From an uncultured Gammaproteobacteria bacterium (lineage in GTDB: Bacteria > Pseudomonadota > Gammaproteobacteria > Arenicellales > JAANXG01): a stretch of 64,000 nt of DNA. Where the stretch lies: contig CAMYKW010000002.1 of NCBI GenBank assembly GCA_947259175.1, positions 93,254 to 157,253 on the forward strand, in the 5' to 3' direction. The translations under genes and the position numbers were made by a program. The stretch's first letter is position 1. Each line of letters begins with the position of its first letter. Below, in pieces: positions 1 to 64,000 of this stretch. The notes under the pieces are model-generated. The model did not search any database. It had not been told where the DNA came from and saw nothing but the letters and a program-made list of their open reading frames with translations.

Positions 1-2
1 AT

Positions 3-611
3 GGAAACGTAGTGGAACAGGCCAATCCGGCGACCATATGTCGCGCCTGTACCCGGCCTGCAGCCGCGCAAGACAATGCCGAAGATGCATTGCGGCCACA
101 CCGGGCGGCGCGCGTCCTGCGCGCGGACAATCAGTATCTGATGACGAGCATGATGCGTGATGTAATACGGGTCGGCACCGGCAGGCGTGCGTTGACTCTG
201 GGAAGGACCGACCTCGCCGGTAAAACCGGCACGACCAATGATTTCCGTGACGCCTGGTTTTCCGGATTCAACTCAGATGTGGTGACCACGGTGTGGGTGG
301 GTTTCGATGATCCGGTGACCCTCGGTCGCGGTGAAGCCGGATCCCGCGCCGCGTTGCCGATATGGATAGACTATATGCGCGTCGCGCTGGACAACGTGCC
401 GGAGCAATCGCCGCCGGTTCCCGACAACATTATCAGCCGGTTCGTATCCACAGAGACTGGTGAATCGACGCTGGAGTCGGACCCCAACGCGTACGAGGAG
501 TTATTCATGGCCGGTACCGAACCTGGTCCGGCAATGGCGGGTCCCGTGGCCCACGGCGTTCCCGTCCAAGGCAATGCGCCGGCGACGCCGGTGCCCGAGG
601 GATTGTTTTAG
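3..611 (+). CDS. mrcA: Penicillin-binding protein 1A, C-terminal end (partial)
   Basis: This is the last ~200 residues of a class A penicillin-binding protein, an inner-membrane enzyme that polymerises glycan strands and cross-links peptidoglycan. The frame is open to the left window edge, so the glycosyltransferase domain and the Ser-x-x-Lys motif lie outside. What is visible is the end of the transpeptidase domain: the region NQYLMTSMMRDVI, the KTG box in AGKTGTTNDFRDAWFSGF (third catalytic motif), the VWVGFDD segment and a low-complexity Pro/Ala tail. The cysteine pair in ICRACT fits the loop seen in gammaproteobacterial PBP1A. The next gene begins 8 bases downstream on the same strand. 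The only uncertainty is PBP1A against another class A PBP. Confidence 0.9.
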   Translation, partial: GNVVEQANPATICRACTRPAAAQDNAEDALRPHRAARVLRADNQYLMTSMMRDVIRVGTGRRALTLGRTDLAGKTGTTNDFRDAWFSGFNSDVVTTVWVGFDDPVTLGRGEAGSRAALPIWIDYMRVALDNVPEQSPPVPDNIISRFVSTETGESTLESDPNAYEELFMAGTEPGPAMAGPVAHGVPVQGNAPATPVPEGLF

Positions 612-619
612 GTGTCGCC

Positions 620-1282
620 GTGGACAGGCCGGTCAAAGCGGCGCGTCGCCCCGGTGGCGGTAAGCGCAATCGCCTGGATGAACATAAACGCCGTGCGGTC
701 TGCGAGGAGGCGGCGCGAATCATGGTTGATGAGTCGGTTCGGAATTTTCAGGCGGCTAAGCACAAGGCGTGTATACGCCTCGGATACGATCAGCGGCGTA
801 CACCGTTGCCGACCAATCGGGAGATTGAATCCGCTTTCGCCAGCCGGTTGAGACTGTTCCGCGGGAGGTCTGTTACCGAAAGCTTGTGTTGTGGCCGGCG
901 CGCGGCGGCCGAAATCATGCGTCTGTTTGCGCCGTTCCAACCGCGGCTGGTCGGCGCCATGTTGCGGGGCAACGTGACCGCCGATACACCGATCGAACTC
1001 CATCTGTTCGCGGACAATCCTGAAGACGTGGTGGATTTTCTGCGTCAAAATCAGATTCCCTGGAAAACGTTCGACAAGCGGGTGCGATTCGCAGGTAAGC
1101 GATTCACACGGATTCCAGGGTTCCGATTCAGCGCCGATCAGTCCATGGTTGAGTTGTTGGCTTTTAATGTGAAGCAATTGCGCGAGGCGCCCATCTGCCC
1201 GGTAGATGGCAGACCCATGCAGCGCGCCAACTTACGGGCGGTTGAAGACCTGCTTCTGGAAACGCAGTCAGGCCTGAGTTGA
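620..1282 (+). CDS. Conserved protein of unknown function
   Basis: A 220-residue soluble, Arg-rich protein with no signal peptide or membrane segment. The N-terminal third (DEHKRRAVCEEAARIMVDE ... HKACIRLG) reads as a basic helical region. The centre contains RPRLVGAMLRGNVTADTPIELHLFADNPEDV, which looks like a nucleotidyltransferase-fold strand-turn pattern. I recall relatives in other gammaproteobacteria annotated either as hypothetical or, doubtfully, as UDP-N-acetylmuramate-alanine ligase; the length is far too short for a Mur ligase. The start is GTG, 8 bases after the PBP1A stop, so it may be cotranscribed with it. Its 3' end overlaps the 3' end of topA on the other strand by 15 bases. 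Function not assigned. Confidence 0.75.
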   Translation: MDRPVKAARRPGGGKRNRLDEHKRRAVCEEAARIMVDESVRNFQAAKHKACIRLGYDQRRTPLPTNREIESAFASRLRLFRGRSVTESLCCGRRAAAEIMRLFAPFQPRLVGAMLRGNVTADTPIELHLFADNPEDVVDFLRQNQIPWKTFDKRVRFAGKRFTRIPGFRFSADQSMVELLAFNVKQLREAPICPVDGRPMQRANLRAVEDLLLETQSGLS

Positions 1283-3601
1283 GGGCTGTTTGACGGCCTT
1301 TTTCTTCTTTTTCTTTTTTTTGCGGCGCTCCGGTGCCGCGGCGATGAGTTCCGTACACTGCTCCAGTGTCAAGTCCTCCGGTTCAATGTCCTTCGGTATT
1401 CTGGCGTTCTTCTTTCCGTTGGTGATGTAGGGCCCGTACCTGCCGCGCAATACCTGGATATCGGTGCCGTCAAAGGTCTTGATGGTGCGGTTGGCGTCAG
1501 CGATCTTCTTCTCCGCCACGAGTTCCAACGCCCGCTGCAGAGTAATGGTGTATGGATCGTCGTCCTTTATGGCGACGAATTTGTTATCGTAACGTACGTA
1601 CGGACCGTAGCGGCCGATGTTGACGGAGATTTTTTCTCCCTCGGGGCTTTCCCCCAGATCGCGGGGAAGCTTGAACAATTCAAACGCCTCCTCGAGGGTG
1701 ATCGTGTCCATCTTCTGACCCGGGCGCAGCCCGGCAAACCGGGGCTTCTCATCATCGTCACGGGTGCCGATTTGTACGAACGGTCCAAACCGCCCCATAC
1801 GCACACTTACCGGTTTGCCGGTCTTCGGATCGGTGCCCAATTGCCGCGCCTGGGCAACCTCTTCCCTGGATACCTGCTCTTTTTCATCCACCTGGATCTT
1901 AAAAGGCTTCCAGAAATCCCGCATGATCTCCAGCCAGTTGTGCTCGCCGCGTGAAACTGAGTCCAGTTGGTCCTCCAGCCGTGCCGTGAAGTTGTAGTCC
2001 ACATATTGCGCGAACTGAGTGGATAAAAAGTTGTTCACCACCCGCCCCATATCGGTGGGGAAAAATCTGCGGTTTTCCAGCGTGACATACTCACGCTGCA
2101 GCAGCGTCGAAATGATGGTCGCGTAAGTCGACGGACGGCCGATGCCATGAGCTTCGAGTGTCTTCACCAGGCTGGCCTCGGAATAACGAGGCGGGGGTTC
2201 GGTGAAGTGCTGTTCTTTGCGGATGTCGTCGACCGCCACGCGATCGCCCTGTTTGAGCGGAGGCAGTAACTTTTGATTGTCGTCGGCCTCTTTAACGTCG
2301 TCCGTGCTTTCCTGGTAGACCGTCATGAAACCCGGCCTGCTGATCGTCGAACCATTGGCGCGGAATACATTGCCCGGCCCGGCTTCCATATCCACCGCCA
2401 CCGTGTCCAGGACCGCGTGAATCATCTGACATGCAACCGTTCGTGTCCAAATCAGCTGATACAGCTTGTATTGTTCCTCGCTCAAGGCGGCTTTGATACT
2501 TTCCGGAGTGCGCGCTGCGGAGGTCAGGCGGATGGCCTCATGGGCCTCTTGCGCATTCTTCGATTTGTTTTTGTAGGTCTGGGGACCGTCCGGCAGATTT
2601 TCCTCTCCGTAACGCTGTTTGATGAATTCACGCAATTCGCTGACAGCCTCTGCAGCGAGGTTCACCGAGTCGGTGCGCATATACGTGATTAAACCGATAC
2701 TCGTTCCGTCGATTTCGATCCCCTCGTACAGTTGCTGTGCAACGCGCATGGTACGCTGGGTGCCGAATCCAAGTTTTCTCGCGGCTTCCTGTTGCAGCGT
2801 CGAGGTAATGAACGGCGGCGAAGGATTGCGCTTTCGCTGTTTCTTGTCGACTTTGACCACCTGCAGCTGACCTTGAGCCTGGGCGATCAATTCCTGGTGT
2901 ACTTCGCCGGCGCGGTTTTCGTCGGTGATCGAGAAACGCTCCAGCTTGGCGCCCTCGAAATGGGTCAACTTGGCGGAAAAACCCTGTTTGTCAGAATGCA
3001 AATCCGACTCTATGGTCCAATATTCCTGGGCTACGAACTTTTCGATTTCCTGCTCGCGTTCCACTATCAGGCGCAACGCCGGACTTTGCACGCGACCCGC
3101 CGACAAGCCGGGGCTGATCTTTTTCCACAGCAAAGGCGACAGATTAAACCCCACGAGATAATCCAGGGCGCGCCGCGCTTGTTGTGCATGAATCAGGCTG
3201 TGAGATAGCTCTCTTGGGTGAGAGACTGCATGTTGGATCGCTCGTTTAGTGAATTCGTAAAACTCGACCCGGTGTACCTGTTTTCCATCCAGGGCGCTGC
3301 GTTCCTTGAGGATCTCGTACAGATGCCAGGAAATTGCCTCGCCCTCCCGATCCGGGTCGGTGGCCAGATACAGGGCGTCGGATTTTTTCAGCGCCTTTGC
3401 GATCGCATCGACGTGCTTTTTGTTGCGATCGATCAATTCGTAATCCATTTGGAAGTCGTGATCAGGATCTACTGCGCCGCTTTTTGGCGTCAGGTCCCGG
3501 ACGTGACCGTACGACGCCATGGCCTGGAAATCATCACCCAGATATTTGGTGATTGTTCTGGCCTTAGCAGGTGATTCAACGACAATGAGGTTTTTGGCCA
3601 T
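1268..3601 (-). CDS. topA: DNA topoisomerase I (type IA)
   Basis: 777-residue enzyme that relaxes negative supercoils by transient single-strand cleavage. The Toprim domain at the N terminus has E9 in VVESPAKA and the acidic motif TDPDREGEAISWHL (about 81-94). The catalytic tyrosine is Y307 in GLITYMRTDS. The C-terminal third lacks the tetracysteine zinc ribbons of the E. coli enzyme. It has three copies of a topoisomerase C-terminal repeat (GRFGPFVQ, GRYGPYVR, GRYGPYIT) and ends in a run of eight lysines, encoded by a T-rich tract near 1300-1320. It is downstream of dprA and smg on the same strand, a familiar cluster. Its promoter could lie in the 103 bases before the ATG. Confidence 0.97.
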   Translation of the reverse strand: MAKNLIVVESPAKARTITKYLGDDFQAMASYGHVRDLTPKSGAVDPDHDFQMDYELIDRNKKHVDAIAKALKKSDALYLATDPDREGEAISWHLYEILKERSALDGKQVHRVEFYEFTKRAIQHAVSHPRELSHSLIHAQQARRALDYLVGFNLSPLLWKKISPGLSAGRVQSPALRLIVEREQEIEKFVAQEYWTIESDLHSDKQGFSAKLTHFEGAKLERFSITDENRAGEVHQELIAQAQGQLQVVKVDKKQRKRNPSPPFITSTLQQEAARKLGFGTQRTMRVAQQLYEGIEIDGTSIGLITYMRTDSVNLAAEAVSELREFIKQRYGEENLPDGPQTYKNKSKNAQEAHEAIRLTSAARTPESIKAALSEEQYKLYQLIWTRTVACQMIHAVLDTVAVDMEAGPGNVFRANGSTISRPGFMTVYQESTDDVKEADDNQKLLPPLKQGDRVAVDDIRKEQHFTEPPPRYSEASLVKTLEAHGIGRPSTYATIISTLLQREYVTLENRRFFPTDMGRVVNNFLSTQFAQYVDYNFTARLEDQLDSVSRGEHNWLEIMRDFWKPFKIQVDEKEQVSREEVAQARQLGTDPKTGKPVSVRMGRFGPFVQIGTRDDDEKPRFAGLRPGQKMDTITLEEAFELFKLPRDLGESPEGEKISVNIGRYGPYVRYDNKFVAIKDDDPYTITLQRALELVAEKKIADANRTIKTFDGTDIQVLRGRYGPYITNGKKNARIPKDIEPEDLTLEQCTELIAAAPERRKKKKKKKKAVKQPSTQA

Positions 3602-3704
3602 TTTAAATTGATTGCGCTAGCAGCATCCGGCAAAGGCAAACTCTGACGCTGCTGAGAATAATAGACTGTTTTCGAGTCCGGAGACAGAAAGCCCCCGGTA
3701 TTGA

Positions 3705-4187
3705 TTATTGCAGCTTCGCTTTCACGCCATTCAGGACCATGTCCTCCATCCATACGAACACATCCTCTTGTCCCGGCTGATTGCACAACACCATCATGGT
3801 GACCCACTTTATGTGGTTTAAGTTTATTTCGTCCACCTCCAATGCCATTACACGATCTATCACCACCTCGCGGGTTGGCGCATCGAGTATTCCCGAATGC
3901 TCCAATGACAATAGGTATCCCCGTACGTCAGCGTTCAGCCTGCGCAATTCTTCGGCGGCGTATAGGCGGATGGATTTCCTGCCGATACTCTGGGGAGGTG
4001 GGATATCAGGATCACACATTTCCGATAGATCCTGCAGCCAATCGAAAGCCTTATTGATTTCGCGATGTTCAAACCCAGCCTCGAACAGTTCCGTGGTCAG
4101 AGTTTGATGATCCTTCTGCAACTCCGGCTCTTCGACCATATAGTTCTCGAACAAATACATGAGAACATCTAGCACGTTTTCTTTCAT
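3705..4187 (-). CDS. smg: Smg family protein (DUF494)
   Basis: 160-residue acidic cytoplasmic protein opening with MKENVLDVLMYLFENYM, the characteristic start of the Smg family. The rest is predicted mostly helical, with IHWV-like and DEINLNHIKWVTMMVL segments near the C terminus typical of the family. Its biochemical role is not established; it is almost always found beside dprA, as here, which links it loosely to DNA uptake and processing. It starts 15 bases after the dprA stop and ends 103 bases before topA, so dprA-smg(-topA) is likely one transcription unit. Identification rests on sequence pattern plus context. Confidence 0.92.
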   Translation of the reverse strand: MKENVLDVLMYLFENYMVEEPELQKDHQTLTTELFEAGFEHREINKAFDWLQDLSEMCDPDIPPPQSIGRKSIRLYAAEELRRLNADVRGYLLSLEHSGILDAPTREVVIDRVMALEVDEINLNHIKWVTMMVLCNQPGQEDVFVWMEDMVLNGVKAKLQ

Positions 4188-4202
4188 CGGTGCGCCTTAG
4201 CG

Positions 4203-5279
4203 TTAAATTTTAGGAACTCGCACATACCCCCCGCCGGCGAACGACTCGACCCACCCGTTTATTTCCATTTGTAACAGCATGGAGCAAACCGAGTCCGTCG
4301 TCAATCCACTGCGGGCTACCAGGACGTCCACGGTGACGGGGTCATAGCCCATATGCGCAAGCAATTCCGGGTATTGTTCCGGTTCTCTTTCGGGCTGCGT
4401 GCGCGGATCCTGGCCGGCAACAGACAGCTCTTCCAATACGTGTTCCAGGCGCTCGACGAGCTTGGCGCCCTGTCGAATCAGCTGGTGGCAGCCCCAGGAC
4501 TGCGGGGAGTGAACCGGTCCGGGTATCGCAAACACTTCGCGATTTTGTTCCAACGCCAAGCGGGCAGTGATCAGCGACCCGCTCCGTTGGTTTGCCTCAA
4601 CGACCACGGCGCCCAAGGACAGCCCGCTGATAATGCGGTTGCGTTGCGGAAAGTGCTCGCGCCGCGGCGCCGTCCCCAACGGAAACTCCGACACCAAAGC
4701 GCCGTTCGCCGCTACTTGCGCGGCAAGCCGGCGGTGCCGACGCGGATAGACCTCGTTCAAGCCGTGTGCCGCAACGGCGATGGTATCGCCGCCGCCGTCG
4801 ATCGCACCGTGATGGGCCGCGGCGTCGATGCCCAAGGCCAACCCACTGGTGACCGTGATGCCGCAAGCGGCGAGACCCGACGCCAAAGTAGTGGCGATGT
4901 GGCGTCCGTAGGGCGTAGCGTTGCGGCTTCCGACGACGGCTATCTGCCGCGTTTTGAGCACATCGAGGGTGCCGTGCACATACAGCACCAGCGGCGGGTC
5001 GGCAATTTGTTTGAGAAGCTGCGGATAACGGGGATCGGCAAACGTCAACAGGTGGTGCTCGGGGTGTTTGCACCAATCAAGATCACGCTCCGCGTCGGTG
5101 CGGGCGTGTCGTGTCGTGTCGTGAGATCGTGCGACGCGCAACTCGCTGGAATCGAGTACGCGCGTGGGTGTCTGGTATCGCTGCAGCAGTACGTGCTTGG
5201 TCTGCAGGCTCACTTTGGTGATACGGTGCAGTTGAATCCAAGATGTAAGGTCCGCGATGGAATGCTCTTCCTTAAGCAT
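4203..5279 (-). CDS. dprA: DNA processing protein DprA/Smf
   Basis: 358-residue DNA-binding protein that protects incoming single-stranded DNA and loads RecA during transformation. The Rossmann-like DprA core is clear: VGSRNATPYG, SGLALGIDAAAHHGA, FPLGTAPRREHFPQRNRIISGLS and EANQRSGSLITA. The C-terminal ~65 residues look like the usual winged helix (YDPVTVDVLVARSGLTTDSV). AAGGAG lies 7 bases upstream of the ATG, supporting this start. Around codons 52-58 the DNA carries a pentanucleotide repeat (GTGTC about 3.6 times, 5106-5123), encoding HDTTRHART. The gene heads the smg-topA direction and is separated from the LysM gene by 331 bases. Confidence 0.96.
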   Translation of the reverse strand: MLKEEHSIADLTSWIQLHRITKVSLQTKHVLLQRYQTPTRVLDSSELRVARSHDTTRHARTDAERDLDWCKHPEHHLLTFADPRYPQLLKQIADPPLVLYVHGTLDVLKTRQIAVVGSRNATPYGRHIATTLASGLAACGITVTSGLALGIDAAAHHGAIDGGGDTIAVAAHGLNEVYPRRHRRLAAQVAANGALVSEFPLGTAPRREHFPQRNRIISGLSLGAVVVEANQRSGSLITARLALEQNREVFAIPGPVHSPQSWGCHQLIRQGAKLVERLEHVLEELSVAGQDPRTQPEREPEQYPELLAHMGYDPVTVDVLVARSGLTTDSVCSMLLQMEINGWVESFAGGGYVRVPKI

Positions 5280-5296
5280 GGGTGATCTCCTTTCCA

Positions 5297-5312
5297 GTCC
5301 TCGTTCGAGGAC
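5297..5312. promoter_or_regulatory. Perfect palindrome upstream of dprA
   Basis: GTCCTCG and CGAGGAC flank a two-base centre, 18 bases upstream of the dprA start codon and just before its ribosome-binding site. The site is a perfect 7-bp inverted repeat and could be an operator or a short leader hairpin. No known regulator's consensus was recognised. Confidence 0.3.
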
Positions 5313-5428
5313 AGCTATATTACATAAGTACTGTGTGCCGTAGCCAGCGCAACGGATTGCCGGGTGTCCGCTCGCTGGTGTGCGGTGGGCCGGATACGGC
5401 CACCCACTTCCGCCTATTCCCAGAGTTT

Positions 5429-5452
5429 GTGGGAGCGGCTTTTAGCCGCGAA
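5429..5452. repeat. REP-like palindromic element
   Basis: The string starting GTGGGAGCGGC and ending GCCGCGAA, with a short TTTTA centre, matches the widespread REP-type palindrome of gamma- and betaproteobacteria (general form GTGGGAGCGGCTTnAGCCGCGA). The stem is GCGGCT/AGCCGC at 5435-5449. A partial second arm (ATCGCGCC, 5458-5465) follows. It lies in the dprA-lysM spacer, where such elements are usually found. I saw no other copy in the window by eye. Confidence 0.65.
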
Positions 5453-5610
5453 TAAAAATCGCGCCTGAAAAGTACTCCATCGATACCATCTGTCATGGGG
5501 CAATTTTTTATCTGCTGCGCGAGCGCAGGCACGGCGAGCGGTCCCCAGCACGGGCCGCTAGCGAATTTTACAGGGTATTGACGCGGTAGGCGGCTGAATT
5601 GGGCAGGGGT

Positions 5611-6645
5611 TCAGGGAGTTTCCACCACATCGAGAACGTGTATCGGTCGCACCGCTTTCATCACCAGTCCGTAACTGACCTTTTCGAACGCGCGGAACAC
5701 CATCAACAGTCCGGATTCCTCCTCGGGAATCTTGAACCGCTCCCGGGTCGCCGGATCCCGCGCCAGCCCCGCGTCGCGCAGGATGCGCAGCACGTGGCCT
5801 GGCTCGATGTTCTCCCGTGTGCCGACGCTTACGACTACGACCGAAAGCGGACCGACCTCCGCCACTCCCCCGGGAGCGTCGATAATAAAACCCCGCACGT
5901 TGTGCTCAGGTGCGCTGGGCGTGAAGTAGGGTAGGCCGATGTCTTCCGGTGCGGGAATCATGCGGTCCCCCGGGCTGACCTCGCCGTGGGAGCGCACTAC
6001 CTCCATTCTCGCGGTCTCGCCCGGCGTGAGCATCTTGGCGTCCCCCACATGGGTTGCCTGTTGGCCGAGGAATTCACCGCTCAACGGGTCAATAAATCGC
6101 TTTCCGGGCCTCAGTATACGGTAGAATTTGGTGTCACTCTCCGGCAGCCCGCGTGCGTACAGCACGCTGTAGGAGCCCAACGCGATCTTGCCGTCGGCCC
6201 CGATCGCGACGTGGCCCGCATCCCGCAATCCGTCCTTGCCCACAACCAGGGGGGACGTCAAAAACGGCTGGATTGCGCTCGGCGGAATGCTGGGAATGGC
6301 GTCTTCCAGGGGTTGCGCATAGATAGCGGGGGACAGTTTGACCACCTTCCGCCGCAGAACCTTTAAAATCGGAGCACCGTCCACCATATTCATAACCAGC
6401 ACGTCTCCCGGGTATATGAGATGGGGATTTTTTACTGCCGGATTTCGCTGCCAGATTTCAGGCCAGCGCCAGGGATCGCGCAGAAACCGTGCGGCGATGT
6501 CCCACAGAGTGTCACCTTTTTTGACGGTGTAACGTTTCGGATGGTCGGGCCGCAGATCCGGCGAGGTGGTCGCCGCCCAACCGGAAAAACAGAACGTGAG
6601 CAGGAAAATGAACGTTACGCGCAGGATGTAAGCACGGGAGGCCAT
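5611..6645 (-). CDS. LysM domain-containing periplasmic protein
   Basis: 344 residues with a signal peptide (hydrophobic stretch about 8-24, cleavage likely after SGWA). A single LysM peptidoglycan-binding domain follows at about 38-85: YTVKKGDTLWDIAARFL, then WPEIWQRNPAVKNPHLIYPGD. The remaining ~260 residues are a conserved region seen in LysM proteins encoded opposite def and upstream of dprA in gammaproteobacteria. A cell-envelope role is inferred; no enzymatic motif is seen. It is divergent from def with 181 bases between the start codons. Confidence 0.88.
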   Translation of the reverse strand: MASRAYILRVTFIFLLTFCFSGWAATTSPDLRPDHPKRYTVKKGDTLWDIAARFLRDPWRWPEIWQRNPAVKNPHLIYPGDVLVMNMVDGAPILKVLRRKVVKLSPAIYAQPLEDAIPSIPPSAIQPFLTSPLVVGKDGLRDAGHVAIGADGKIALGSYSVLYARGLPESDTKFYRILRPGKRFIDPLSGEFLGQQATHVGDAKMLTPGETARMEVVRSHGEVSPGDRMIPAPEDIGLPYFTPSAPEHNVRGFIIDAPGGVAEVGPLSVVVVSVGTRENIEPGHVLRILRDAGLARDPATRERFKIPEEESGLLMVFRAFEKVSYGLVMKAVRPIHVLDVVETP

Positions 6646-6826
6646 GGCGGTTTTATAGTTTGGATGTTGTGATTATCGAGTTCATTTTTGCGTGGAAACA
6701 GGCGCCTAGTGCGAGTCTAGCCGATCTATGCGCCAACGCCAATGTGAAACGTCTTTTTATTCAGTATCATCCAGAAAAATAGTAGAATATCCATTAAGTT
6801 ACAACATCGTCGCGAACTATTTTGGC

Positions 6827-7357
6827 ATGGCTGTCCTGGAAATACTGGTATACCCTGATCCGCGGTTGCGGAATATCGCCGCGCCTGTGGTGCACGTTGA
6901 TGACGACATTAAGACGCTGGTGGATGACATGGCACAGACCATGTACCAAGCTCCGGGTATCGGGCTGGCTGCGACCCAGGTGAACGTCGCCAAACGCGTG
7001 ATAGTCATCGATATGTCCAAGGATCAAAGCGAGCTGCAGGTGTTCATTAATCCTCGGATTATCGAGCGTGACGGTAGCCAGGAGACTGAAGAGGGGTGCT
7101 TGTCGGTGCCGGATGTATTCGCGCCGGTACAGCGTGCGGAATCGATAGTGGTCAGGGCGTTGAACCGTGATGGCGAGCAATTTGAATTACACGCCGATGG
7201 GCTTCTGAGTGTCTGTATCCAGCACGAAATCGATCATCTCGACGGTAAGGTATTCGTAGATTATTTATCGCGCCTGAAGCAGGAGCGTATTCGCAAACGG
7301 CTGCAGAAACATGCCAAACGGGCGGTGCATCCGGCCCCGGAAGCGGTAACGCTCTAG
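6827..7357 (+). CDS. def: Peptide deformylase
   Basis: 176-residue metalloenzyme that removes the N-formyl group from nascent proteins. All three motifs are present: GIGLAATQ (44-51), EEGCLSVP (metal ligand C91) and QHEIDHLDG (ligands H133 and H137, catalytic E134). The open frame extends 33 codons upstream, but the family starts at [15 protein letters not shown], so ATG 6827 is chosen even though no strong ribosome-binding site precedes it. It is followed 53 bases later by fmt, the enzyme that adds the formyl group to initiator tRNA, and then by rsmB. Confidence 0.97.
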
Positions 7358-7410
7358 CCCGCGGGCTTCCCAAGACGCCTTCATTAACATTTAGTCGGGT
7401 TCTGATACGC

Positions 7411-8352
7411 ATGACGCTGCGAGTGGTCTTCGCCGGCACGCCCGAGTTTTCAATTCCATGCTTGCGCGCGCTGCTCGATGGACAATTCGATGTGTTGGCG
7501 GTTTTGACGCAGCCCGATCGGCCCGCCGGCAGGGGAAGGCGCGTGAAGCCTTCGCCGGTCAAGCAGTTGGCGGCGCGAAGCGGTATTCCCGTGCACCAGC
7601 CCGCCAGTTTGAAAGGACAAGAACCACTGCTCCGTTCCATGAACTGCGACGTCATGGTGGTGGTGGCCTACGGCTTGTTGTTGCCGGCGGAGATTCTTGC
7701 GCTGCCAACCCTGGGCTGCGTCAATGTGCACGCATCCTTGTTACCACGCTGGCGTGGCGCGGCGCCGATCCAGCGAGCCATTGAAGCGGGTGATGCGGTG
7801 ACCGGTGTAACCATCATGTTGATGGACGAGGGCATGGATACCGGTCCGATACTCGCCACGCGGCCAACGCCGATAAACGAAGACGATAACGCGGGAACGG
7901 TTCACGATCGCCTCGGCCGGCTCGGTGCTGAATTGTTGATCGATACTCTGCCGCGATGGGTGAACAAGGAGATCGAACCCCAACCCCAGGATTCGGCGCG
8001 AGCGACACTGGCGCCGAAATTAAAAAAGCATGAGAGCGGCATTGACTGGCAGCGATTCACACTGGAGACTCGGTGTAAGATCAAGGCGCTCAACCCGTGG
8101 CCGGTGGCGCAAACCAGGCTGCGCGGACAGCGCATCAGGCTGTGGAATGCGATCGCGGGCGCCGCGGGCGTGGAAGCCGCGCCCGGCACCATCACGCAGA
8201 TCGACGAACAGGGGATTGCGGTGCAATGCGGAGACGGGATGTTGGTGATTACCGAGCTGCAACGCGATGGCGGCAGCCGCCTACGCGCGGCGGATTTCGT
8301 CAATGGGTTCCCCATCGATGTCGGTGAGCGATTCGAAAGTGATGGCGACTGA
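7411..8352 (+). CDS. fmt: Methionyl-tRNA formyltransferase
   Basis: 313-residue cytoplasmic enzyme that transfers formyl from 10-formyl-tetrahydrofolate to Met-tRNAfMet. The N-terminal domain begins RVVFAGTPEFSIPCLRALL and contains the signature SLLPRWRGAAPIQRAIEAGD, with the catalytic Asn/His region in CVNVHASLLP and the basic loop after QPDRPAGRGRRVKPSPVK. The C-terminal tRNA-binding barrel covers roughly residues 205-310. It lies between def and rsmB, and its last 11 bases overlap the rsmB start, implying translational coupling. Confidence 0.97.
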   Translation: MTLRVVFAGTPEFSIPCLRALLDGQFDVLAVLTQPDRPAGRGRRVKPSPVKQLAARSGIPVHQPASLKGQEPLLRSMNCDVMVVVAYGLLLPAEILALPTLGCVNVHASLLPRWRGAAPIQRAIEAGDAVTGVTIMLMDEGMDTGPILATRPTPINEDDNAGTVHDRLGRLGAELLIDTLPRWVNKEIEPQPQDSARATLAPKLKKHESGIDWQRFTLETRCKIKALNPWPVAQTRLRGQRIRLWNAIAGAAGVEAAPGTITQIDEQGIAVQCGDGMLVITELQRDGGSRLRAADFVNGFPIDVGERFESDGD

Positions 8353-9712
8353 TCGCGCGGCCGTTAACACCGTCGATCGGTCGCTGCCGGCGCAACTGCG
8401 ACTGCAGGCGGCCCGCGCGGCCTCGGCCGTGATTGACGGGGGGCGATCGAGCAACGATGCCTTCGACGCGGTTTTGTCGGCGCAATCGTTATCGGGTCGC
8501 GACCAGGCGATGGTCAAGGAAATCGCTTTGGGAGTCATTCGCTGGTACTGGACGCTGGCGGAAATCGTACAGCGGTTGCTGCAGACCAAACTGCGCAACA
8601 AAGACAGGGATATCTTTTTTCTGCTCATGACCGGCGTGTATCAACTCAAATTCATGCACATACCGGCGCACGCTGCCGTTGATTCCACGGTGCAGGCATG
8701 TGAGTCGGCGGGCAAGCCCTGGGCAAAGCGTCTGGTCAATGGCGTGCTGCGCAACTACGTGCGGCGGGCCGCGGATATCGAAAGTCAGCTCGACAGCGAC
8801 GCGGCCTTAAGCGCCCATCCGGATTGGATTCGCGCGCGCCTGGTTGCCGCTTGGCCCAGCGCGTGGAAGCAGATCATCGATGCCAATAATGCCAGGCCGC
8901 CGATGTGTCTGCGCGTCAATCTTGGCCGCATCTCGCGCGATGAATATCTTGCCCGCCTGTGTAAGGCCGGTATCGTGGCGGCAAATGATCCGCAGGTGGC
9001 GACCGGCTTGATCGTTGAGCGGCCGGTAGCCGTGGACGCATTGCCCGGTTTCTCCAAGGGTTTGGTCTCGGTGCAAGACACTGCGGCTCAGCTCGTGGTG
9101 CCGGCGCTGGACCTGCGGCCGGGTCAACGTGTACTGGATGCATGTGCTGCGCCGGGGGGGAAGACGGCCCATATTGTGGAGTCGCAGCCGGCGCTGGCGG
9201 AAGTGGTTGCCGTCGACGTCGATTCCGATCGCGTGGGACGTTTGCGTGCAACGCTTGCGCGTTTACGGCTCGACGCGCACTGTATCGCGGCGGATGCCAG
9301 CCGGCCGGACACCTGGTGGGATGGGGTGTATTTCGACCGTGTATTGATCGATGCGCCATGCAGCGGCACCGGCGTCATTCGGCGCCATCCGGATATCAAA
9401 CACAATCGCCGGCCCGAGGACGTGGAGGCCCTGTGTGAGGTTCAAGCGCGCCTGTTGGATGGTGTATGGCCGCTGCTGGCCCCGGGGGGTAAATTAATGT
9501 ACGTGACGTGTTCGGTGTTTCCGGAGGAGAATCAACATCAGATCAGCGCATTCATGCAGCGCCATCCGGATGCGGTGGTTGCGCCACTGCCGATGCAGGC
9601 AGGAGTGGACTGTGGAGTAGGCCGCCAGACGCTACCGGGGATCGACGCGATGGATGGGTTTTTCTTTTCCATGTTGAAGCGAGGCGACAACCGAGCTGCT
9701 CAAGTTAAATGA
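8342..9712 (+). CDS. rsmB: 16S rRNA (cytosine967-C5)-methyltransferase
   Basis: 456-residue RNA methyltransferase with an N-terminal NusB-like RNA-binding domain (about 20-150) and a C-terminal SAM-dependent domain. SAM site: DACAAPGGKTAHI. Catalytic cysteines: DAPCSGTGVIRRHPDIK and YVTCSVFPEEN. The frame is open further upstream, but ATG 8342 gives MATDRAAVN and overlaps the fmt stop by 11 bases, matching common operon structure. The 3' end overlaps the DUF4390 start (ATGA). Confidence 0.96.
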   Translation: MATDRAAVNTVDRSLPAQLRLQAARAASAVIDGGRSSNDAFDAVLSAQSLSGRDQAMVKEIALGVIRWYWTLAEIVQRLLQTKLRNKDRDIFFLLMTGVYQLKFMHIPAHAAVDSTVQACESAGKPWAKRLVNGVLRNYVRRAADIESQLDSDAALSAHPDWIRARLVAAWPSAWKQIIDANNARPPMCLRVNLGRISRDEYLARLCKAGIVAANDPQVATGLIVERPVAVDALPGFSKGLVSVQDTAAQLVVPALDLRPGQRVLDACAAPGGKTAHIVESQPALAEVVAVDVDSDRVGRLRATLARLRLDAHCIAADASRPDTWWDGVYFDRVLIDAPCSGTGVIRRHPDIKHNRRPEDVEALCEVQARLLDGVWPLLAPGGKLMYVTCSVFPEENQHQISAFMQRHPDAVVAPLPMQAGVDCGVGRQTLPGIDAMDGFFFSMLKRGDNRAAQVK

Positions 9713-10299
9713 TGTATGCACTTTATACGATCGACGCACCTGTCGACCTTCGGCGCCACATACTCGTGATGTGCATGGGCGTGATGCTGATGATCGCATC
9801 GCCTCTGTCTGCTCTTGCCGAGTTTTCGGTGCGTAAAGTGGAAGTTCAGAACGTCGACGATCGTTTGATGGTGTCTGCGGATCTGGACCTCGGTTTGACC
9901 AAAGAGGTTGAAGATGCAGTGAACAATGGCGTGCCTTTGGTGCTGCTGACCGAATTCAAGGTTGTCCGCAGCGGTTTGCTTTGGGACACGGATATCGACC
10001 AGGTAAAGACCAGTTCGCGGCTGCGTTATCATGCGTTGTCGGATCACTATATCGTCGATTCCTCATCGTCCGAGGGTATTGAAATGTTTCGTTCGGTGGA
10101 CGATGCCCTCAGGCGCATTGGGAGATTGCGTGGTATAAGCCTTGCGCTGCCAAAGCCGGGCGTGACAAACGACGATCAGCTGGCGGTGCGCAGCCGTCTT
10201 GACATTGACGCGTTACCGGGCCCATTGCGCCCCATGGCGTTTCTGTCGTCGAATTGGCGGCTGAACAGCGACTGGACCCATTGGAATATTCTGCCGTGA
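9709..10299 (+). CDS. DUF4390 domain protein, periplasmic
   Basis: 196 residues. An N-terminal hydrophobic segment (about 18-36, ending SPLSALA) looks like a signal peptide, then a beta-rich region starts with FSVRKVEVQNVDDRLMVSADLDLGLT. This matches the DUF4390 family, which is commonly encoded between rsmB and ntrY in beta- and gammaproteobacteria. Start and stop overlap both neighbours (ATGA with rsmB, GTGA with ntrY), so the three are very probably cotranslated. The function is unknown; the position suggests a partner or modulator of the NtrY sensor, which is inference. Confidence 0.85.
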   Translation: MMYALYTIDAPVDLRRHILVMCMGVMLMIASPLSALAEFSVRKVEVQNVDDRLMVSADLDLGLTKEVEDAVNNGVPLVLLTEFKVVRSGLLWDTDIDQVKTSSRLRYHALSDHYIVDSSSSEGIEMFRSVDDALRRIGRLRGISLALPKPGVTNDDQLAVRSRLDIDALPGPLRPMAFLSSNWRLNSDWTHWNILP

Positions 10300-12515
10300 T
10301 ACGCGCCCTGTTCGGTCCGGTTTCCGTGGTGCTGCTTTTGCTGGTGCTGGTGCTGGCGCTGCTGTTACTGACGTCAGCGGCGCAACACGCCGAGGTCTCC
10401 GGAGAGTTTTATTCAACCCTGCTCATCGTCAATGTAGTGGGTATCGCGTTATTGGCGATGTTGATCACCGCCAATATATGGCATCTGTATCGCCAATTCA
10501 GGAGACAAACCCTGGGCTCGCGGTTAACTATGCGCCTGTTGGGAATGTTTGTTTTATTGGCGGGCATACCATTGGCGGTTGTGTACTATTTCTCGATCCA
10601 GTTCTTGAGCAAGGGTGTCGACAGTTGGTTTGATGTACGCGTTGAGCAGGCCATCGGTGACGCCTTGTTGCTGGGGCGCACCACCCTGGCAGTGCTCAAA
10701 CAGGACGTAGTGGATGATGTCTCCGAAGGCGCCGCGAGTGTGACTGAGTCTACCGGATCATTGGAAATCATACGACTGCTGGATGAGCTGCGGGTACGGG
10801 GTGGGTATTCCGAGGTCAGTCTGTACACATTGACCGGCGGAATTGTTGCTTCCAGCAGCCAGGACGCGGAATCTCTGGTTCCTGACACTCCCGATGAGAA
10901 CGTACTCACCCGGATTCAGCAGCGACAGGCGTACGCCAGCCTGGAGCCCATATCCGACAGCGCACAGCAGCTGCGCATTGTAGTGCCGGTTCTGCCTGCC
11001 GAGGTGGGGGCACCGCTGCGTGCGCTGCAGGCGCTCAAGCCTCTGCCGTTGCGCTATGCCAATCTGACCGAGCGCATTGAATCGGCTTCGACCCAGTATA
11101 AGCAAATGGTCTTTTCGCGAGGGCCTTTGAAATTCAGCCTGATATTGACCCTGACCCTGGTCACGCTGGCCGCCTTGCTTCTCGCCGTGTGGGCCGCGAT
11201 CTACGTATCCCGGCTGGTCTCCGCGCCTCTACGGCATCTGGCGGAGGGAACACGGGCGGTGGCGCGGGGTGACTATAAGAAGGAAATCCCGGTGACCAGC
11301 AGTGACGAGTTCGGCATACTGGTCAAGTCTTTCAACGAAATGACGCAACGAATCAACGAGGCGCAAAACACAGCGCGTCGCAGTCAGCGCGAGGCGGAGG
11401 AACAGCACACCTATTTAGAAACCGTTCTGGCGCACTTGTCCTCGGGAGTTTTGTCGTTCGACACGGAATTGAAATTGTTGACGCAAAACACCACCGCAAC
11501 CCAGATTCTGGGAGTCACGCTGACGGACCTCGGCGCTCGCTCGGTGAGCGACATCAAGACGCAATATCCTCGTTTCGAATCGTTGTTTGCCCTGATTGAG
11601 GATTCGATGGAAAAGGGGCGCGATGAGTGGCAGCATCCAGTCACGTTGTTCGGGACCCGCGGCCGTCAGGTGTTGATAGTGCGGGGGACCAAGTTGCCGG
11701 GAAAGCGGGGTGGATACGTCGTTGTGTTCGACGACGTGACCGACTTGATTCAGGCGCAACGGGACGCTGCCTGGGGCGAGGTAGCCAGGAGGTTGGCGCA
11801 TGAGATCAGGAATCCGTTAACGCCGATTCAGCTGTCAGTAGAGCGCATCAGACACAAGTATTCCCAAAGGCTGTCAACTGAGGACTACCAAACTCTGGAT
11901 CGAGCGACACGCACCATCGCCCAGCAAGTCGAGTCTATGAAGAACATGGTCAACGCCTTTTCGAATTACGCGCAGCCTGTGCAAATGAAACTGAAGCCGG
12001 TGCGCTTGAATCAGCTCGTCCAGGATGTGGTCGAGCTGCATCGGCGCACCGACAGCCCAATCACGATGCTATTCGATCTGGACACCGATCTCCCGGAGTT
12101 AATGGCGGACAGCGATCGGCTTCGTCAGGTGCTGAATAATCTGTTGATTAACGCCAAAGACGCGCTCGCGCAAACGCTGCGTCCCGAAATTCGTATTTCA
12201 ACCTTGACGGTCCATGAGAGGGACGGTGACCATATTCGGCTGACCGTCGCGGACAACGGCCCCGGCGTCCGCGAGGACATCATGGAGCGGTTGTTCGAAC
12301 CCTACGTTACCACCAAGGAGAAGGGGACCGGTTTGGGCCTCGCAATCGTCAAGCGCATTGTAGAGGAGCATGGCGGGACGTTGTGGGCGGAAAATCGGAG
12401 CGGTGGCGGCGCATGCGTTACTATTCAACTGCCGCGCGTGATGCGGCGCGACAACGTTACTGATCCCAATATCAGGGTCAACCGTGGTTCCAAGGCCGAA
12501 GAGAAGATAGCGTGA
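10296..12515 (+). CDS. ntrY: NtrY-type sensor histidine kinase
   Basis: 739-residue membrane kinase. Three transmembrane segments lie in the first ~100 residues. A ~180-residue extracytoplasmic region follows, then a fourth segment (about 285-310), HAMP (VSAPLRHLAEGTRAVARGDY), a PAS-like region, the H-box HEIRNPLTPIQLSVERIR, the N-box VLNNLLINAKDA, and G-boxes DNGPGV and GTGLGLAIV. The GTG start at 10296 overlaps the stop of the DUF4390 gene and avoids the upstream extension in that frame. Its stop overlaps the ntrX start. NtrY/NtrX systems respond to nitrogen or redox cues in studied bacteria; the signal here is unknown. Confidence 0.93.
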   Translation: MIRALFGPVSVVLLLLVLVLALLLLTSAAQHAEVSGEFYSTLLIVNVVGIALLAMLITANIWHLYRQFRRQTLGSRLTMRLLGMFVLLAGIPLAVVYYFSIQFLSKGVDSWFDVRVEQAIGDALLLGRTTLAVLKQDVVDDVSEGAASVTESTGSLEIIRLLDELRVRGGYSEVSLYTLTGGIVASSSQDAESLVPDTPDENVLTRIQQRQAYASLEPISDSAQQLRIVVPVLPAEVGAPLRALQALKPLPLRYANLTERIESASTQYKQMVFSRGPLKFSLILTLTLVTLAALLLAVWAAIYVSRLVSAPLRHLAEGTRAVARGDYKKEIPVTSSDEFGILVKSFNEMTQRINEAQNTARRSQREAEEQHTYLETVLAHLSSGVLSFDTELKLLTQNTTATQILGVTLTDLGARSVSDIKTQYPRFESLFALIEDSMEKGRDEWQHPVTLFGTRGRQVLIVRGTKLPGKRGGYVVVFDDVTDLIQAQRDAAWGEVARRLAHEIRNPLTPIQLSVERIRHKYSQRLSTEDYQTLDRATRTIAQQVESMKNMVNAFSNYAQPVQMKLKPVRLNQLVQDVVELHRRTDSPITMLFDLDTDLPELMADSDRLRQVLNNLLINAKDALAQTLRPEIRISTLTVHERDGDHIRLTVADNGPGVREDIMERLFEPYVTTKEKGTGLGLAIVKRIVEEHGGTLWAENRSGGGACVTIQLPRVMRRDNVTDPNIRVNRGSKAEEKIA

Positions 12516-13882
12516 CGGGTCAAACAATTCTGGTTGTTGATGACGAACCTGATATCCGTGAGATAGTCCGCGACATACTCGAGGACGAAGAGTATTCGGT
12601 GCTCACCGCGGACAGTGCCGAGGATGCCCGCAATTTACAGCAGGAACGCCACCCCGACCTGGTGTTGTTGGATATATGGATGCCGGGCACCGACGGCATT
12701 TCATTATTGAAGGAGTGGGCGAGCGTCAACGATTTGGATGTTCCGGTGATTATGATCTCCGGGCACGGTAACGTGGAGACCGCGGTGGAAGCGATCCGTT
12801 ACGGGGCTTACGACTTCCTTGAAAAACCACTGTCCACCGCAAAGCTGCTGGTCACCGTGGATCGGGCCTTGCAGAGCGACCGTTTGCGTAAGGAAAACCT
12901 GCGGCTGCGCGGCAGACTGGAGCCGGCGGCAACGTTGGTAGGGGACGGTAAGGTGCTGCAGGATTTGCGCGAACAATTGACGAGGGTGGCGAATACCGAC
13001 AGTTGGGTGCTGATCACCGGCGAGCCCGGCAGCGGGAAGGAAGTCGTGGCGAGGAGTCTGCACAACCAGAGTCCGCGACGCGAGGCGGAATTCGTGCACG
13101 TCAGCCTGGCTGCCATTCCGGCGCAAAGCATCCTGGTGCAGTTATTCGGCAGCGAGGAAGATGGAATCGCCTGGCGCGGTCGCTTCGAGCAGGCCAAGGG
13201 CGGCACGTTGTTTCTCGACGAAGTGGGCGATCTGGATTTAGACACCCAGGCGAAGTTGTTGAATGCACTGGAAGAAAGCCGGGTCCTGCGGGTCGGTGGG
13301 CAGCAGTATGTGGACGTGGACGTGCGCATCATAGCCGCGACCAATCAGGATTTGGAAAAGGCGGTGTCCGAGGGTCGTTTTCGGGAAGACCTGTACTATC
13401 GTCTCAATGTGGTTCCGATTCATGTGCCGCCGTTGCGTGACCACGTGGAGGACGTACCGCAGCTGGTCGATTTCTACTTGAGGTGGATGGTGGAAAAGGA
13501 ACAGTTACCCTATCGTCGGTTTACGATAGGCGCGTTGAATATCCTGCGTAATTACCATTGGCCCGGCAATGTCCGTGAGTTGAAGAATCTAATCCAGAGG
13601 GTGTTGATTCTCAATCGTGGCGAGGAAGTAGACGCGGCTGAAATTCAAGCTGCATTGAGTGACGTATCGACGGGGGCGGTGAGGCAATTTCCATCATCGG
13701 CGTTTGATATGAATCTACGTGAAGCGAGGGAGCAGTTCGAAAAGTCTTATTTGGAATACCACCTGCAACGATTCAGTGGTAACGTGAGTGAATTGGCGCA
13801 GTTCGCTGGTATGGAGCGAACCCATTTGTACCGAAAATTAAAAACGTTCGGCATCGATCCCAAGGCTGTAAAAGGTGCCTGA
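12512..13882 (+). CDS. ntrX: NtrX-type response regulator lacking the GAFTGA loop
   Basis: 456 residues: receiver domain (DD 10-11, phosphoacceptor D54 in VLLDIWMPG, K in FLEKPL), central AAA+ domain (Walker A GEPGSGKEVVARSLH, Walker B TLFLDEVGDL, sensor region WPGNVRELKNL) and a Fis-type helix-turn-helix at the end (NVSELAQFAGMERTHLYRKLK). The loop that should read GAFTGA, used to contact sigma-54, is replaced by FGSEEDGIAWRGRFEQAKGG. Sigma-54 activation is therefore unlikely; DNA binding as a repressor or sigma-70 regulator is more plausible. Translationally coupled to ntrY by a GTGA overlap; trkA follows after 48 bases. Confidence 0.92.
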   Translation: MTGQTILVVDDEPDIREIVRDILEDEEYSVLTADSAEDARNLQQERHPDLVLLDIWMPGTDGISLLKEWASVNDLDVPVIMISGHGNVETAVEAIRYGAYDFLEKPLSTAKLLVTVDRALQSDRLRKENLRLRGRLEPAATLVGDGKVLQDLREQLTRVANTDSWVLITGEPGSGKEVVARSLHNQSPRREAEFVHVSLAAIPAQSILVQLFGSEEDGIAWRGRFEQAKGGTLFLDEVGDLDLDTQAKLLNALEESRVLRVGGQQYVDVDVRIIAATNQDLEKAVSEGRFREDLYYRLNVVPIHVPPLRDHVEDVPQLVDFYLRWMVEKEQLPYRRFTIGALNILRNYHWPGNVRELKNLIQRVLILNRGEEVDAAEIQAALSDVSTGAVRQFPSSAFDMNLREAREQFEKSYLEYHLQRFSGNVSELAQFAGMERTHLYRKLKTFGIDPKAVKGA

Positions 13883-13930
13883 CGGCGCGCGTAAGAGCTA
13901 CAACAACAACTTGTTTTCGCGGTCTGGGAA

Positions 13931-15307
13931 ATGAAGATCATAATTCTTGGGGCCGGTCAGGTGGGCGCATCAAGCGCCGAGATCCTGGCCGGGGAGGCGA
14001 ACGATATCACGCTGATTGACCTCGACGACCGGTACCTGCGTAAACTGCAGGACCGAATGGACATTCGCACCCTGGTCGGAAATGCCTCATCTCCGACGGT
14101 GCTCGAGGAGGCCGGCGCCGAAGATGCGGACTTGCTGCTCGCGGTTACCAACAGCGACGAGATTAATATGGTGGCGTGCCAGGTAGCCGCCTGCAAATTC
14201 GCCACACCCACAAAGATTGCAAGAATCCGCGCCAACGACTACCTTCGCTGCGAAGAGCTGTTCGGCCCCGATGGTTTACCCATCGACGTCATCATCAGCC
14301 CGGAGGAAGTGGTTACCGAGCACATCCTGCGATTGATTGAATATCCCGGTGCGCTGCAGGTGCTGGATTTTGCCAACGGTAGAATTCAGCTTGTAGGTGT
14401 GCATGCGTACCACGGAGGTCCTTTGGTGGGCCATCCTCTGGCGGAACTTAGACAACACATGCCGAAGATCGATGCTCGTGTCGCGGCGATCTTTCGTAAG
14501 AATAACGTGCTGACGCCGAAGGCCGATACCGTTATCGAGGCCGGTGATGAGGTGTTTTTCGTCGCCGCCAAGCAACATATACGCAATGTCATGAGTGAGA
14601 TGAGGCGCATGGACGAGCGCGTTACACGGGTTATGCTGGCCGGCGGCGGTAACATCGGTTTCCGCCTGTCACGTGAACTCGAGGGGCAAAATTATAATGT
14701 CAAGGTAATCGAAAGCGACTTCCGGCGCGCGGAGCAGATCGCTGACGGCCTTGATCACACGGTGATACTCCATGGAGATGCCGCGGACGAAGAACTGCTG
14801 CATCAGGAAAACATCGAGAATATGGACATCTTTTGCGCCGTCACCAATAGCGATGAAGCCAATATATTGTCGGCAATGCTGGCCAAGAAGCTTGGGGCGC
14901 GGAGGGTCATGGCGCTCATCAACCGGTCTGTATATGTCGATCTGCTGGAACACGGAGAGATAGACATAGTGATCTCGCCGCGCACCGCGACGGTGGGCAG
15001 CATTCTGGCGCATATCCGCCGGGGAGATGTGGTCGCCGTCCATTCGATTCGACGCGGAGCCGCTGAGGCCATTGAAGCCGTTGCCCATGGGGATAAGTCG
15101 ACGTCCCGCGTGGTAGGCAGGGGCGTGCGTGACCTGCCGTTGCCCCCGGGAACCGGCATAGGCGCGATCCTGCGCGATGGGCAGGTCTTGATTGCGCACA
15201 AGGACACGGTGATCCAGCCGGAAGACCACGTGATCCTGTTCATGGTGGACAAGCGTCACATACAGGACGTGGAAAAGTTGTTTCAGGTGGATGTGACGTA
15301 TATCTAA
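13931..15307 (+). CDS. trkA: Trk potassium uptake regulatory subunit TrkA
   Basis: 458-residue peripheral membrane protein with two tandem RCK modules. Each has a Rossmann NAD-binding motif: IIILGAGQVGASSAEILA at the N terminus and MLAGGGNIGFRLSRELEG near residue 237. Each is followed by a TrkA-C domain (about 145-220 and 370-455). It gates the TrkH channel encoded just downstream. Length equals the E. coli protein. A perfect hairpin starts right after its stop codon. Confidence 0.97.
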   Translation: MKIIILGAGQVGASSAEILAGEANDITLIDLDDRYLRKLQDRMDIRTLVGNASSPTVLEEAGAEDADLLLAVTNSDEINMVACQVAACKFATPTKIARIRANDYLRCEELFGPDGLPIDVIISPEEVVTEHILRLIEYPGALQVLDFANGRIQLVGVHAYHGGPLVGHPLAELRQHMPKIDARVAAIFRKNNVLTPKADTVIEAGDEVFFVAAKQHIRNVMSEMRRMDERVTRVMLAGGGNIGFRLSRELEGQNYNVKVIESDFRRAEQIADGLDHTVILHGDAADEELLHQENIENMDIFCAVTNSDEANILSAMLAKKLGARRVMALINRSVYVDLLEHGEIDIVISPRTATVGSILAHIRRGDVVAVHSIRRGAAEAIEAVAHGDKSTSRVVGRGVRDLPLPPGTGIGAILRDGQVLIAHKDTVIQPEDHVILFMVDKRHIQDVEKLFQVDVTYI

Positions 15308-15333
15308 GGAACCTCATTATTGCCAGAGGTTCC
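15308..15333 (+). terminator. Hairpin after trkA, possible attenuating terminator
   Basis: GGAACCTC and GAGGTTCC form a perfect 8-bp stem with a 10-base loop immediately after the trkA stop. No T-run follows, so it is not a classic intrinsic terminator. It may stabilise the trkA message end or reduce read-through into trkH. Confidence 0.4.
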
Positions 15334-15433
15334 GCCGGTAGAGGGATGTACCGACACAGTGCAGTCACGTAGCTGATTGAACTGTGGTGAAAAACGAAAA
15401 TCGCATGGCAAACAAAATGTTCGCACATTACTT

Positions 15434-15450
15434 TCCGGCGCAGCGCCGGA
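15434..15450. repeat. GC-rich palindrome upstream of trkH
   Basis: TCCGGCGC and GCGCCGGA around a single A make a 17-base palindrome 20 bases before the trkH ATG. Its role is unknown; it could fold in the leader RNA or bind a dimeric regulator. Confidence 0.35.
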
Positions 15451-15469
15451 TACGGATCAACCGGAAATA

Positions 15470-16921
15470 ATGCAGTACAAGGTCGTGCTCAAGGTCCTGG
15501 GGGTGTTGCTGGTGCTGTTCAGCAGCACGCTTCTGCCCCCCATAATAATTTCGTGGATCTACCACGATGGTGCGGCGCAGCCGTTCGCCGCCGCATTTGT
15601 GACCACCTTTTTCACCGGTTTTTTCTTATGGTCGATCACCAGGCACGAGCGCCGGGATTTGCGTTTTCGCGAGGGATTTATGGTGGTCGTATTGTTTTGG
15701 ACCGTGCTCGCATCGTTCGGTGCGATTCCATTTTATTTGGCGGATACGCCGGTGTTGTCGCTGACCGACGCGTTCTTTGAATCGATGTCGGGTCTGACCA
15801 CCACCGGCGCCACGATCTTGATTAACCTTGATGAATTGCCAAGGTCGATTCTTTATTACCGTCAGCAGCTGCAGTGGCTCGGCGGGATGGGCATCATTGT
15901 GTTAGCGGTGGCGATCATGCCGATGCTGGGCGTCGGCGGGATGCAGCTGTACCGTGCCGAAACTCCGGGCCCGATGAAGGACACCAAATTGACGCCTCGA
16001 ATCACCGAGACCGCCAAAGCGCTCTGGTACATCTATTTGGGGCTCACGATGATTTGCGCGCTGAGTTACTGGGCCGCGGGCATGGATATATTCGACGCCG
16101 TGGGCCATGCTTTTTCCACGGTTGCCATTGGCGGATTTTCCACCCACGATGACAGTCTCGGATTTTTCAATAATGCCGCAGTCGATACCGTGGCGATAAT
16201 ATTCATGGTCATCGCCGGGGTTAATTTTGCGTTGCACTTCGTGAGTTGGCGCTCCCGTAGTCTCGCGGCGTACTTCAATGATCCCGAGGCAACGGTGTTT
16301 GTCGGAATCTTGTTCTCGGTGAGCGTATTGGTGATCACGATATTGACTGCTGCCGCCACGTTCGAGACTCCCGAGGAAACCCTGCGCCAGGGATTGTTTC
16401 AAGTGGTGTCCATCGTAACAACCACGGGTTTCACAACCGGCGGTTACAATTGGTGGCCGTCTTTTTTGCCGTTACTTCTGTTGATATTGAGTTTTGTGGG
16501 GGGGTGCGCCGGTTCGACCGCCGGGGGCGTCAAGGTCATCCGGGTGATACTTTTATATAAACAAGCCCGGAGGGAGATAGTTCGCCTGATACACCCGAGT
16601 GCCTTACTGGCGATCAAGTTGGGCGGAAAGCCCGTTCCCGATTCTGTCATTCATGCAGTGTGGGCGTTTTTTTCCCTCTATATACTGTGTTTCACGGTGC
16701 TTGGCCTGGCTTTGTCCGCCACCGGTTTGGACTGGGTCACCACATTTTCGGCGGTGGCCGCGTGTATGAACAATCTCGGCCCAGGCCTTGGCGAGGTGGC
16801 GGTGAATTACGCCAATGTCGATATGGTGGGCAAGTGGATATTGAGTATCGCGATGTTATTGGGACGTCTCGAGTTGTTTACACTGCTGGTGTTGTTCACT
16901 GCGACGTTCTGGCGAAGCTGA
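15470..16921 (+). CDS. trkH: Trk potassium transporter membrane subunit TrkH
   Basis: 483-residue polytopic inner-membrane channel protein, the same length as E. coli TrkH. It shows the four membrane-pore-membrane repeats with selectivity-filter segments: SGLTTTGAT, STVAIGGFST, VSIVTTTGFTTGG and AACMNNLGPGLG. The gating region GGCAGSTAGGVKVIR lies before the last repeat. ATG 15470 (MQYKVVLKV) is chosen over an upstream open stretch. Preceded by trkA and two palindromic sequences in the 162-base spacer. Confidence 0.96.
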   Translation: MQYKVVLKVLGVLLVLFSSTLLPPIIISWIYHDGAAQPFAAAFVTTFFTGFFLWSITRHERRDLRFREGFMVVVLFWTVLASFGAIPFYLADTPVLSLTDAFFESMSGLTTTGATILINLDELPRSILYYRQQLQWLGGMGIIVLAVAIMPMLGVGGMQLYRAETPGPMKDTKLTPRITETAKALWYIYLGLTMICALSYWAAGMDIFDAVGHAFSTVAIGGFSTHDDSLGFFNNAAVDTVAIIFMVIAGVNFALHFVSWRSRSLAAYFNDPEATVFVGILFSVSVLVITILTAAATFETPEETLRQGLFQVVSIVTTTGFTTGGYNWWPSFLPLLLLILSFVGGCAGSTAGGVKVIRVILLYKQARREIVRLIHPSALLAIKLGGKPVPDSVIHAVWAFFSLYILCFTVLGLALSATGLDWVTTFSAVAACMNNLGPGLGEVAVNYANVDMVGKWILSIAMLLGRLELFTLLVLFTATFWRS

Positions 16922-17260
16922 ACCTGCGCTGTCATGCAGCAAACCGACCACAGGTCCCCTGCCTATTACCCTATAGCCGTTGCGATTGACACCGGCGGCG
17001 CTCACCCAACATACTGATCGACGTCGTATAAGACAACCGGCATCTCCACCGTAGCTGCTTCCATCGCAGGCCCCCTAACTGGATCGACGCGTGTGATTAC
17101 CGTGGCGCTGGCGGGGCGAACGACAGGGGTTGTGCGGCCGTTGCCAAATTGCGAACGGCGCAAACGATTAGACCCTGCATGTCCCGGAAGCGGGGTTGGG
17201 TATGTGAACAGTCGCCGCCAACGACCGACCGTCAATGAACAATACTCAAGAGCATTGAAT
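16922..17260. other. Intergenic region between trkH and the RND transporter
   Basis: 339 bases with no gene I can support. Open frames here run on both strands but show no recognisable protein and no good ribosome-binding site. The one signal seen is a possible promoter at 16986-17015. Confidence 0.5.
16986..17015 (+). promoter_or_regulatory. Possible sigma-70 promoter
   Basis: A perfect -35 hexamer TTGACA (16986-16991) is followed after 18 bases by CATACT (17010-17015), four of six matches to TATAAT. If used, it would give a ~240-base leader before the transporter gene. Confidence 0.35.
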
Positions 17261-19558
17261 ATGGGAACAGGCCTGGCAAGCTGGGTAATTCGTTACCGTT
17301 ACGCCGTCATTTTTGCCACGCTACTGTTTGTCGCAGCCGCAGCCAGCGGGATGCGCTTTCTCACGTTCACGACCGACTACCGGGCTTTTTTCAGCGCCGA
17401 CAATCCGCAACTCAAGAACTTTGAGGCGATTCAGAATACCTACGCAAAGTACGACAACCTGTTGTTCGTACTGGCGCCGGAAGACGCGCAGGTATTTTCT
17501 CCACATACCTTGTCCGCTATTGAGTGGTTAACCGAGCAGGCGTGGAAGATTCCGTACTCTTCGCGGGTGGATTCGTTGTCAAATTTTCAATACACCCACG
17601 CCGAGGGCGATGAATTAATCGTTGGAGACCTGTTTGAAGATGCACAGAATTTGAGCGATGCCGATATCCGGGATATCAAGGACATCGCGCTTGCCGAACC
17701 TTTGCTGCGCAATCGGCTGGTCCCGGACCGGGGGCACGTGACCGGAGTCAACGTTACGGTACAGCTGCCAGGTGAGCGGCTCAACCAGGAGGTGCCCGAG
17801 ACTGCAAATTACGGCCGCCGGCTCGCGGCTGAGTTTCGGCAGCGGTATCCCGATATAGATGTTCACCTTACCGGGATCGTGATGATGAACGTATCGTTTC
17901 CGGAGGCGTCGCAGCATGATCTACGCACCCTGGTTCCGTTCATGTTCGCGGTCGTGATTGTGACACTTTGGCTCCTGGTTCGTTCCATCTCCGGTACCCT
18001 GGGTACGGTGATGGTGATTGGATTTTCCATCGTCAGCGCCATGGGACTGGCGGGTTGGATGGGAATCAAGCTGACCGGACCGTCCGCGGCGTCGCCGACG
18101 ATTATCCTGACTCTGGCGGTGGCCGACTGTGTCCATGTTTTGACTAATTTCGTGCACGCGATGCGACAGGGAACCGGCCGCCGGGAAGCGATGCAGGAAA
18201 GCCTGCGTATCAACCTGCAGCCCATATTCATCACTTCGCTGACTACCGCCGTCGGATTTTTGAGTATGAATTTCAGCGATGTGCCGCCGTTTCGCGATCT
18301 GGGAAATATCGTTGCATTAGGCGTCGGCCTGGCGTTCGTTTATTCGGTTACATTCCTGCCCGCTTTCATGAACGTGGTTCCGGTCCACGTGCAGCCGCAA
18401 AAGACCCACGGCAGCCGGATCATGGAGCGATTCGCTGAATTTGTGGTGAGCCGGCGTACGGCTCTGTTGTGGAGCGTCGGGCCGTTGATGCTGCTGTTGA
18501 TCGCCTTTATCCCCAAGAACGAACTCAACGATGAGTTCGTCAAGTATTTCGATGAGACCATCGAATTCCGGCGCGCTACCGATTTCACCACCGGCAACCT
18601 GACCGGTATCTATACGATTCAGTTTTCTCTGGAGTCCGGGGAATCCGGTGGATTGGCGCGGCCCGATTTTCTTTCGGCGGTGGAGCGATTTAGCCAGTGG
18701 TTTCGCGCGCAACCGGAGGTCATTCATGTCAATACCCTGACCGACACATTTATGAGATTGAATAAGAATCTCCATGGCGACGATTCGGCCTGGTATCGCG
18801 TCCCTCAGCAGCGTGAACTCGCGGCGCAATACCTGTTGCTGTACGAGATGTCATTGCCCTATGGCCTGGATCTCAACGACCAGGTCAATGTGGACAAATC
18901 GTCACTGCGCATGGTGGTCACCACCAAGAGCCTTTCAACCAGGGCGACACTCGACCTCGAGCGCCGCGCCCGTGAGTGGCTGGCGGGGAATGCGCCCGCT
19001 TCCATGCATGGCGCGCGGGGGTCCAGCCCCAATATCATGTTTGCGCACATCACGGAACGGAATATCCGCAGCATGCTGGTGGGCACGACTTTCGCGTTTA
19101 TCGCCATATCCCTGATCCTGGTGCTGGCGCTCCGTTCGGTCAAAATGGGCTTGATCAGCATGCTCCCCAACCTCGTGCCGGCGGCGCTGGCCTTCGGCCT
19201 GTGGGGGCTCATGGTGGGCCAGGTGGGCCTGTCGATCTCCATTGTCACCGCGATGACCCTGGGGATCGTGGTCGACGACACCGTCCACTTTCTGAGCAAA
19301 TACACCCGCGCCAGCCGCGAGGGGAACATGAGCGCGCAGGACGCCGTGCGCTACGCGTTCTCCACTGTGGGCATGGCGCTCTGGGTGACCTCGGTGGTTT
19401 TGGTGGCGGGCTTTCTGGTGCTGTCGCAATCGGCGTTTCAAGTGAATTCCGGGATGGGCTTGTTGACCGCGATCACCATCAGCTTCGCATTGATCGCCGA
19501 TTTCCTGTTTTTACCGCCGTTACTTATGTTGATCGAGGAAAGAGCCCAGAAAGTGTGA
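17261..19558 (+). CDS. RND/MMPL-family transporter
   Basis: 765-residue membrane protein with the two-fold RND layout: a transmembrane helix near residues 12-32, a large periplasmic loop, five helices around 215-380, a second anchor helix (~410-430), a second loop, and five more helices at about 610-750. Acidic residues in membrane helices (VADCVHVLTNF and GIVVDDTVHF) are the expected proton-relay positions. This short single-gene type resembles the HAE3/MMPL group that moves lipids or hydrophobic compounds rather than AcrB-type drug pumps. There is no adjacent membrane-fusion or outer-membrane partner. Start ATG 17261 is chosen because the membrane helix follows directly. Confidence 0.88.
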   Translation: MGTGLASWVIRYRYAVIFATLLFVAAAASGMRFLTFTTDYRAFFSADNPQLKNFEAIQNTYAKYDNLLFVLAPEDAQVFSPHTLSAIEWLTEQAWKIPYSSRVDSLSNFQYTHAEGDELIVGDLFEDAQNLSDADIRDIKDIALAEPLLRNRLVPDRGHVTGVNVTVQLPGERLNQEVPETANYGRRLAAEFRQRYPDIDVHLTGIVMMNVSFPEASQHDLRTLVPFMFAVVIVTLWLLVRSISGTLGTVMVIGFSIVSAMGLAGWMGIKLTGPSAASPTIILTLAVADCVHVLTNFVHAMRQGTGRREAMQESLRINLQPIFITSLTTAVGFLSMNFSDVPPFRDLGNIVALGVGLAFVYSVTFLPAFMNVVPVHVQPQKTHGSRIMERFAEFVVSRRTALLWSVGPLMLLLIAFIPKNELNDEFVKYFDETIEFRRATDFTTGNLTGIYTIQFSLESGESGGLARPDFLSAVERFSQWFRAQPEVIHVNTLTDTFMRLNKNLHGDDSAWYRVPQQRELAAQYLLLYEMSLPYGLDLNDQVNVDKSSLRMVVTTKSLSTRATLDLERRAREWLAGNAPASMHGARGSSPNIMFAHITERNIRSMLVGTTFAFIAISLILVLALRSVKMGLISMLPNLVPAALAFGLWGLMVGQVGLSISIVTAMTLGIVVDDTVHFLSKYTRASREGNMSAQDAVRYAFSTVGMALWVTSVVLVAGFLVLSQSAFQVNSGMGLLTAITISFALIADFLFLPPLLMLIEERAQKV

Positions 19559-19706
19559 TCATTATGCCATCACAACGGTGTTATTGGGGAGATATATGAG
19601 ATCTATTCCCACTTTAACCTGTTAATGCGTGAATAGACATGTCAGTCTGACTTATCGAGAAATAATCGCACAAGTGGGTATTATAGATCATATATCGGTT
19701 AAAAAG

Positions 19707-19721
19707 TTACCATAGTGGTAA
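19707..19721. promoter_or_regulatory. Inverted repeat at the aldolase start
   Basis: TTACCA and TGGTAA flank a TAG centre, ending two bases before the ATG at 19724. The surrounding 19559-19723 leader is clearly AT-richer than its neighbours and no good Shine-Dalgarno is visible. It could act as an operator or as a start-site hairpin. Confidence 0.35.
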
Positions 19722-19723
19722 TA

Positions 19724-20305
19724 ATGACTACGTTATCTCGAGAATTGACCCGATATTACCAGTTGCTTCGTTTGCGTGGACTGAACGATTCCCACAGCGG
19801 CAACGCATCCGCGCGCGACGCGGACGGCCTGTGGATCACTCCCACCGGGGCTTGCGCCGACAACTTGCAGAGCTGGCAACTGGTCCGCTGTGCGCTGGGT
19901 GGGGGCGACTGTCCGCGGGCGTCTGCGGATCTTGCCCTGCACCGCGCGGTGTACCAGCGCAACCCCAGGGCGCGCGCGGTCCTGCATGCGCACGGCAGCT
20001 ATGCCGTGGCCTTGACCTTGGATGGGCGGGATTACGCGCCGCCGGATCTGGAGGGCGGGTTGTACTTTCCGCGCGTGCCGGTGATCGACCTGGCGTATGA
20101 AAAGTACTTTGTCGAATCGCCCGAGCGGGTCGGAAAGGCGCTGAGCAAGTATCCCGTGGCGATCGTACGCGGACACGGCATGTACGCCTGGGGTGAGGAC
20201 CTCGAGCAGGCGTACAAATGGTTGTGCTCCCTGGAGCTGTCGGCGACCGTCGGGTATCAAGCGGCGCGCGCGGGCACGCTGTTGGCGCTCAAACCGCAGG
20301 ATTGA
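19724..20305 (+). CDS. Class II aldolase/adducin family protein
   Basis: 193-residue cytoplasmic protein of the zinc-dependent class II aldolase fold (fuculose-phosphate aldolase, ribulose-phosphate epimerase and methylthioribulose-phosphate dehydratase relatives). Visible motifs: DSHSGNASAR near residue 25 (phosphate loop), the metal-binding HAHGSYAV near 88-95 and RGHGMYAWGEDLEQA near 147-161, which supplies the third metal histidine. The sugar-phosphate substrate cannot be told from sequence. The absence of nearby methionine-salvage genes argues weakly against a methylthioribulose role, but does not exclude it. It ends 2 bases before the stop codon of the convergent glycosyltransferase-like gene. 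Confidence 0.85.
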   Translation: MTTLSRELTRYYQLLRLRGLNDSHSGNASARDADGLWITPTGACADNLQSWQLVRCALGGGDCPRASADLALHRAVYQRNPRARAVLHAHGSYAVALTLDGRDYAPPDLEGGLYFPRVPVIDLAYEKYFVESPERVGKALSKYPVAIVRGHGMYAWGEDLEQAYKWLCSLELSATVGYQAARAGTLLALKPQD

Positions 20306-20307
20306 TA

Positions 20308-20949
20308 TCAATCGCCGGGTTGGCACGCCGCCAGCAATTCGCGCAACGGCGGGAATTCGCGGCACACCTGTTCGATGTCGACCCAGGTATCCAGGTCGAC
20401 CAACACCGGCAGTTGCTGAAATCTGATGCCCAGTGCTTCGGCGCGGGTCAATGTGCTCCGCAGGACCGTGTCATCGCCCCAGTCGATATTCTCGAACAAA
20501 GACGAGTGCGGGCGTTGCAAACCGATAAGATAGTACCCCCCATCCCGGCTTGGCCCGATAATGTCTGCGCCCGCGCGCAAGGCCCGGTTGGCGGACATCA
20601 AAGTCCCCGGGGCGCAATGCGGTACGTCACACCCCATCACCGCTCCCGGGCAGGCGGATGCCAAAGCCGCATACATCTTGGCCCCCAAATCCCCGCTAAC
20701 CTGTCGCTTGACGGTGATGCGCCGTTTTCGGCCCAGATCCCGGAACAAAGCATGGTGTTCCGTGGGCCATACGTGCAGGTATACCGGACCGCGCCAGGCG
20801 GACAACGCGAGTTCCGCGGTGCGCTCGATGCACCAGGCGGCAATCTGCGCCGCCTGCTGCCCCGAGCAGCGCGGCTGCAAACGCGTCTTAACCCGCCCCG
20901 GCAGGGGCGTCTTGGCGAACAGATGTAGCGCGGGCGCCGTCGTCGTCAC
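20308..20949 (-). CDS. TIGR04282/DUF2064-type glycosyltransferase-like protein
   Basis: 213-residue soluble protein of the CofC/MobA-like nucleotidyltransferase fold: LHLFAKTPLPGRVKTRL at the N terminus, MGCDVPHCAPGTLMSANRAL, then IIGPSRDGGYYLIGL and LVDLDTWVDIEQ. This matches the family called 'transferase 1, rSAM/selenodomain-associated', often next to a radical-SAM protein of arsenosugar synthesis. No radical-SAM gene or arsenic methyltransferase is present in this window. GTG start at 20949. It lies 3 bases downstream of the family-2 glycosyltransferase gene on the same strand. Confidence 0.85.
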   Translation of the reverse strand: MTTTAPALHLFAKTPLPGRVKTRLQPRCSGQQAAQIAAWCIERTAELALSAWRGPVYLHVWPTEHHALFRDLGRKRRITVKRQVSGDLGAKMYAALASACPGAVMGCDVPHCAPGTLMSANRALRAGADIIGPSRDGGYYLIGLQRPHSSLFENIDWGDDTVLRSTLTRAEALGIRFQQLPVLVDLDTWVDIEQVCREFPPLRELLAACQPGD

Positions 20950-20952
20950 CGC

Positions 20953-21678
20953 TCAGCGAACATCGCGATATCGGGCGGCAAGCCGGCTCGGTGAGACGCC
21001 CACCCAGTACAACAGCCTGTTGCACCACATGTGTCCGATGGTGGTGAACACCCCCTGAGCCTGCCAGCGGCGGGCGGCGGTCGTCACCGGCGTTTGTATG
21101 CGGTACGGCCGGGAGATGTGTTTCAGGCGCCGGCTCAGAGCGATGTCCTCCATCAGCGGGATTCGGGGGTAGCCGCCGATCTGCTGAAAAATGTCCCGGC
21201 GCACGAATATCGCCTGGTCGCCGGTGGCGATGCCCGTCAGCGCCGATCGCTGGTTCATGAACCATGCAATCAGCCGCATAACGCCGCCGGGCACGTCGAA
21301 CTTCACGTCAAACCGCCCCCATGCCCGGCCGCTGTGGTAAGCGGCGGTCAGACCCGACAGCGCATCCACCGGCAGCCGCGTATCAGCGTGCAGGAACACC
21401 AGCATATCGGAGCGTGACAGTGCTGCGCCCTGGTTCATTTGCTGGGCGCGTCCGGGACCACTGGTGATGACGCGCACGGTGGCGGCTTGCGGCGCATTTT
21501 CCGCGCGCGCGGCGATCTCGCTGAGTTTGTCGAACGTCCCATCGTTGCTGCCCCCATCCACGAAGATTATGTCTGAGATTCCCTGCACTGTGGCCAGTTG
21601 CTCCGACAGGTCCTGCACCAATGGCGCCTCGTTCAGAACGGGAATAATGATCGAACAGCTGGGCGTCGTCTCACTCAT
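20953..21678 (-). CDS. TIGR04283-type family 2 glycosyltransferase
   Basis: 241 residues with the GT-A signature: CSIIIPVLNEAPLVQDL, FVDGGSNDGTFDKL (nucleotide-binding Asp) and FLHADTRLP (DxD-like metal site). A short acceptor half follows, with LMEDIALSRRLK, the usual ED of family 2 enzymes. This is 'transferase 2, rSAM/selenodomain-associated', normally paired with the TIGR04282 protein, as here. No transmembrane domain, so probably peripheral or cytoplasmic. Its start overlaps the small membrane protein gene by 8 bases. The acceptor is unknown. Confidence 0.87.
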   Translation of the reverse strand: MSETTPSCSIIIPVLNEAPLVQDLSEQLATVQGISDIIFVDGGSNDGTFDKLSEIAARAENAPQAATVRVITSGPGRAQQMNQGAALSRSDMLVFLHADTRLPVDALSGLTAAYHSGRAWGRFDVKFDVPGGVMRLIAWFMNQRSALTGIATGDQAIFVRRDIFQQIGGYPRIPLMEDIALSRRLKHISRPYRIQTPVTTAARRWQAQGVFTTIGHMWCNRLLYWVGVSPSRLAARYRDVR

Positions 21679-21910
21679 CGACGGAATGACGGCGCGCGCG
21701 CGAAAGCGAGCGCAACGCCTTGAGGAGTATCAATACCGGTCCCGCCCCGTGCAGGGCGAGATCGAAGATATCGATGCCGCGATGCAAGGTCCCGGCCTGC
21801 CACATCTTCAGCTTTTCCCAAAGATGTGGTTCCGGTGAAAACGGCGCGAGCGCCAGCGCCAAACCGCCAATGATCACGACGGCCCAGGGAAATTGATCAA
21901 GCCACTTCAT
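21671..21910 (-). CDS. Small membrane protein of unknown function
   Basis: 79 residues: one hydrophobic helix (about 9-25, AVVIIGGLALALAPF), then the motif PEPHLWEKLKMWQAGTLHRGIDIFDLALHGAGPVLILLKALR with a second hydrophobic patch. Very similar short proteins occur in many proteobacteria under the misleading label 'RND transporter'; it is far too short to be one. It is the first gene of a three-gene minus-strand set with the two glycosyltransferase-like proteins, overlapping the next gene by 8 bases. A role in membrane anchoring of that pair is only a guess. Confidence 0.75.
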   Translation of the reverse strand: MKWLDQFPWAVVIIGGLALALAPFSPEPHLWEKLKMWQAGTLHRGIDIFDLALHGAGPVLILLKALRSLSRARRHSVDE

Positions 21911-21947
21911 GCAGTGTCCTCATGGTTGCTGCTGCATCGGCTTACGC

Positions 21948-21964
21948 CCGGGGACACGCCCCGG
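21948..21964 (-). terminator. GC-rich hairpin downstream of argG
   Basis: CCGGGG and CCCCGG with a five-base loop lie 55 bases beyond the argG stop. No T-run follows on the minus strand, so termination would be weak or Rho-assisted. Confidence 0.3.
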
Positions 21965-22018
21965 ACGGCACGCCAAGTCTCAAGTGCGGGGATGCAAGCG
22001 CATGCCTCGGCGCAGCGA

Positions 22019-23230
22019 TCAGCGGCGCAGACGCGCGGCGATTCGCATGCGCAAGGCATTGAGCTTGATGAAACCCGCGGCGTCGGTTTGGTCGTAGGTC
22101 CCGGCGTCGTCCTCGAATGTCGCAGTGCGTTCATCGAACAACGAATCACTGTCGGACTGACGGCCGACCACAGTCACATTGCCTTTGCACAGCTTTAACC
22201 GCACTTTGCCGTTTACAGTCGCTTGCGAAGCATCGATCATCTGTTGCAGCATTTCGCGTTCCGGGCTCCACCAATAGCCGTTATAGATCAGACTCGCGTA
22301 TCGCGGCATCAGCTCGTCTTTGAGGTGGGCGACCTCCCGGTCGAGGGTTAACGACTCCATCGCCCGGTGCGCCTTGAGCAGGATGGTGCCTCCCGGCGTC
22401 TCGTAACATCCCCTTGATTTCATGCCGACATATCGATTTTCGACAATATCGGCACGCCCGATGCCGTGTCGACTGCCCATCTCATTGAGCCGCAACACCA
22501 CCGCCGCCGGAGACAGCGCCTCGCCGTCAATGGCGATGACGTCGCCGCTTCGGAAGTCCAGTTCCACGTACTCAGGTCTTTCAGGCGCCGCATCTAGCGT
22601 TACCGTCCAACGCCACATGTCCTCACTCGGCTCCGTCCAAGGGTTCTCCAATTGTCCGCCTTCGTAGGAGATGTGGAGCAGATTGGCGTCCATTGAGTAT
22701 TGCGATCCGCCGGACGGATTTTTTTCCACCGGGATCCCGTGGGTATCGGCGTAGGCCACCAGTTTTTCCCGCGAATTGAGATCCCATTCCCGCCACGGCG
22801 CGATGATTTTAATGTCGGGATTCAGGGCGTAGGCGCCGAGCTCGAAACGAACCTGATCGTTGCCCTTGCCGGTGGCGCCGTGGCTAATGGCGTCCGCCGA
22901 GGTGTGAGCCGCAATCTCAATCAAGCGTTTGGCGATCAGCGGCCGTGCAATGGAGGTGCCAAGCAAGTATTCGCCTTCATACAATGCATTGGCGCGAAAC
23001 ATCGGGAACACGAAATCTCGCGCAAATTCTTCCTTGAGATCTTCGATGAAGATCTCCGTGGTGCCGAACTGTTCAGCCTTGGCGCGAGCCGGTTCGATCT
23101 CTTCACCCTGTCCGATGTCCGCCGTGAACGTCACCACGTCACAGCGATACGTGTCTTTAAGCCATTTGAGGATGATCGAAGTATCCAGTCCGCCGGAATA
23201 GGCGAGTACAACTTTTTTAACCGAGGACAT
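22019..23230 (-). CDS. argG: Argininosuccinate synthase
   Basis: 403-residue ATP-dependent ligase joining citrulline and aspartate. The N-terminal ATP pyrophosphatase motif is [15 protein letters not shown]; other family blocks are [36 protein letters not shown] and [24 protein letters not shown]. Length is typical of the short (about 400) form. It is divergent from argD-argF with 276 bases between starts, so all three arginine enzymes may share a control region. I could not see a convincing ArgR box there. Confidence 0.97.
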
Positions 23231-23476
23231 CGCTTTGTCCGCACCATACGCTTGAAAAGCAGGCCGTGTATCATCTTTGTAACACGGCGTTAGGTCAAGG
23301 AATTGTGGGGCCGGCTCGATTCGCGACGGCCGGACGTATTCCCCGCCTGCCGATTAAGACACCAGCGGGCCGGTGGATGGGCGTGCGGTCCGAGCGCTGC
23401 GGTATCGGATAACCACTGGTTGTCTGATGCTTGGCACTAGTGGTAGAAGAGTTTAGACTTATTGTTTTGTCATACT

Positions 23477-23497
23477 GGCGCCCGCATCCTGGGCGCC
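23477..23497 (+). promoter_or_regulatory. Hairpin just before argD
   Basis: GGCGCCC and GGGCGCC form a perfect 7-bp stem with a 7-base loop, followed by TTTGCGTTT and then the ATG at 23507. It would cover the ribosome-binding zone of that start codon. It could be a translational control hairpin, an attenuator, or a sign that translation starts at the next ATG (23531). Confidence 0.4.
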
Positions 23498-23506
23498 TTT
23501 GCGTTT

Positions 23507-24697
23507 ATGGAAGCCGCTAATCACTACCTTATGCAGACGTACCTTCGTTCGTCCGTGAGCTTCGAGCGCGGCCGCGGACCGTGGCTGTGGGACACGGAGG
23601 GGAAACAGTATCTGGATGCGTTGTCCGGAGTCGCGGTGGCGATCCTCGGGCACGCGCATCCCCGCGTTGCCGAGGCCATCGCAGACCAGGCGAGTACTTT
23701 GTTGCACACGTCCAATCTGTACGATATACCCCTGCAACGACAGTTGGGCGAGCGGTTGTGCCGGGTGTCAGGTATGGAGAGGGCGTTCTTTTGCAACTCC
23801 GGCGCCGAGGCCAATGAAGCCGCGATCAAGATCGCGCGCCGTTTCGGGCATCAGAAGGGTATCGATACGCCGGCGATAATTGTGACCGATGGCGCATTTC
23901 ACGGACGCACCCTGGCGACCCTGTCCGCCACCGGCAATCGTAAAGTCCAGGCGGGTTTTGAGCCCTTGGTGGCTGGTTTTAAACGCGTACCGTTTAATGA
24001 CCTCGACTCGGTCAGGCAATTGAGTCAGATCGCCCAGGACGTAGTGGCCGTCTTCGTGGAACCGATCCAGGGGGAAGGTGGCATCAAGGTCCCCGATAGC
24101 GGTTACCTGCGCGGGCTCAGAGAGCTGTGCGACGCCAACGACTGGTTACTCGTGGTGGACGAAATCCAGACCGGCATGTGCCGCACCGGCGACTGGTTCG
24201 CCTTCCAGCACGAAGGCATTGAACCTGATGTGGTTACGGTGGCGAAGGCCCTCGGTAACGGGGTTCCGGTGGGCGCATGCCTCGCCCGCGGCCGCGCGGC
24301 GGAGGTTCTGGTGCCCGGTTCGCATGGCTCAACGTTTGGCGGCAACCCCCTCGCGTGCCGGGCCGGCGTGACCGTGCTCGATGTCCTCGAGCGGGGCCGG
24401 CTGGCGGAACGGGCGGCGGCGCTGGGCCGCCGTATGCTTGATGGTCTGGAGCAGCGGGTGTCCGGGCTTGACTCCGTGTGCGAGGTACGCGGACGGGGAC
24501 TGATGATCGGCGTGGAGTTCGACCGTCCCGCCGGTGAACTGGTGACGCTTGCCTTGAAAGAACGCTTACTGGTCAACGTCACCGCCGTAAACGTATTAAG
24601 ATTGTTACCGCCTCTGATATTAGCCGACGAGGAGGCCGACATCGTGTTGGACAGAGTGACGGCGGTGATCGAACGCTTCGACAAGGGTCAGGGTTAG
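23507..24697 (+). CDS. argD: Acetylornithine aminotransferase
   Basis: 396-residue PLP-dependent class III aminotransferase converting N-acetylglutamate semialdehyde to N-acetylornithine (often also succinyl-DAP in lysine synthesis). Motifs: NSGAEANEAAIKIARRFG, TDGAFHGRTLATLSATGN, VVDEIQTGMCRTGDWFAFQ and the PLP lysine in TVAKALGNGVPVGA. The start is uncertain: ATG 23507 gives MEAANHYLMQTYLRSSV, comparable with relatives; ATG 23531 (MQTYLR) would avoid the hairpin. Its stop overlaps the argF GTG by one base. Confidence 0.95.
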   Translation: MEAANHYLMQTYLRSSVSFERGRGPWLWDTEGKQYLDALSGVAVAILGHAHPRVAEAIADQASTLLHTSNLYDIPLQRQLGERLCRVSGMERAFFCNSGAEANEAAIKIARRFGHQKGIDTPAIIVTDGAFHGRTLATLSATGNRKVQAGFEPLVAGFKRVPFNDLDSVRQLSQIAQDVVAVFVEPIQGEGGIKVPDSGYLRGLRELCDANDWLLVVDEIQTGMCRTGDWFAFQHEGIEPDVVTVAKALGNGVPVGACLARGRAAEVLVPGSHGSTFGGNPLACRAGVTVLDVLERGRLAERAAALGRRMLDGLEQRVSGLDSVCEVRGRGLMIGVEFDRPAGELVTLALKERLLVNVTAVNVLRLLPPLILADEEADIVLDRVTAVIERFDKGQG

Positions 24698-25608
24698 TGA
24701 CGGTGCGGCATTTTCTAAGCTTGTTGGATCTTGGCGCCGACGAATTGCGTGCCTTGATTCATCGCGGTGTGGAGATCAAGCAGGCGATGCGGGCGGGACA
24801 AGCCTATCACCCGCTCAGCAACCGAACCCTGGCGATGATCTTCGATAAGTCGTCCACACGCACGCGTATCTCGTTCGAAGTGGCGATGACGCAGTTCGGC
24901 GGTAACGCCATTTTTCTCTCACCAGGAAGTACCCAACTGGGTCGCGGCGAGCCGATCGAGGATACTGCACGGGTGATGTCGGGCATGGTGGATGCGGTGG
25001 TGATTCGCACATCCAGCCATTCCATGGTCGAGACGTTCGCGGCTCATGCGCAGATTCCGGTAATCAACGGGCTCACGGATCGTTTCCATCCATGCCAGTT
25101 GCTCGCCGATGTGCAGACCTATTTCGAGTTGCGCGGTGATATCCGCGGCCGTCGGGTCGCTTGGGTGGGAGACGGCAACAACGTGTGCCATTCCTGGATC
25201 AATGCCGCGAGGCGGTTCGATTTCGTGCTTACCGTCGCCACGCCGAACGGGTATCGTCCGGACGCATCCCTGGTAGACACGGCCGGGGACGCGGTCACAT
25301 TGACCGACGATCCTCTCACGGCGGCGCAAGACGCAGATATCGTCGTTACCGACACCTGGGCCAGCATGGGTCAGGAGAGCGAGAAGGAGCGGCGTTCGGC
25401 GGTTTTTGAGCCCTACCGGGTCGATGCGCAGCTGATGCGGCGGGCCGCGTCCGATGCTGTGTTCATGCACTGCCTGCCTGCGTATCGCGGTCATGAAGTG
25501 ACCGCGGATGTTATCGATGGACCGCAGAGTGTCGTCTGGGCGCAGGCCGAAAATCGATTGCATGCGCAAAAAGCACTGCTGGAATTTCTGCTCGTCGCTC
25601 AAAAATGA
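24697..25608 (+). CDS. argF: Ornithine carbamoyltransferase
   Basis: 303-residue cytoplasmic enzyme making citrulline. Carbamoyl-phosphate motif SSTRTRISFEVAMTQFGG, FHPCQLLADVQT, the aspartate-family block VVTDTWASMGQE and the ornithine-site loop VFMHCLPAYRGHEV are all present. The GTG start overlaps the argD stop (TAGTG), so the two are translationally coupled. Together with argG and argH in this window, it covers the end of arginine synthesis. Confidence 0.97.
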   Translation: MTVRHFLSLLDLGADELRALIHRGVEIKQAMRAGQAYHPLSNRTLAMIFDKSSTRTRISFEVAMTQFGGNAIFLSPGSTQLGRGEPIEDTARVMSGMVDAVVIRTSSHSMVETFAAHAQIPVINGLTDRFHPCQLLADVQTYFELRGDIRGRRVAWVGDGNNVCHSWINAARRFDFVLTVATPNGYRPDASLVDTAGDAVTLTDDPLTAAQDADIVVTDTWASMGQESEKERRSAVFEPYRVDAQLMRRAASDAVFMHCLPAYRGHEVTADVIDGPQSVVWAQAENRLHAQKALLEFLLVAQK

Positions 25609-25647
25609 CGGTTGTCGCTTGATTCTACTGTGGTTAACGTAACGGTT

Positions 25648-26703
25648 ATGCACGACAGTTACGTTTTGGAAGTACACGGCATCGTATGCTCACATCGCGA
25701 CCGCCCGGTGATCGGCGGTTTGTCGTTTTCGGTTCCAAAGCGCGCACTGGTGTGTCTCCTGGGTCCCAGCGGCTGCGGTAAGACCACCGTATTGCGTGCC
25801 ATCGCCGGATTTCATCCGTTGGATGCCGGCGACATCAAACTCGGTGGCCGCGTGGTGTCCAGACCAGGCCACACCGTGGCGCCGGAACAGCGACGGGTGG
25901 GGATGGTGTTCCAGGATCATGCCTTGTTCCCCCATCTCAAGGTCGACGAGAATGTGGCGTTTGGTTTGCGCAAGCGGCACACCGCCACGGACCGTAAGTT
26001 TGTGGATGAGGTCCTGGAGCGCGTGGGGCTGTCGACAATGGGAGATCGCTATCCCCATGAGTTGTCCGGAGGGCAGCAGCAAAGGGTGGCGTTGGCCCGC
26101 GCTCTCGCGCCAAAGCCGGATCTATTGCTCATGGACGAACCGTTTTCGAACCTCGATGTGGAGCTTCGCGAACGGCTGGGTTACGACGTGCGTGAAATCT
26201 TGAAGGCCCAAGGCATCACCAGTGTGATGGTGACCCATGATCAACAGGACGCTTTTGCGCTAAGCGACGAGGTCGGCGTCATGTTCGAGGGCCGCATCGA
26301 ACAGTGGGGAACGCCCTACAATCTGTATCACCAGCCGACAAACCGGTTTGTCGCCGATTTTATCGGTGAGGGCGTATTTCTGCCTGGAAAGTTGCGGGAC
26401 AGCGCCACCGTGGAAACGGAACTCGGTGCCGTGAAAGGCCGGCAGAACTACCGATGGGATCCGGGTACCGTGCTCGACGTTTTGATTCGACCCGACGATA
26501 TCGTTCCGGATTCGAACGGCACGATGGTGGCTCAGGTTGTGCGCAAGGCGTTTAAGGGCGCGGAGATTCTTTATACGCTACGTCTGGACAGCGGGACCGA
26601 GTTGCTGTCTCTGTTTCCCAGCCATGCCAATCACGATGTGGGTGAACGGTTGGGTATTCGGCTTCAGGCGGAGCATCTGGTGGTGTTTCCGCACGATGAG
26701 TAG
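25648..26703 (+). CDS. ABC transporter ATPase, Fe3+/spermidine type
   Basis: 351-residue ATP-binding subunit like FbpC/PotA: Walker A GPSGCGKTT, Q-loop VFQDHALFPHLKVDENVAFGL, signature LSGGQQQRVALARALA, Walker B LLLMDEPFSNLD and H-switch VMVTHDQQDAFAL. A C-terminal TOBE-type region (about 240-350) follows. No permease or solute-binding gene is nearby, so the transport partner is unknown or elsewhere. ATG 25648 is chosen over an upstream TTG extension. The last 8 bases overlap the next gene. It follows argF by 39 bases. Confidence 0.87.
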   Translation: MHDSYVLEVHGIVCSHRDRPVIGGLSFSVPKRALVCLLGPSGCGKTTVLRAIAGFHPLDAGDIKLGGRVVSRPGHTVAPEQRRVGMVFQDHALFPHLKVDENVAFGLRKRHTATDRKFVDEVLERVGLSTMGDRYPHELSGGQQQRVALARALAPKPDLLLMDEPFSNLDVELRERLGYDVREILKAQGITSVMVTHDQQDAFALSDEVGVMFEGRIEQWGTPYNLYHQPTNRFVADFIGEGVFLPGKLRDSATVETELGAVKGRQNYRWDPGTVLDVLIRPDDIVPDSNGTMVAQVVRKAFKGAEILYTLRLDSGTELLSLFPSHANHDVGERLGIRLQAEHLVVFPHDE

Positions 26704-27367
26704 ACAGCTCACCCTGGCGGCGCTGGTTTTCGGTTTCCACGTTGGCGGTGCGGCGATAGATGTAGTCTTTGCCGACCCGGAGGCGTCGACGAAATCGCAA
26801 GTGGCCCAGAAGGCGTTCGCTCGCGGTCAGGAGTTCAAACGGCGCGGGTATTACAAACAGGCCTGGGAGCAGTTTGAGATTGCACGTCAGATCGCTCCGG
26901 AGGACAGCCCGACCAGGGGTCGTGCGGAACAAGAACTCAACTATCATCTACCGCTCAAGCAAATTCAAGATCGCGTCAATACCGGCGATTTTGACCGGGC
27001 GGAACAACTTCTCAACGAGTTGTTGCTGACCAACCAGTCCGCGCCGGACCGGATCAGCAACATCAAAACCATGCTGCAGAACCTGAAGCTCATGCGCAGC
27101 ACCAGCGCTGGACGGTCGCTGGCGGTCGATCACAACGTCGTGGTGCGGCAGGTGCGCGGCCTACTCGAGGACTTCCGCCGGGCGCGCGGCCGCTATCCGA
27201 TCGGCTATCGCGAACTCAACAACGTGTTACCGCCGAACCGCCCGCCGCTGCAGCAGTTTCTGGTCAGGCACTACGAGGGTACCGGGGCCGGTTACGTGTT
27301 GTCGTTGCGCAACAAGTTTGATCCTGATCAGGTACTGACGATCCAAAAGACGGGCATACTCCGTTAA
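26696..27367 (+). CDS. Periplasmic TPR-like protein of unknown function
   Basis: 223 residues with a likely signal peptide (hydrophobic core about 5-22, cleavage near VVFA-DPEA). Two helical repeats resembling TPRs lie in the first half (FARGQEFKRRGYYKQAWEQF and VNTGDFDRAEQLLNELLL). The end, ARGRYPIGYRELNNVLPPN followed by GTGAGYVLSLRNKFDPD, is reminiscent of the tail of type II secretion pseudopilins, but there is no prepilin peptide. Its start overlaps the ABC ATPase stop by 8 bases, which suggests a shared role; none can be named. Confidence 0.75.
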   Translation: MSRQLTLAALVFGFHVGGAAIDVVFADPEASTKSQVAQKAFARGQEFKRRGYYKQAWEQFEIARQIAPEDSPTRGRAEQELNYHLPLKQIQDRVNTGDFDRAEQLLNELLLTNQSAPDRISNIKTMLQNLKLMRSTSAGRSLAVDHNVVVRQVRGLLEDFRRARGRYPIGYRELNNVLPPNRPPLQQFLVRHYEGTGAGYVLSLRNKFDPDQVLTIQKTGILR

Positions 27368-27527
27368 GCCGCAGATGGCACGGGTTGCCCGAATCCTACG
27401 CCGGCTGGCGGGGATCCGCGGCGCGCCGGGCGGAATTGCGGTTCCGAGCTGAGCTAAGCGCCGCGACCGTTGATAGCGTAACTTGCGCCGTTTGTCAGGA
27501 TGGGCCACACGCCCCGGGCTGTGCCGC

Positions 27528-27551
27528 TATATTGAATACATAAACTGTATT
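27528..27551 (+). promoter_or_regulatory. -10 box plus operator-like palindrome before the WYL gene
   Basis: TATATT (27528-27533) is a five-of-six -10 match. Directly after it, AATACA and TGTATT flank a five-base centre (27535-27551), a position typical of a repressor site over the transcription start. No matching -35 box was found. It does not fit the LexA consensus. Confidence 0.4.
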
Positions 27552-27570
27552 TACTTCGGGGGAGGTTAAT

Positions 27571-27999
27571 TTGCTAGCCAATATTCAACGGATCGTAGCC
27601 GACGCGATACGCGAGCGCCGCCGCCTGTTTATTCGCTATAACGGGCAAGCCCATGTGCGGGTAATCGAACCCCATGTCCTGTATCGTAATCCGGATGGTC
27701 TGCTCGCCCTGGTGGCGTATCAGGTGCGAGGTTATCAATCCAGTACTCGGCGCGGCACGTTCTGGCGGCCGTTTCAGCTCGATCGAATCGACAGCATACT
27801 GGCTATCGACGAGGCGTTCTCACCTCGCATCCGCCAGGGTTACGATACCGTGGTGGCGCTGATCCGGGGCGAGACATTGGCTAAGGTGGTCGCCACTCCC
27901 GACGAATATAAACGCACTTACCATGGTGATCTGACGGGCACCGATGTGCCGCGCAACCAAGCGGACCACGCCGGGCAGGAATCGCTGCGCGCAAGCTAA
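27571..27999 (+). CDS. Stand-alone WYL domain protein
   Basis: 142 residues that look like a single WYL ligand-sensing domain: RRLFIRYNGQAHVRVIEPHVLYRNPDGLLALVAYQVRGY, then RTFWRPF-like RGTFWRPFQLDRIDSI. There is no helix-turn-helix in front, unlike most WYL regulators. The start is TTG, chosen because a near-perfect GGGGGAGG lies 5 bases upstream. WYL domains bind nucleic acids or nucleotides in DNA-damage and defence regulators. What this one senses is unknown. It is convergent with rpoH across a 99-base gap. Confidence 0.8.
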   Translation: MLANIQRIVADAIRERRRLFIRYNGQAHVRVIEPHVLYRNPDGLLALVAYQVRGYQSSTRRGTFWRPFQLDRIDSILAIDEAFSPRIRQGYDTVVALIRGETLAKVVATPDEYKRTYHGDLTGTDVPRNQADHAGQESLRAS

Positions 28000-28098
28000 A
28001 GCCGTTGGTGGCCGGTTGATCGCTGTGCGGTGCCGTGTCCGCGACGGGACCGCCGCTGTCTGATCCGTTCTTATCCCAGACTTCACACCGGCCCGGTG

Positions 28099-28950
28099 TC
28101 AGGCGGTGAGCTGGTCCTTCATTGCATTCAGCGCGCGTTTCTCGATCTGCCGGATGCGTTCCGCCGAGACGCCATACTCCTCGGCAAGCTCATGCAGCGT
28201 CGATTTCGGATCTTTCAACCACCGGCGCTGAATAATGACACGGCTGCGTTCGTCCAGTTTGTCCAGTGACGCTTCGAGTCGTTCGCGGCGCTCCGCCTCA
28301 TTGTCGGCGGCGCTGGCCAAACGTTCAGGATTGTAGCGCATGTCCGGTAAATATCCGGCGGGGGACATCACCGACCCGTCTTCGTCACCGTCGTCATAAC
28401 CGTCGAAGGACACATCGGCGCTGCTCATGCGCGATTCCATCTCTTGTACGGTTTCCGCGGGAACATCCAGCTGGTCGGCCAGCGCCTCCACCTCATCCGG
28501 GTTCAACCACCCCAGATGATTTTTCGACTTGCGCAGGTTAAAAAACAACTTGCGTTGCGCCTTGGTGGTCGCGACCTTTACGATCCGCCAGTTACGCAGC
28601 ACGAAATCATAGATTTCGGCGCGTATCCAATGCACCGCAAACGACACCAAACGCACTTTTCGCTTGGGGTCGAAGTTTTTGACCGCCTTCATCAAGCCGA
28701 TATTGCCTTCTTGAACGAGGTCGGCCAGAGGTAAGCCGTAACCGGAAAAACCCCGCGCCACGCGCACCACATAGCGTAGATGCGACATCACCAGCTCCCG
28801 CGCCGCATCCAGGTCGCCGTGGGTACGGTAACGCACCGCCAGTTCATGCTCGCGTTCGCTGCTGAGCATGGGCACCGCGTTCACCGCCTGCATATAGCTC
28901 GCCAGGCCCTGATTGGTGATGTCCAGGGGGATCGGCAGATTGTGGGTCAT
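28099..28950 (-). CDS. rpoH: Heat-shock sigma factor RpoH (sigma-32)
   Basis: 283-residue RNA polymerase sigma factor. Region 2 is clear (DLVQEGNIGLMKAVKNFDP, VRLVSFAVHWIRAEIYDFVLRNW). The RpoH box QRKLFFNLRKSK identifies it as sigma-32, not RpoD or RpoS. Region 4 ends with STLHELAEEYGVSAERIRQIEKRAL. An ATG at 28962 is in frame, but GGAG lies 6 bases before the ATG at 28950, which gives MTHNLPIPLD and nearly the E. coli length (284), so 28950 is preferred. A perfect CIRCE element lies 30 bases upstream, and the ftsX stop just beyond that, as in the ftsYEX-rpoH order of E. coli. Confidence 0.97.
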   Translation of the reverse strand: MTHNLPIPLDITNQGLASYMQAVNAVPMLSSEREHELAVRYRTHGDLDAARELVMSHLRYVVRVARGFSGYGLPLADLVQEGNIGLMKAVKNFDPKRKVRLVSFAVHWIRAEIYDFVLRNWRIVKVATTKAQRKLFFNLRKSKNHLGWLNPDEVEALADQLDVPAETVQEMESRMSSADVSFDGYDDGDEDGSVMSPAGYLPDMRYNPERLASAADNEAERRERLEASLDKLDERSRVIIQRRWLKDPKSTLHELAEEYGVSAERIRQIEKRALNAMKDQLTA

Positions 28951-28980
28951 AGGTTTCTCCATGTCTTTACGGTAGTGATT

Positions 28981-29007
28981 TTAGCACTCAGAAAGTTAGA
29001 GTGCTAA
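28981..29007. promoter_or_regulatory. CIRCE element (HrcA operator) upstream of rpoH
   Basis: TTAGCACTC (28981-28989), nine bases, then GAGTGCTAA (28999-29007): an exact match to the CIRCE consensus bound by the heat-shock repressor HrcA. It sits between ftsX and rpoH, 30 bases before the preferred rpoH start and 18 before the upstream ATG, where a bound repressor would block rpoH transcription. CIRCE normally lies before groESL or hrcA-dnaK operons, neither of which is in this window. Confidence 0.95.
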
Positions 29008-29046
29008 CACGGCGGAAAGTTCCGGTTTTATTGGGCTTCTGCGAGT

Positions 29047-29961
29047 CTAGGTAGGCTGCATGGCGCGCAGATGACGGCCCACCGACCAACGTGACGCGAG
29101 CCATCCCAGGCCGACTCCTATCGCCACGATGATCAGGGACTCCGGCAGGCTCAACCCCGCCACGCGGAACGCGCTGCCGTATAAATTCGCTAACACCTGT
29201 ATCGGCGGTCGCAGCAGATGCACGCACAGTGCAATGAGCACAATCGCCATCCAGGCGCCGAGAAGTCCTTGCAGCATGCCGTTATACAGGAATGGGCGGC
29301 GAATGAAGCGGTCGGTGCCGCCGATCAGCCGAATGATCTCGATTTCCTCGCGGCGGTTGAGAATCGCCAGGCGAATGGTATTGGAAACAATCAGCAACAC
29401 CGCCAAAGCCAGTAATACCGACAGCACAATCAACGCCCGGCGGATGAGTTTCAGGATCACATGAAAACGCTGCACCCATTCCATGTCCAGCTGCGCCAGC
29501 TCGACGGCGGTAAGCGAGCGAAGCTCGACGAGCAGTTGTTCCAGGAGCTCGGGCTGCTCATATCGGGGTTCGGGAATGATTACCAACAGGGTCGGCAGCG
29601 GGTTTGCCGGAAGCGCGTCGAGCGCGTCGCCAAAACCGGAGAGTTCCTTGAATTCGGCCAGTGCCTGCTCCGAGCTGACTATGCGCACTTGATTGACGTC
29701 CGCGCGATCGACCAGCGCCGTTGCCAGACTTTGCGCTTGCTCTGCGGTTACGCCGGCGCGAAGAAATAGTGAAACATGAGTGCCGCCGTGCCATTCGCTG
29801 CTTACCCTTTCCGCGTTGGCCACCAACAGGTACAGCAGTCCTGGCAGGGCCAGAGTGATGCCGATCACCCCCACCGACATCAACGTGGAGCCGGGCATGC
29901 GCGCCAGTTGCCCGATGCTGGACAACAGCACCTGGGCATGCCGGAGCAGGTACGCCCTCAT
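29047..29961 (-). CDS. ftsX: Cell division protein FtsX
   Basis: 304-residue integral membrane protein with the FtsX layout: cytoplasmic N terminus, one helix (about 28-48), a periplasmic domain (~50-175) and three further helices (about 178-205, 228-255, 270-290). The conserved segment RREEIEIIRLIGGTDRFIRRPFLYNGMLQGLLGA couples to the ATPase. With FtsE it controls periplasmic amidases at the division site. Its start overlaps the ftsE stop by 4 bases. Confidence 0.95.
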   Translation of the reverse strand: MRAYLLRHAQVLLSSIGQLARMPGSTLMSVGVIGITLALPGLLYLLVANAERVSSEWHGGTHVSLFLRAGVTAEQAQSLATALVDRADVNQVRIVSSEQALAEFKELSGFGDALDALPANPLPTLLVIIPEPRYEQPELLEQLLVELRSLTAVELAQLDMEWVQRFHVILKLIRRALIVLSVLLALAVLLIVSNTIRLAILNRREEIEIIRLIGGTDRFIRRPFLYNGMLQGLLGAWMAIVLIALCVHLLRPPIQVLANLYGSAFRVAGLSLPESLIIVAIGVGLGWLASRWSVGRHLRAMQPT

Positions 29962-30629
29962 CCTATGGACGCTCCATCGTGAACCAGTCGGCCATCTTTC
30001 AACTCCAATACCGGCTTATTCAACCTTTGAATATGGCGTCGTTCGTGGGTGGCGATGATTACGGTAACCCCGTACTGATTGAATTGGTGGAACAAATCCA
30101 TGATCTCATCCGAGAGTTGCGCATCCAGATTGCCGGTGGGTTCGTCGGCAAGGAGTAGCGGCGGCCGGTTCACCACCGCCCGCGCGATACCCACCCGTTG
30201 CTGCTCGCCGCCGGATAAGGTGATGGGGTAGAGCCGCTCTTTGCCCAGCAGGCCGACTTTGTCCAGCGCGGCGCGAACGCGCCGCCCGGTTTCCCGGTGA
30301 CCGACACCCGATACCACCAGCGGTAAGGCCACATTGTCGAACACCGTACGATCATGGAGTAACTTGTGATCCTGAAAGATGACGCCGACCTCACGGCGAA
30401 AATATGGGATCTGCCGGTGTGGCAGTTTGACCAGATTCCTGCTATTGACCACGATCTGCCCGTGGGTGCTGCGTTCCACCAGGGTAATGAGCTTTAGCAG
30501 GGTGCTTTTTCCCGCACCCGAATGGCCGACCAGAAACGCCATATGCTGCCTCTCGAGCGTGAAGCTGATCCGCCTTAAGGCTTCGTGTCCGTTGGGGTAA
30601 CGTTTTGAGACTTGGCTGAAGCGAATCAT
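29958..30629 (-). CDS. ftsE: Cell division ATP-binding protein FtsE
   Basis: 223-residue ABC ATPase: Walker [15 protein letters not shown]-loop [24 protein letters not shown], signature [16 protein letters not shown], Walker [13 protein letters not shown] and switch His in IATHERRHI. It pairs with FtsX, which it overlaps by 4 bases (ATGA). The 135-base gap to ftsY may hold a promoter, though I could not define one. Confidence 0.96.
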
Positions 30630-30764
30630 CCGCTATCCCGCACTCACCACCCCACGTCGCTGAGTTCCAGGCAACATCGACTCACCAATGTCTTCAATTT
30701 CATGAACGCGACTTTCGGGGCATCTCCAGTGCCAACCTCGGATAGACGCGGGCGCCTGGATTCG

Positions 30765-31763
30765 CTACGCCGGTGCGCCGGGCCGCTGCAACGACTCCGC
30801 GTCGGGCAACAGGGCGTCGATGAATTGCGCGGTGTTGAACGGCCGCAAATCGTCCGGCCCCTCGCCGACGCCGATAAATCTCACCGGCAGCGCAAATTTG
30901 TCCGCGATCGCCAATAGAATTCCTCCTTTGGCGGTTCCGTCGAGCTTGGTGAGGCACAGGCTGTCCACTTGCACCGCCTGATGAAAATGTTGCAGTTGCG
31001 ACAACGCGTTTTGCCCGGTGCCGGCGTCCAGGACTTGTACGATCTCATGCGGCGCCTCGGGATCCAGTTTATTCAAGACCCGCTTTATCTTGATCAGCTG
31101 ATTCATCAGGTCGCTCTGGGTGTGCTGTCTACCTGCGGTGTCGATCATCAACACGTCCGTCGATCGGGCACGGGCGGAAACCAAGGCGTCGTGGGCCACC
31201 GCGGCGGCGTCCGCGTCCTGCCCCTGGGATATCACCGGAACCTGCAGACGCTCGCCCCAGCGGGTCAGTTGCTCCACGGCAGCGGCACGATAGGTGTCGC
31301 CGGCCGCCAGCATTACAGTTCGCTCCTGTTGCAGCAGCCAGTGGGTGATCTTGGCGATGGTGGTGGTTTTGCCGACACCGTTCACGCCGACAATCAACAT
31401 TACGTAGGGACGCCCGTCGAACGGCAGCGATTTCCCGCACGGCTCCAGGATTACCGTCATCTCTTCCCGAATCGCGGCGATTAAATCGCCGGCGCTGTTC
31501 AAGTTTTGCCGTTGGGAAACATCGCGTAGGTGATCGATGATCTTCGTACTCGGACCCACGCCGAGGTCGGCGCTCACCAGCAAGTCCTCGAGATCCTCGA
31601 ACAAGCTCGGATCGAGGGTCTCCGAGCCGCGAAAAAGGCCCGACAAACCGCGCGTGAGCGCATTGCGTGTCTTGGACAATCGCTCACGCAGATTACTCGG
31701 TCCGGGCGGGGAACTCTTTAGCTTATTCTCGGTCTTTTTGGTGTTACGAAACAGTGGCGGCAT
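30765..31763 (-). CDS. ftsY: Signal recognition particle receptor FtsY
   Basis: 332-residue GTPase that docks SRP-bound ribosomes at the membrane. NG domain: N region RERLSKTRNALTRGLSGLF, G1 GVNGVGKTTTIAKI, DTYRAAAVEQL, G3 DTAGRQHTQ, G4 TKLDGTAKGG and GVGEGPDDLRPF. The acidic A domain of E. coli FtsY is almost absent; only a ~30-residue basic N-terminal tail precedes the N domain. ATG 31763 (MPPLFRNTKK) is chosen over an upstream in-frame ATG because the extra residues look unlike the family. Confidence 0.95.
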   Translation of the reverse strand: MPPLFRNTKKTENKLKSSPPGPSNLRERLSKTRNALTRGLSGLFRGSETLDPSLFEDLEDLLVSADLGVGPSTKIIDHLRDVSQRQNLNSAGDLIAAIREEMTVILEPCGKSLPFDGRPYVMLIVGVNGVGKTTTIAKITHWLLQQERTVMLAAGDTYRAAAVEQLTRWGERLQVPVISQGQDADAAAVAHDALVSARARSTDVLMIDTAGRQHTQSDLMNQLIKIKRVLNKLDPEAPHEIVQVLDAGTGQNALSQLQHFHQAVQVDSLCLTKLDGTAKGGILLAIADKFALPVRFIGVGEGPDDLRPFNTAQFIDALLPDAESLQRPGAPA

Positions 31764-31919
31764 CCAGGATTGATAGCTACAAACGTCAACATCGTTATAT
31801 CGTATCATGCCCCCGGTGAAACGGCAGTGTATACAGATTGGTTACCATCTGTTAACAGTGGTTAAGGCCAAACTGTGACAGTGCTAACATCGCGGCGCGT
31901 CCCTGGAAATTGAATCAAT

Positions 31920-33290
31920 ATGCATATCTTTGGTAATCGGTTACTGGTCCTGATGTTGACAGCCTTGTCTGTCGCTGGTTGCGGCACATTGCCCAAGCAA
32001 CCCGACAGCGCGGAGCAAGTCCATGAAACCACCCTGGCAAACGGGCTCAAGATCCTCGTCAAGGTGGATCGTAGGGCGCCCATTGTCGTGTCCCAGGTGT
32101 GGTACAAAGTCGGCGGGAGTTATGAGCCCAGCGGGCGCACCGGCCTGTCCCACGTACTGGAGCACATGATGTTCAAGGGCACCGAGCAGCTGGGTCCCAA
32201 CGAGTTTTCCCGGGTTATCGCCGCCAATGGCGGGCGGGAAAACGCATTCACCGGGCGTGACTATACCGCCTACTTCCAGCGGCTTGAAAAATCCCGCCTG
32301 CCGATCAGCTTCAAGCTCGAATCGGATCGTATGCAGAACCTCAAACTGAACCTCGGTGAATTCAAGAAGGAAGTCGAGGTGGTCAAGGAAGAGCGGCGGT
32401 TGCGGACCGACGATCGTCCGGAGGCGCAGGTGTACGAAAAATTCATGGCCACCGCATTTCGCGCCAGCAACTATCGCAATCCCATCATCGGCTGGCCGCA
32501 GGATCTCGAGGCCATGCAGTTGCAGGATCTGGAGGCCTGGTATCGGCGCTATTACGCGCCCAACAACGCCACCTTGGTCGTGGCCGGGGACGTGGATCCC
32601 GACGAGGTCTTCGCGTTGGCGGAAAGATACTTCGGAAAACTCCCCCGGCGGGAGCTTGCGCCGGCCGCCGACGTTGCCGAGCCGCCGCAGGACGCACCGC
32701 GCCGGTTGGAACTGCGGCTGCCCGCCAAGGTGCCCTATCTGCTGATGGGATTTCATGTGCCGTCGATGAATGCCGACGACCCCGATAATTGGGAGCCCTA
32801 CGCATTGGAAATCCTGGCTTACATCCTCGATGGCGGTAAGAGCGCGCGGTTGCCGCGCCGTTTGGTGCGTGAGCAGCGCATCGCATCATCCGTGGGGGTT
32901 GGTTACGATCCTGTGTCCCGACTGTCCACCTTATTGATCATCAACGGCCATCCCGCCAACGGTAAATCCATTGCCGAGCTGGAGGCGGCGTTGCAGGCCG
33001 AGATCGAACGCCTGAAAGCAGAACCGGTCTCGCCGCAGGAGCTGGATCGGGTCAAGGCGCAAATCGTCGCCAGCAACGTGTTCGAGCGGGATTCGGTCTT
33101 TTACCAGGCGATGAAACTGGGGGAACTCGAGACGGTCGGCCTGGATTGGCGGTTGGAGTCGCAAATGGTGGATCGGTTGCGCGCGGTCACCGCCGAACAG
33201 GTACTTCGCGTCGCGCAGAAATACCTCGTATCCGAGAACATGACGGTCGCCGTGCTGGCGCCGCAAGCCATCGGTGCGCGGGATGGTTGA
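31920..33290 (+). CDS. M16 family zinc metallopeptidase, lipoprotein
   Basis: 456 residues. The N terminus is a lipoprotein signal with lipobox LSVAGC (Cys about 21), so it is likely attached to the periplasmic face of a membrane. The M16 active site is intact: HVLEHMMFKGT supplies the HxxEH motif, and the third zinc Glu is expected in VVKEERRLR about 75 residues later. A C-terminal M16 domain (about 190-450) completes the clamshell half. It is followed, with an 8-base overlap, by a second M16 gene, the usual active/inactive pair. Confidence 0.92.
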   Translation: MHIFGNRLLVLMLTALSVAGCGTLPKQPDSAEQVHETTLANGLKILVKVDRRAPIVVSQVWYKVGGSYEPSGRTGLSHVLEHMMFKGTEQLGPNEFSRVIAANGGRENAFTGRDYTAYFQRLEKSRLPISFKLESDRMQNLKLNLGEFKKEVEVVKEERRLRTDDRPEAQVYEKFMATAFRASNYRNPIIGWPQDLEAMQLQDLEAWYRRYYAPNNATLVVAGDVDPDEVFALAERYFGKLPRRELAPAADVAEPPQDAPRRLELRLPAKVPYLLMGFHVPSMNADDPDNWEPYALEILAYILDGGKSARLPRRLVREQRIASSVGVGYDPVSRLSTLLIINGHPANGKSIAELEAALQAEIERLKAEPVSPQELDRVKAQIVASNVFERDSVFYQAMKLGELETVGLDWRLESQMVDRLRAVTAEQVLRVAQKYLVSENMTVAVLAPQAIGARDG

Positions 33291-34602
33291 TTTCCTGCCG
33301 GCCCGGATCTGCTTGTTGCTGCTTGGTCTTTGCGTCAGCGCCGCTACGGTGGCGGCGCCGGACATCCAACACTGGCTCACCAAGAATGGGGCGCGGGTAT
33401 ATTTCGTAGCCGCCCATGAATTGCCGATGGTGTCGATCTCCCTGGCCTTCGATGCCGGCAGTGCGCGAGATCCAGGCAACCGGTTGGGATTGGCCCATCT
33501 GACCAACACGTTGATGGAAGAAGGAGCGGGGGACCGCAGCGGAGAACAGATTTCCGAGGGCCTGGAGTCGATCGGCGCGCAGCTGCAAAGCAACAACGGC
33601 CGCGATATGTCGGTATTTGAGTTGCGCACGCTCAGCGACCCGAACGTGCTCGATACCTCGGTCGGGATTCTTGGCGATGTGATCGGCCGCCCGCAATTCC
33701 CCGCTGCGGCGTTGGAGCGTGAACGTGACAGGGTGCTGGTGGCGCTGCAGCGCCAACAACAGTCTCCCCGCGACCTGGTGCGACAGGTCTTCTTTAAGAG
33801 CCTGTTCGCCGGGCATCCGTACTCCAAGCCGCCAATGGGTGAAGCGGAGGGTGTAAAGGCTATTGTTCGTCAGGACCTGATCGATTTTCATCGCCGGTAT
33901 TTCGTCGCCGCTAATGGCGTGGTGGCGATAGTCGGCGACCTGAATCGCCAGCGAGCCGAGCAGATCGCCCAGCGCCTGGTCGCTGCGTTGCCGCGCGGCG
34001 GCGCCGCGCCGGGAATGTCCGATGTGTCCCAGCCCGCCGGTCCCCGGGAAAGTTCGATCGATTTTCCTTCCCAGCAAAGCCACCTGCTTATGGGTCAGCC
34101 CGGTGTTGCGCGCGGGGATCCCGACTACTTTCCGCTTTATGTCGGCAATCATATTCTTGGCGGCAGCGGGTTGATTTCGCGCCTGGCCGTAGAGATCCGG
34201 GAAAAACGCGGACTTGCCTACAGTGCCTACAGCTATTTTGTGGCCATGCGCGCCCGTGGTCCGTTCGCCGTCGGGCTGCAGACGCGTAACGATCAGCTCG
34301 AGACCGCGGCGGATATCGCGGCACAGACCTTGGTGCGATTCGTCGAGCAGGGGCCGACCGCGCAAGAACTCGAGGCCGCGAAAAAAAATATTACCGGTGG
34401 CTTCCCTTTGCTGATCGACAGCAACAGCAAGATCGCGGATTATCTGATGCATATCGGATTCTACGAACTCCCCCTCAACTACCTGCAGGAATATCCCGCC
34501 AACATCGAGGCCGTGACGGTTGATGATGTCACCGACGCGTTTCGCCGCCGCGTCGATCCGAAGCGGCTGGTTCGCGTGATCGTGGGGGATAACAGCGGTT
34601 AA
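33283..34602 (+). CDS. M16 family peptidase-like protein, inactive partner
   Basis: 439 residues with a cleavable signal peptide (ending ATVAA). The position corresponding to HxxEH reads LAHLTNTLMEEGAGDRS, so the zinc ligands and catalytic Glu are missing. It is the non-catalytic partner of the preceding peptidase, as known for paired bacterial M16 proteins, and probably forms a heterodimer with it in the periplasm. It has the typical substrate-binding R/Y region (REKRGLAYSAYSYF). ATG 33283 overlaps the upstream stop by 8 bases. Confidence 0.9.
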   Translation: MVDFLPARICLLLLGLCVSAATVAAPDIQHWLTKNGARVYFVAAHELPMVSISLAFDAGSARDPGNRLGLAHLTNTLMEEGAGDRSGEQISEGLESIGAQLQSNNGRDMSVFELRTLSDPNVLDTSVGILGDVIGRPQFPAAALERERDRVLVALQRQQQSPRDLVRQVFFKSLFAGHPYSKPPMGEAEGVKAIVRQDLIDFHRRYFVAANGVVAIVGDLNRQRAEQIAQRLVAALPRGGAAPGMSDVSQPAGPRESSIDFPSQQSHLLMGQPGVARGDPDYFPLYVGNHILGGSGLISRLAVEIREKRGLAYSAYSYFVAMRARGPFAVGLQTRNDQLETAADIAAQTLVRFVEQGPTAQELEAAKKNITGGFPLLIDSNSKIADYLMHIGFYELPLNYLQEYPANIEAVTVDDVTDAFRRRVDPKRLVRVIVGDNSG

Positions 34603-34603
34603 C

Positions 34604-35179
34604 GTGCCGCCCAACCGGCTGCGTATCATCGCCGGCTGTTGGCGCGGGCGGCGGATCGGATTTCCCGCGCTCGCGGCATTGCGGCCGACCCCGGACCGGG
34701 TTCGGGAGACCGTGTTCAACTGGCTGCAATCCGAGATCGACGGTGCGCACTGTCTCGACCTGTTCGCCGGCACCGGAATCCTGGGCTTCGAGGCGCTGTC
34801 CCGCGGTGCCGCGTCGGTGACCTGTGTCGAGCGCGAACCCGCCGCGGTCACCGCGATACGGCGCAACGCGGGCGCGCTCGACGCCGGGGGTATGAGCGTC
34901 GTTCAAAACGACGCGATGGACTTTTTGAAGCGTTCGCAACCGCGGCCCATGGATATCGTGTTCATCGATCCGCCTTACGGTTCGCCGTCGCTGGGACCGG
35001 TGTGCCGACTGCTCGAAGAGCGCACATGGCTGGCCCCGCGGGCGTCGATATACGTCGAGACGCGCGCCTTGAACCCCGCGCTGGCGGCGCCCGCGGACTG
35101 GCAATGCCTGCGATCGAAACGAGCGGGACAGGTGGACTACCGGTTGTACTGCAGGTCGCGGGAAGGCGATCAACGTTGA
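34604..35179 (+). CDS. rsmD: 16S rRNA (guanine966-N2)-methyltransferase
   Basis: 191-residue SAM-dependent methyltransferase. RIIAGCWRGRRIGFP and LRPTPDRVRETVFNWLQ at the N terminus, SAM-binding LDLFAGTGILGFEALSRGA, and the catalytic motif FIDPPYG are diagnostic. The GTG start lies one base after the M16 gene stop. coaD follows after 56 bases, a pairing common in bacteria. Confidence 0.95.
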   Translation: MPPNRLRIIAGCWRGRRIGFPALAALRPTPDRVRETVFNWLQSEIDGAHCLDLFAGTGILGFEALSRGAASVTCVEREPAAVTAIRRNAGALDAGGMSVVQNDAMDFLKRSQPRPMDIVFIDPPYGSPSLGPVCRLLEERTWLAPRASIYVETRALNPALAAPADWQCLRSKRAGQVDYRLYCRSREGDQR

Positions 35180-35202
35180 CTGCGCTTTGGCGCAACAAGT
35201 AG

Positions 35203-36004
<802 letters not shown>

Positions 36005-36032
36005 TTGTGAACCGTCGGCCGTGTCGCGTGAC

Positions 36033-37718
36033 ATGAAACTTTCCTGGACTTACGGCGCGCTCGCCGGTTTGCTGCTGCTGGCCGCGTATCCGGCGGCGGC
36101 GCAGCAGGCTCCCAGGCCTCCCGGCTGGGCGATCGCCACCGCCCATCCCCTGGCAACCGACGCCGGCGTCGAGATTGCACGCGCAGGAGGAAATGCATTC
36201 GACGCCGCGGTGGCGGTGTCTGCGGCGCTTGCGGTCGTAGAACCCATGGGTTCCGGGATGGGCGGCGGTGGTTTCTGGCTGTTGCACCGCGCCGCCGACG
36301 GACACCGGGTGATGGTCGACGGCCGCGAACGCGCCCCGCAGCGCGCGCATCGAGACATATATCTGGATGCCGCGGGAAACGTCCGACCGCGGGCGTCGTT
36401 GGACGGACCGCTGGCGGCCGCCATACCCGGCCAACCGGCGGCACTGGTGCATATCGCCGCGCGCTACGGCCGGTTACCGTTGGCGCGCAGCTTGGTTCCC
36501 GCCATCCGGTTTGCCCGTGACGGTTTTCCGGTGACCGAGCGTTACCGGCGCCTGGTGAAAATGCGCATGGCGGCATTCAATACCTCCGCCGGGCGGGTGT
36601 ATCTGATCGACGGTGAGGTGCCGGACGTCGGTGATGTCATTAAACAGCCGGACTTGGCGTCAACATTAACGCGCATCGCCGATGAAGGCGCCGCCGGTTT
36701 CTATGCCGGACCCCTGGCCCGGCGTCTGGTCGAAGGCGTGTCCGCCCACGGCGGTATATGGGGAGCGGACGACCTGTCCGGCTACCAGGTGGTGGAGCGC
36801 GAGCCGATCAGCGGCACCTATCGGGATATCGAGGTGACAAGCGCTGCCCCGCCTTCGTCGGGCGGTATCGTGCTGATGGCTATGCTCAATATGCTGGAGC
36901 GCTGGAATATGAATCGTGTGACCGAGGTGGAGCGCGTTCACCGCATCGTAGAGAGTATGCGCCGGGCATACCGGGACCGCGCGTTGTATCTCGGCGACCC
37001 GGATTTTGTCGCCATCGATAGCGGCCGTTTAACCTCGAAAGACTACGCCCGCGCGCTCAGCGACGACATCGGCGCCGGCGCCACCCCCAGCCGCGAGTTG
37101 GATCCCCCCCGCGGTGAGGGGCGGGATACGACCCATTTCTCAATTCTGGATCCCGCAGGGAACCGCGTCGCGGCCACACTGAGTATCAACTATCCGTTCG
37201 GATCGGGTTTCATGGTCGCGGGTACCGGGGTGCTGCTCAACAATGAAATGGATGACTTTGTCGCCAAACCGGGGGTCGCCAACGTGTATGGGCTGATCGG
37301 CGGGCAGGCAAATGCCATCGCCCCCGGCAAGCGCCCGCTGTCCAGCATGACACCGACATTTCTGGAAACGAAAGACACCGTCGTTGTGCTGGGGACCCCG
37401 GGCGGCAGTCGCATCATCTCCATGGTGCTGCTGGCGAGCCTGAAGTTTGCGCAGGGAGCACACGACGCCGAACAACTCGTGACCCTGCCTCGATTTCATC
37501 ATCAGTACGTGCCGGATCAGATTGTTTTCGAACCCGACGCCATCGCCCAGGCGACGTTGGTCGGCCTGAAACTCAAGGGGCATGCGCTGAAGCGGCGAGA
37601 TTCGCCTTACGGAAATATGCAGGCCGTGATCTGGCGGAAGCGCGAACACCGGTTGCAGGCGGCGAGCGATCCGAGAGGCGAGGGGAGCGCCGTAGTTTTG
37701 TTGGACGCTTCGCGCTGA
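36033..37718 (+). CDS. ggt: Gamma-glutamyltranspeptidase
   Basis: 561-residue periplasmic N-terminal nucleophile hydrolase that cleaves gamma-glutamyl bonds such as glutathione. Signal peptide at the start (LLLLAAYPAAA). Substrate-binding R in VDGRERAP; the autoprocessing site and nucleophile are the first Thr of DTTHFSILDP (about residue 366), followed by the small-subunit blocks NYPFGSGFMVAGTGVLLNNEMDDF and GKRPLSSMTPTF. The catalytic GTPGGSRI is also present. A GTG 12 bases upstream is an alternative start. Confidence 0.94.
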   Translation: MKLSWTYGALAGLLLLAAYPAAAQQAPRPPGWAIATAHPLATDAGVEIARAGGNAFDAAVAVSAALAVVEPMGSGMGGGGFWLLHRAADGHRVMVDGRERAPQRAHRDIYLDAAGNVRPRASLDGPLAAAIPGQPAALVHIAARYGRLPLARSLVPAIRFARDGFPVTERYRRLVKMRMAAFNTSAGRVYLIDGEVPDVGDVIKQPDLASTLTRIADEGAAGFYAGPLARRLVEGVSAHGGIWGADDLSGYQVVEREPISGTYRDIEVTSAAPPSSGGIVLMAMLNMLERWNMNRVTEVERVHRIVESMRRAYRDRALYLGDPDFVAIDSGRLTSKDYARALSDDIGAGATPSRELDPPRGEGRDTTHFSILDPAGNRVAATLSINYPFGSGFMVAGTGVLLNNEMDDFVAKPGVANVYGLIGGQANAIAPGKRPLSSMTPTFLETKDTVVVLGTPGGSRIISMVLLASLKFAQGAHDAEQLVTLPRFHHQYVPDQIVFEPDAIAQATLVGLKLKGHALKRRDSPYGNMQAVIWRKREHRLQAASDPRGEGSAVVLLDASR

Positions 37719-37783
37719 TCAATGCGGGTATCGCAACGTCGATTTCGCGGTAGAACCCGACGACCCGCGGTCCGAATTCTGCC

Positions 37784-39757
37784 TCAGGCGCTACGTTCCG
37801 AGATTTCGCCGGCTTGCTTGTTCTCGTCGAGCACCGCTTCGACCTGCGTAATCAGCTCATCCATCGCGGCGCGCTGTCGTTTGATGCCGTCTTGCACGTG
37901 CTCAAGCTCGGCCAGCCGATCCTCGAGAGTGTCGCTCGCCTTGTGGATCCGCTTGATGCTTTCCAATCGTCGGCGCAACTGCACCTGGTGTTCCCGTACC
38001 TGGGATTCCATTGGAGACATGATGGTCTTCAGCCAATCGTCGGTGTCGCGGTTGGCGCGTTGAAATACCCGGCGCACGCTGGATACCGCGGAATCGTAAA
38101 AACGGCGGCCGAGAACCATTTGTTCCGTCATCACCATCGACAAACCACGAATAAAGTGCTCATGTCGTTCGATTAAGCGCTTAATTTCCCGTTGATATTT
38201 GTTGATCGAAAAACGCCTCGGCTTGATGTTCGCCAGACCGTGCTCTTCTTGAAACTTCTTGTACACGCCTTCCATTAGCTCTTGAATCTCCACCGTCTGC
38301 TTGGACGCGTTGTCCATGGTCTCGGTAATTTCCTTGAAGAACTTCATCATCGTATTGCGCAGCCCGCCGGTGGTCAGGCTGATGGTCATGTCTTTCTTGG
38401 TCTCCGCGATCAAGCGGTCCAGAACCTTCATGCTCAAGTAGCTGTAAAGCTTTTTGGTCTGCTGCGAGAATATGGAGCGCGTGGCCTGAAACCTTTGAAG
38501 ATTTTTTTCCAGGTGTTCCTTATCGGCGCGCACCTTCTGCATCATGTCTTCAATGACTTCGATATTCTTTCCGTTCAGTTTCTGCAGTTCTGAAATATGT
38601 TCGTTTACGTCCTGAATCCGCTGATCGTTCATGGCGCGGGTCGTCTTGACCACGTCCCCCAATTCTGTACTGACATTGGCGCTGACGATATCGCGTTTCG
38701 CCGGGATCAGCAGATTGGCAATTGCGTTTTCCAGGTTGCTTACACCGCTGTTTTCCAGCAAAGTGAAGTCGTTCTTGATCTTTCCCAACAATCCCTTCTG
38801 CGCCGAAATCGGGAAGATCTGTTTTTCGGGGATCGATAATATCTCGGAAGTGCCCCGAATCTGACGCTGAATCTCCTGTTCCACCTGCTTTGGATCTTTT
38901 AACTCGTCCCAGAGTACGTCGACTTTGTTGAGAACGACGAATCGTCCGGTATTCGACGCGGTTTGGCCGCCATTGATGTGATCCCGCCACAAGATTAAAT
39001 CGGATTTGGTTACCCCGGCGTCGGCGGCGAGAATAAACAGCACCGCGTGAGCGCTGGACAACATGTTGAGTGTGAGTTCGGGTTCCGAACCCAGGGCGTT
39101 GAGGCCCGGCGTATCGAGGATTACCAGGCCCTGTTCCAGCAGCGGATGGGGATAGTTGACCAGGGCATGCCGCCAGCGGGGGATCTCGACACTGCCATCT
39201 TCGCGCACGTGCATGCCGTCTTCATGGGCTTCGTCTTCGGAAATGTGGAGCGCAAGTTTCTCCGCGAGCTCACGGCTCACCAGCTTCACTTTGGTAAGTT
39301 GCTGCAACGACGCCTGGATCTGCTCCGGATCGTCCGGCTGCAGATAGATGGTCTCCCATTCGTCAAGATGTTCCTTGTACTCGGCGATGCTTGTGCCCTG
39401 CATCCGGGTTTCAATCGGCAGCAACTGCACGGCCGGCTCGCGGTTCCGATCGAAGTACAGCTCGGTGGGGCACATGGTGGTGCGGCCGGCGCTGGACGGC
39501 ACCATGCGTTGGCCCATGTCGCCGAAGAACAAGGCGTTGATCAGCTCCGACTTGCCCCGCGAGAATTCGGCAACGAAGGCGACGTACAGTTTATCGTCGT
39601 TTAGCGTAGCGACGATCGCTTCGATGCGTTGGTCCAAGTGGACATCGCTGAATTTTTGTTCGGCCAACCAGCCGCCGAAGCCGGTAATAGCGGATTGCAG
39701 GCGCTTACGCCACTCGCTGTACTCGTCAAAACCTTTTTCGATGAATTTGTCGATCAT
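37784..39757 (-). CDS. Dynamin-family GTPase
   Basis: 657-residue large GTPase. G1 VAEFSRGKSELINALF, G2 threonine in GRTTMCPTE, G3 DTPGLN, G4 VLNKVD. After the GTPase domain (about 60-370) come long helices and coiled-coil (roughly 390-450 and 580-645), as in bacterial dynamin-like proteins that remodel membranes and in E. coli CrfC, which associates with the replisome. There is no transmembrane segment. Monocistronic by context: ggt is convergent and mutM is 246 bases upstream on the same strand. The upstream region carries a tandem repeat. Confidence 0.9.
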   Translation of the reverse strand: MIDKFIEKGFDEYSEWRKRLQSAITGFGGWLAEQKFSDVHLDQRIEAIVATLNDDKLYVAFVAEFSRGKSELINALFFGDMGQRMVPSSAGRTTMCPTELYFDRNREPAVQLLPIETRMQGTSIAEYKEHLDEWETIYLQPDDPEQIQASLQQLTKVKLVSRELAEKLALHISEDEAHEDGMHVREDGSVEIPRWRHALVNYPHPLLEQGLVILDTPGLNALGSEPELTLNMLSSAHAVLFILAADAGVTKSDLILWRDHINGGQTASNTGRFVVLNKVDVLWDELKDPKQVEQEIQRQIRGTSEILSIPEKQIFPISAQKGLLGKIKNDFTLLENSGVSNLENAIANLLIPAKRDIVSANVSTELGDVVKTTRAMNDQRIQDVNEHISELQKLNGKNIEVIEDMMQKVRADKEHLEKNLQRFQATRSIFSQQTKKLYSYLSMKVLDRLIAETKKDMTISLTTGGLRNTMMKFFKEITETMDNASKQTVEIQELMEGVYKKFQEEHGLANIKPRRFSINKYQREIKRLIERHEHFIRGLSMVMTEQMVLGRRFYDSAVSSVRRVFQRANRDTDDWLKTIMSPMESQVREHQVQLRRRLESIKRIHKASDTLEDRLAELEHVQDGIKRQRAAMDELITQVEAVLDENKQAGEISERSA

Positions 39758-39869
39758 AATTAGAGCCGTTTAATTGTCGTTTTCTCGCTGCCGTGGCGCT
39801 GTCGATCGAGAATAAATCTCACTCCGGGAAGCTCCCTTAACTCTATATTTAAGCAAAAATCGACAAAAA

Positions 39870-39913
39870 TCCAAGTTTTTCAAACAATTTTTCCAAGTTT
39901 TTCAAACAATTTT
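39870..39913. repeat. Two perfect 22-bp tandem copies upstream of the dynamin gene
   Basis: The unit beginning TCCAAGTTTTTCAAACAA and ending TTTT occurs at 39870-39891 and again, with no mismatch, at 39892-39913. On the gene's strand each unit contains TTGTTTGAAAAACTTGG. The repeat is in an AT-rich stretch 113-156 bases before the start codon, where it could duplicate a protein-binding site or promoter element. The rest of the 39758-40003 gap shows nothing else clear. Confidence 0.9.
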
Positions 39914-40003
39914 ATACTCTAATCCAGAACTGACTTTAACTAATCCGCCCCCGGCCGCGGGAAATGTGGGCGATTAGGGGCGAATCGCGGCGGCTCGCCG
40001 GGA

Positions 40004-40819
40004 TCAGCGCTGGCAGTGCGGGCAGAAAAAGCTGGACCGCTGCGCCACCACGCGGCGCCGGATCGGCGCCCCGCAGCGTGGGCACGGCGCATCTTCGCGT
40101 CCGTAGACGCAAAGCTGCTGTTGGAAATACCCCGGTTTGCCATCCTCGCGGCTGAAGTCGCGCAGAGTGGTGCCGCCCGCCTGGATGGCGTTGTTGAGGG
40201 TGGTCGCGATGCCGTCGGCGAGGCGCGCGTAGCGCTGCCGGGAGATGCGGCCGGCCGCACGCTGGGGATGGATGCCCGCCGCGAACAGCGACTCGCTGGC
40301 GTAGATGTTGCCTATCCCTGCAACAATTGTGGAATTCATGATGAACGACTTGACGTCGATGCGCCTGCCCCGCGAGCGCGCGTACAAGTACCCGCCGGTA
40401 ACGGAACCGGAGAGCGGTTCCGGCCCCAGCGAATCGAGCAATGGATGGCGGGCGGGGTCCCCGGTGGTCCACGAAACGCTGCCGAAGCGGCGAGGGTCGC
40501 GCAGACGCAGGCACGTGCCGTCGCTGAATACGATCTCAAAGTGATCGTATTTCCCCACCGGCGTATCGGCGTCGATGACGCGCAGGCTGCCGGACATGCC
40601 GAGATGCAAGATAAGGGTTCCCACATCGGCCCGAAGTAGGAGATACTTCGCGCGCCTGTCGATCGCGCGTATATGTTGACCGCGTAGCGTGCGTCCTATT
40701 TCGCGAGGCACCGGCCAGCGCAAACGCGGCTCGCGAACCCGGACTGCCGCTACCAAGCGGTCCACTACATGGGGTCTGAGCCCGCGGCAGGTGGTTTCGA
40801 CCTCGGGTAATTCCGGCAT
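40004..40819 (-). CDS. mutM: Formamidopyrimidine-DNA glycosylase
   Basis: 271-residue base-excision repair enzyme for oxidised purines. The catalytic N terminus MPELPEVETTCRGL (Pro2, Glu3) is intact; the conserved Lys/His helix region is GTLILHLGMSGSLRV; NIYASESLFAAGIHP is the helix-two-turn-helix. The zinc finger at the end is C...C in DAPCPRCGAPI and FFCPHCQR. Divergent from the neighbouring reductase with 58 bases between starts. Confidence 0.97.
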   Translation of the reverse strand: MPELPEVETTCRGLRPHVVDRLVAAVRVREPRLRWPVPREIGRTLRGQHIRAIDRRAKYLLLRADVGTLILHLGMSGSLRVIDADTPVGKYDHFEIVFSDGTCLRLRDPRRFGSVSWTTGDPARHPLLDSLGPEPLSGSVTGGYLYARSRGRRIDVKSFIMNSTIVAGIGNIYASESLFAAGIHPQRAAGRISRQRYARLADGIATTLNNAIQAGGTTLRDFSREDGKPGYFQQQLCVYGREDAPCPRCGAPIRRRVVAQRSSFFCPHCQR

Positions 40820-40877
40820 GGACGTTAACTGATAGCGAATTTCGAAAATTGTAGAATCAAGTCAGTACCGACCCGTT

Positions 40878-41921
40878 ATGGCCACTACGCACGTCATCAC
40901 CCTGCCCAGCGGAGATAAGCGGTTCGAGGCCGATGCGGATGAAACGGTGCTCGAGGCCGCGCTGCGTGCCGGTTACGTGCTGCCCTATAGCTGCCGCACG
41001 GGTTCTTGCGGCACCTGCAAGGCGATGTTGACGTCCGGGCGAGTCGATTATGGAGTGTATCAGCAACAGGCGCTGAGTGATGCGGAGCGTGATCGAGGAT
41101 ACGCGCTGTTGTGTCGCGCTAAACCGCGTTCCGATCTGGTGGTGGAAGCGCGGGAGGTGGTTGCCGCGGAGGGGATCGACATCAAGATCCTGCCGTGCCG
41201 GGTGGCAAAGTTGGACTTGTTGTCGCCCGACGTCATGGGTTTGGAGTTGACGTTACCGAAGAATCACGGCTTCAATTATCTGCCGGGCCAATACATCGAC
41301 ATACTGCTCAGCGGTGGCCGGCGCCGCAGCTTTTCAATCGCCAATGTGGCTGCTCCGGGGGGCGCGATCAATCTGCACATCCGGCGGGTCCCGGGGGGCG
41401 AGTTCACCAATCGTGTATTCACCGCGCTAAAGGAAAGGGACCTGCTTCGGTTCCAGGGTCCGTTCGGCACGTTTTTTCTGCGCGAGGACGCCACCGGGCC
41501 GATGATATTCATGGCGGGGGGCACCGGATTTGCACCGATCAAGGCGATCATCGAACACGGGCTGGCTGCGGGGGTGTCCCGGCCGATGCATCTGTTCTGG
41601 GGGGTGCGGGCGCGCGGCGATCTCTATATGCGCGAACTTGCCGAGTCCTGGTCGCGCGGTCACGAGCAATTTCGTTTTACGCCGGTGCTGTCGGAACCCC
41701 TGGCGCGGGATGAATGGCAGGGACAAACAGGCTGGGTGCACGAAGCCGTGGTCGGCGCCTATCCGGACCTGCGCGATTATGAAGTATATGCAGCGGGTCC
41801 GCCGGCAATGATTGAGGCGGGAAAGGCCGCGTTCCGCGGCGGCGGGCTGGCGGCGGATCGGTTTTATTTTGACTCGTTCGAATTCGCTAACGATCCGACT
41901 CCAGCGGAGAATCCGTCGTAA
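40878..41921 (+). CDS. 2Fe-2S ferredoxin/FAD-NAD(P)H reductase
   Basis: 347-residue electron-transfer flavoprotein. N-terminal plant-type ferredoxin domain with CRTGSCGTCKAML and the fourth ligand in YALLCRAKP. Then an FAD domain (RRRSFSIANVAAPGG, RxYS-type motif) and NAD(P) domain (MAGGTGFAPIKAIIEHGL, ending FYFDSFEFA). This is the CDP-6-deoxy-glucoseen reductase/Fre-like type seen in many gammaproteobacteria outside sugar clusters. The partner oxygenase or dehydratase is not in the window. Its 3' end overlaps the convergent hemY by 35 bases. Confidence 0.9.
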   Translation: MATTHVITLPSGDKRFEADADETVLEAALRAGYVLPYSCRTGSCGTCKAMLTSGRVDYGVYQQQALSDAERDRGYALLCRAKPRSDLVVEAREVVAAEGIDIKILPCRVAKLDLLSPDVMGLELTLPKNHGFNYLPGQYIDILLSGGRRRSFSIANVAAPGGAINLHIRRVPGGEFTNRVFTALKERDLLRFQGPFGTFFLREDATGPMIFMAGGTGFAPIKAIIEHGLAAGVSRPMHLFWGVRARGDLYMRELAESWSRGHEQFRFTPVLSEPLARDEWQGQTGWVHEAVVGAYPDLRDYEVYAAGPPAMIEAGKAAFRGGGLAADRFYFDSFEFANDPTPAENPS

Positions 41922-43161
41922 TCGGAGCGGTTAAAGCCGCGGTATCCTGCGCCGACTTGGGTGCCGCCGGCTGATCCTGTGCAGCGGACGTCGACATGCG
42001 CTGCAGGCCCTGGCGGTAGTAGGTGAGCGCGTTCTCCGGTTCCTCGAGCTGCTCCAGTAATTTTCCCAATTCCTCATAGGCCTCAGCCGGGCCCTCGTTG
42101 GCGATGCAAGCCTCCAGGTATGAGCGCGCCTTCCCCCACAATTCGTTGGCCATACACAGGCGCGACAGGGTCAGCAGCAGCGCCGGGTCATTCTCGTGGG
42201 CGGTCGCCCACTTTTCCGCGGTCTTTAATTGTTTGGCGAGATCCGGCGCATGTACCCGCCCATAGAGCAGCACCAGTTTGGGCTCCCATTGTTGCTTGAT
42301 GGCTTTGCGCAACAGATTCTCGGCCTGCTCGTTGTCTCCGGCTTCGATGAGCTGGTCGACGTAGGTGGCGATCAGCTCCGGATCCCGTTTCTGCTCGCGG
42401 GACAAGGATCTCCAGGTATTGTTCAGCTGACCGTCGCCGCCGTCGGAATGGGTCAACAACCGCTGCGTGATGAGTTGATTTAACTGATCCAGCTTCTCCT
42501 CCGGCAATATCCGTTGCTTGCGTGCCGTGGGCAGCATTTCCGACAGCGCGGTCCAATTCTGCAGGTCCTGGTAGATCTGCATGATCAGCCCCAGAATCTT
42601 CTTGTTCTTGGGTGCGTGGGAGCGCAGCGAATTGAGCGTGGACAGGGCTTGCTCCAGCTGGCCGGTCTGATATTGCAGTTTCGCCTTGGTGAGTCCTACG
42701 GCGATCGTTTGCCGGGGATCGCTGTCGCGGGCTTGATCCAGATATCGGTCCCGACGCTCGAGGTCGCCCTGCGCCTGGGCCGCATGTGCGGCGCCGATAT
42801 AATTCAGAACCGGGGCATCGGTGTGGCTTAGGTAGCTGAGCAGTTGCTTCTCGGCCTTTTGCCAGTCGCCTTCAATCAAACCCATCATTCCCTGGGTTTG
42901 AGAGCGCTGCGCCTTCCCCGTCAGGCGCCGGCCGCGCCAGTTGCTGATGTCCTTTGGCGTCCGCCACACGCGCGCCAGAAAACGAATCGCCAGGTAGGTG
43001 ACGATGAATAATGCCACCAACAAGACGACGAACAGCGAAAACGAGAGTTCGATGCTCCAGGGATCTACAGTGATCAACACGTAACCGGGGTCATCAACGG
43101 CCACGTACGCGATTGCGAGCGATGCCGCCAGTGCTAACAGTATGACGATGAGCAGCTTCAT
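41887..43161 (-). CDS. hemY: HemY-like inner-membrane TPR protein
   Basis: 424 residues: two transmembrane segments (about 3-20 and 40-63), a basic linker, then the HemY N-terminal block GLIEGDWQKAEKQLLSYL. An array of helical TPR-like repeats (about 95-390) follows, with a low-complexity tail. Encoded after hemC-hemD-hemX as in other gammaproteobacteria. Its exact role is not known; it is not the protoporphyrinogen oxidase also called HemY. Start overlaps the hemX stop by 4 bases. Confidence 0.92.
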   Translation of the reverse strand: MKLLIVILLALAASLAIAYVAVDDPGYVLITVDPWSIELSFSLFVVLLVALFIVTYLAIRFLARVWRTPKDISNWRGRRLTGKAQRSQTQGMMGLIEGDWQKAEKQLLSYLSHTDAPVLNYIGAAHAAQAQGDLERRDRYLDQARDSDPRQTIAVGLTKAKLQYQTGQLEQALSTLNSLRSHAPKNKKILGLIMQIYQDLQNWTALSEMLPTARKQRILPEEKLDQLNQLITQRLLTHSDGGDGQLNNTWRSLSREQKRDPELIATYVDQLIEAGDNEQAENLLRKAIKQQWEPKLVLLYGRVHAPDLAKQLKTAEKWATAHENDPALLLTLSRLCMANELWGKARSYLEACIANEGPAEAYEELGKLLEQLEEPENALTYYRQGLQRMSTSAAQDQPAAPKSAQDTAALTAPITTDSPLESDR

Positions 43162-44351
43162 CCGGAATTGCTCCGACGTTTAATTTTCTGCAACTCGTTA
43201 AGCGATGCACTGATGTCCGGCAGTGCCGGTTTCAGTTCTATGCTTTCCATCTGTTTCAGGTCATTAATCGCCTCGCTGACCTGGCCGTCTTCGCTGTTGA
43301 AATAGGTCTGCAGCCAAGTCCCGGCGCGCTCCAGGTTGCTGTGGAAGGTATTGGTATCGGACTTGAGCAGGGAAATTTGCGCGCCGGAAAGCGCAAGACG
43401 CAGATTCTCGTATAAGTAGTAGCGCTTTTCCGGACTCAACAAGGGTTTGGCCGGTTCGCTGACGTTTTGGATGCGTACCAGTCCGGTTAGATCGGACAAC
43501 ATCTCGCGGCCCGCCTGAATCCATTCGTTGTCGGATTTCTTTGCTCCCGTATCCGCGGTGCCAGCGTCGAGTTCGCTTCGCGGCTGGCTCTTCAGTGGAA
43601 ATTTGTCCACGATCGCCGACATGCTGCTCAGGCGCAGTGCGAGTCCGGCGACGTCTACGGATTCCACGCCCTGCAATTCGGTGATCTCATCAGCGATCAA
43701 ACGGCGCACCTCGGTGAACTTGGGATTGCCGAGTTCCTGCAACCGGCGGTCGGCCAACTGTAACCCCGCGCGGGCGGTGTTGACATCCGTGGACAAGCTG
43801 ACGCTGTGGTTGGCGATGCGCAGCAGCTGCTCAATCTCCTCCAGCGCCCAACTGTCGAGGCTCCGGTCCAGATCCGCGTAGACCTTTTCCACGGAACTCG
43901 ACAGATCCTGCACCGACGTCGACAGTTGTGACTGAGATTTCTTGAGCGGCTCAATCGTCTCCTTGAGCGTTTGCTTGATGGTTTTATCGACCTCCGATTG
44001 TCGGGCATCGAGTTTGTCCTGTTGTTTTTCGAGGCCGACGACTTGTTGCGTGAGTCCTTTGATGCTGGTATCGACATCCGCCGCGCTGCGTGTCTGCTCC
44101 AACTTCTGCTGTACCTCGACGCGATACCACAGATACGCGCCGAGACCCAGCGCAATCAAGGATAGGAGCAGCGCCACGCCGCCGAGTACCTTCCCGCCTT
44201 TAGTCGGTTGGGTCGCGGCCGATGCGGCGGGTTCCGGCGTCAGCTCGTCGGCCGGCGCCGCCAGGTCTTCCTCCACCGCGGAGATTTCCTCCGCCGGCTC
44301 CGTCACTGCGGGGGCATTGTCGGCCGCAGGAATATCTTTGTCGTTGCTCAT
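43158..44351 (-). CDS. hemX: HemX-like membrane protein
   Basis: 397 residues. An acidic, Pro/Ala-rich N-terminal tail (1-50), one transmembrane helix (about 54-75, LGGVALLLSLIALGLGAYLWY), then a long coiled-coil (about 80-165) and a helical periplasmic part containing SWALEEIEQLLRIANHSVSLS, a segment typical of the family. Often annotated as uroporphyrinogen-III C-methyltransferase, but no methyltransferase motif exists. Located 103 bases after hemD and overlapping hemY. Confidence 0.92.
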   Translation of the reverse strand: MSNDKDIPAADNAPAVTEPAEEISAVEEDLAAPADELTPEPAASAATQPTKGGKVLGGVALLLSLIALGLGAYLWYRVEVQQKLEQTRSAADVDTSIKGLTQQVVGLEKQQDKLDARQSEVDKTIKQTLKETIEPLKKSQSQLSTSVQDLSSSVEKVYADLDRSLDSWALEEIEQLLRIANHSVSLSTDVNTARAGLQLADRRLQELGNPKFTEVRRLIADEITELQGVESVDVAGLALRLSSMSAIVDKFPLKSQPRSELDAGTADTGAKKSDNEWIQAGREMLSDLTGLVRIQNVSEPAKPLLSPEKRYYLYENLRLALSGAQISLLKSDTNTFHSNLERAGTWLQTYFNSEDGQVSEAINDLKQMESIELKPALPDISASLNELQKIKRRSNSG

Positions 44352-44454
44352 TCGTTTGCTCGTCAGTCAGTAGTCCTTGACGCTCGACTTTACCATAGGC
44401 CGCAGCCTCGTGCGCCTTATGATATTCGCTTTTTGACTTTGTTTAATATGGTTA

Positions 44455-45231
44455 TCAATTGCCGGCGGCGTGTTCGGTTCCCAAGGTGTGAAGTGCGGCC
44501 AGCATCGCGTCGTCGGTGGCGTCAGCGGCGGCCACCACCGGCGCCAGCCACCCCCGTTCGTGCGCTGATTTTGCGACTCTGTCGCCTGCAACCACCAGCG
44601 GGGTACGCAGCAAGCGGCCGCGGTGCTGCTGTCCCGCCAGATTGACCAAGTTCTCGATACCCGTGACGCTGGTGATCATGATCACGTCCAGTTGTCTTTG
44701 CGACCAAGCGGTTTCCAGGACCCGCGGGTCGCTGCGCGCCGGGACGCGTCGATAGCACTCCGCGTAGTCCACCGCGGCGCCACGAGATATCAACGTATCG
44801 CGCAGAAATTCGCGTCCGTTTTCACCCCGGAAAATCAGGAAATGCTGGCCTTGCACCCGTTGCATCGCTGGCTCGGCCAGCAGCGACTCGCTGTTATACG
44901 GTGGCTGGGGAACCACATCCACGGTCCAACCTTGCTGCTCAAGCGCCTGCGCGGTGCGGACACCGACCGCGGTGAGCTTGGCGCGCGGACGCGCGATGCC
45001 CGCGCCGGTGATCGCCCGCAGTCCCATGCGCACCGCATTGGCGCTGACGAAAACCAGCCAGTCATAATTTTCCAGCGTGCGCAGCACGGTGTACAACCGA
45101 TCAGGGTTCACCGGCGCCTCGATTTCAATTACTGGAAATCGAATCACCTTGCCGCCGCGCTGTTCGATGCGCCTGCTGATTGCGGCAGCCTGATGGGCGG
45201 GTCGTGTGACCACCACCCACAGGTTGTTCAA
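44455..45231 (-). CDS. hemD: Uroporphyrinogen-III synthase
   Basis: About 258 residues. The sequence is weakly conserved in this family, but WVVVTRPAHQAAAISRRIEQRGG, FPVIEIEAP, WLVFVSANAVRMGL, AVGVRTAQALEQQGW and MITSVTGIENLVNL follow the HemD pattern. The frame runs upstream through hemC, so the start must be inferred: TTG at 45231, one base after the hemC stop, gives a leader of LNNLWVVV. Uses the product of HemC to make the first cyclic tetrapyrrole. Confidence 0.92.
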   Translation of the reverse strand: MNNLWVVVTRPAHQAAAISRRIEQRGGKVIRFPVIEIEAPVNPDRLYTVLRTLENYDWLVFVSANAVRMGLRAITGAGIARPRAKLTAVGVRTAQALEQQGWTVDVVPQPPYNSESLLAEPAMQRVQGQHFLIFRGENGREFLRDTLISRGAAVDYAECYRRVPARSDPRVLETAWSQRQLDVIMITSVTGIENLVNLAGQQHRGRLLRTPLVVAGDRVAKSAHERGWLAPVVAAADATDDAMLAALHTLGTEHAAGN

Positions 45232-45232
45232 A

Positions 45233-46156
45233 TCACTGTTGCAGGAGTTCACGCAGAATCTGGTCCGCACCTTGAGCGATGAGTTGATCCGCCACCTCCC
45301 TGCCCAGGGATTCCGGGTCGCCGATTGGCCCGACCGCGTCGCCGTGCAACAAAACGGATCCATCGGTTTTTCCGACCAGGCCACGCAGCCAGAGCTGCTG
45401 ATCGTGCAATTTCGCGTAACCCCCGATCGGAACCTGACAACCCCCCTGCAACGCTGCGTTGAGGGCACGTTCGGCGCGAACTCGCACGTGGGTGGGGGGG
45501 TGATCCAGCGGTGCGAGCAACGCGTTGACGCGTTCGTCATCGCGGCGGCACTCGATCCCCACCGCGCCCTGTCCAACCGCCGGCAGCGATACGTTGGAGT
45601 CGATAAGCGCCGTGATCCGATCCGCCATGTCCAGCCGGTGAAGTCCGGCGGCGGCCAGAAGTACGGCGTCGAACTCCTCCGCGTCCAGTTTCGCCAATCG
45701 GGTGTTGACGTTGCCGCGTAGATTGATGATCTGGAGACCGGGGAAGGAGTAGCGCAACTGACATTGCCTTCTGAGACTGGATGTCCCCACGCGGGCATCG
45801 ACCGGCAGGGATTGCAGCGCGTCAAAGCGATTGGAGACGAATGCGTCCAGGGGTTCGGCGCGTTTACAGATCACGGCGATGTGCAGTTGCTCGGGTAGCG
45901 TCACGGTCACGTCTTTCATCGAGTGAACTGCGATATCGGCGCGCCCGTCGAGCAGGCTTTCTTCCAGCTCCTTGAGAAACAAACCCTTGCCTCCGGCCGT
46001 CGCTAGAGGCGCGTCCAGAACTCGGTCGCCCTTGGTGGTCATCGGGACCAGCTCTACGGCAACATCGCGGTGATGCTGCAGCAGTTGATCGCGGACGTAG
46101 TTCGCCTGCCACAGGGCGAGTGGGCTTTTGCGGGTAGCGATGCGTATGTGGGTCAT
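45233..46156 (-). CDS. hemC: Porphobilinogen deaminase
   Basis: 307-residue cytoplasmic enzyme that joins four porphobilinogens into hydroxymethylbilane. Motifs: [48 protein letters not shown], and the cofactor cysteine in [16 protein letters not shown] 46156 ([10 protein letters not shown]) is preferred over an upstream in-frame extension. hemC follows algR in pseudomonads; here a convergent thioredoxin-like gene is inserted between them. Confidence 0.96.
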
Positions 46157-46321
46157 CAGCCTGTTCAATCGGGTGCCGGCCGGCGTTGTGTCTCTATTGT
46201 CTTTCGAAAATCCCGAATAATCCAATACGGCTGTCTGGCGGCTGATCCGCAGGCGGGCGCCGGCCGGGTCCGTGTTACCCCTGATTTTGCCGCGCCCATC
46301 GGTTGTGGTAGCGTCTTCAAC

Positions 46322-46810
46322 ATGACCAACCGGGCTTGCCGTCGCTTAGTGTGTCTCGCGCTGCTGTTGCTGTCTCAGGCGCCGGTGTACGCGGTGTCCG
46401 ATGCCGAAGACCTGGCCGCCGACGGCCGTCGGGCCGCCACGGCGAAAACCCCCATCGTCGTCATGTTCAGCGCCGATCACTGTCCTTACTGTGAAGTGGT
46501 CAGACGCGACTATATCGAGCCGTTGCCCCAGCATCCACAGTACGGGCAGCGGGTGATCGTGCGCGTCGTGACCATAGACAGTGATTACCGGCTGATCGAC
46601 TTTAGCGGCGCCAGGACCACGCACACCCACTTCGCTTTCGAGGAGGGTGTATCGCTGGTTCCAACCGTTCGATTCTACGGGGTCAACGGCGAGCGGCTGG
46701 CGGCCGACCTGGTGGGGGCGTTACTGCCGGACTTCTATCTGCACTACCTCGAAGGCGCGATCAACAAAGCGTCTGGAAAACTGGGGTCCGTAAACACGTC
46801 CCGTGATTAA
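46322..46810 (+). CDS. Periplasmic thioredoxin-fold protein
   Basis: 162 residues with a signal peptide ([16 protein letters not shown]). The redox motif CPYC (C54, C57) lies in [19 protein letters not shown], and a cis-proline loop is at [10 protein letters not shown]. It resembles the SoxW/thioredoxin-like group that reduces or oxidises periplasmic disulfides; CPYC is also the glutaredoxin motif. Divergent from hemC with 165 bases between starts; its end overlaps the convergent algR-like stop by 4 bases. Confidence 0.88.
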
Positions 46811-47541
46811 CGGCGCGTCCAGCGGCGCACCGCCGGTGTGTGCCGCCGGCTGACGTCGAGCTTGTCGTCCACGTCCCTTAGCAGCACCCGCCAACGCCCG
46901 CTCGGTTGTTTTTCGATTCCACGGATATAGTCCACCGCCACCAGGGCGTTTCTGTGGATGCGTAGAAACCGGTCCTTGAACTCTTCCTCCAGGCTGACCA
47001 GAGAATCCTCGATGAGATGCTGTTCGGAGGCGGTGCGCACGGTGACATATTTGTTGTCGGCCATGAAATAAACGATATCCTGGATCGGTATCAGGGTGAT
47101 CTGGCCGCGCATATGTACGCTGATATGGGTGCGCACCTGTGGTTGTTCCTGCGCCTGGGTGACCTGCCTGAGTTGCTTGAGGGTCAGCTTCTTGGCCTTT
47201 TGCAGCGCCATATCGAGACGGTCCTTGCGGATCGGCTTGAGTAGATAGTCCACCGCATTGACCTCGAACGCCTCCAGCGCATGCTGATCGTACGCAGTGG
47301 TGAAGATGACCGCGGGAGGAGCCTCCATCGACATCAGGTGCATCGCCGTTTCCAGACCGTCCATTACCGGCATGCGTATGTCCATGAGCAGCACCTCGGG
47401 CTTCAACGACATGGTTTTTTCGATCGCTTCGTTGCCGTTCATGGCTTCACCGACGATCGCATGCTCGCCATTCTTGCTGATGAGTTCGCGCAGGCGGGCA
47501 CGCGCCAGCTTTTCGTCATCTACTACCAGGATCTTCATCAT
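46807..47541 (-). CDS. algR: AlgR-like LytTR response regulator
   Basis: 244 residues: receiver domain (ILVVDDEKLARARL, phosphoacceptor D54 in LLMDIRMPVMDG, switch region FTTAYDQHALEAFEVNAVDYLLKPI) and a LytTR DNA-binding domain (IPIQDIVYFMADNKYVTVRT, FLRIHRNALVAVDYI). GGAG lies 6 bases before ATG 47541. Its start overlaps the upstream kinase by 26 bases. AlgR controls alginate and type IV pili in Pseudomonas; the hemC/argH neighbourhood is the same here, so orthology is likely, but the target genes are unknown. Confidence 0.9.
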   Translation of the reverse strand: MMKILVVDDEKLARARLRELISKNGEHAIVGEAMNGNEAIEKTMSLKPEVLLMDIRMPVMDGLETAMHLMSMEAPPAVIFTTAYDQHALEAFEVNAVDYLLKPIRKDRLDMALQKAKKLTLKQLRQVTQAQEQPQVRTHISVHMRGQITLIPIQDIVYFMADNKYVTVRTASEQHLIEDSLVSLEEEFKDRFLRIHRNALVAVDYIRGIEKQPSGRWRVLLRDVDDKLDVSRRHTPAVRRWTRR

Positions 47542-48658
47542 TTGACTCTCCAAACGCCGGATGGCTGATGTGTACCGTCATTGAGCGGTCGTCTCTCTCG
47601 ATGCTGAAAGTGGCGGTGTCTGCATACAGATCGTGCAGCCGCAAACGGATGTTGTTGAGAGCAGTTTCGCCGTCGCGGCGCGCTGCCTCCGAAAGTTCAG
47701 CATAAGGGCTGGATACGGATATATGTAACCTTCCATCGTCTATCCACAAACGAATATCGATATTTCCGCCTTTTTCGAGCGGCTCGATCCCGTGGTGGAT
47801 CGCGTTCTCCAGTAGGAGTTGCAGCATCAGCGCAGGAGTCTTTGCGGTCCGCGTCAACGATTCGGTCTGCCAGTTGGCGTTCAGCCGGTCTTCCAAACGC
47901 AGCTTTTCCAGCTTTAAATATTTTCTGGCGATCTTCATCTCGTTGTGGATCGGCATCATGTCCTTGGTGTCATCCAGCATCAGACGGAACAGATCGGCAA
48001 TGTCCTCGAGCGCCGTCTCAGCGCGCACCGGGGCGCGGCGGGTTAGGCTGGCAATGATGTTCATGCTGTTGAACAAGAAATGCGGGCGGATGCGGTATTT
48101 CAAGATTGTCGCCCGTGCTCGTTCCTCGGCCAGCGTCTTTTGCCGCAACTGGTGACGGGCCACGAAATAGCGCAGCGCCAACGCGCTGATAATGGCGCTC
48201 ACGGTCAGGTTTTGTCCATGGAAATAGGCATACCAGGGCGGTCTGGCGGACTCGATGATATATGTTGCCGCCATCACCCACAGCGCAAACTCGCTCACCA
48301 GCCAGGTCACACACAGCAACAACAGGTAGGCCATGAGCACCGCGCGCCTCTCACCGAGCCGGTTCAAAAACGGTCGCGCGACACACAGCACGCCGATGCT
48401 CGTCAACGCAATCCATTGCAGAAACAGGGAGATATAAAAAAGGTCCTGAAACACGCTGGCTGTCAAAGGCGGCGTTATTACGGTGGCTACGATGGCAAGA
48501 AATTCCGCCAGGACCACGACGTTAATCACCATTTCACCGCGGCAGAAGTCGGGCAGGAAGCCGGGATCCTGGAGTTGGGAGGCGTCGAAACCGGCGTCGT
48601 GGCGCTGGCTTTGGCTGACTTCAGAAGAGCGGGCTATGGGGTGCGGCATAAAAGGCAT
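47516..48658 (-). CDS. AlgZ/FimS-like sensor histidine kinase, second copy
   Basis: 380 residues of the LytS-type His-kinase family: several membrane helices in the first ~160 residues after the leader FLPDFCRGEMV, then the H-box YRIRPHFLFNSMNIIASL and ATP-binding region MLQLLLENAIHHGIEPLEKGG. AlgZ-type kinases lack the usual N/G-box spacing but keep this LLENA motif. It starts with an ATG overlapping the preceding kinase stop (TAATG), and its end overlaps the algR-like gene. Related to its upstream neighbour, probably by an old duplication. Confidence 0.9.
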   Translation of the reverse strand: MPFMPHPIARSSEVSQSQRHDAGFDASQLQDPGFLPDFCRGEMVINVVVLAEFLAIVATVITPPLTASVFQDLFYISLFLQWIALTSIGVLCVARPFLNRLGERRAVLMAYLLLLCVTWLVSEFALWVMAATYIIESARPPWYAYFHGQNLTVSAIISALALRYFVARHQLRQKTLAEERARATILKYRIRPHFLFNSMNIIASLTRRAPVRAETALEDIADLFRLMLDDTKDMMPIHNEMKIARKYLKLEKLRLEDRLNANWQTESLTRTAKTPALMLQLLLENAIHHGIEPLEKGGNIDIRLWIDDGRLHISVSSPYAELSEAARRDGETALNNIRLRLHDLYADTATFSIERDDRSMTVHISHPAFGESNDEDPGSR

Positions 48659-49716
48659 TAACCGCGCACTATCGGCATTTGAATCTTGACGTGATAATTC
48701 CCGAGTTGCTCGAAATACTGCAGGCTGGCCTTGCCGCCGAAATGTCGCACCAGGCGTTCCTGTACGTTGTTCATGGCAATTTGATTGCCTTTGCGGTGTT
48801 GCCCCTGATTGGTGACCTCAGCCAAGGGATTGCTGATCATCACATTCAGGGTGTCATTATTCTCCGACCACATCTGGATGTCGATCGTGCCACCGGCGAA
48901 ACTCGGTTCGATGCCGTGATACACCGCGTTTTCGATCAGCGGCTGCAGGGTTAGGGAAGGAATCTGGGCGCTGCGGGGGACATTCGACGCGGTCCATTTG
49001 ACCTGCAGGCGATCTCCCAGCCGCAGTTTTTCGATGTCGAGATACTGGCGGGCCAATTCGCCTTCCGCGGTGATCGGCACCATCTTGCGCGGATCCGCCA
49101 GCAACACCCGGAACAGGTCGGCGAGATCCTGCAGCGCCTTTTCCGCCAGTTCCGGATCGGATGGAATCAGCGACGCGACGCTATTCAGGCTATTGAACAT
49201 GAAATGCGGCCGAATCCGGGATTGCAAAGCCTCCAGACGGCTGCGTTCCTGTGCCTCGCTTTCAATCTTCGCTCGGTGGGAAATCGTAAAGTAACGCAAT
49301 ACCAGCACGGAAATCACCGCGCTGATTGTCAATGTTCGCACCAGCAGGGACCCATGCCAGTGTGGCCAACGCTGGGGGGTGGCCTGCAAATAATGCATGC
49401 CCCAGACCGCGCCTTCCACGACCAGCGCGGTCACCAGCATCAAGACGAGGAAGATCATTAACGCCCCCACCTCCACCCGCATGCGCGAGATGGCGGGGGA
49501 GATCACCTTTAGAGACAGGATGCTGCAGATCGCGATCAGCAGGGCGAATGCAGTCATCAACAGGAAATCGTTCCACGCCGCCTGGTTCAGTTGGTCGTTT
49601 CGGCTCACGGCGAGGACGATGGCGATGACCTGGGCCAGGACCAGTAGTCGCCATGCAATGGTGCCACTGCCGAAATCCGGCAGGAAATTTCGTGAACGGT
49701 CGTTGTTGCTGCGCAT
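48658..49716 (-). CDS. AlgZ/FimS-like sensor histidine kinase, first copy
   Basis: 352 residues with the same architecture as the next gene: leader NFLPDFGSGTIAW, about six membrane helices to residue ~160, H-box SRIRPHFMFNSLNSVASL, and ATP site LTLQPLIENAVYHGIEPSFAGG. The phospho-acceptor His is present in both copies. It is the first gene after the small-RNA candidate and its terminator. Which copy is the ortholog of Pseudomonas AlgZ cannot be decided by eye. Confidence 0.9.
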   Translation of the reverse strand: MRSNNDRSRNFLPDFGSGTIAWRLLVLAQVIAIVLAVSRNDQLNQAAWNDFLLMTAFALLIAICSILSLKVISPAISRMRVEVGALMIFLVLMLVTALVVEGAVWGMHYLQATPQRWPHWHGSLLVRTLTISAVISVLVLRYFTISHRAKIESEAQERSRLEALQSRIRPHFMFNSLNSVASLIPSDPELAEKALQDLADLFRVLLADPRKMVPITAEGELARQYLDIEKLRLGDRLQVKWTASNVPRSAQIPSLTLQPLIENAVYHGIEPSFAGGTIDIQMWSENNDTLNVMISNPLAEVTNQGQHRKGNQIAMNNVQERLVRHFGGKASLQYFEQLGNYHVKIQMPIVRG

Positions 49717-49834
49717 CGAGCTCAGTTTAAACAGGCTTTTTCCTCTACGCTTGATTATGGCACCGGTTGACGGCGGAGTAATCTTGGCAGTGCGGGTGCA
49801 GGAGGGCTTCGTTGGGCGTTAGCGGCCGAAATCG

Positions 49835-49923
49835 CCAAAAAAAACCCCCCGGATGCTGTCGGGGGGTTGAGGTGACCTGATTCGGATACTAGGTGGGGGT
49901 GTCTGAGGAAGGTGTCCCGAACC
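49835..49923 (-). ncRNA. Candidate small RNA with C-rich loop
   Basis: A minus-strand transcript of about 85-90 nt is suggested by a promoter at 49925-49954 and an intrinsic terminator at 49837-49868. Near its 5' end, bases 49916-49923 can pair with 49879-49886 (eight pairs including wobble pairs), holding up a loop rich in C (ACCUUCC and ACACCCCCACC in the RNA sense). C-rich loops of this kind pair with G-rich ribosome-binding sites in known small RNAs such as Xanthomonas sX13. The exact 5' end is uncertain, and part of the stem may be lost if initiation is at 49918. It could instead be an attenuated leader of the kinase operon. Confidence 0.55.
49837..49868 (-). terminator. Strong intrinsic terminator (minus strand)
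   Basis: AACCCCCCG (49843-49851) and CGGGGGGTT (49860-49868) form a 9-bp stem with an 8-base loop. On the minus strand the stem runs straight into eight T residues (49837-49844, counting two that pair). There is no T-run on the plus side, so it stops transcription coming from the argH side, 120 bases before the kinase start codon. Confidence 0.85.
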
Positions 49924-49924
49924 A

Positions 49925-49954
49925 GGTATATTCTTTCAAAAATTCAGTTGTCAA
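49925..49954 (-). promoter_or_regulatory. Sigma-70-type promoter for the small-RNA candidate
   Basis: On the minus strand TTGACA (49949-49954, perfect -35) is followed after 18 bases by TATACC (49925-49930). The spacer is AT-rich. Transcription would run left into the terminator at 49837-49868. Confidence 0.6.
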
Positions 49955-50386
49955 TTTATCAAGAGTCTAGGTCAGCACCCTAAATCGCGCAACAACCTGC
50001 GATGGGCGGGCTCTATCGGCGGACAAACGGTGTCATGAAGCCTCGACAAGACACCAACACCGCATGTTACCAAGAAATCGGGAATTATCCAGCTGTTTCC
50101 GGGGCTTATCGCCTCTTTCGCCGGTTGCGCGCCGTGGCGGTCCGGCACGCGCCTGGGTGCGGACGGTATCGGTGGCGGCCGCGAGGCGCGCCGCGGCCGG
50201 TGCCACATGCGGGTACCTGGCCGGTGCGGTATACTCGCGCGCCCATGGGACGCCCGGCGCCGGAAGCAGGCGCCAGGGACCCGGCCGGCGCCGCGACAGG
50301 TGCACGCGCGGGGCGAGTACTCGCAGTAATCAATCAAGTTATGCCAAACGAAATTTTGACGCCTCTATTCGTTGTTTGGGAGCCAC
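49955..50386. other. Intergenic region upstream of argH
   Basis: 432 bases between the small-RNA promoter and the argH start. Open frames on both strands are Arg/Ala-rich and look like GC-biased noise, not proteins. A TATACT (50230-50235) could be the argH -10 box, but no matching -35 is seen; around it are several GGCGCC and GGCCGG palindromes. Nothing else was recognised. Confidence 0.5.
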
Positions 50387-51796
50387 ATGCCGGCTAAACC
50401 GTGGGGAGGCCGCTTCCGGCAGCCCACCGACCATCGGGTGGAGTCGTTCACCCTGTCGCTGGGATTCGATCGCCGATTATATGAGTATGACATCCGCGGG
50501 TCCGTCGCCCACGCGAGAATGTTGGCGCATGTCGGCGTGCTGACCGCGGCGGAATGCGAGCAGGTCGTCTCCGGCCTGGAGCAGATCAAGTCTGAAATCG
50601 ATCGCGGTGAGTTTGAGTGGATTCCGGCCCTCGAAGACGTGCATATGAATATCGAGTCACGGCTCACGGAGCGCATCGGCGAGGTCGGCAAAAAACTGCA
50701 TACCGGCAGATCACGCAATGACCAGGTCGCCACCGACCTGCGTATGTATATGCGCGATGCCGCGGATGAGATTATCGATGCGTTGCTGGATCTGCAAAAC
50801 GGCTTGTTCGACATCGCCGAACGGGAGGCCGAGACCATCATGCCCGGGTTCACGCACCTGCAGGTGGCGCAACCGGTCACCGTTGGACATCACGTCATGG
50901 CGTGGTCGGAAATGCTGGAGCGCGACGTGCAACGCCTGTTCGAAACCCGCCGCCGCATCAATGTCATGCCGCTGGGTTCGGCCGCGCTGGCCGGCACCAG
51001 TTTTCCCATAGATCGCGCCTACACCGCCCGCGAGCTGGGTTTCGAGGCGGTCAGCGCCAATTCCCTGGACGCGGTCTCCGACCGCGACTTCGTTCTCGAG
51101 TTTATCGCCGATGCGGCGATCGTGATGGTTCATTTGTCGCGCGTGGCGGAAGAGCTGATTCTGTGGTCGTCGGAATCCTTCGGTTATATCCATATCGGCG
51201 ACGCGTTCTGTACCGGCTCGAGCATCATGCCGCAAAAAAAGAATCCCGATGTCGCCGAGTTGACGCGCGCCAAGAGCGGGCGGGTGTTTGGGAATCTCGT
51301 GGCCATGCTTACAGTAATGAAGGCCCAGCCCCTCGCCTACAATCGCGACAACCAGGAGGATAAGGAACCGTCGTTCGACACCGTCGATACCCTGTTGGCC
51401 TGTCTCGAAGTGATGACGGGCATGGTGTCCGACATCCACTTCCAGAACGAGCGGTTGTTCACGGCGGCGCAACAGGGGTACGCCACGGCCACGGATCTCG
51501 CCGAATACCTGGTCGGCAAGGGGGTGCCGTTTCGCGACGCCCATGAAGCCGTGGGACAGGCGGTGCGCTACGCCCTCGAGCAGCACAAGGATTTGACGGA
51601 TTTGAGCCTTACGGAATTACAAGGTTTCCGCCGCGAAATAGAGGAAGACGTCTTTTGCCGGTTGCAGATCGAGGGCTCGGTCGCGGTCCGCAGCCACGTC
51701 GGTGGAACCGCGCCTGGTGCCGTCCGGCAGTCGGTGGTTGACGGCCGCGCACGGCTGGCGGCTCATCGCGAGGCCCTCGACGGATTGCCGCGTTGA
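50387..51796 (+). CDS. argH: Argininosuccinate lyase
   Basis: 469-residue enzyme releasing fumarate and arginine. WGGRF near the start, [16 protein letters not shown], the catalytic-region [14 protein letters not shown] and the fumarase-superfamily signature [16 protein letters not shown] are all present. ATG 50387 ([10 protein letters not shown]) is chosen; a TTG 15 bases upstream is less likely. It faces the algZ-algR-hem genes across a 670-base region, the same orientation as in pseudomonads. Confidence 0.97.
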
Positions 51797-51902
51797 GCCC
51801 GCGACACGGGCGCGGGCCGCGTTCAGCGCAGTTTTCCCTGTCATGGAAAGCCGTTATCCTTCGTCACCTGTTGCCCAATAATCCCAAAGGAGTGTTGTTC
51901 CC

Positions 51903-52085
51903 ATGCCTCGACCCACGATCTTCGCGATGATATCGGCGTTCGTGTTTACCTCGTTGTTGTTAACTGCGGGCTGCGGCCAGAAGGGTCCGTTGTATCTGCC
52001 GGACGAAGGAAAATCCAAGCAGGAGCAAAGCGATTCGCAGAAAGAGAAAAAACCCACTGAGACACGCGGCACCGGCGGATACTGA
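51903..52085 (+). CDS. lptM: LptM (YifL) small lipoprotein
   Basis: 60-residue lipoprotein: signal with lipobox LLTAGC (Cys about 24), then the invariant GQKGPLYLP, and a charged Lys/Gln tail. LptM helps assemble the LptD/LptE lipopolysaccharide translocon in E. coli. It sits directly upstream of lysA, its usual position, 107 bases after argH. Confidence 0.93.
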   Translation: MPRPTIFAMISAFVFTSLLLTAGCGQKGPLYLPDEGKSKQEQSDSQKEKKPTETRGTGGY

Positions 52086-52132
52086 TCTCGTCAAGCCTTG
52101 GTTGAATTTCCGTACCCGCCGGGGAGGAGGTA

Positions 52133-53389
52133 TTGAGAACGTTCGAGCGCCGTGACGGCGAGCTGTACGCTGACCGGGTGCGGCTCGCGGACATTGCCGC
52201 CGAGGTCGGCACGCCTTGTTACGTCTACTCTCGAGGCGCAATCGAACGCAACTTTGATTCGCTGTCGCAGGCATTTGCGGACTATCCGCATCTCATCTGT
52301 TACTCGGTCAAAGCAAACTCGAATCTTGCGGTGTTGAATGTGCTCGCACGGCTCGGGTCTGGTTTTGACATCGTGTCGGGCGGCGAGCTTGAACGGGTCT
52401 TGCGCGCCGGGGGAGATCCGGCGAAGGTGGTGTTTTCGGGAGTGGGCAAGACTAAACGGGAAATCGAGCAGGCCCTGGAGGTGGGGATACGCTGCATCGA
52501 TGTCGAGTCCATGCCGGAATTGCGTCGGGTCAATGCGGTAGCGGCGCGCGCCGGGATCAAGGCCCCGGTGGCGATTCGCGTGAATCCCGATGTCGACGCC
52601 AATACGCATCCCTACATCGCGACCGGCCTTAGAACAACGAAGTTCGGTATCCCCATGGGAGAGGCGATTACCGCTTATCGCCTGGCGCTGGATCTCAGCC
52701 ATGTCACCGTGCACGGGATCGCAGCGCACATCGGCTCGCAAATTACCGATACGGCGCCGTTCACCGACGCGTTGGATAGATTATTACGTCTGGTCGAGGA
52801 CTTGGAGGAAGTCGGCATTACGATTGAAAACGTCGATATCGGCGGTGGGCTTGGCGTGCGCTATCGCGATGAACAGATCCCGGATGCCGCCGGTTACGTG
52901 ACCGCGCTGATCGGCGCGATGCGTGCGCGCGGTTTCGACTTGCCGCTTATTATCGAGCCGGGGCGTTCTGTCGTGGGTGACGCGGGGGTATTGTTGACCA
53001 CGGTGGAGTACGTGAAATCCGGCTCGGCGGGGAATTTTGCCGTGGTGGACGCCGGCATGAACGATCTCATCCGTCCGGCCCTGTACGACGCATGGCAGGA
53101 CATCGTGCCGCTGGTCGCGGCGCGTCAGAGCAAGCCGAACCGCTACGACGTGGTCGGGCCCGTATGTGAGACGGCGGATGTGTTGGGCAAGGATCGTCAG
53201 CTTGATGTGGTGGAGGGCGACGTTCTGGCGGTGTGCACCGCGGGCGCCTACGGGTGGGTGCTCAGTTCAAACTACAATACCCGTCCACGCCCACCGGAGG
53301 TGATGGTGGATGGCGATCAGTTTTACTTGATTCGCCGTCGTGAGACCATCGATGAATTGTGTGCTGCCGAATCGATCCTGCCGGATTGA
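52133..53389 (+). CDS. lysA: Diaminopimelate decarboxylase
   Basis: 418-residue PLP enzyme making lysine. Motifs: GTPCYVYSRGAIERN, the PLP lysine in CYSVKANSNLAVL, SGGELERVLRAG, HIGSQI, the phosphate loop DIGGGLGVRY and the second-subunit CETADVLGKDR and GAYGWVLSSNYN. The start is TTG at 52133, preceded by GGGGAGGAGG. dapF, the common next gene, is absent; aroE follows after 23 bases. Confidence 0.96.
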   Translation: MRTFERRDGELYADRVRLADIAAEVGTPCYVYSRGAIERNFDSLSQAFADYPHLICYSVKANSNLAVLNVLARLGSGFDIVSGGELERVLRAGGDPAKVVFSGVGKTKREIEQALEVGIRCIDVESMPELRRVNAVAARAGIKAPVAIRVNPDVDANTHPYIATGLRTTKFGIPMGEAITAYRLALDLSHVTVHGIAAHIGSQITDTAPFTDALDRLLRLVEDLEEVGITIENVDIGGGLGVRYRDEQIPDAAGYVTALIGAMRARGFDLPLIIEPGRSVVGDAGVLLTTVEYVKSGSAGNFAVVDAGMNDLIRPALYDAWQDIVPLVAARQSKPNRYDVVGPVCETADVLGKDRQLDVVEGDVLAVCTAGAYGWVLSSNYNTRPRPPEVMVDGDQFYLIRRRETIDELCAAESILPD

Positions 53390-53412
53390 CCGACTACCTT
53401 GCGGATAAAGTA

Positions 53413-54267
53413 ATGAGCGATCCATTCGATTTCGACCGGCCGGCGGCGTTGTACGCGGTGATGGGAAACCCGGTCGCCCACAGTTGTTCCCCGCGCATTC
53501 ATCAGATGTTCGCCGAGCAGTTCGGATTGCGTATCGAATACCAGAAGATTCAGGTAGACCTCGGTGGATTTTCGCAGGCGGTGGCCAACTTCCGCGGCGC
53601 CGGCGGATGCGGGTTGAATATCACCCTGCCGTTCAAGCAGGAGGCCTTCCGCCTGGCGGACGAATGCAGCCCGCGCGCACAGCTCGCCGAAGCGGTCAAC
53701 ACGATTTCGTTCGCCGACGATAATAAAATCGTTGGTGACAACACCGACGGCGCGGGAATCTGCCGCGATATCATGTTCAACCTGGAGCGCCCCATTGCCG
53801 GTCGCCGTATTCTGCTCCTCGGCGCCGGCGGCGCAGTGCGCGGCGTGCTGGGACCGATCCTCGAGGCGCACCCCGAATTGTTGGTAATCGCAAATCGCAC
53901 CGTGGACAAAGCAGTGGAATTGGAACGGCATTTTTCCAGCGCCCGCGGCGTCGTGGGCTGTGGGTTGGACGATCTGGCGGGTCAGCAGTTCGATATCGTC
54001 ATCAACGGCACCTCGGCGAGCGTCGCCGATGCAGTACCTTCGATTCCGTCGACCGTATTCGCGTCCGGGGCCCTCGCTTATGACATGATGTACGGCGACC
54101 GGCCCACCGCATTCATCGAGTGGGCGGCGCGCCACGGCGCCGGACAGGCGGCCGACGGCCTCGGTATGCTGGTTGAACAGGCGGCGGAATCATTCGCCAT
54201 CTGGCACGACCGCACGCCCCAGACCGGACCGGTGATCGCCGCCCTGAGACAAGGTCGCTCGGACTAA
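53413..54267 (+). CDS. aroE: Shikimate dehydrogenase
   Basis: 284-residue NADP-dependent reductase of aromatic amino-acid synthesis. VMGNPVAHSCSPRIHQMF (shikimate-binding SxS), GLNITLPFKQEA with the catalytic Lys, DNTDGAGICRD, the nucleotide loop LLLGAGGAVRGV and NRT for NADP preference, and ADGLGMLVEQAAESF at the end. ATG 53413 (MSDPFDFDRP) is preferred to an upstream extension. Its stop codon is immediately followed by the tandem repeat elements. Confidence 0.96.
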   Translation: MSDPFDFDRPAALYAVMGNPVAHSCSPRIHQMFAEQFGLRIEYQKIQVDLGGFSQAVANFRGAGGCGLNITLPFKQEAFRLADECSPRAQLAEAVNTISFADDNKIVGDNTDGAGICRDIMFNLERPIAGRRILLLGAGGAVRGVLGPILEAHPELLVIANRTVDKAVELERHFSSARGVVGCGLDDLAGQQFDIVINGTSASVADAVPSIPSTVFASGALAYDMMYGDRPTAFIEWAARHGAGQAADGLGMLVEQAAESFAIWHDRTPQTGPVIAALRQGRSD

Positions 54268-54268
54268 C

Positions 54269-54368
54269 CCAGCTACTATTCTCGGTAAGCAGTACCCGTG
54301 GTCTGAGCAGTATTTTCATTGAATTGAAATTGCGAGTGTCTCGACTACGTGCCATGAATAGTAGCTGG
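54269..54368. repeat. 100-bp element with 13-bp terminal inverted repeats, copy 1
   Basis: Starts CCAGCTACTATTC and ends GAATAGTAGCTGG, perfect inverted termini of 13 bp. The arms inside remain partly complementary, so the whole unit could form a long imperfect hairpin. It is flanked by CTAAC on both sides (54264-54268 and 54370-54374), which looks like a target duplication. It has no coding capacity. It begins one base after the aroE stop codon. Confidence 0.85.
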
Positions 54369-54374
54369 ACTAAC

Positions 54375-54474
54375 CCAGCTACTATTCTCGACGAGCAGTA
54401 CCCGTGGTCTGAGCCGTATTTTCATTGAATTGAAATTGCGAGTGTGTCGACTATGTGCCATGAATAGTAGCTGG
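54375..54474. repeat. 100-bp element with 13-bp terminal inverted repeats, copy 2
   Basis: Same length and same perfect 13-bp termini as copy 1, in direct orientation, 106 bases downstream, with only a handful of internal substitutions (for example GACGAG for GGTAAG, CCGTATT for CAGTATT). CTAAC precedes it, and GCTAAC follows at 54475-54480, the last bases being inside gor's stop region. The pair fills the gap between the convergent aroE and gor genes and could also serve as a bidirectional terminator. Confidence 0.85.
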
Positions 54475-54475
54475 G

Positions 54476-55828
54476 CTAACGCAGCGTCACGAACTCTTCC
54501 GCCGCCGTGGGGTGGATGGCGACGGTGTTATCGAAGTCGCGTTTTCGCGCCCCCATCTTGACCGCCACCGCAAACCCCTGGATGACCTCGTCGGCATAGT
54601 CCCCGATCATGTGGCAGCCTACGATGCGTTCATGCTCGCCGACGGTGACCAGCTTGACCACGGTCGGCGACCTTCTCGGCAGCACCGAGTAGTACATATT
54701 GGTGAAACGGCTTTGGTAGACCTTCACCATCTGCTCGCCAAATTGCTGTTGCGCCTCGTCTTCGGTCAGGCCGATGGTCCCGATGGGTGGGTGGCTGAAC
54801 ACCACGCTGGGGATGTTCTCATAGTCCAGTTTGGCTTCCGTCTGCCCGCCGAACAGACGGTCGGATAGTCGCCGTCCGGCGGCAATGGCCACCGGCGTCA
54901 ATGCCCGGCGTCCGGTGACGTCGCCCACCGCGTACACGCGTTCAATGCTGGTGTTCTGGTATGCATCGGTGGTGATGGCGCCTTCGCCGTCGGTGGCGAT
55001 ACCGGTGTTTTCGAGTCCAAGGCCATCGCTGCCGGGGCGACGCCCGATTGCCCAAAGCACCTGGTCAAAGCCGCTGATCACCTCGCCGTCTATGCGGCGC
55101 AACAACAGGCGACCGTTGTCTTCGCGCTCGATGCTTTGCAGATGAAGGCAGGTGAGGATGCTGATGCCGGCGCATTCCATTTCTTCCATCAGGGTCTCGC
55201 GCATGGTCACATCAAAGGTGCGCAATAATTGCTCCTTGCGCAACAGGATGGTCACCTCCGAACCCAGGCTGTTGAACACCCCCGCGAGTTCCACGGCGAT
55301 GTAGCCGGCGCCGACGACGACCACGCTCGAGGGCAGGTGCTCGAGTTCGAAAAAACCGTCGCTGGTGATGCCCAGTTCAGCGCCCGGCAGGTCGGGAACC
55401 ACGGGGCTGCTGCCGGTGGCGATCAGAATATGGTCAGCGGTAACCCTCTGCTCGCCGACCGTGACCGTGTGATTGTCTTTAAAGCGCGCCACGCCCTCGA
55501 TCTTGGCGACTCCGGATTCATCCAGACCGCGGTGGTAGATGTCGTTCAAGCGCTGGATGTAGGTGTCACGCGCCTGTTTGATCGTCAGCCAGTCGAAGCC
55601 GTTGCGTTGTATGTCGAAACCGTATGCCGGTGCGTCGTGGAGTATCTCGGCGATGCGCGACGTGGTCCACATCACCTTTTTCGGCACGCAACCGACATTC
55701 ACGCAGGTGCCGCCGATGCGCCCCGCCTCGACGATCAGCACCTTGGCGCCGTGGGCGGCCGCCCGCCGAGCCGAGGCGATGCCGCCGCTGCCGCCGCCGA
55801 TCACCAAGTAGTCGTAATGATTCGTCAT
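54476..55828 (-). CDS. gor: Glutathione reductase
   Basis: 450-residue NADPH-dependent flavoprotein disulfide reductase, same length as in E. coli. FAD motif [18 protein letters not shown], redox-active pair in [18 protein letters not shown] motif [15 protein letters not shown], and the dimer active-site end [11 protein letters not shown] 55828 ([11 protein letters not shown]) is used; the frame is open 24 codons further up. It is divergent from prlC with 84 bases between starts. Confidence 0.95.
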
Positions 55829-55912
55829 GGTCGTCGGTTTCGAGACATGAGTGGGGTTGGGGGCAAAGCATACGTGGTAAAGTTGCGGCACGTAAACCAC
55901 GATGCAAACCTG

Positions 55913-57967
55913 ATGAATGCGGTTGACGACGCCAACCCCCTGGTGAAACTAAAGGAATTGCCGCAATTCGGCGCCATCCGTCCGGAACACGTGGAGCCGG
56001 CGCTGGATCGGCTGCTGGCCGCCAACCGCGATCAGTTCAAGCGCCTGGAGGCGCTGGCGGACGTCGCGGATTGGGACAACTTCGTGCAACCCTTGGAGGA
56101 CGCGAACGACCGCCTGGCGCGCATGTGGTCGCCGGTGTCGCACCTCAATTCGGTGAAGGACTCCGCTGCACTCCGGCAGGTTTACGAGGCGTGCCTGCCA
56201 AAGCTTTCGGCTTATCACACCGACGTGGGCCAGAACACGGGGTTCTACCGGGCGTTCCGGCATATAGCAGACGGTCCCGGCTTCTGTGCCCTTGAAACCG
56301 CTCAGCGCAAGGTGGTCACTAACGCGCTGCGCGATTTTCGCCTGACGGGAGTGGATTTACCGCCCGCGAAGAAAAAACGTTTCAAGGAAATCCAGCAGCA
56401 GTTGTCCAAGCTTTGCAACCAGTTCGAACGCAATGTGTTGGATGCCACCCGGGCTTGGTCGCTGCACATCAAGGACGAGCAGGATTTGTCTGGATTGCCC
56501 GACAGCGCGCTTGCCATGGCCCGGGAGATGGCGCAGCGGGACCGGGTGCCGGGCTGGAAGTTTTCGTTGGACATTCCCTCCTACCTGTCTTTCATGATGC
56601 ACGCGGATAACCGGGCGCTGCGTCAGAGCATGTACCAGGCCTACGTCACACGCGCCAGCGACCAGGGACCCAACGCGGGTCAACACGACAACACCGGTCT
56701 GATGCTGGAGTTGCTGAAACTGCGCCAGGAGTCCGCGCGGCTGTTGGGATTCGAGAATTACGCGCAGATGTCGCTGGAGACGAAGATGGCCGAGACCCCG
56801 GGGCAAGTGCTGGAATTTTTAAGCGACCTTGCGCGGCGGACCCGGGACATCGCCGCCCGGGAGCTGGAGGACGTCGAGCGGTTCGCCGCCGAAGAGCGCG
56901 GGCGCGGCGATTTTCAGGCCTGGGATCTGGCGTATTATTCCGAGAAGCTGCGCCAGTCCCGCTATCAGTTCAGCGACGAGGACATCAAACCCTATTTTCC
57001 CGCGGCGCGGGTGTTGGACGGCTTGTTCCAGGTGGCGGGCCGCCTGTTCGGATTGACGATCCGAGAAGTCCGGGACGTCGATGTGTGGCACGGCGACGTG
57101 CGCTTTTACGAGATTCGTGACGCGAGCGGTGAGCTGCGCGGGCGCTTTTATGTGGATCTCTATGTGCGGCCCCACAAGCGCGGCGGCGCGTGGATGGACG
57201 AGTGCGTGAGCCGCAAACGGGACGTGCGCGGCACTCAGCTTCCGGTCGCCTATCTGACCTGTAATTTCTCGCCGCCGGTGGGAGACAAGCCCGCGTTGTT
57301 GACCCACGATGAAGTGGTAACCCTGTTCCACGAATTCGGGCACGGTCTGCATCATATGTTGACGCAGGTGGATTACGTCGGGGTCTCCGGCATCAACGGC
57401 GTGGCCTGGGATGCGGTCGAACTGCCCAGCCAGTTCATGGAAAACTGGTGTTGGGAGCGGGAAGCGCTGGACATTATCGGCGGCCACTTCGAGTCCCACG
57501 CCCCGTTGCCCGACGACCTGCTGGACAAGATGCGCTCGGCGAAGAATTTCCAATCCGCGATGCAAATGGTGCGTCAGATCGAATTCGCCTTGTTCGACAT
57601 GCGACTTTACTGCGACTTCGATGCCGATGGCGGGCAATCGGTCCAGGGGTTGTTGGACGGCGTGCGCCGGGAGGTCGCAGTGGTGATGCCACCCGCCTAT
57701 AACCGGTTCCAGAACAGTTTTACCCATATTTTTTCCGGCGGTTACGCGGCGGGCTACTACAGCTACAAATGGGCGGAGGTGTTGTCGGCGGATGCGTTCA
57801 GCCGTTTCGAGGACGAGGGTATCTTCAACCCGCAAACCGGCCGCGCTTTTCTGGAGTCCATCCTCGAATCCGGGGGGTCGCGCGAGCCGATGGATCTGTT
57901 TACCGCATTTCGCGGTCGCGAACCCACCATCGATGCGCTGTTGCGGCACAATGGCTTGGCCCGCTGA
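55913..57967 (+). CDS. prlC: Oligopeptidase A (M3 family)
   Basis: 684-residue cytoplasmic zinc peptidase that degrades short peptides and cleaved signal peptides. The zinc motif HEFGH is in [14 protein letters not shown]; other M3 blocks are [23 protein letters not shown] and [21 protein letters not shown] and the C-terminal [20 protein letters not shown]. Length equals E. coli PrlC (680). The frame runs far upstream over gor; ATG 55913 ([13 protein letters not shown]) is the family start. Confidence 0.95.
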
Positions 57968-58039
57968 GCGCATCGTTGCGACATGAAACGGGAGGCTCGG
58001 CTATACTACAATACAGACCGCAAGATGGTGAGACGGGTC

Positions 58040-58651
58040 ATGAAACAGAAACATGAGTTGCACCGATGGCTTAGCGCCGCGATGTGGGGTCTGCTGTGTT
58101 TGACGATTCCGTGGTCGGCCCATGCCGGCAAGTTGTACAAGTGGGTGGACAAGGACGGCAATGTCACCTACCAGGATCAGGAGCCCCCGGTGGAAGCCGT
58201 GGTGCTGCAGGATGATTCGTCGCCCCGGTCTGCGGCCGCGAGCGCCGGCGACGGAGCACAACAAGGTGCAGCGGAGACCAATCCGGTGACCTTATACAGC
58301 GTGCCGATGTGCGACACCTGTGATTTGGTGCGCATGGTGCTGGAGCTCAACAGCATTCCGTTCGAGGAGAAGAACGCCGATCGCAGCGTGGAGGTGCAAG
58401 ACGAACTGCAAGCCAAGGCCGGCCAACTGACGGTGCCGACCCTGATTATCGGCGAACAGGTGCTGTCCGGTTTCAGTGGACCGGAGATCAGGCAAGGACT
58501 CGAGGCCGCCGGATATACCCTGGCGGAACGGGGTGGGCCGCCGCAAACCGCAGGGGCGAGCGCCGAGGAAACTCAGCTCGATCAATCCGAACCCAACTTC
58601 GACACGGAGCCGGAACCCGGCGCCGACGACACGCAAACAAGCAATTATTAA
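58040..58651 (+). CDS. DUF4124 protein with C-terminal glutaredoxin-like domain
   Basis: 203 residues: signal peptide (hydrophobic core AAMWGLLCLTIPWSAHA), the DUF4124 motif KLYKWVDKDGNVTYQDQEPP just after cleavage, a Ser/Ala-rich linker, then a glutaredoxin fold with CDTC in LYSVPMCDTCDLVRMVLE, cis-Pro TVPTLIIG and GFSGPEI. The acidic tail is low-complexity. Exported glutaredoxin-like proteins are unusual because the periplasm has no glutathione/NADPH system; its partner is unknown. ATG 58025 is an alternative start. Confidence 0.82.
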   Translation: MKQKHELHRWLSAAMWGLLCLTIPWSAHAGKLYKWVDKDGNVTYQDQEPPVEAVVLQDDSSPRSAAASAGDGAQQGAAETNPVTLYSVPMCDTCDLVRMVLELNSIPFEEKNADRSVEVQDELQAKAGQLTVPTLIIGEQVLSGFSGPEIRQGLEAAGYTLAERGGPPQTAGASAEETQLDQSEPNFDTEPEPGADDTQTSNY

Positions 58652-58717
58652 AACGTTGTCGTAAGCTTCGTACAGCACGGTTATTGTCGGGGCACCTCCC
58701 GGCAGCGGGGTCGCCTG

Positions 58718-59485
58718 GTGAAAATCGCTTCGTGGAACGTCAATTCTCTACGCGTGCGCCTGCCGCAGGTGCTGGAGTGGTTGCTATCGAATCCGGTGGA
58801 AGTCCTGTGCCTGCAAGAAACCAAGCTCGTGGACGAGGATTTTCCGGTGGCCGAGATCGAACAGGCCGGGTACCATGCCACGTACGCCGGACAGAAGACC
58901 TACAACGGCGTCGCCATCCTCAGCAAGCCGGCGCCGGCGGAAGTGGTTACCGACCTGCCGGATATGGACGATCCCCAGCGCCGGGTTGTGGCGGCTACAA
59001 TGGATGGGGTGCGCGTTCTCAATGTGTACATACCCAACGGCCAGTCGGTCGGTTCGGACAAATACGCCTACAAAATGCGCTGGCTGCAGGCGCTGCGGGC
59101 CTATGTGCAACAGCAGCTGCAGTCGTATCCGCGACTCGTGTTGTTGGGTGATTTCAATATCGCGCCGGAGGATGCGGACGTCCACGACCCGGAATTGTGG
59201 GCGGGAAAAGTCCTGTTCAGTGATCCCGAGCGGCAGGCGTTCCATGATTTGATTACCATCGGCCTGCACGATACGTTTCGCAAGTTTCCGCAACCGGAAA
59301 ACACGTTTTCCTGGTGGGACTACCGGGCCGCGGCGTTCCGGCGCAATCTGGGACTGCGCATCGACCACATCCTGTGTAGCGACGCTTTGCACAAGCTCTG
59401 CACGGCATCGGCTATCGATAAAGAACCGCGAAAATGGCAGCGGCCGTCCGACCACGCGCCGGCGGTCGCCGAATTCGCGACATAA
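58718..59485 (+). CDS. xthA: Exodeoxyribonuclease III family AP endonuclease
   Basis: 255-residue DNA repair nuclease. KIASWNVNSLRVRLPQ, LCLQETKLVDEDFP (catalytic Glu), YNGVAILSK, LLGDFNIAPEDADV and the C-terminal SDHAPAVAEF place it in the exonuclease III/endonuclease-exonuclease-phosphatase family. GTG start (GTGAAAATCGC) at 58718. It lies between the DUF4124 protein and a convergent thioesterase gene. Confidence 0.93.
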   Translation: MKIASWNVNSLRVRLPQVLEWLLSNPVEVLCLQETKLVDEDFPVAEIEQAGYHATYAGQKTYNGVAILSKPAPAEVVTDLPDMDDPQRRVVAATMDGVRVLNVYIPNGQSVGSDKYAYKMRWLQALRAYVQQQLQSYPRLVLLGDFNIAPEDADVHDPELWAGKVLFSDPERQAFHDLITIGLHDTFRKFPQPENTFSWWDYRAAAFRRNLGLRIDHILCSDALHKLCTASAIDKEPRKWQRPSDHAPAVAEFAT

Positions 59486-59487
59486 AC

Positions 59488-59904
59488 TTAGCGTTTGTCC
59501 ACGATTGCCAGCGACACCAGTGCCTTGGAGACCAACTCGGCCTTGCCGGGTCGTTCGCAGTAGACCTCGGATTCCACCACACTCAGGCGAGAACCGGGTT
59601 TCAGTACCGCCGCCTTGCACAGCAGGCTGTCACCCCGCGCGCCGCGCAGCAGATTGATCTTGAATTCGACGGTGAGCACCATCTGTCCACCACCGATCAG
59701 CGTCGCCGCGGCGGAGCCGGCGGTATGATCGGCGACGGTGGCCTGCACCCCGGCATGCACGACGCCGTCCTGCTGCAGATGCCGCTCCGCCAGCGCCAGG
59801 CGGGTTTCGCAGCGACCATCACCGTGCGCAACCAGTTGCAGTCCGAGATCGCGAATAAACGGGGCGGCGGCGAAAATACGCCGTATTTCCTCTGAATTCG
59901 ACAC
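59488..59904 (-). CDS. PaaI-like hotdog thioesterase
   Basis: 138 residues of the hotdog fold. The catalytic-type loop VVHAGVQATVADHTAGSAA contains the HG-N/D-type pattern of PaaI/4-hydroxybenzoyl-CoA thioesterases, followed by LTVEFKINLLRGARGD. The substrate acyl-CoA is not predictable. It ends two bases beyond xthA on the opposite strand. Confidence 0.88.
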   Translation of the reverse strand: MSNSEEIRRIFAAAPFIRDLGLQLVAHGDGRCETRLALAERHLQQDGVVHAGVQATVADHTAGSAAATLIGGGQMVLTVEFKINLLRGARGDSLLCKAAVLKPGSRLSVVESEVYCERPGKAELVSKALVSLAIVDKR

Positions 59905-60044
59905 CTTGCATGCCCATAAAATTCTTGAATAACCACGCCGATCCTACCATGGCTGCGGGATACCTTTACTTAGGACGCCGATACGGTCAACAATGAGGCA
60001 CCCCCGGTCGGGTCACCCTATCCGATAACTTCACTTCGACACCT

Positions 60045-61730
60045 ATGCGCACCTCACTTTCCTGGCGCCCCGTCTCGCGATGGATGGATGCAATCATCGA
60101 GAACCGCTCGACCACCGCGGGTGAGCGCGTGGAGAATTTTGACGGGCTGCGGGCGGTGGCGGCGCTGATGGTGTTCGCGTTGCACCTGGGAACGGTGCCG
60201 CGGGTTGCGCTCGGTCCCGCGGGGGTGTACATCTTTTTCGCGTTGAGCGGATTTCTGCTCTATGCAGGATTCTTGAAGATCAAGGACCACCCCGACACCC
60301 GCACAATCGTTGCGTATCTCGTGCGGCGCGTGTTTCGAGTTCTGCCGCTGTTCATCGTGTGCGTGTTGGCGATCGCCTACCTGTTCAATAACTGGACAAG
60401 CGACCACGCGTGGGGCTGGACCCTGGTGCACGTTCTGTTCGTAAAGGCCGATATCCATCTGTGGACGCTGAAGACCGAGATGGTGTTTTACTTGTTCCTG
60501 CCGGTGCTGATTCTGGTCTTGTACCCGGTTCGCTCACACTGGGGGCGTTTCGTGCTGCTGTTTCTCGCCGGTATCGGCGCGTGGTATCTGTTCGAGGTGC
60601 GGGTGGTGATGCATATGAGCGGGGGATCGCCGTTATTCGCCCCTTTCCTGCTCGGTATGGCCGCGGTGCATTGCCGCCACTGGGTGACCCCGCGGGTGGC
60701 CGGCGGCCTGGTGGTGTTGTCCCTGGCCGCAATCTTCGTGTTCAGTTCCGACTTTTCCTGGGGGCGACCGCTGCGTCAATACTTCGGCCTCAACCACCTG
60801 TCGGAATTGTGGGCGTTCGGCTACCTGATGTATCTCCCCGCCGCGGCGCTGGCGCTGGGAGTAAGTCGGCGGCGCAGCTGGTTGTGGGGCAACCACTTCC
60901 TGCGTCTCATCGGAGTGTGCGGTTACGGTTTCTATTTGTGGCACCTGCCGATCATTCTGATGGTCAGGAATTGGAGCTTGCCCACGCCGATTTATGAGTT
61001 GACGTGTTTCAGCTTGACCCTGGGCTTATCGATTCTTACTTATCTGTTCGTCGAGCGGCCGGGAATCGCCATGGGCCGCGGTATTGCGCGCTGGATAAAA
61101 AACGACGTCACGAGATTCAAGGTGCTGCGGCCTGCGTGGGTATGCATGACGCTGCTGGTGGTGTTTTTCGCATACCGGTATGGGTTCGCGACCAACGAGC
61201 GCATCGAATTTGTCGTCGACATGTGGTCGTCGCAACCCACCGTGGTGAAGTTCTACCTCGATGACGGCGATGGATTCTCCGAGGAATTGACGGGAACCGC
61301 GCCCATCGCCGCAAAAACCTGGCAGACCTTAATCTTAAGGGCAAAGGATGTGCCGATCGCGGAATTGAGATTCGACCCGGGTGAAACCGACGGCGAATAC
61401 CGGATCAGGAACATCACCGTGCGTTATCCCTACCACGAAGCCGAATACGAGTTGGACTTGGCGGAGTTCGACAGCTTGATCGGCGTCCAGCGCCTGGTGC
61501 GCGGTGAGCGGTTGTTGACGGTGATCGCGGAGCCGGATCATCAGGACCCGGTGCTCATGTATGACGGAAAGACCCATCAGCCGCTGCTGCACTCACACAC
61601 CATCCCAGTGCTGATTGTGCTCTTCGGCACGCTGGTGTTGATCGGCATATCCACCGCCCTCGATGCCGTCATGCCCGCAAGGTCCGCGGCGCGGGGCCCG
61701 CCCGGTAAGCCGTATCCCTCCGGGGCTTGA
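60045..61730 (+). CDS. Acyltransferase 3 family protein with C-terminal extracytoplasmic domain
   Basis: 561 residues. The acyltransferase-3 membrane part spans about 30-360: NFDGLRAVAALMVFALH, GVYIFFALSGFLLY, LWTLKTEMVFYLFLPV, CGYGFYLWHLPI, and LTYLFVERP. Such enzymes O-acylate sugars, peptidoglycan or lipids. After another helix (~373-390) there is a ~150-residue soluble region beginning RIEFVVDMWSSQPTVVKFYLDDGDGFSE, a beta-rich module seen on the outside of some bacterial membrane enzymes, then a final helix (~530-550). No sugar-polymer genes are adjacent, so the acceptor is unknown. Confidence 0.88.
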   Translation: MRTSLSWRPVSRWMDAIIENRSTTAGERVENFDGLRAVAALMVFALHLGTVPRVALGPAGVYIFFALSGFLLYAGFLKIKDHPDTRTIVAYLVRRVFRVLPLFIVCVLAIAYLFNNWTSDHAWGWTLVHVLFVKADIHLWTLKTEMVFYLFLPVLILVLYPVRSHWGRFVLLFLAGIGAWYLFEVRVVMHMSGGSPLFAPFLLGMAAVHCRHWVTPRVAGGLVVLSLAAIFVFSSDFSWGRPLRQYFGLNHLSELWAFGYLMYLPAAALALGVSRRRSWLWGNHFLRLIGVCGYGFYLWHLPIILMVRNWSLPTPIYELTCFSLTLGLSILTYLFVERPGIAMGRGIARWIKNDVTRFKVLRPAWVCMTLLVVFFAYRYGFATNERIEFVVDMWSSQPTVVKFYLDDGDGFSEELTGTAPIAAKTWQTLILRAKDVPIAELRFDPGETDGEYRIRNITVRYPYHEAEYELDLAEFDSLIGVQRLVRGERLLTVIAEPDHQDPVLMYDGKTHQPLLHSHTIPVLIVLFGTLVLIGISTALDAVMPARSAARGPPGKPYPSGA

Positions 61731-61741
61731 GACCGCGCGCC

Positions 61742-62641
61742 CTACGCGGCGCCCGAGGCGCCGAAGCGGCATGCGCTGACGCGGTCGAGGCCGGCGTAAT
61801 CCTGAACCGTCTCGATGTCGCGGCCGGCGTGGCGCAGCATCGAGCGCCGCACGGCGCCGGCCTGGTCGCAGCCGTGCTCGACCATCAGCCAGCCGCCGGG
61901 TTCGAGGTGCGCCGCGGCGCCGGCGATAATGATTTGCAGCGCATCCAGGCCTTGTGCGCCGCTCAGCAGGGCGAGCCGCGGCTCGAACTGCAGACCGCCG
62001 GTGTCCAGGTAGGGAGAGTCCTGCGCCACATAAGGCGGGTTGGCGATTATCATGTCGAAGCGCTGCGATGCCACCGCTGCGAACCAGTCGCCGCGACGGA
62101 ATTCCACGTGGGTGAATCCCAGGCGCCGGCCGTTGTGCCGCGCGATATCCAGCGCCGTCGCGGAGACGTCCGTCGCGGTGACTCGGCAGCCGCTCCGCTC
62201 GGCGGCGATGGCCAGCGCGATGGCCCCGCAACCGGTACCCAGGTCGGCGATACGCCACGCCGCCGGCGTGGGTATCCTTGCCAGGGCCTGTTCCACCAGC
62301 ACCTCGGTTTCCGGGCGCGGCACCAGGGTGTCGCGGGTCACGCGCAGGTCCAACGTCCAGAATCCGCAGCTGCCGGTGATGTGAGCCACGGGCTCGCCGA
62401 CTTGCCGGCGCCGCGTGAGCTTGCGGAATCGGGTCCCCTGCGCGGCGGTCAAGTTGACGTCGTCGTGGGCGCGCAACCACGCGCGATCGCGATCGATGCA
62501 GTGCGCCAGCAATAACTCGGTATCGAGACCGGCGGTGGCGGATACCGCGGCCAGCGATTCGCGTCCCCACTTCAGGGCCGCACGGATCGTCGGCGCCGGG
62601 CCGCAATTCGATTGCACGGTTGTGACGGGAGTCGTTGCCAT
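61742..62641 (-). CDS. prmC: Release-factor glutamine methyltransferase
   Basis: 299-residue SAM-dependent enzyme that methylates the GGQ glutamine of release factors. HITGSCGFWTLDLRVTRDTLVPRPETEVLVEQAL, the SAM motif DLGTGCGAIALAIA, and catalytic NPPYV are present. It follows prfA on the same strand, separated by 66 bases, in the conserved hemA-prfA-prmC order. Confidence 0.96.
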   Translation of the reverse strand: MATTPVTTVQSNCGPAPTIRAALKWGRESLAAVSATAGLDTELLLAHCIDRDRAWLRAHDDVNLTAAQGTRFRKLTRRRQVGEPVAHITGSCGFWTLDLRVTRDTLVPRPETEVLVEQALARIPTPAAWRIADLGTGCGAIALAIAAERSGCRVTATDVSATALDIARHNGRRLGFTHVEFRRGDWFAAVASQRFDMIIANPPYVAQDSPYLDTGGLQFEPRLALLSGAQGLDALQIIIAGAAAHLEPGGWLMVEHGCDQAGAVRRSMLRHAGRDIETVQDYAGLDRVSACRFGASGAA

Positions 62642-62707
62642 GATTGAGGTGTTGCACCGGCGGCCCTGCGGCGCGCAAACGCGCGCGTTGCGCTTCGGCG
62701 TTTGCGG

Positions 62708-63796
62708 TTAACCGTCCCCCGACAACGCGGCCAGTTGGTCGGCCTGGTGTTCGGCCACCAGGGGTTCGATGACCTGGTCGAGATTGCCCGAAAGAATCTC
62801 CTCCAGTTTGTATACGGTCAGGCCGATGCGATGGTCGGTGATCCGGTTCTGTGGAAAGTTGTAGGTGCGAATGCGCTCCGAGCGGTCGCCGCTGCCGACC
62901 AGATTGCGCCGTGTCTCCGCCTCCTCGGTACGTTGTTTCTGAATCTCCGCCTCCAGCAGTCTGGACTTCAGGATCGACAACGCGCGGGCTTTATTCTTGT
63001 GTTGCGATCGCTCGTCCTGGCACTCCACGACGATGCCGCTGGGTATGTGGGTAATGCGTATTGCCGAATCGGTCTTGTTCACGTGTTGCCCGCCGGCTCC
63101 GGAGGCGCGAAACGTGTCGATGCGCAATTCATCGCCGCTCACCTCAATCTCATCGATCTCGTCCGCCTCCGGCAAAATGGCCACCGTGCACGCTGAGGTG
63201 TGTATGCGTCCCTGGGATTCGGTTTCCGGGACACGCTGCACCCGGTGCGCGCCGGATTCGAACTTCAGGCGCGAATACGCGCCCGTGCCGACGATGCGGC
63301 TGATAATTTCCTTGAAGCCGCCGTACTCACCCTCGCTTTTGCTCATGATTTCCACCTTCCAGCGCCGGCGCTCCGCGTACAGTGAGTACATCCTGAACAA
63401 ATCTCCGGAAAACAACGCCGCTTCATCGCCCCCGGTGCCGGCGCGAATTTCCAGAAAGATATTGCGTTCGTCGTTGGGGTCCTTGGGCAGCAGCAGTTTC
63501 CTGAGTTGTTCCTCGTGTTCCTCGAGCCGACTGCGCAGCCCGTTGACTTCCTCCTGGGCAAGTTTGCGTACGTCCTTGTCGGCGTCGGACATCATCGCTT
63601 GCGCGGACTCCAGTTCGTCGTGAAGCGCAAGGTAGCTCTGATATCGCTCCACTACCGGTGAGATGTCCGACAGTTCGATGGACAAGCCGCGAAACCGTTT
63701 CTGGTCGCCGATGACGTCCGGGTCGGACAGCAAGGCGTTGATTTCAGTTTGCCGCTCGACCAAGTGGTCCAGCTTTGTTTGAGTGGACGGCGTCAC
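62708..63796 (-). CDS. prfA: Peptide chain release factor 1
   Basis: 362-residue factor for UAA/UAG stop codons. GGQ at residues 235-237 in [15 protein letters not shown]. The codon-recognition tripeptide reads PET (190-192, [16 protein letters not shown]) where E. coli has PAT; other RF1s with PxT variants are known, so function should be normal. The GTG start is 2 bases after the hemA stop. Confidence 0.97.
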
Positions 63797-63798
63797 GG

Positions 63799-64000
63799 TT
63801 ATTTATCTTCTTTGAGATTGAACAGGCGGCGCGCGGCATGGATCAGTATGTCGTCCGGGTCCGCTTTGTTCAATGCGTCGCTCGGGGCGTGAGCAAACTT
63901 CTGCACCAGCGCGCGGGCAAGCTGGGCTACCACTTTCTCCGGGTCGTCACCGGCGCGCAACCGGCGGCGCGCGCGCTCCAGCTCGAGATCGGAGATGTGG
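63799..64000 (-). CDS. hemA: Glutamyl-tRNA reductase, C-terminal end (partial)
   Basis: The last ~66 codons of a frame open to the right edge, ending [17 protein letters not shown] then [15 protein letters not shown]. The V-helix/dimerisation end with KFxHAP is characteristic of HemA, and hemA-prfA-prmC is the expected order. The catalytic and NADPH domains lie outside. This enzyme commits glutamyl-tRNA to tetrapyrrole synthesis, complementing hemC and hemD elsewhere in the window. Confidence 0.9.

Follow-up and report, generated by a model that had tools for sequence, protein, structure and literature searches.

Control of the heat-shock response by the repressor HrcA and its operator CIRCE is classically control of the groESL and dnaK operons, in Bacillus subtilis and in many other bacteria, and it is usual to present HrcA and sigma-32 as alternatives to each other in the heat-shock response. 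In Escherichia coli the sigma-32 gene, rpoH, is controlled mainly after transcription. The closest described system to the one reported here is that of Geobacter sulfurreducens, for which a perfect CIRCE was predicted at -51 from rpoH, with further CIRCEs at hrcA-grpE-dnaK-dnaJ and groESL (Rodionov et al. 2004, PMC545781). These are the same kinds of CIRCE target that we find in the genome studied here, however in the accessible portions of that paper the prediction concerns one delta-proteobacterium, with no rpoH CIRCE listed for G. metallireducens or Desulfuromonas (Table 8), and it comes without the promoter layout and the co-occurrence across families that form part of the present analysis. 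Permina and Gelfand (2003, cited in PMC545781) by its title deals with the same two regulons in the same class and may already list rpoH CIRCEs.

In the open-licence literature, as far as its accessible text goes, we found no report of a gammaproteobacterial HrcA-rpoH wiring or of a composite promoter of the kind described below, and neither is described in the accessible portions of PMC3224663, PMC13377108, PMC12194929 and PMC10490939. A study of Xylella suggested HrcA for the repression of groESL and reported induction of rpoH, with no HrcA-rpoH link in its accessible text, and the main text of a 2026 promoter model for Gammaproteobacteria has no rpoH, HrcA or CIRCE. The operator and its repressor are therefore what is already known; what we have found no report of is their wide and conserved wiring onto the sigma-32 gene and the unusual promoter-in-operator form that it takes.

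The window, that is the whole stretch of 64,000 nucleotides analysed, carries rpoH directly downstream of ftsY, ftsE and ftsX on the minus strand (Table 1). A pattern scan of the 64-kb window for TTAGCACTC-N9-GAGTGCTAA gave a match with 0 mismatches at 28981-29007, which is the only CIRCE match in the window even when 3 mismatches are allowed; in 100 shuffles there were 0 matches, which rules out a chance match as the origin of the site. Reading along the minus strand, ftsX is followed by 39 bases, the CIRCE, 18 bases, an in-frame ATG (28962) and, 12 bases on from that, a second ATG at 28950. The longest rpoH open reading frame begins at the first of these, 18 bases from the CIRCE, yet the second is the likelier start because GGAG stands 6 bases before it, and eleven rpoH sites of relatives have a GGAG a few bases ahead of an ATG in about the same place. 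An earlier note on this DNA had placed a perfect CIRCE between ftsX and rpoH, at a distance of 30 bases from the probable start of rpoH, and both statements hold, with the two neighbouring genes scoring over their TIGR cut-offs and ATG 28950 preceded by GGAG. No transcription terminator of ftsX was found in 28900-29100.

Table 1. Annotated and predicted features around the CIRCE site (positions in the window)
Feature	Position	Strand	Basis or remark
rpoH, sigma-32	28099..28950	-	TIGR02392 386.6 bits, cut-off 323.1 (ORF from 28962)
Ribosome-binding sequence GGAG	28957..28960	-	6 bases before ATG 28950; sequence
Predicted extended sigma-70-type -10, TGCTAAAAT	28978..28986	-	right CIRCE arm plus AAT
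Predicted HrcA operator CIRCE	28981..29007	.	perfect palindrome, 9-base spacer
Predicted sigma-E -10, TCTAA	28996..29000	-	end of left arm plus spacer, 16 bases after -35
Sigma-70 -35-like TTAGCA	29002..29007	-	first CIRCE bases; promoter scanner
Predicted sigma-E -35, GGAACTT	29017..29023	-	exact match
ftsX, gene upstream of rpoH	29047..29961	-	TIGR00439 343 bits, cut-off 255
ftsE	29958..30629	-	TIGR02673 290 bits, cut-off 264.85
ftsY	30765..31808	-	TIGR00064 317.2 bits, cut-off 260.7

The RpoH equivalog model TIGR02392 is exceeded, which places the product with sigma-32; the version starting at 28950 has sigma-70 regions 2 and 4 (Pfam), and the translation contains QRKLFFNLRK, which we take to be the RpoH box. 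There is one rpoH match in the genome at E <=1e-60. The earlier note had asked for hrcA to be sought elsewhere in the genome, and it is present there in one copy (TIGR00331, 328.2 bits against a cut-off of 197.2), encoding a protein with the winged-helix and C-terminal HrcA domains (Pfam). Within 3 mismatches the whole genome has exactly three CIRCE places, at rpoH, at hrcA (L002), which thus has a CIRCE of its own, and at groES-groEL (L003), so that HrcA is predicted to act on rpoH, on groESL and on hrcA together with its operon. Behind hrcA lies a frame that runs off the end of L002 and has no NCBIfam match at 1e-15; by eye it is grpE-like, and we do not claim it as grpE. The genome also encodes RpoE (TIGR02939, 318.6 bits, cut-off 236.15), and the next frames carry RseA and RseB domains, giving rpoE-rseA-rseB. 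Operator, repressor family and groESL target are those of the classical HrcA/CIRCE systems; the difference is that here the operator also stands on the gene of the other heat-shock regulator.

The spread of this arrangement was followed in two sets of genomes. The nearest-relative set comprises 31 genomes, the own genome and 30 relatives; a CIRCE with <=1 mismatch lies upstream of 30/30 rpoH genes, own genome included, and the 31st genome (G024) has no rpoH match. The class sample comprises 149 Gammaproteobacteria genomes, one per family and >=85% complete. That the class is this one is indicated by three loci with 551 bases identical to named contigs, of which L004 and L073 are gammaproteobacterial. 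At E <=1e-60 rpoH was found in 138 of the 149, the 11 without it (8 of these with hrcA) being left out, and at E <=1e-20 hrcA was found in 112 of the 149 (four being partial matches below the cut-off). In all 138 genomes up to ~500 bases before rpoH were scanned and the best CIRCE scored; one of the two rpoH copies of G129 has 308 upstream bases only.

Among class genomes with hrcA a CIRCE with <=3 mismatches precedes rpoH in 96/104 (52 perfect, 32 with one mismatch), as against 6/34 of those without hrcA, and a mirrored CIRCE pattern used as control was found in 0/138 at <=3 mismatches. The operator is conserved with rpoH and tied to the presence of the repressor (Fisher p ~2e-16 for co-occurrence, with one genome per family and kinship ignored). 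The phylum draw brought in another 18 genomes of the class, which do not count as independent because they represent few families; among them a CIRCE was found at rpoH in 2/2 with hrcA and 0/16 without. A scan of the rpoH upstream regions of relatives had been proposed in the earlier note; what it returns, in the nearest relatives and in the hrcA-bearing families alike, goes beyond that note, since the CIRCE-rpoH wiring appears to be near-general in the sampled gammaproteobacterial families that keep HrcA.

There are exceptions on both sides. Eight of the 104 hrcA-bearing class genomes have no rpoH CIRCE, and six genomes (G193, G224, G113, G217, G130 and G168) have a CIRCE at rpoH and no hrcA, none being found when these six were searched again at E <=1. 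Two of the six are 85-86% complete, and G224, G113, G217 and G168 are >=97% complete; an assembly gap, a recent or very recent loss of hrcA, or a diverged or other repressor that uses the site may lie behind this group. These six, with a CIRCE and no detectable repressor, are what might lead one to see the palindrome in front of rpoH as a chance product or a relic without current use. However, 0 CIRCEs arise in shuffles, 96 of the 104 families with hrcA keep the site at <=3 mismatches, and the own genome has the repressor together with its other two targets, so that we find this explanation scarcely credible.

A second survey, of named genome contigs for the CIRCE core ahead of RpoH codons, gave at least 120 stretches, and among the matches listed 120/120 align to the RpoH of the window (tblastn), the weakest with 37.6% identity (L029). 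Among the matches listed are Methylocaldum, Dyella, Haliea, Parahaliea, Rheinheimera and Alishewanella, as well as Thioalkalivibrio, Plasticicumulans, Halothiobacillus, Woeseiaceae and Legionellales. Two stretches, labelled Verrucomicrobia (L009) and Rhodospirillales (L038), have an ftsX-CIRCE-rpoH arrangement like that of the window and are possibly mislabelled bins. Tandem CIRCE-like sites were also seen before rpoH, in G023 (L128) at 78492-78518 and 78523-78549 on C54, and in L097, where the two sites are 33 bases apart.

Of the 75 genomes drawn from the phylum outside the class, 30 were scored, from 26 families and with the best-scoring rpoH copy of each. A CIRCE with <=3 mismatches precedes rpoH in 1/30, or 1/22 among the hrcA-bearing genomes, which rules out the wiring as a phylum-wide feature; within the phylum sample it is therefore mainly gammaproteobacterial. 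The one positive genome, G253, has hrcA and, upstream of rpoH, a CIRCE with a single mismatch; its family member G250 is without hrcA and without an rpoH CIRCE, and in G247 the rpoH CIRCE has 4 mismatches.

A variant of the operator, with the arms TTAGCAGTC and GACTGCTAA, stands at rpoH in G109 and G334 (family f22) and is symmetric in G334; single-arm versions of it are found in G215, G220, G227, G229 and G243. The variant arms suggest a shifted HrcA specificity in family f22. Both G109 and G334 have hrcA, and in each a search for TTAGCAGTC-N9-GACTGCTAA at up to 2 mismatches, which would also pick up a perfect canonical CIRCE, finds a single palindrome, the one at rpoH; if HrcA is kept for a target in these genomes, rpoH would be the visible one.

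Sigma-E promoters have the consensus GGAACTT, 15-17 bases, TCNNA, and the window has GGAACTT-N16-TCTAA at the CIRCE, in a genome that encodes RpoE. In 28900-29100 a promoter scanner that is unaware of CIRCE picked one sigma-70-type site and no other, TTAGCA-18-TAAAAT with a TG; shuffles gave a mean of 0.1 such sites. By sequence, sigma-E-like and sigma-70-like elements thus both overlap the CIRCE arms, an operator lying on its promoters. The same elements recur when the 102 class sites are aligned on the CIRCE in rpoH orientation: GGAACTT at -16 to -10, T-A/C-A directly after the TC of the left arm, and A-A-T directly after the right arm. A GGAACTT of at least 5/7 at exactly -16 is found in 56/102 class sites (other offsets, mean 1.4), in 60/119 contig-scan sites among the matches listed (mean 2.4; L089 of the 120 was left out) and in 15/30 relatives (mean 0.5). 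With offsets of -17 to -15 allowed the counts become 67/102 for the class, 92/119 for the contig scan among the matches listed and 18/30 for the relatives, and the sigma-E promoter is therefore absent, shifted or diverged in about a third of the class sites.

The two boxes of the predicted sigma-E promoter also tend to go together. An exact TCTNA stands 16 bases after the -35 position in 49/102 class sites, and the last A of the -10 is present in 51/56 class sites with the -35 against 14/35 without it at the three offsets (p 4e-7), or 54/60 against 13/27 in the contig-scan sites among the matches listed (p 5e-5). A stricter test of the pairing, on T9 and A11, came out weaker, with p 0.02 in the class, 0.10 in the contig scan among the matches listed and 0.70 in the order set. 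As for the second promoter, the last T of the extended -10 (T29) is kept in 91/102 class rpoH sites. At positions 36-37, numbered with the first CIRCE base as 0, where a sigma-70 start would be expected, A is found in 40 and 49 of the 102 class sites and in 36 and 40 of the 119 contig-scan sites among the matches listed, a signal that is mild at best.

CIRCEs at other genes, taken from the matches listed and from the own genome, served as controls; one locus (L328) was set aside as it has none of the five query genes nearby. Among the matches listed, GGAACTT at -16 is found in 0/32 groES sites, 1/13 hrcA sites and 6/13 rpoH sites, and T29 in 3/32, 6/13 and 13/13 respectively. These counts indicate that the extended -10 may occur at some hrcA genes and that the sigma-E part is characteristic of the sites at rpoH. 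The groES CIRCEs (L294-L341 and L394-L401, among the matches listed) have CTTGAC (-28 to -23) and TATNA (-5 to -1). Together these resemble a promoter of sigma-70 type, or a merged sigma-32/sigma-70 one, directly before the operator. In the matches listed the groES CIRCE therefore follows its putative promoter, whereas the rpoH CIRCE itself would supply the -10 elements. An rpoH CIRCE embedded in a composite sigma-E/sigma-70-like promoter is what we predict, and this again extends the earlier note.

An inverted repeat so near a start codon might instead act mainly as an RNA hairpin in the rpoH leader, a thermosensor or stability element and not a DNA operator. RNA roles of CIRCE have been proposed elsewhere, and the substitutions in the arms could be read in the same way, with a left-arm A-to-G change, which would still allow a G-U pair, in 28/102 class sites and the mirror change of the right arm in 3. 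The same lean is found among the control matches listed, at groES (3 against 0 of 32) and at hrcA (2 against 0 of 13), so that the asymmetry between the arms could have causes other than a right-arm promoter; as support for that promoter the asymmetry was accordingly dropped, the control numbers being small. What speaks against a hairpin is that the right arm has a conserved -10-like sequence, from which transcripts would begin downstream of the repeat, and that transcripts from the sigma-E promoter would include no more of the repeat than its right arm, both going by predicted starts near CIRCE positions 36-37 and 17-18 respectively. Furthermore the letters themselves, and not their pairing alone, are conserved and track hrcA. 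Rfam at gathering thresholds gave no match anywhere in the window, which also rules out a known RNA element as the identity of the repeat. We judge a main role as RNA hairpin to be very unlikely, and return to the palindrome as a DNA operator.

The fate of the site where hrcA is absent can be seen in three cases, picked by eye. G334 and G330 are congeneric. The former has hrcA and, at rpoH, the symmetric TTAGCAGTC-N9-GACTGCTAA, whereas G330 has no hrcA at E <=1e-20, three changes in the left arm at rpoH and a spacer one base longer, and its rpoH region retains GGAACTT, TCCAA and TGCTAAGAT. G170, without hrcA, has an intact TGCTAAAAT, a right arm short of one base and, as its left arm, a variant that also occurs elsewhere. 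G101, also without hrcA, has kept GGAACTT and TCTCA; its palindrome is broken and its second -10 changed. Over 26 hrcA-less loci without a CIRCE, a scan for sigma-E-like promoters gave no average excess over shuffles (8.12 against 7.93). The cases fit two separate selections acting on the same bases, in which HrcA would keep the palindrome and the promoters would keep their boxes.

E. coli K-12 shares with the window the ftsY-ftsE-ftsX-rpoH order and has, upstream of rpoH, TGAACTT-N16-TCTGA, the sigma-E promoter known as P3; it differs in having no CIRCE within 3 mismatches in a 5.5 kb rpoH region and in its absence from the controls in which hrcA was found at E <=1e-20. The mainly post-transcriptional control of its rpoH also raises the question of how much an operator at this gene could do. 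HrcA might bind the site and merely trim basal rpoH transcription, with translation control, chaperone binding and degradation by FtsH dominating as in E. coli. Against this, the presence of the rpoH CIRCE in 96/104 hrcA-bearing families and its decay without hrcA imply selection on the site, and 5/104 hrcA-bearing class genomes have no CIRCE at <=1 mismatch besides the one at rpoH (in 9/104 a single CIRCE at <=1 mismatch stands elsewhere than at rpoH). A small effect on sigma-32 is a possibility to be taken seriously, if a clearly lesser one.

The reading that we prefer, with a probability of roughly 0.8, is that the palindrome functions as an operator for HrcA and that this operator lies within a composite rpoH promoter. 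Most likely HrcA would repress rpoH by covering both promoters, putting sigma-32 under HrcA and sigma-E together; the earlier note's reading, that sigma-32 synthesis would itself depend on HrcA, is supported, since two of the outcomes that it named as refuting, a genome without hrcA and a CIRCE not conserved at rpoH in relatives, did not come about. In the unstressed cell, HrcA on the CIRCE would block two overlapping rpoH promoters, the first of them a sigma-E promoter with its -10 in the left arm and the second an extended -10 promoter of sigma-70 type for which the right arm is the -10. Titration of GroE is known as a model from B. subtilis, and in the same manner misfolded protein would occupy GroEL, leaving HrcA inactive and releasing rpoH along with groESL and hrcA. 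Sigma-32 would then drive its own regulon, including the chaperones that restore HrcA, and so close a negative loop, whilst sigma-E would bring envelope stress to the same rpoH promoter. Binding and repression by HrcA, use of the two promoters and the nature of the inducing signal are all things that we infer.

Such a layout is likely to be ancestral in Gammaproteobacteria, with control of the E. coli type derived after the loss of hrcA. In its full form, in which rpoH was ancestrally under HrcA and sigma-E on a composite promoter whose -10s are the operator arms, and the E. coli scheme came from loss of hrcA, the palindrome decaying and the promoter parts staying, we regard the scenario as probable, if less secure than the function of the operator itself.

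What this would mean is that two heat-shock circuits appear to be wired in series in 96/104 sampled hrcA-bearing gammaproteobacterial families, and that envelope stress, through sigma-E, apparently joins the same rpoH promoter in many of them. The combining and later separating of the two circuits becomes testable in a small reporter system made of HrcA, CIRCE and the rpoH promoter, using natural promoters of genomes that have hrcA and of others that lack it. If the reading is true, it is E. coli, the best-studied model, that departs from the rule of its class, and its arrangement looks like a later simplification.
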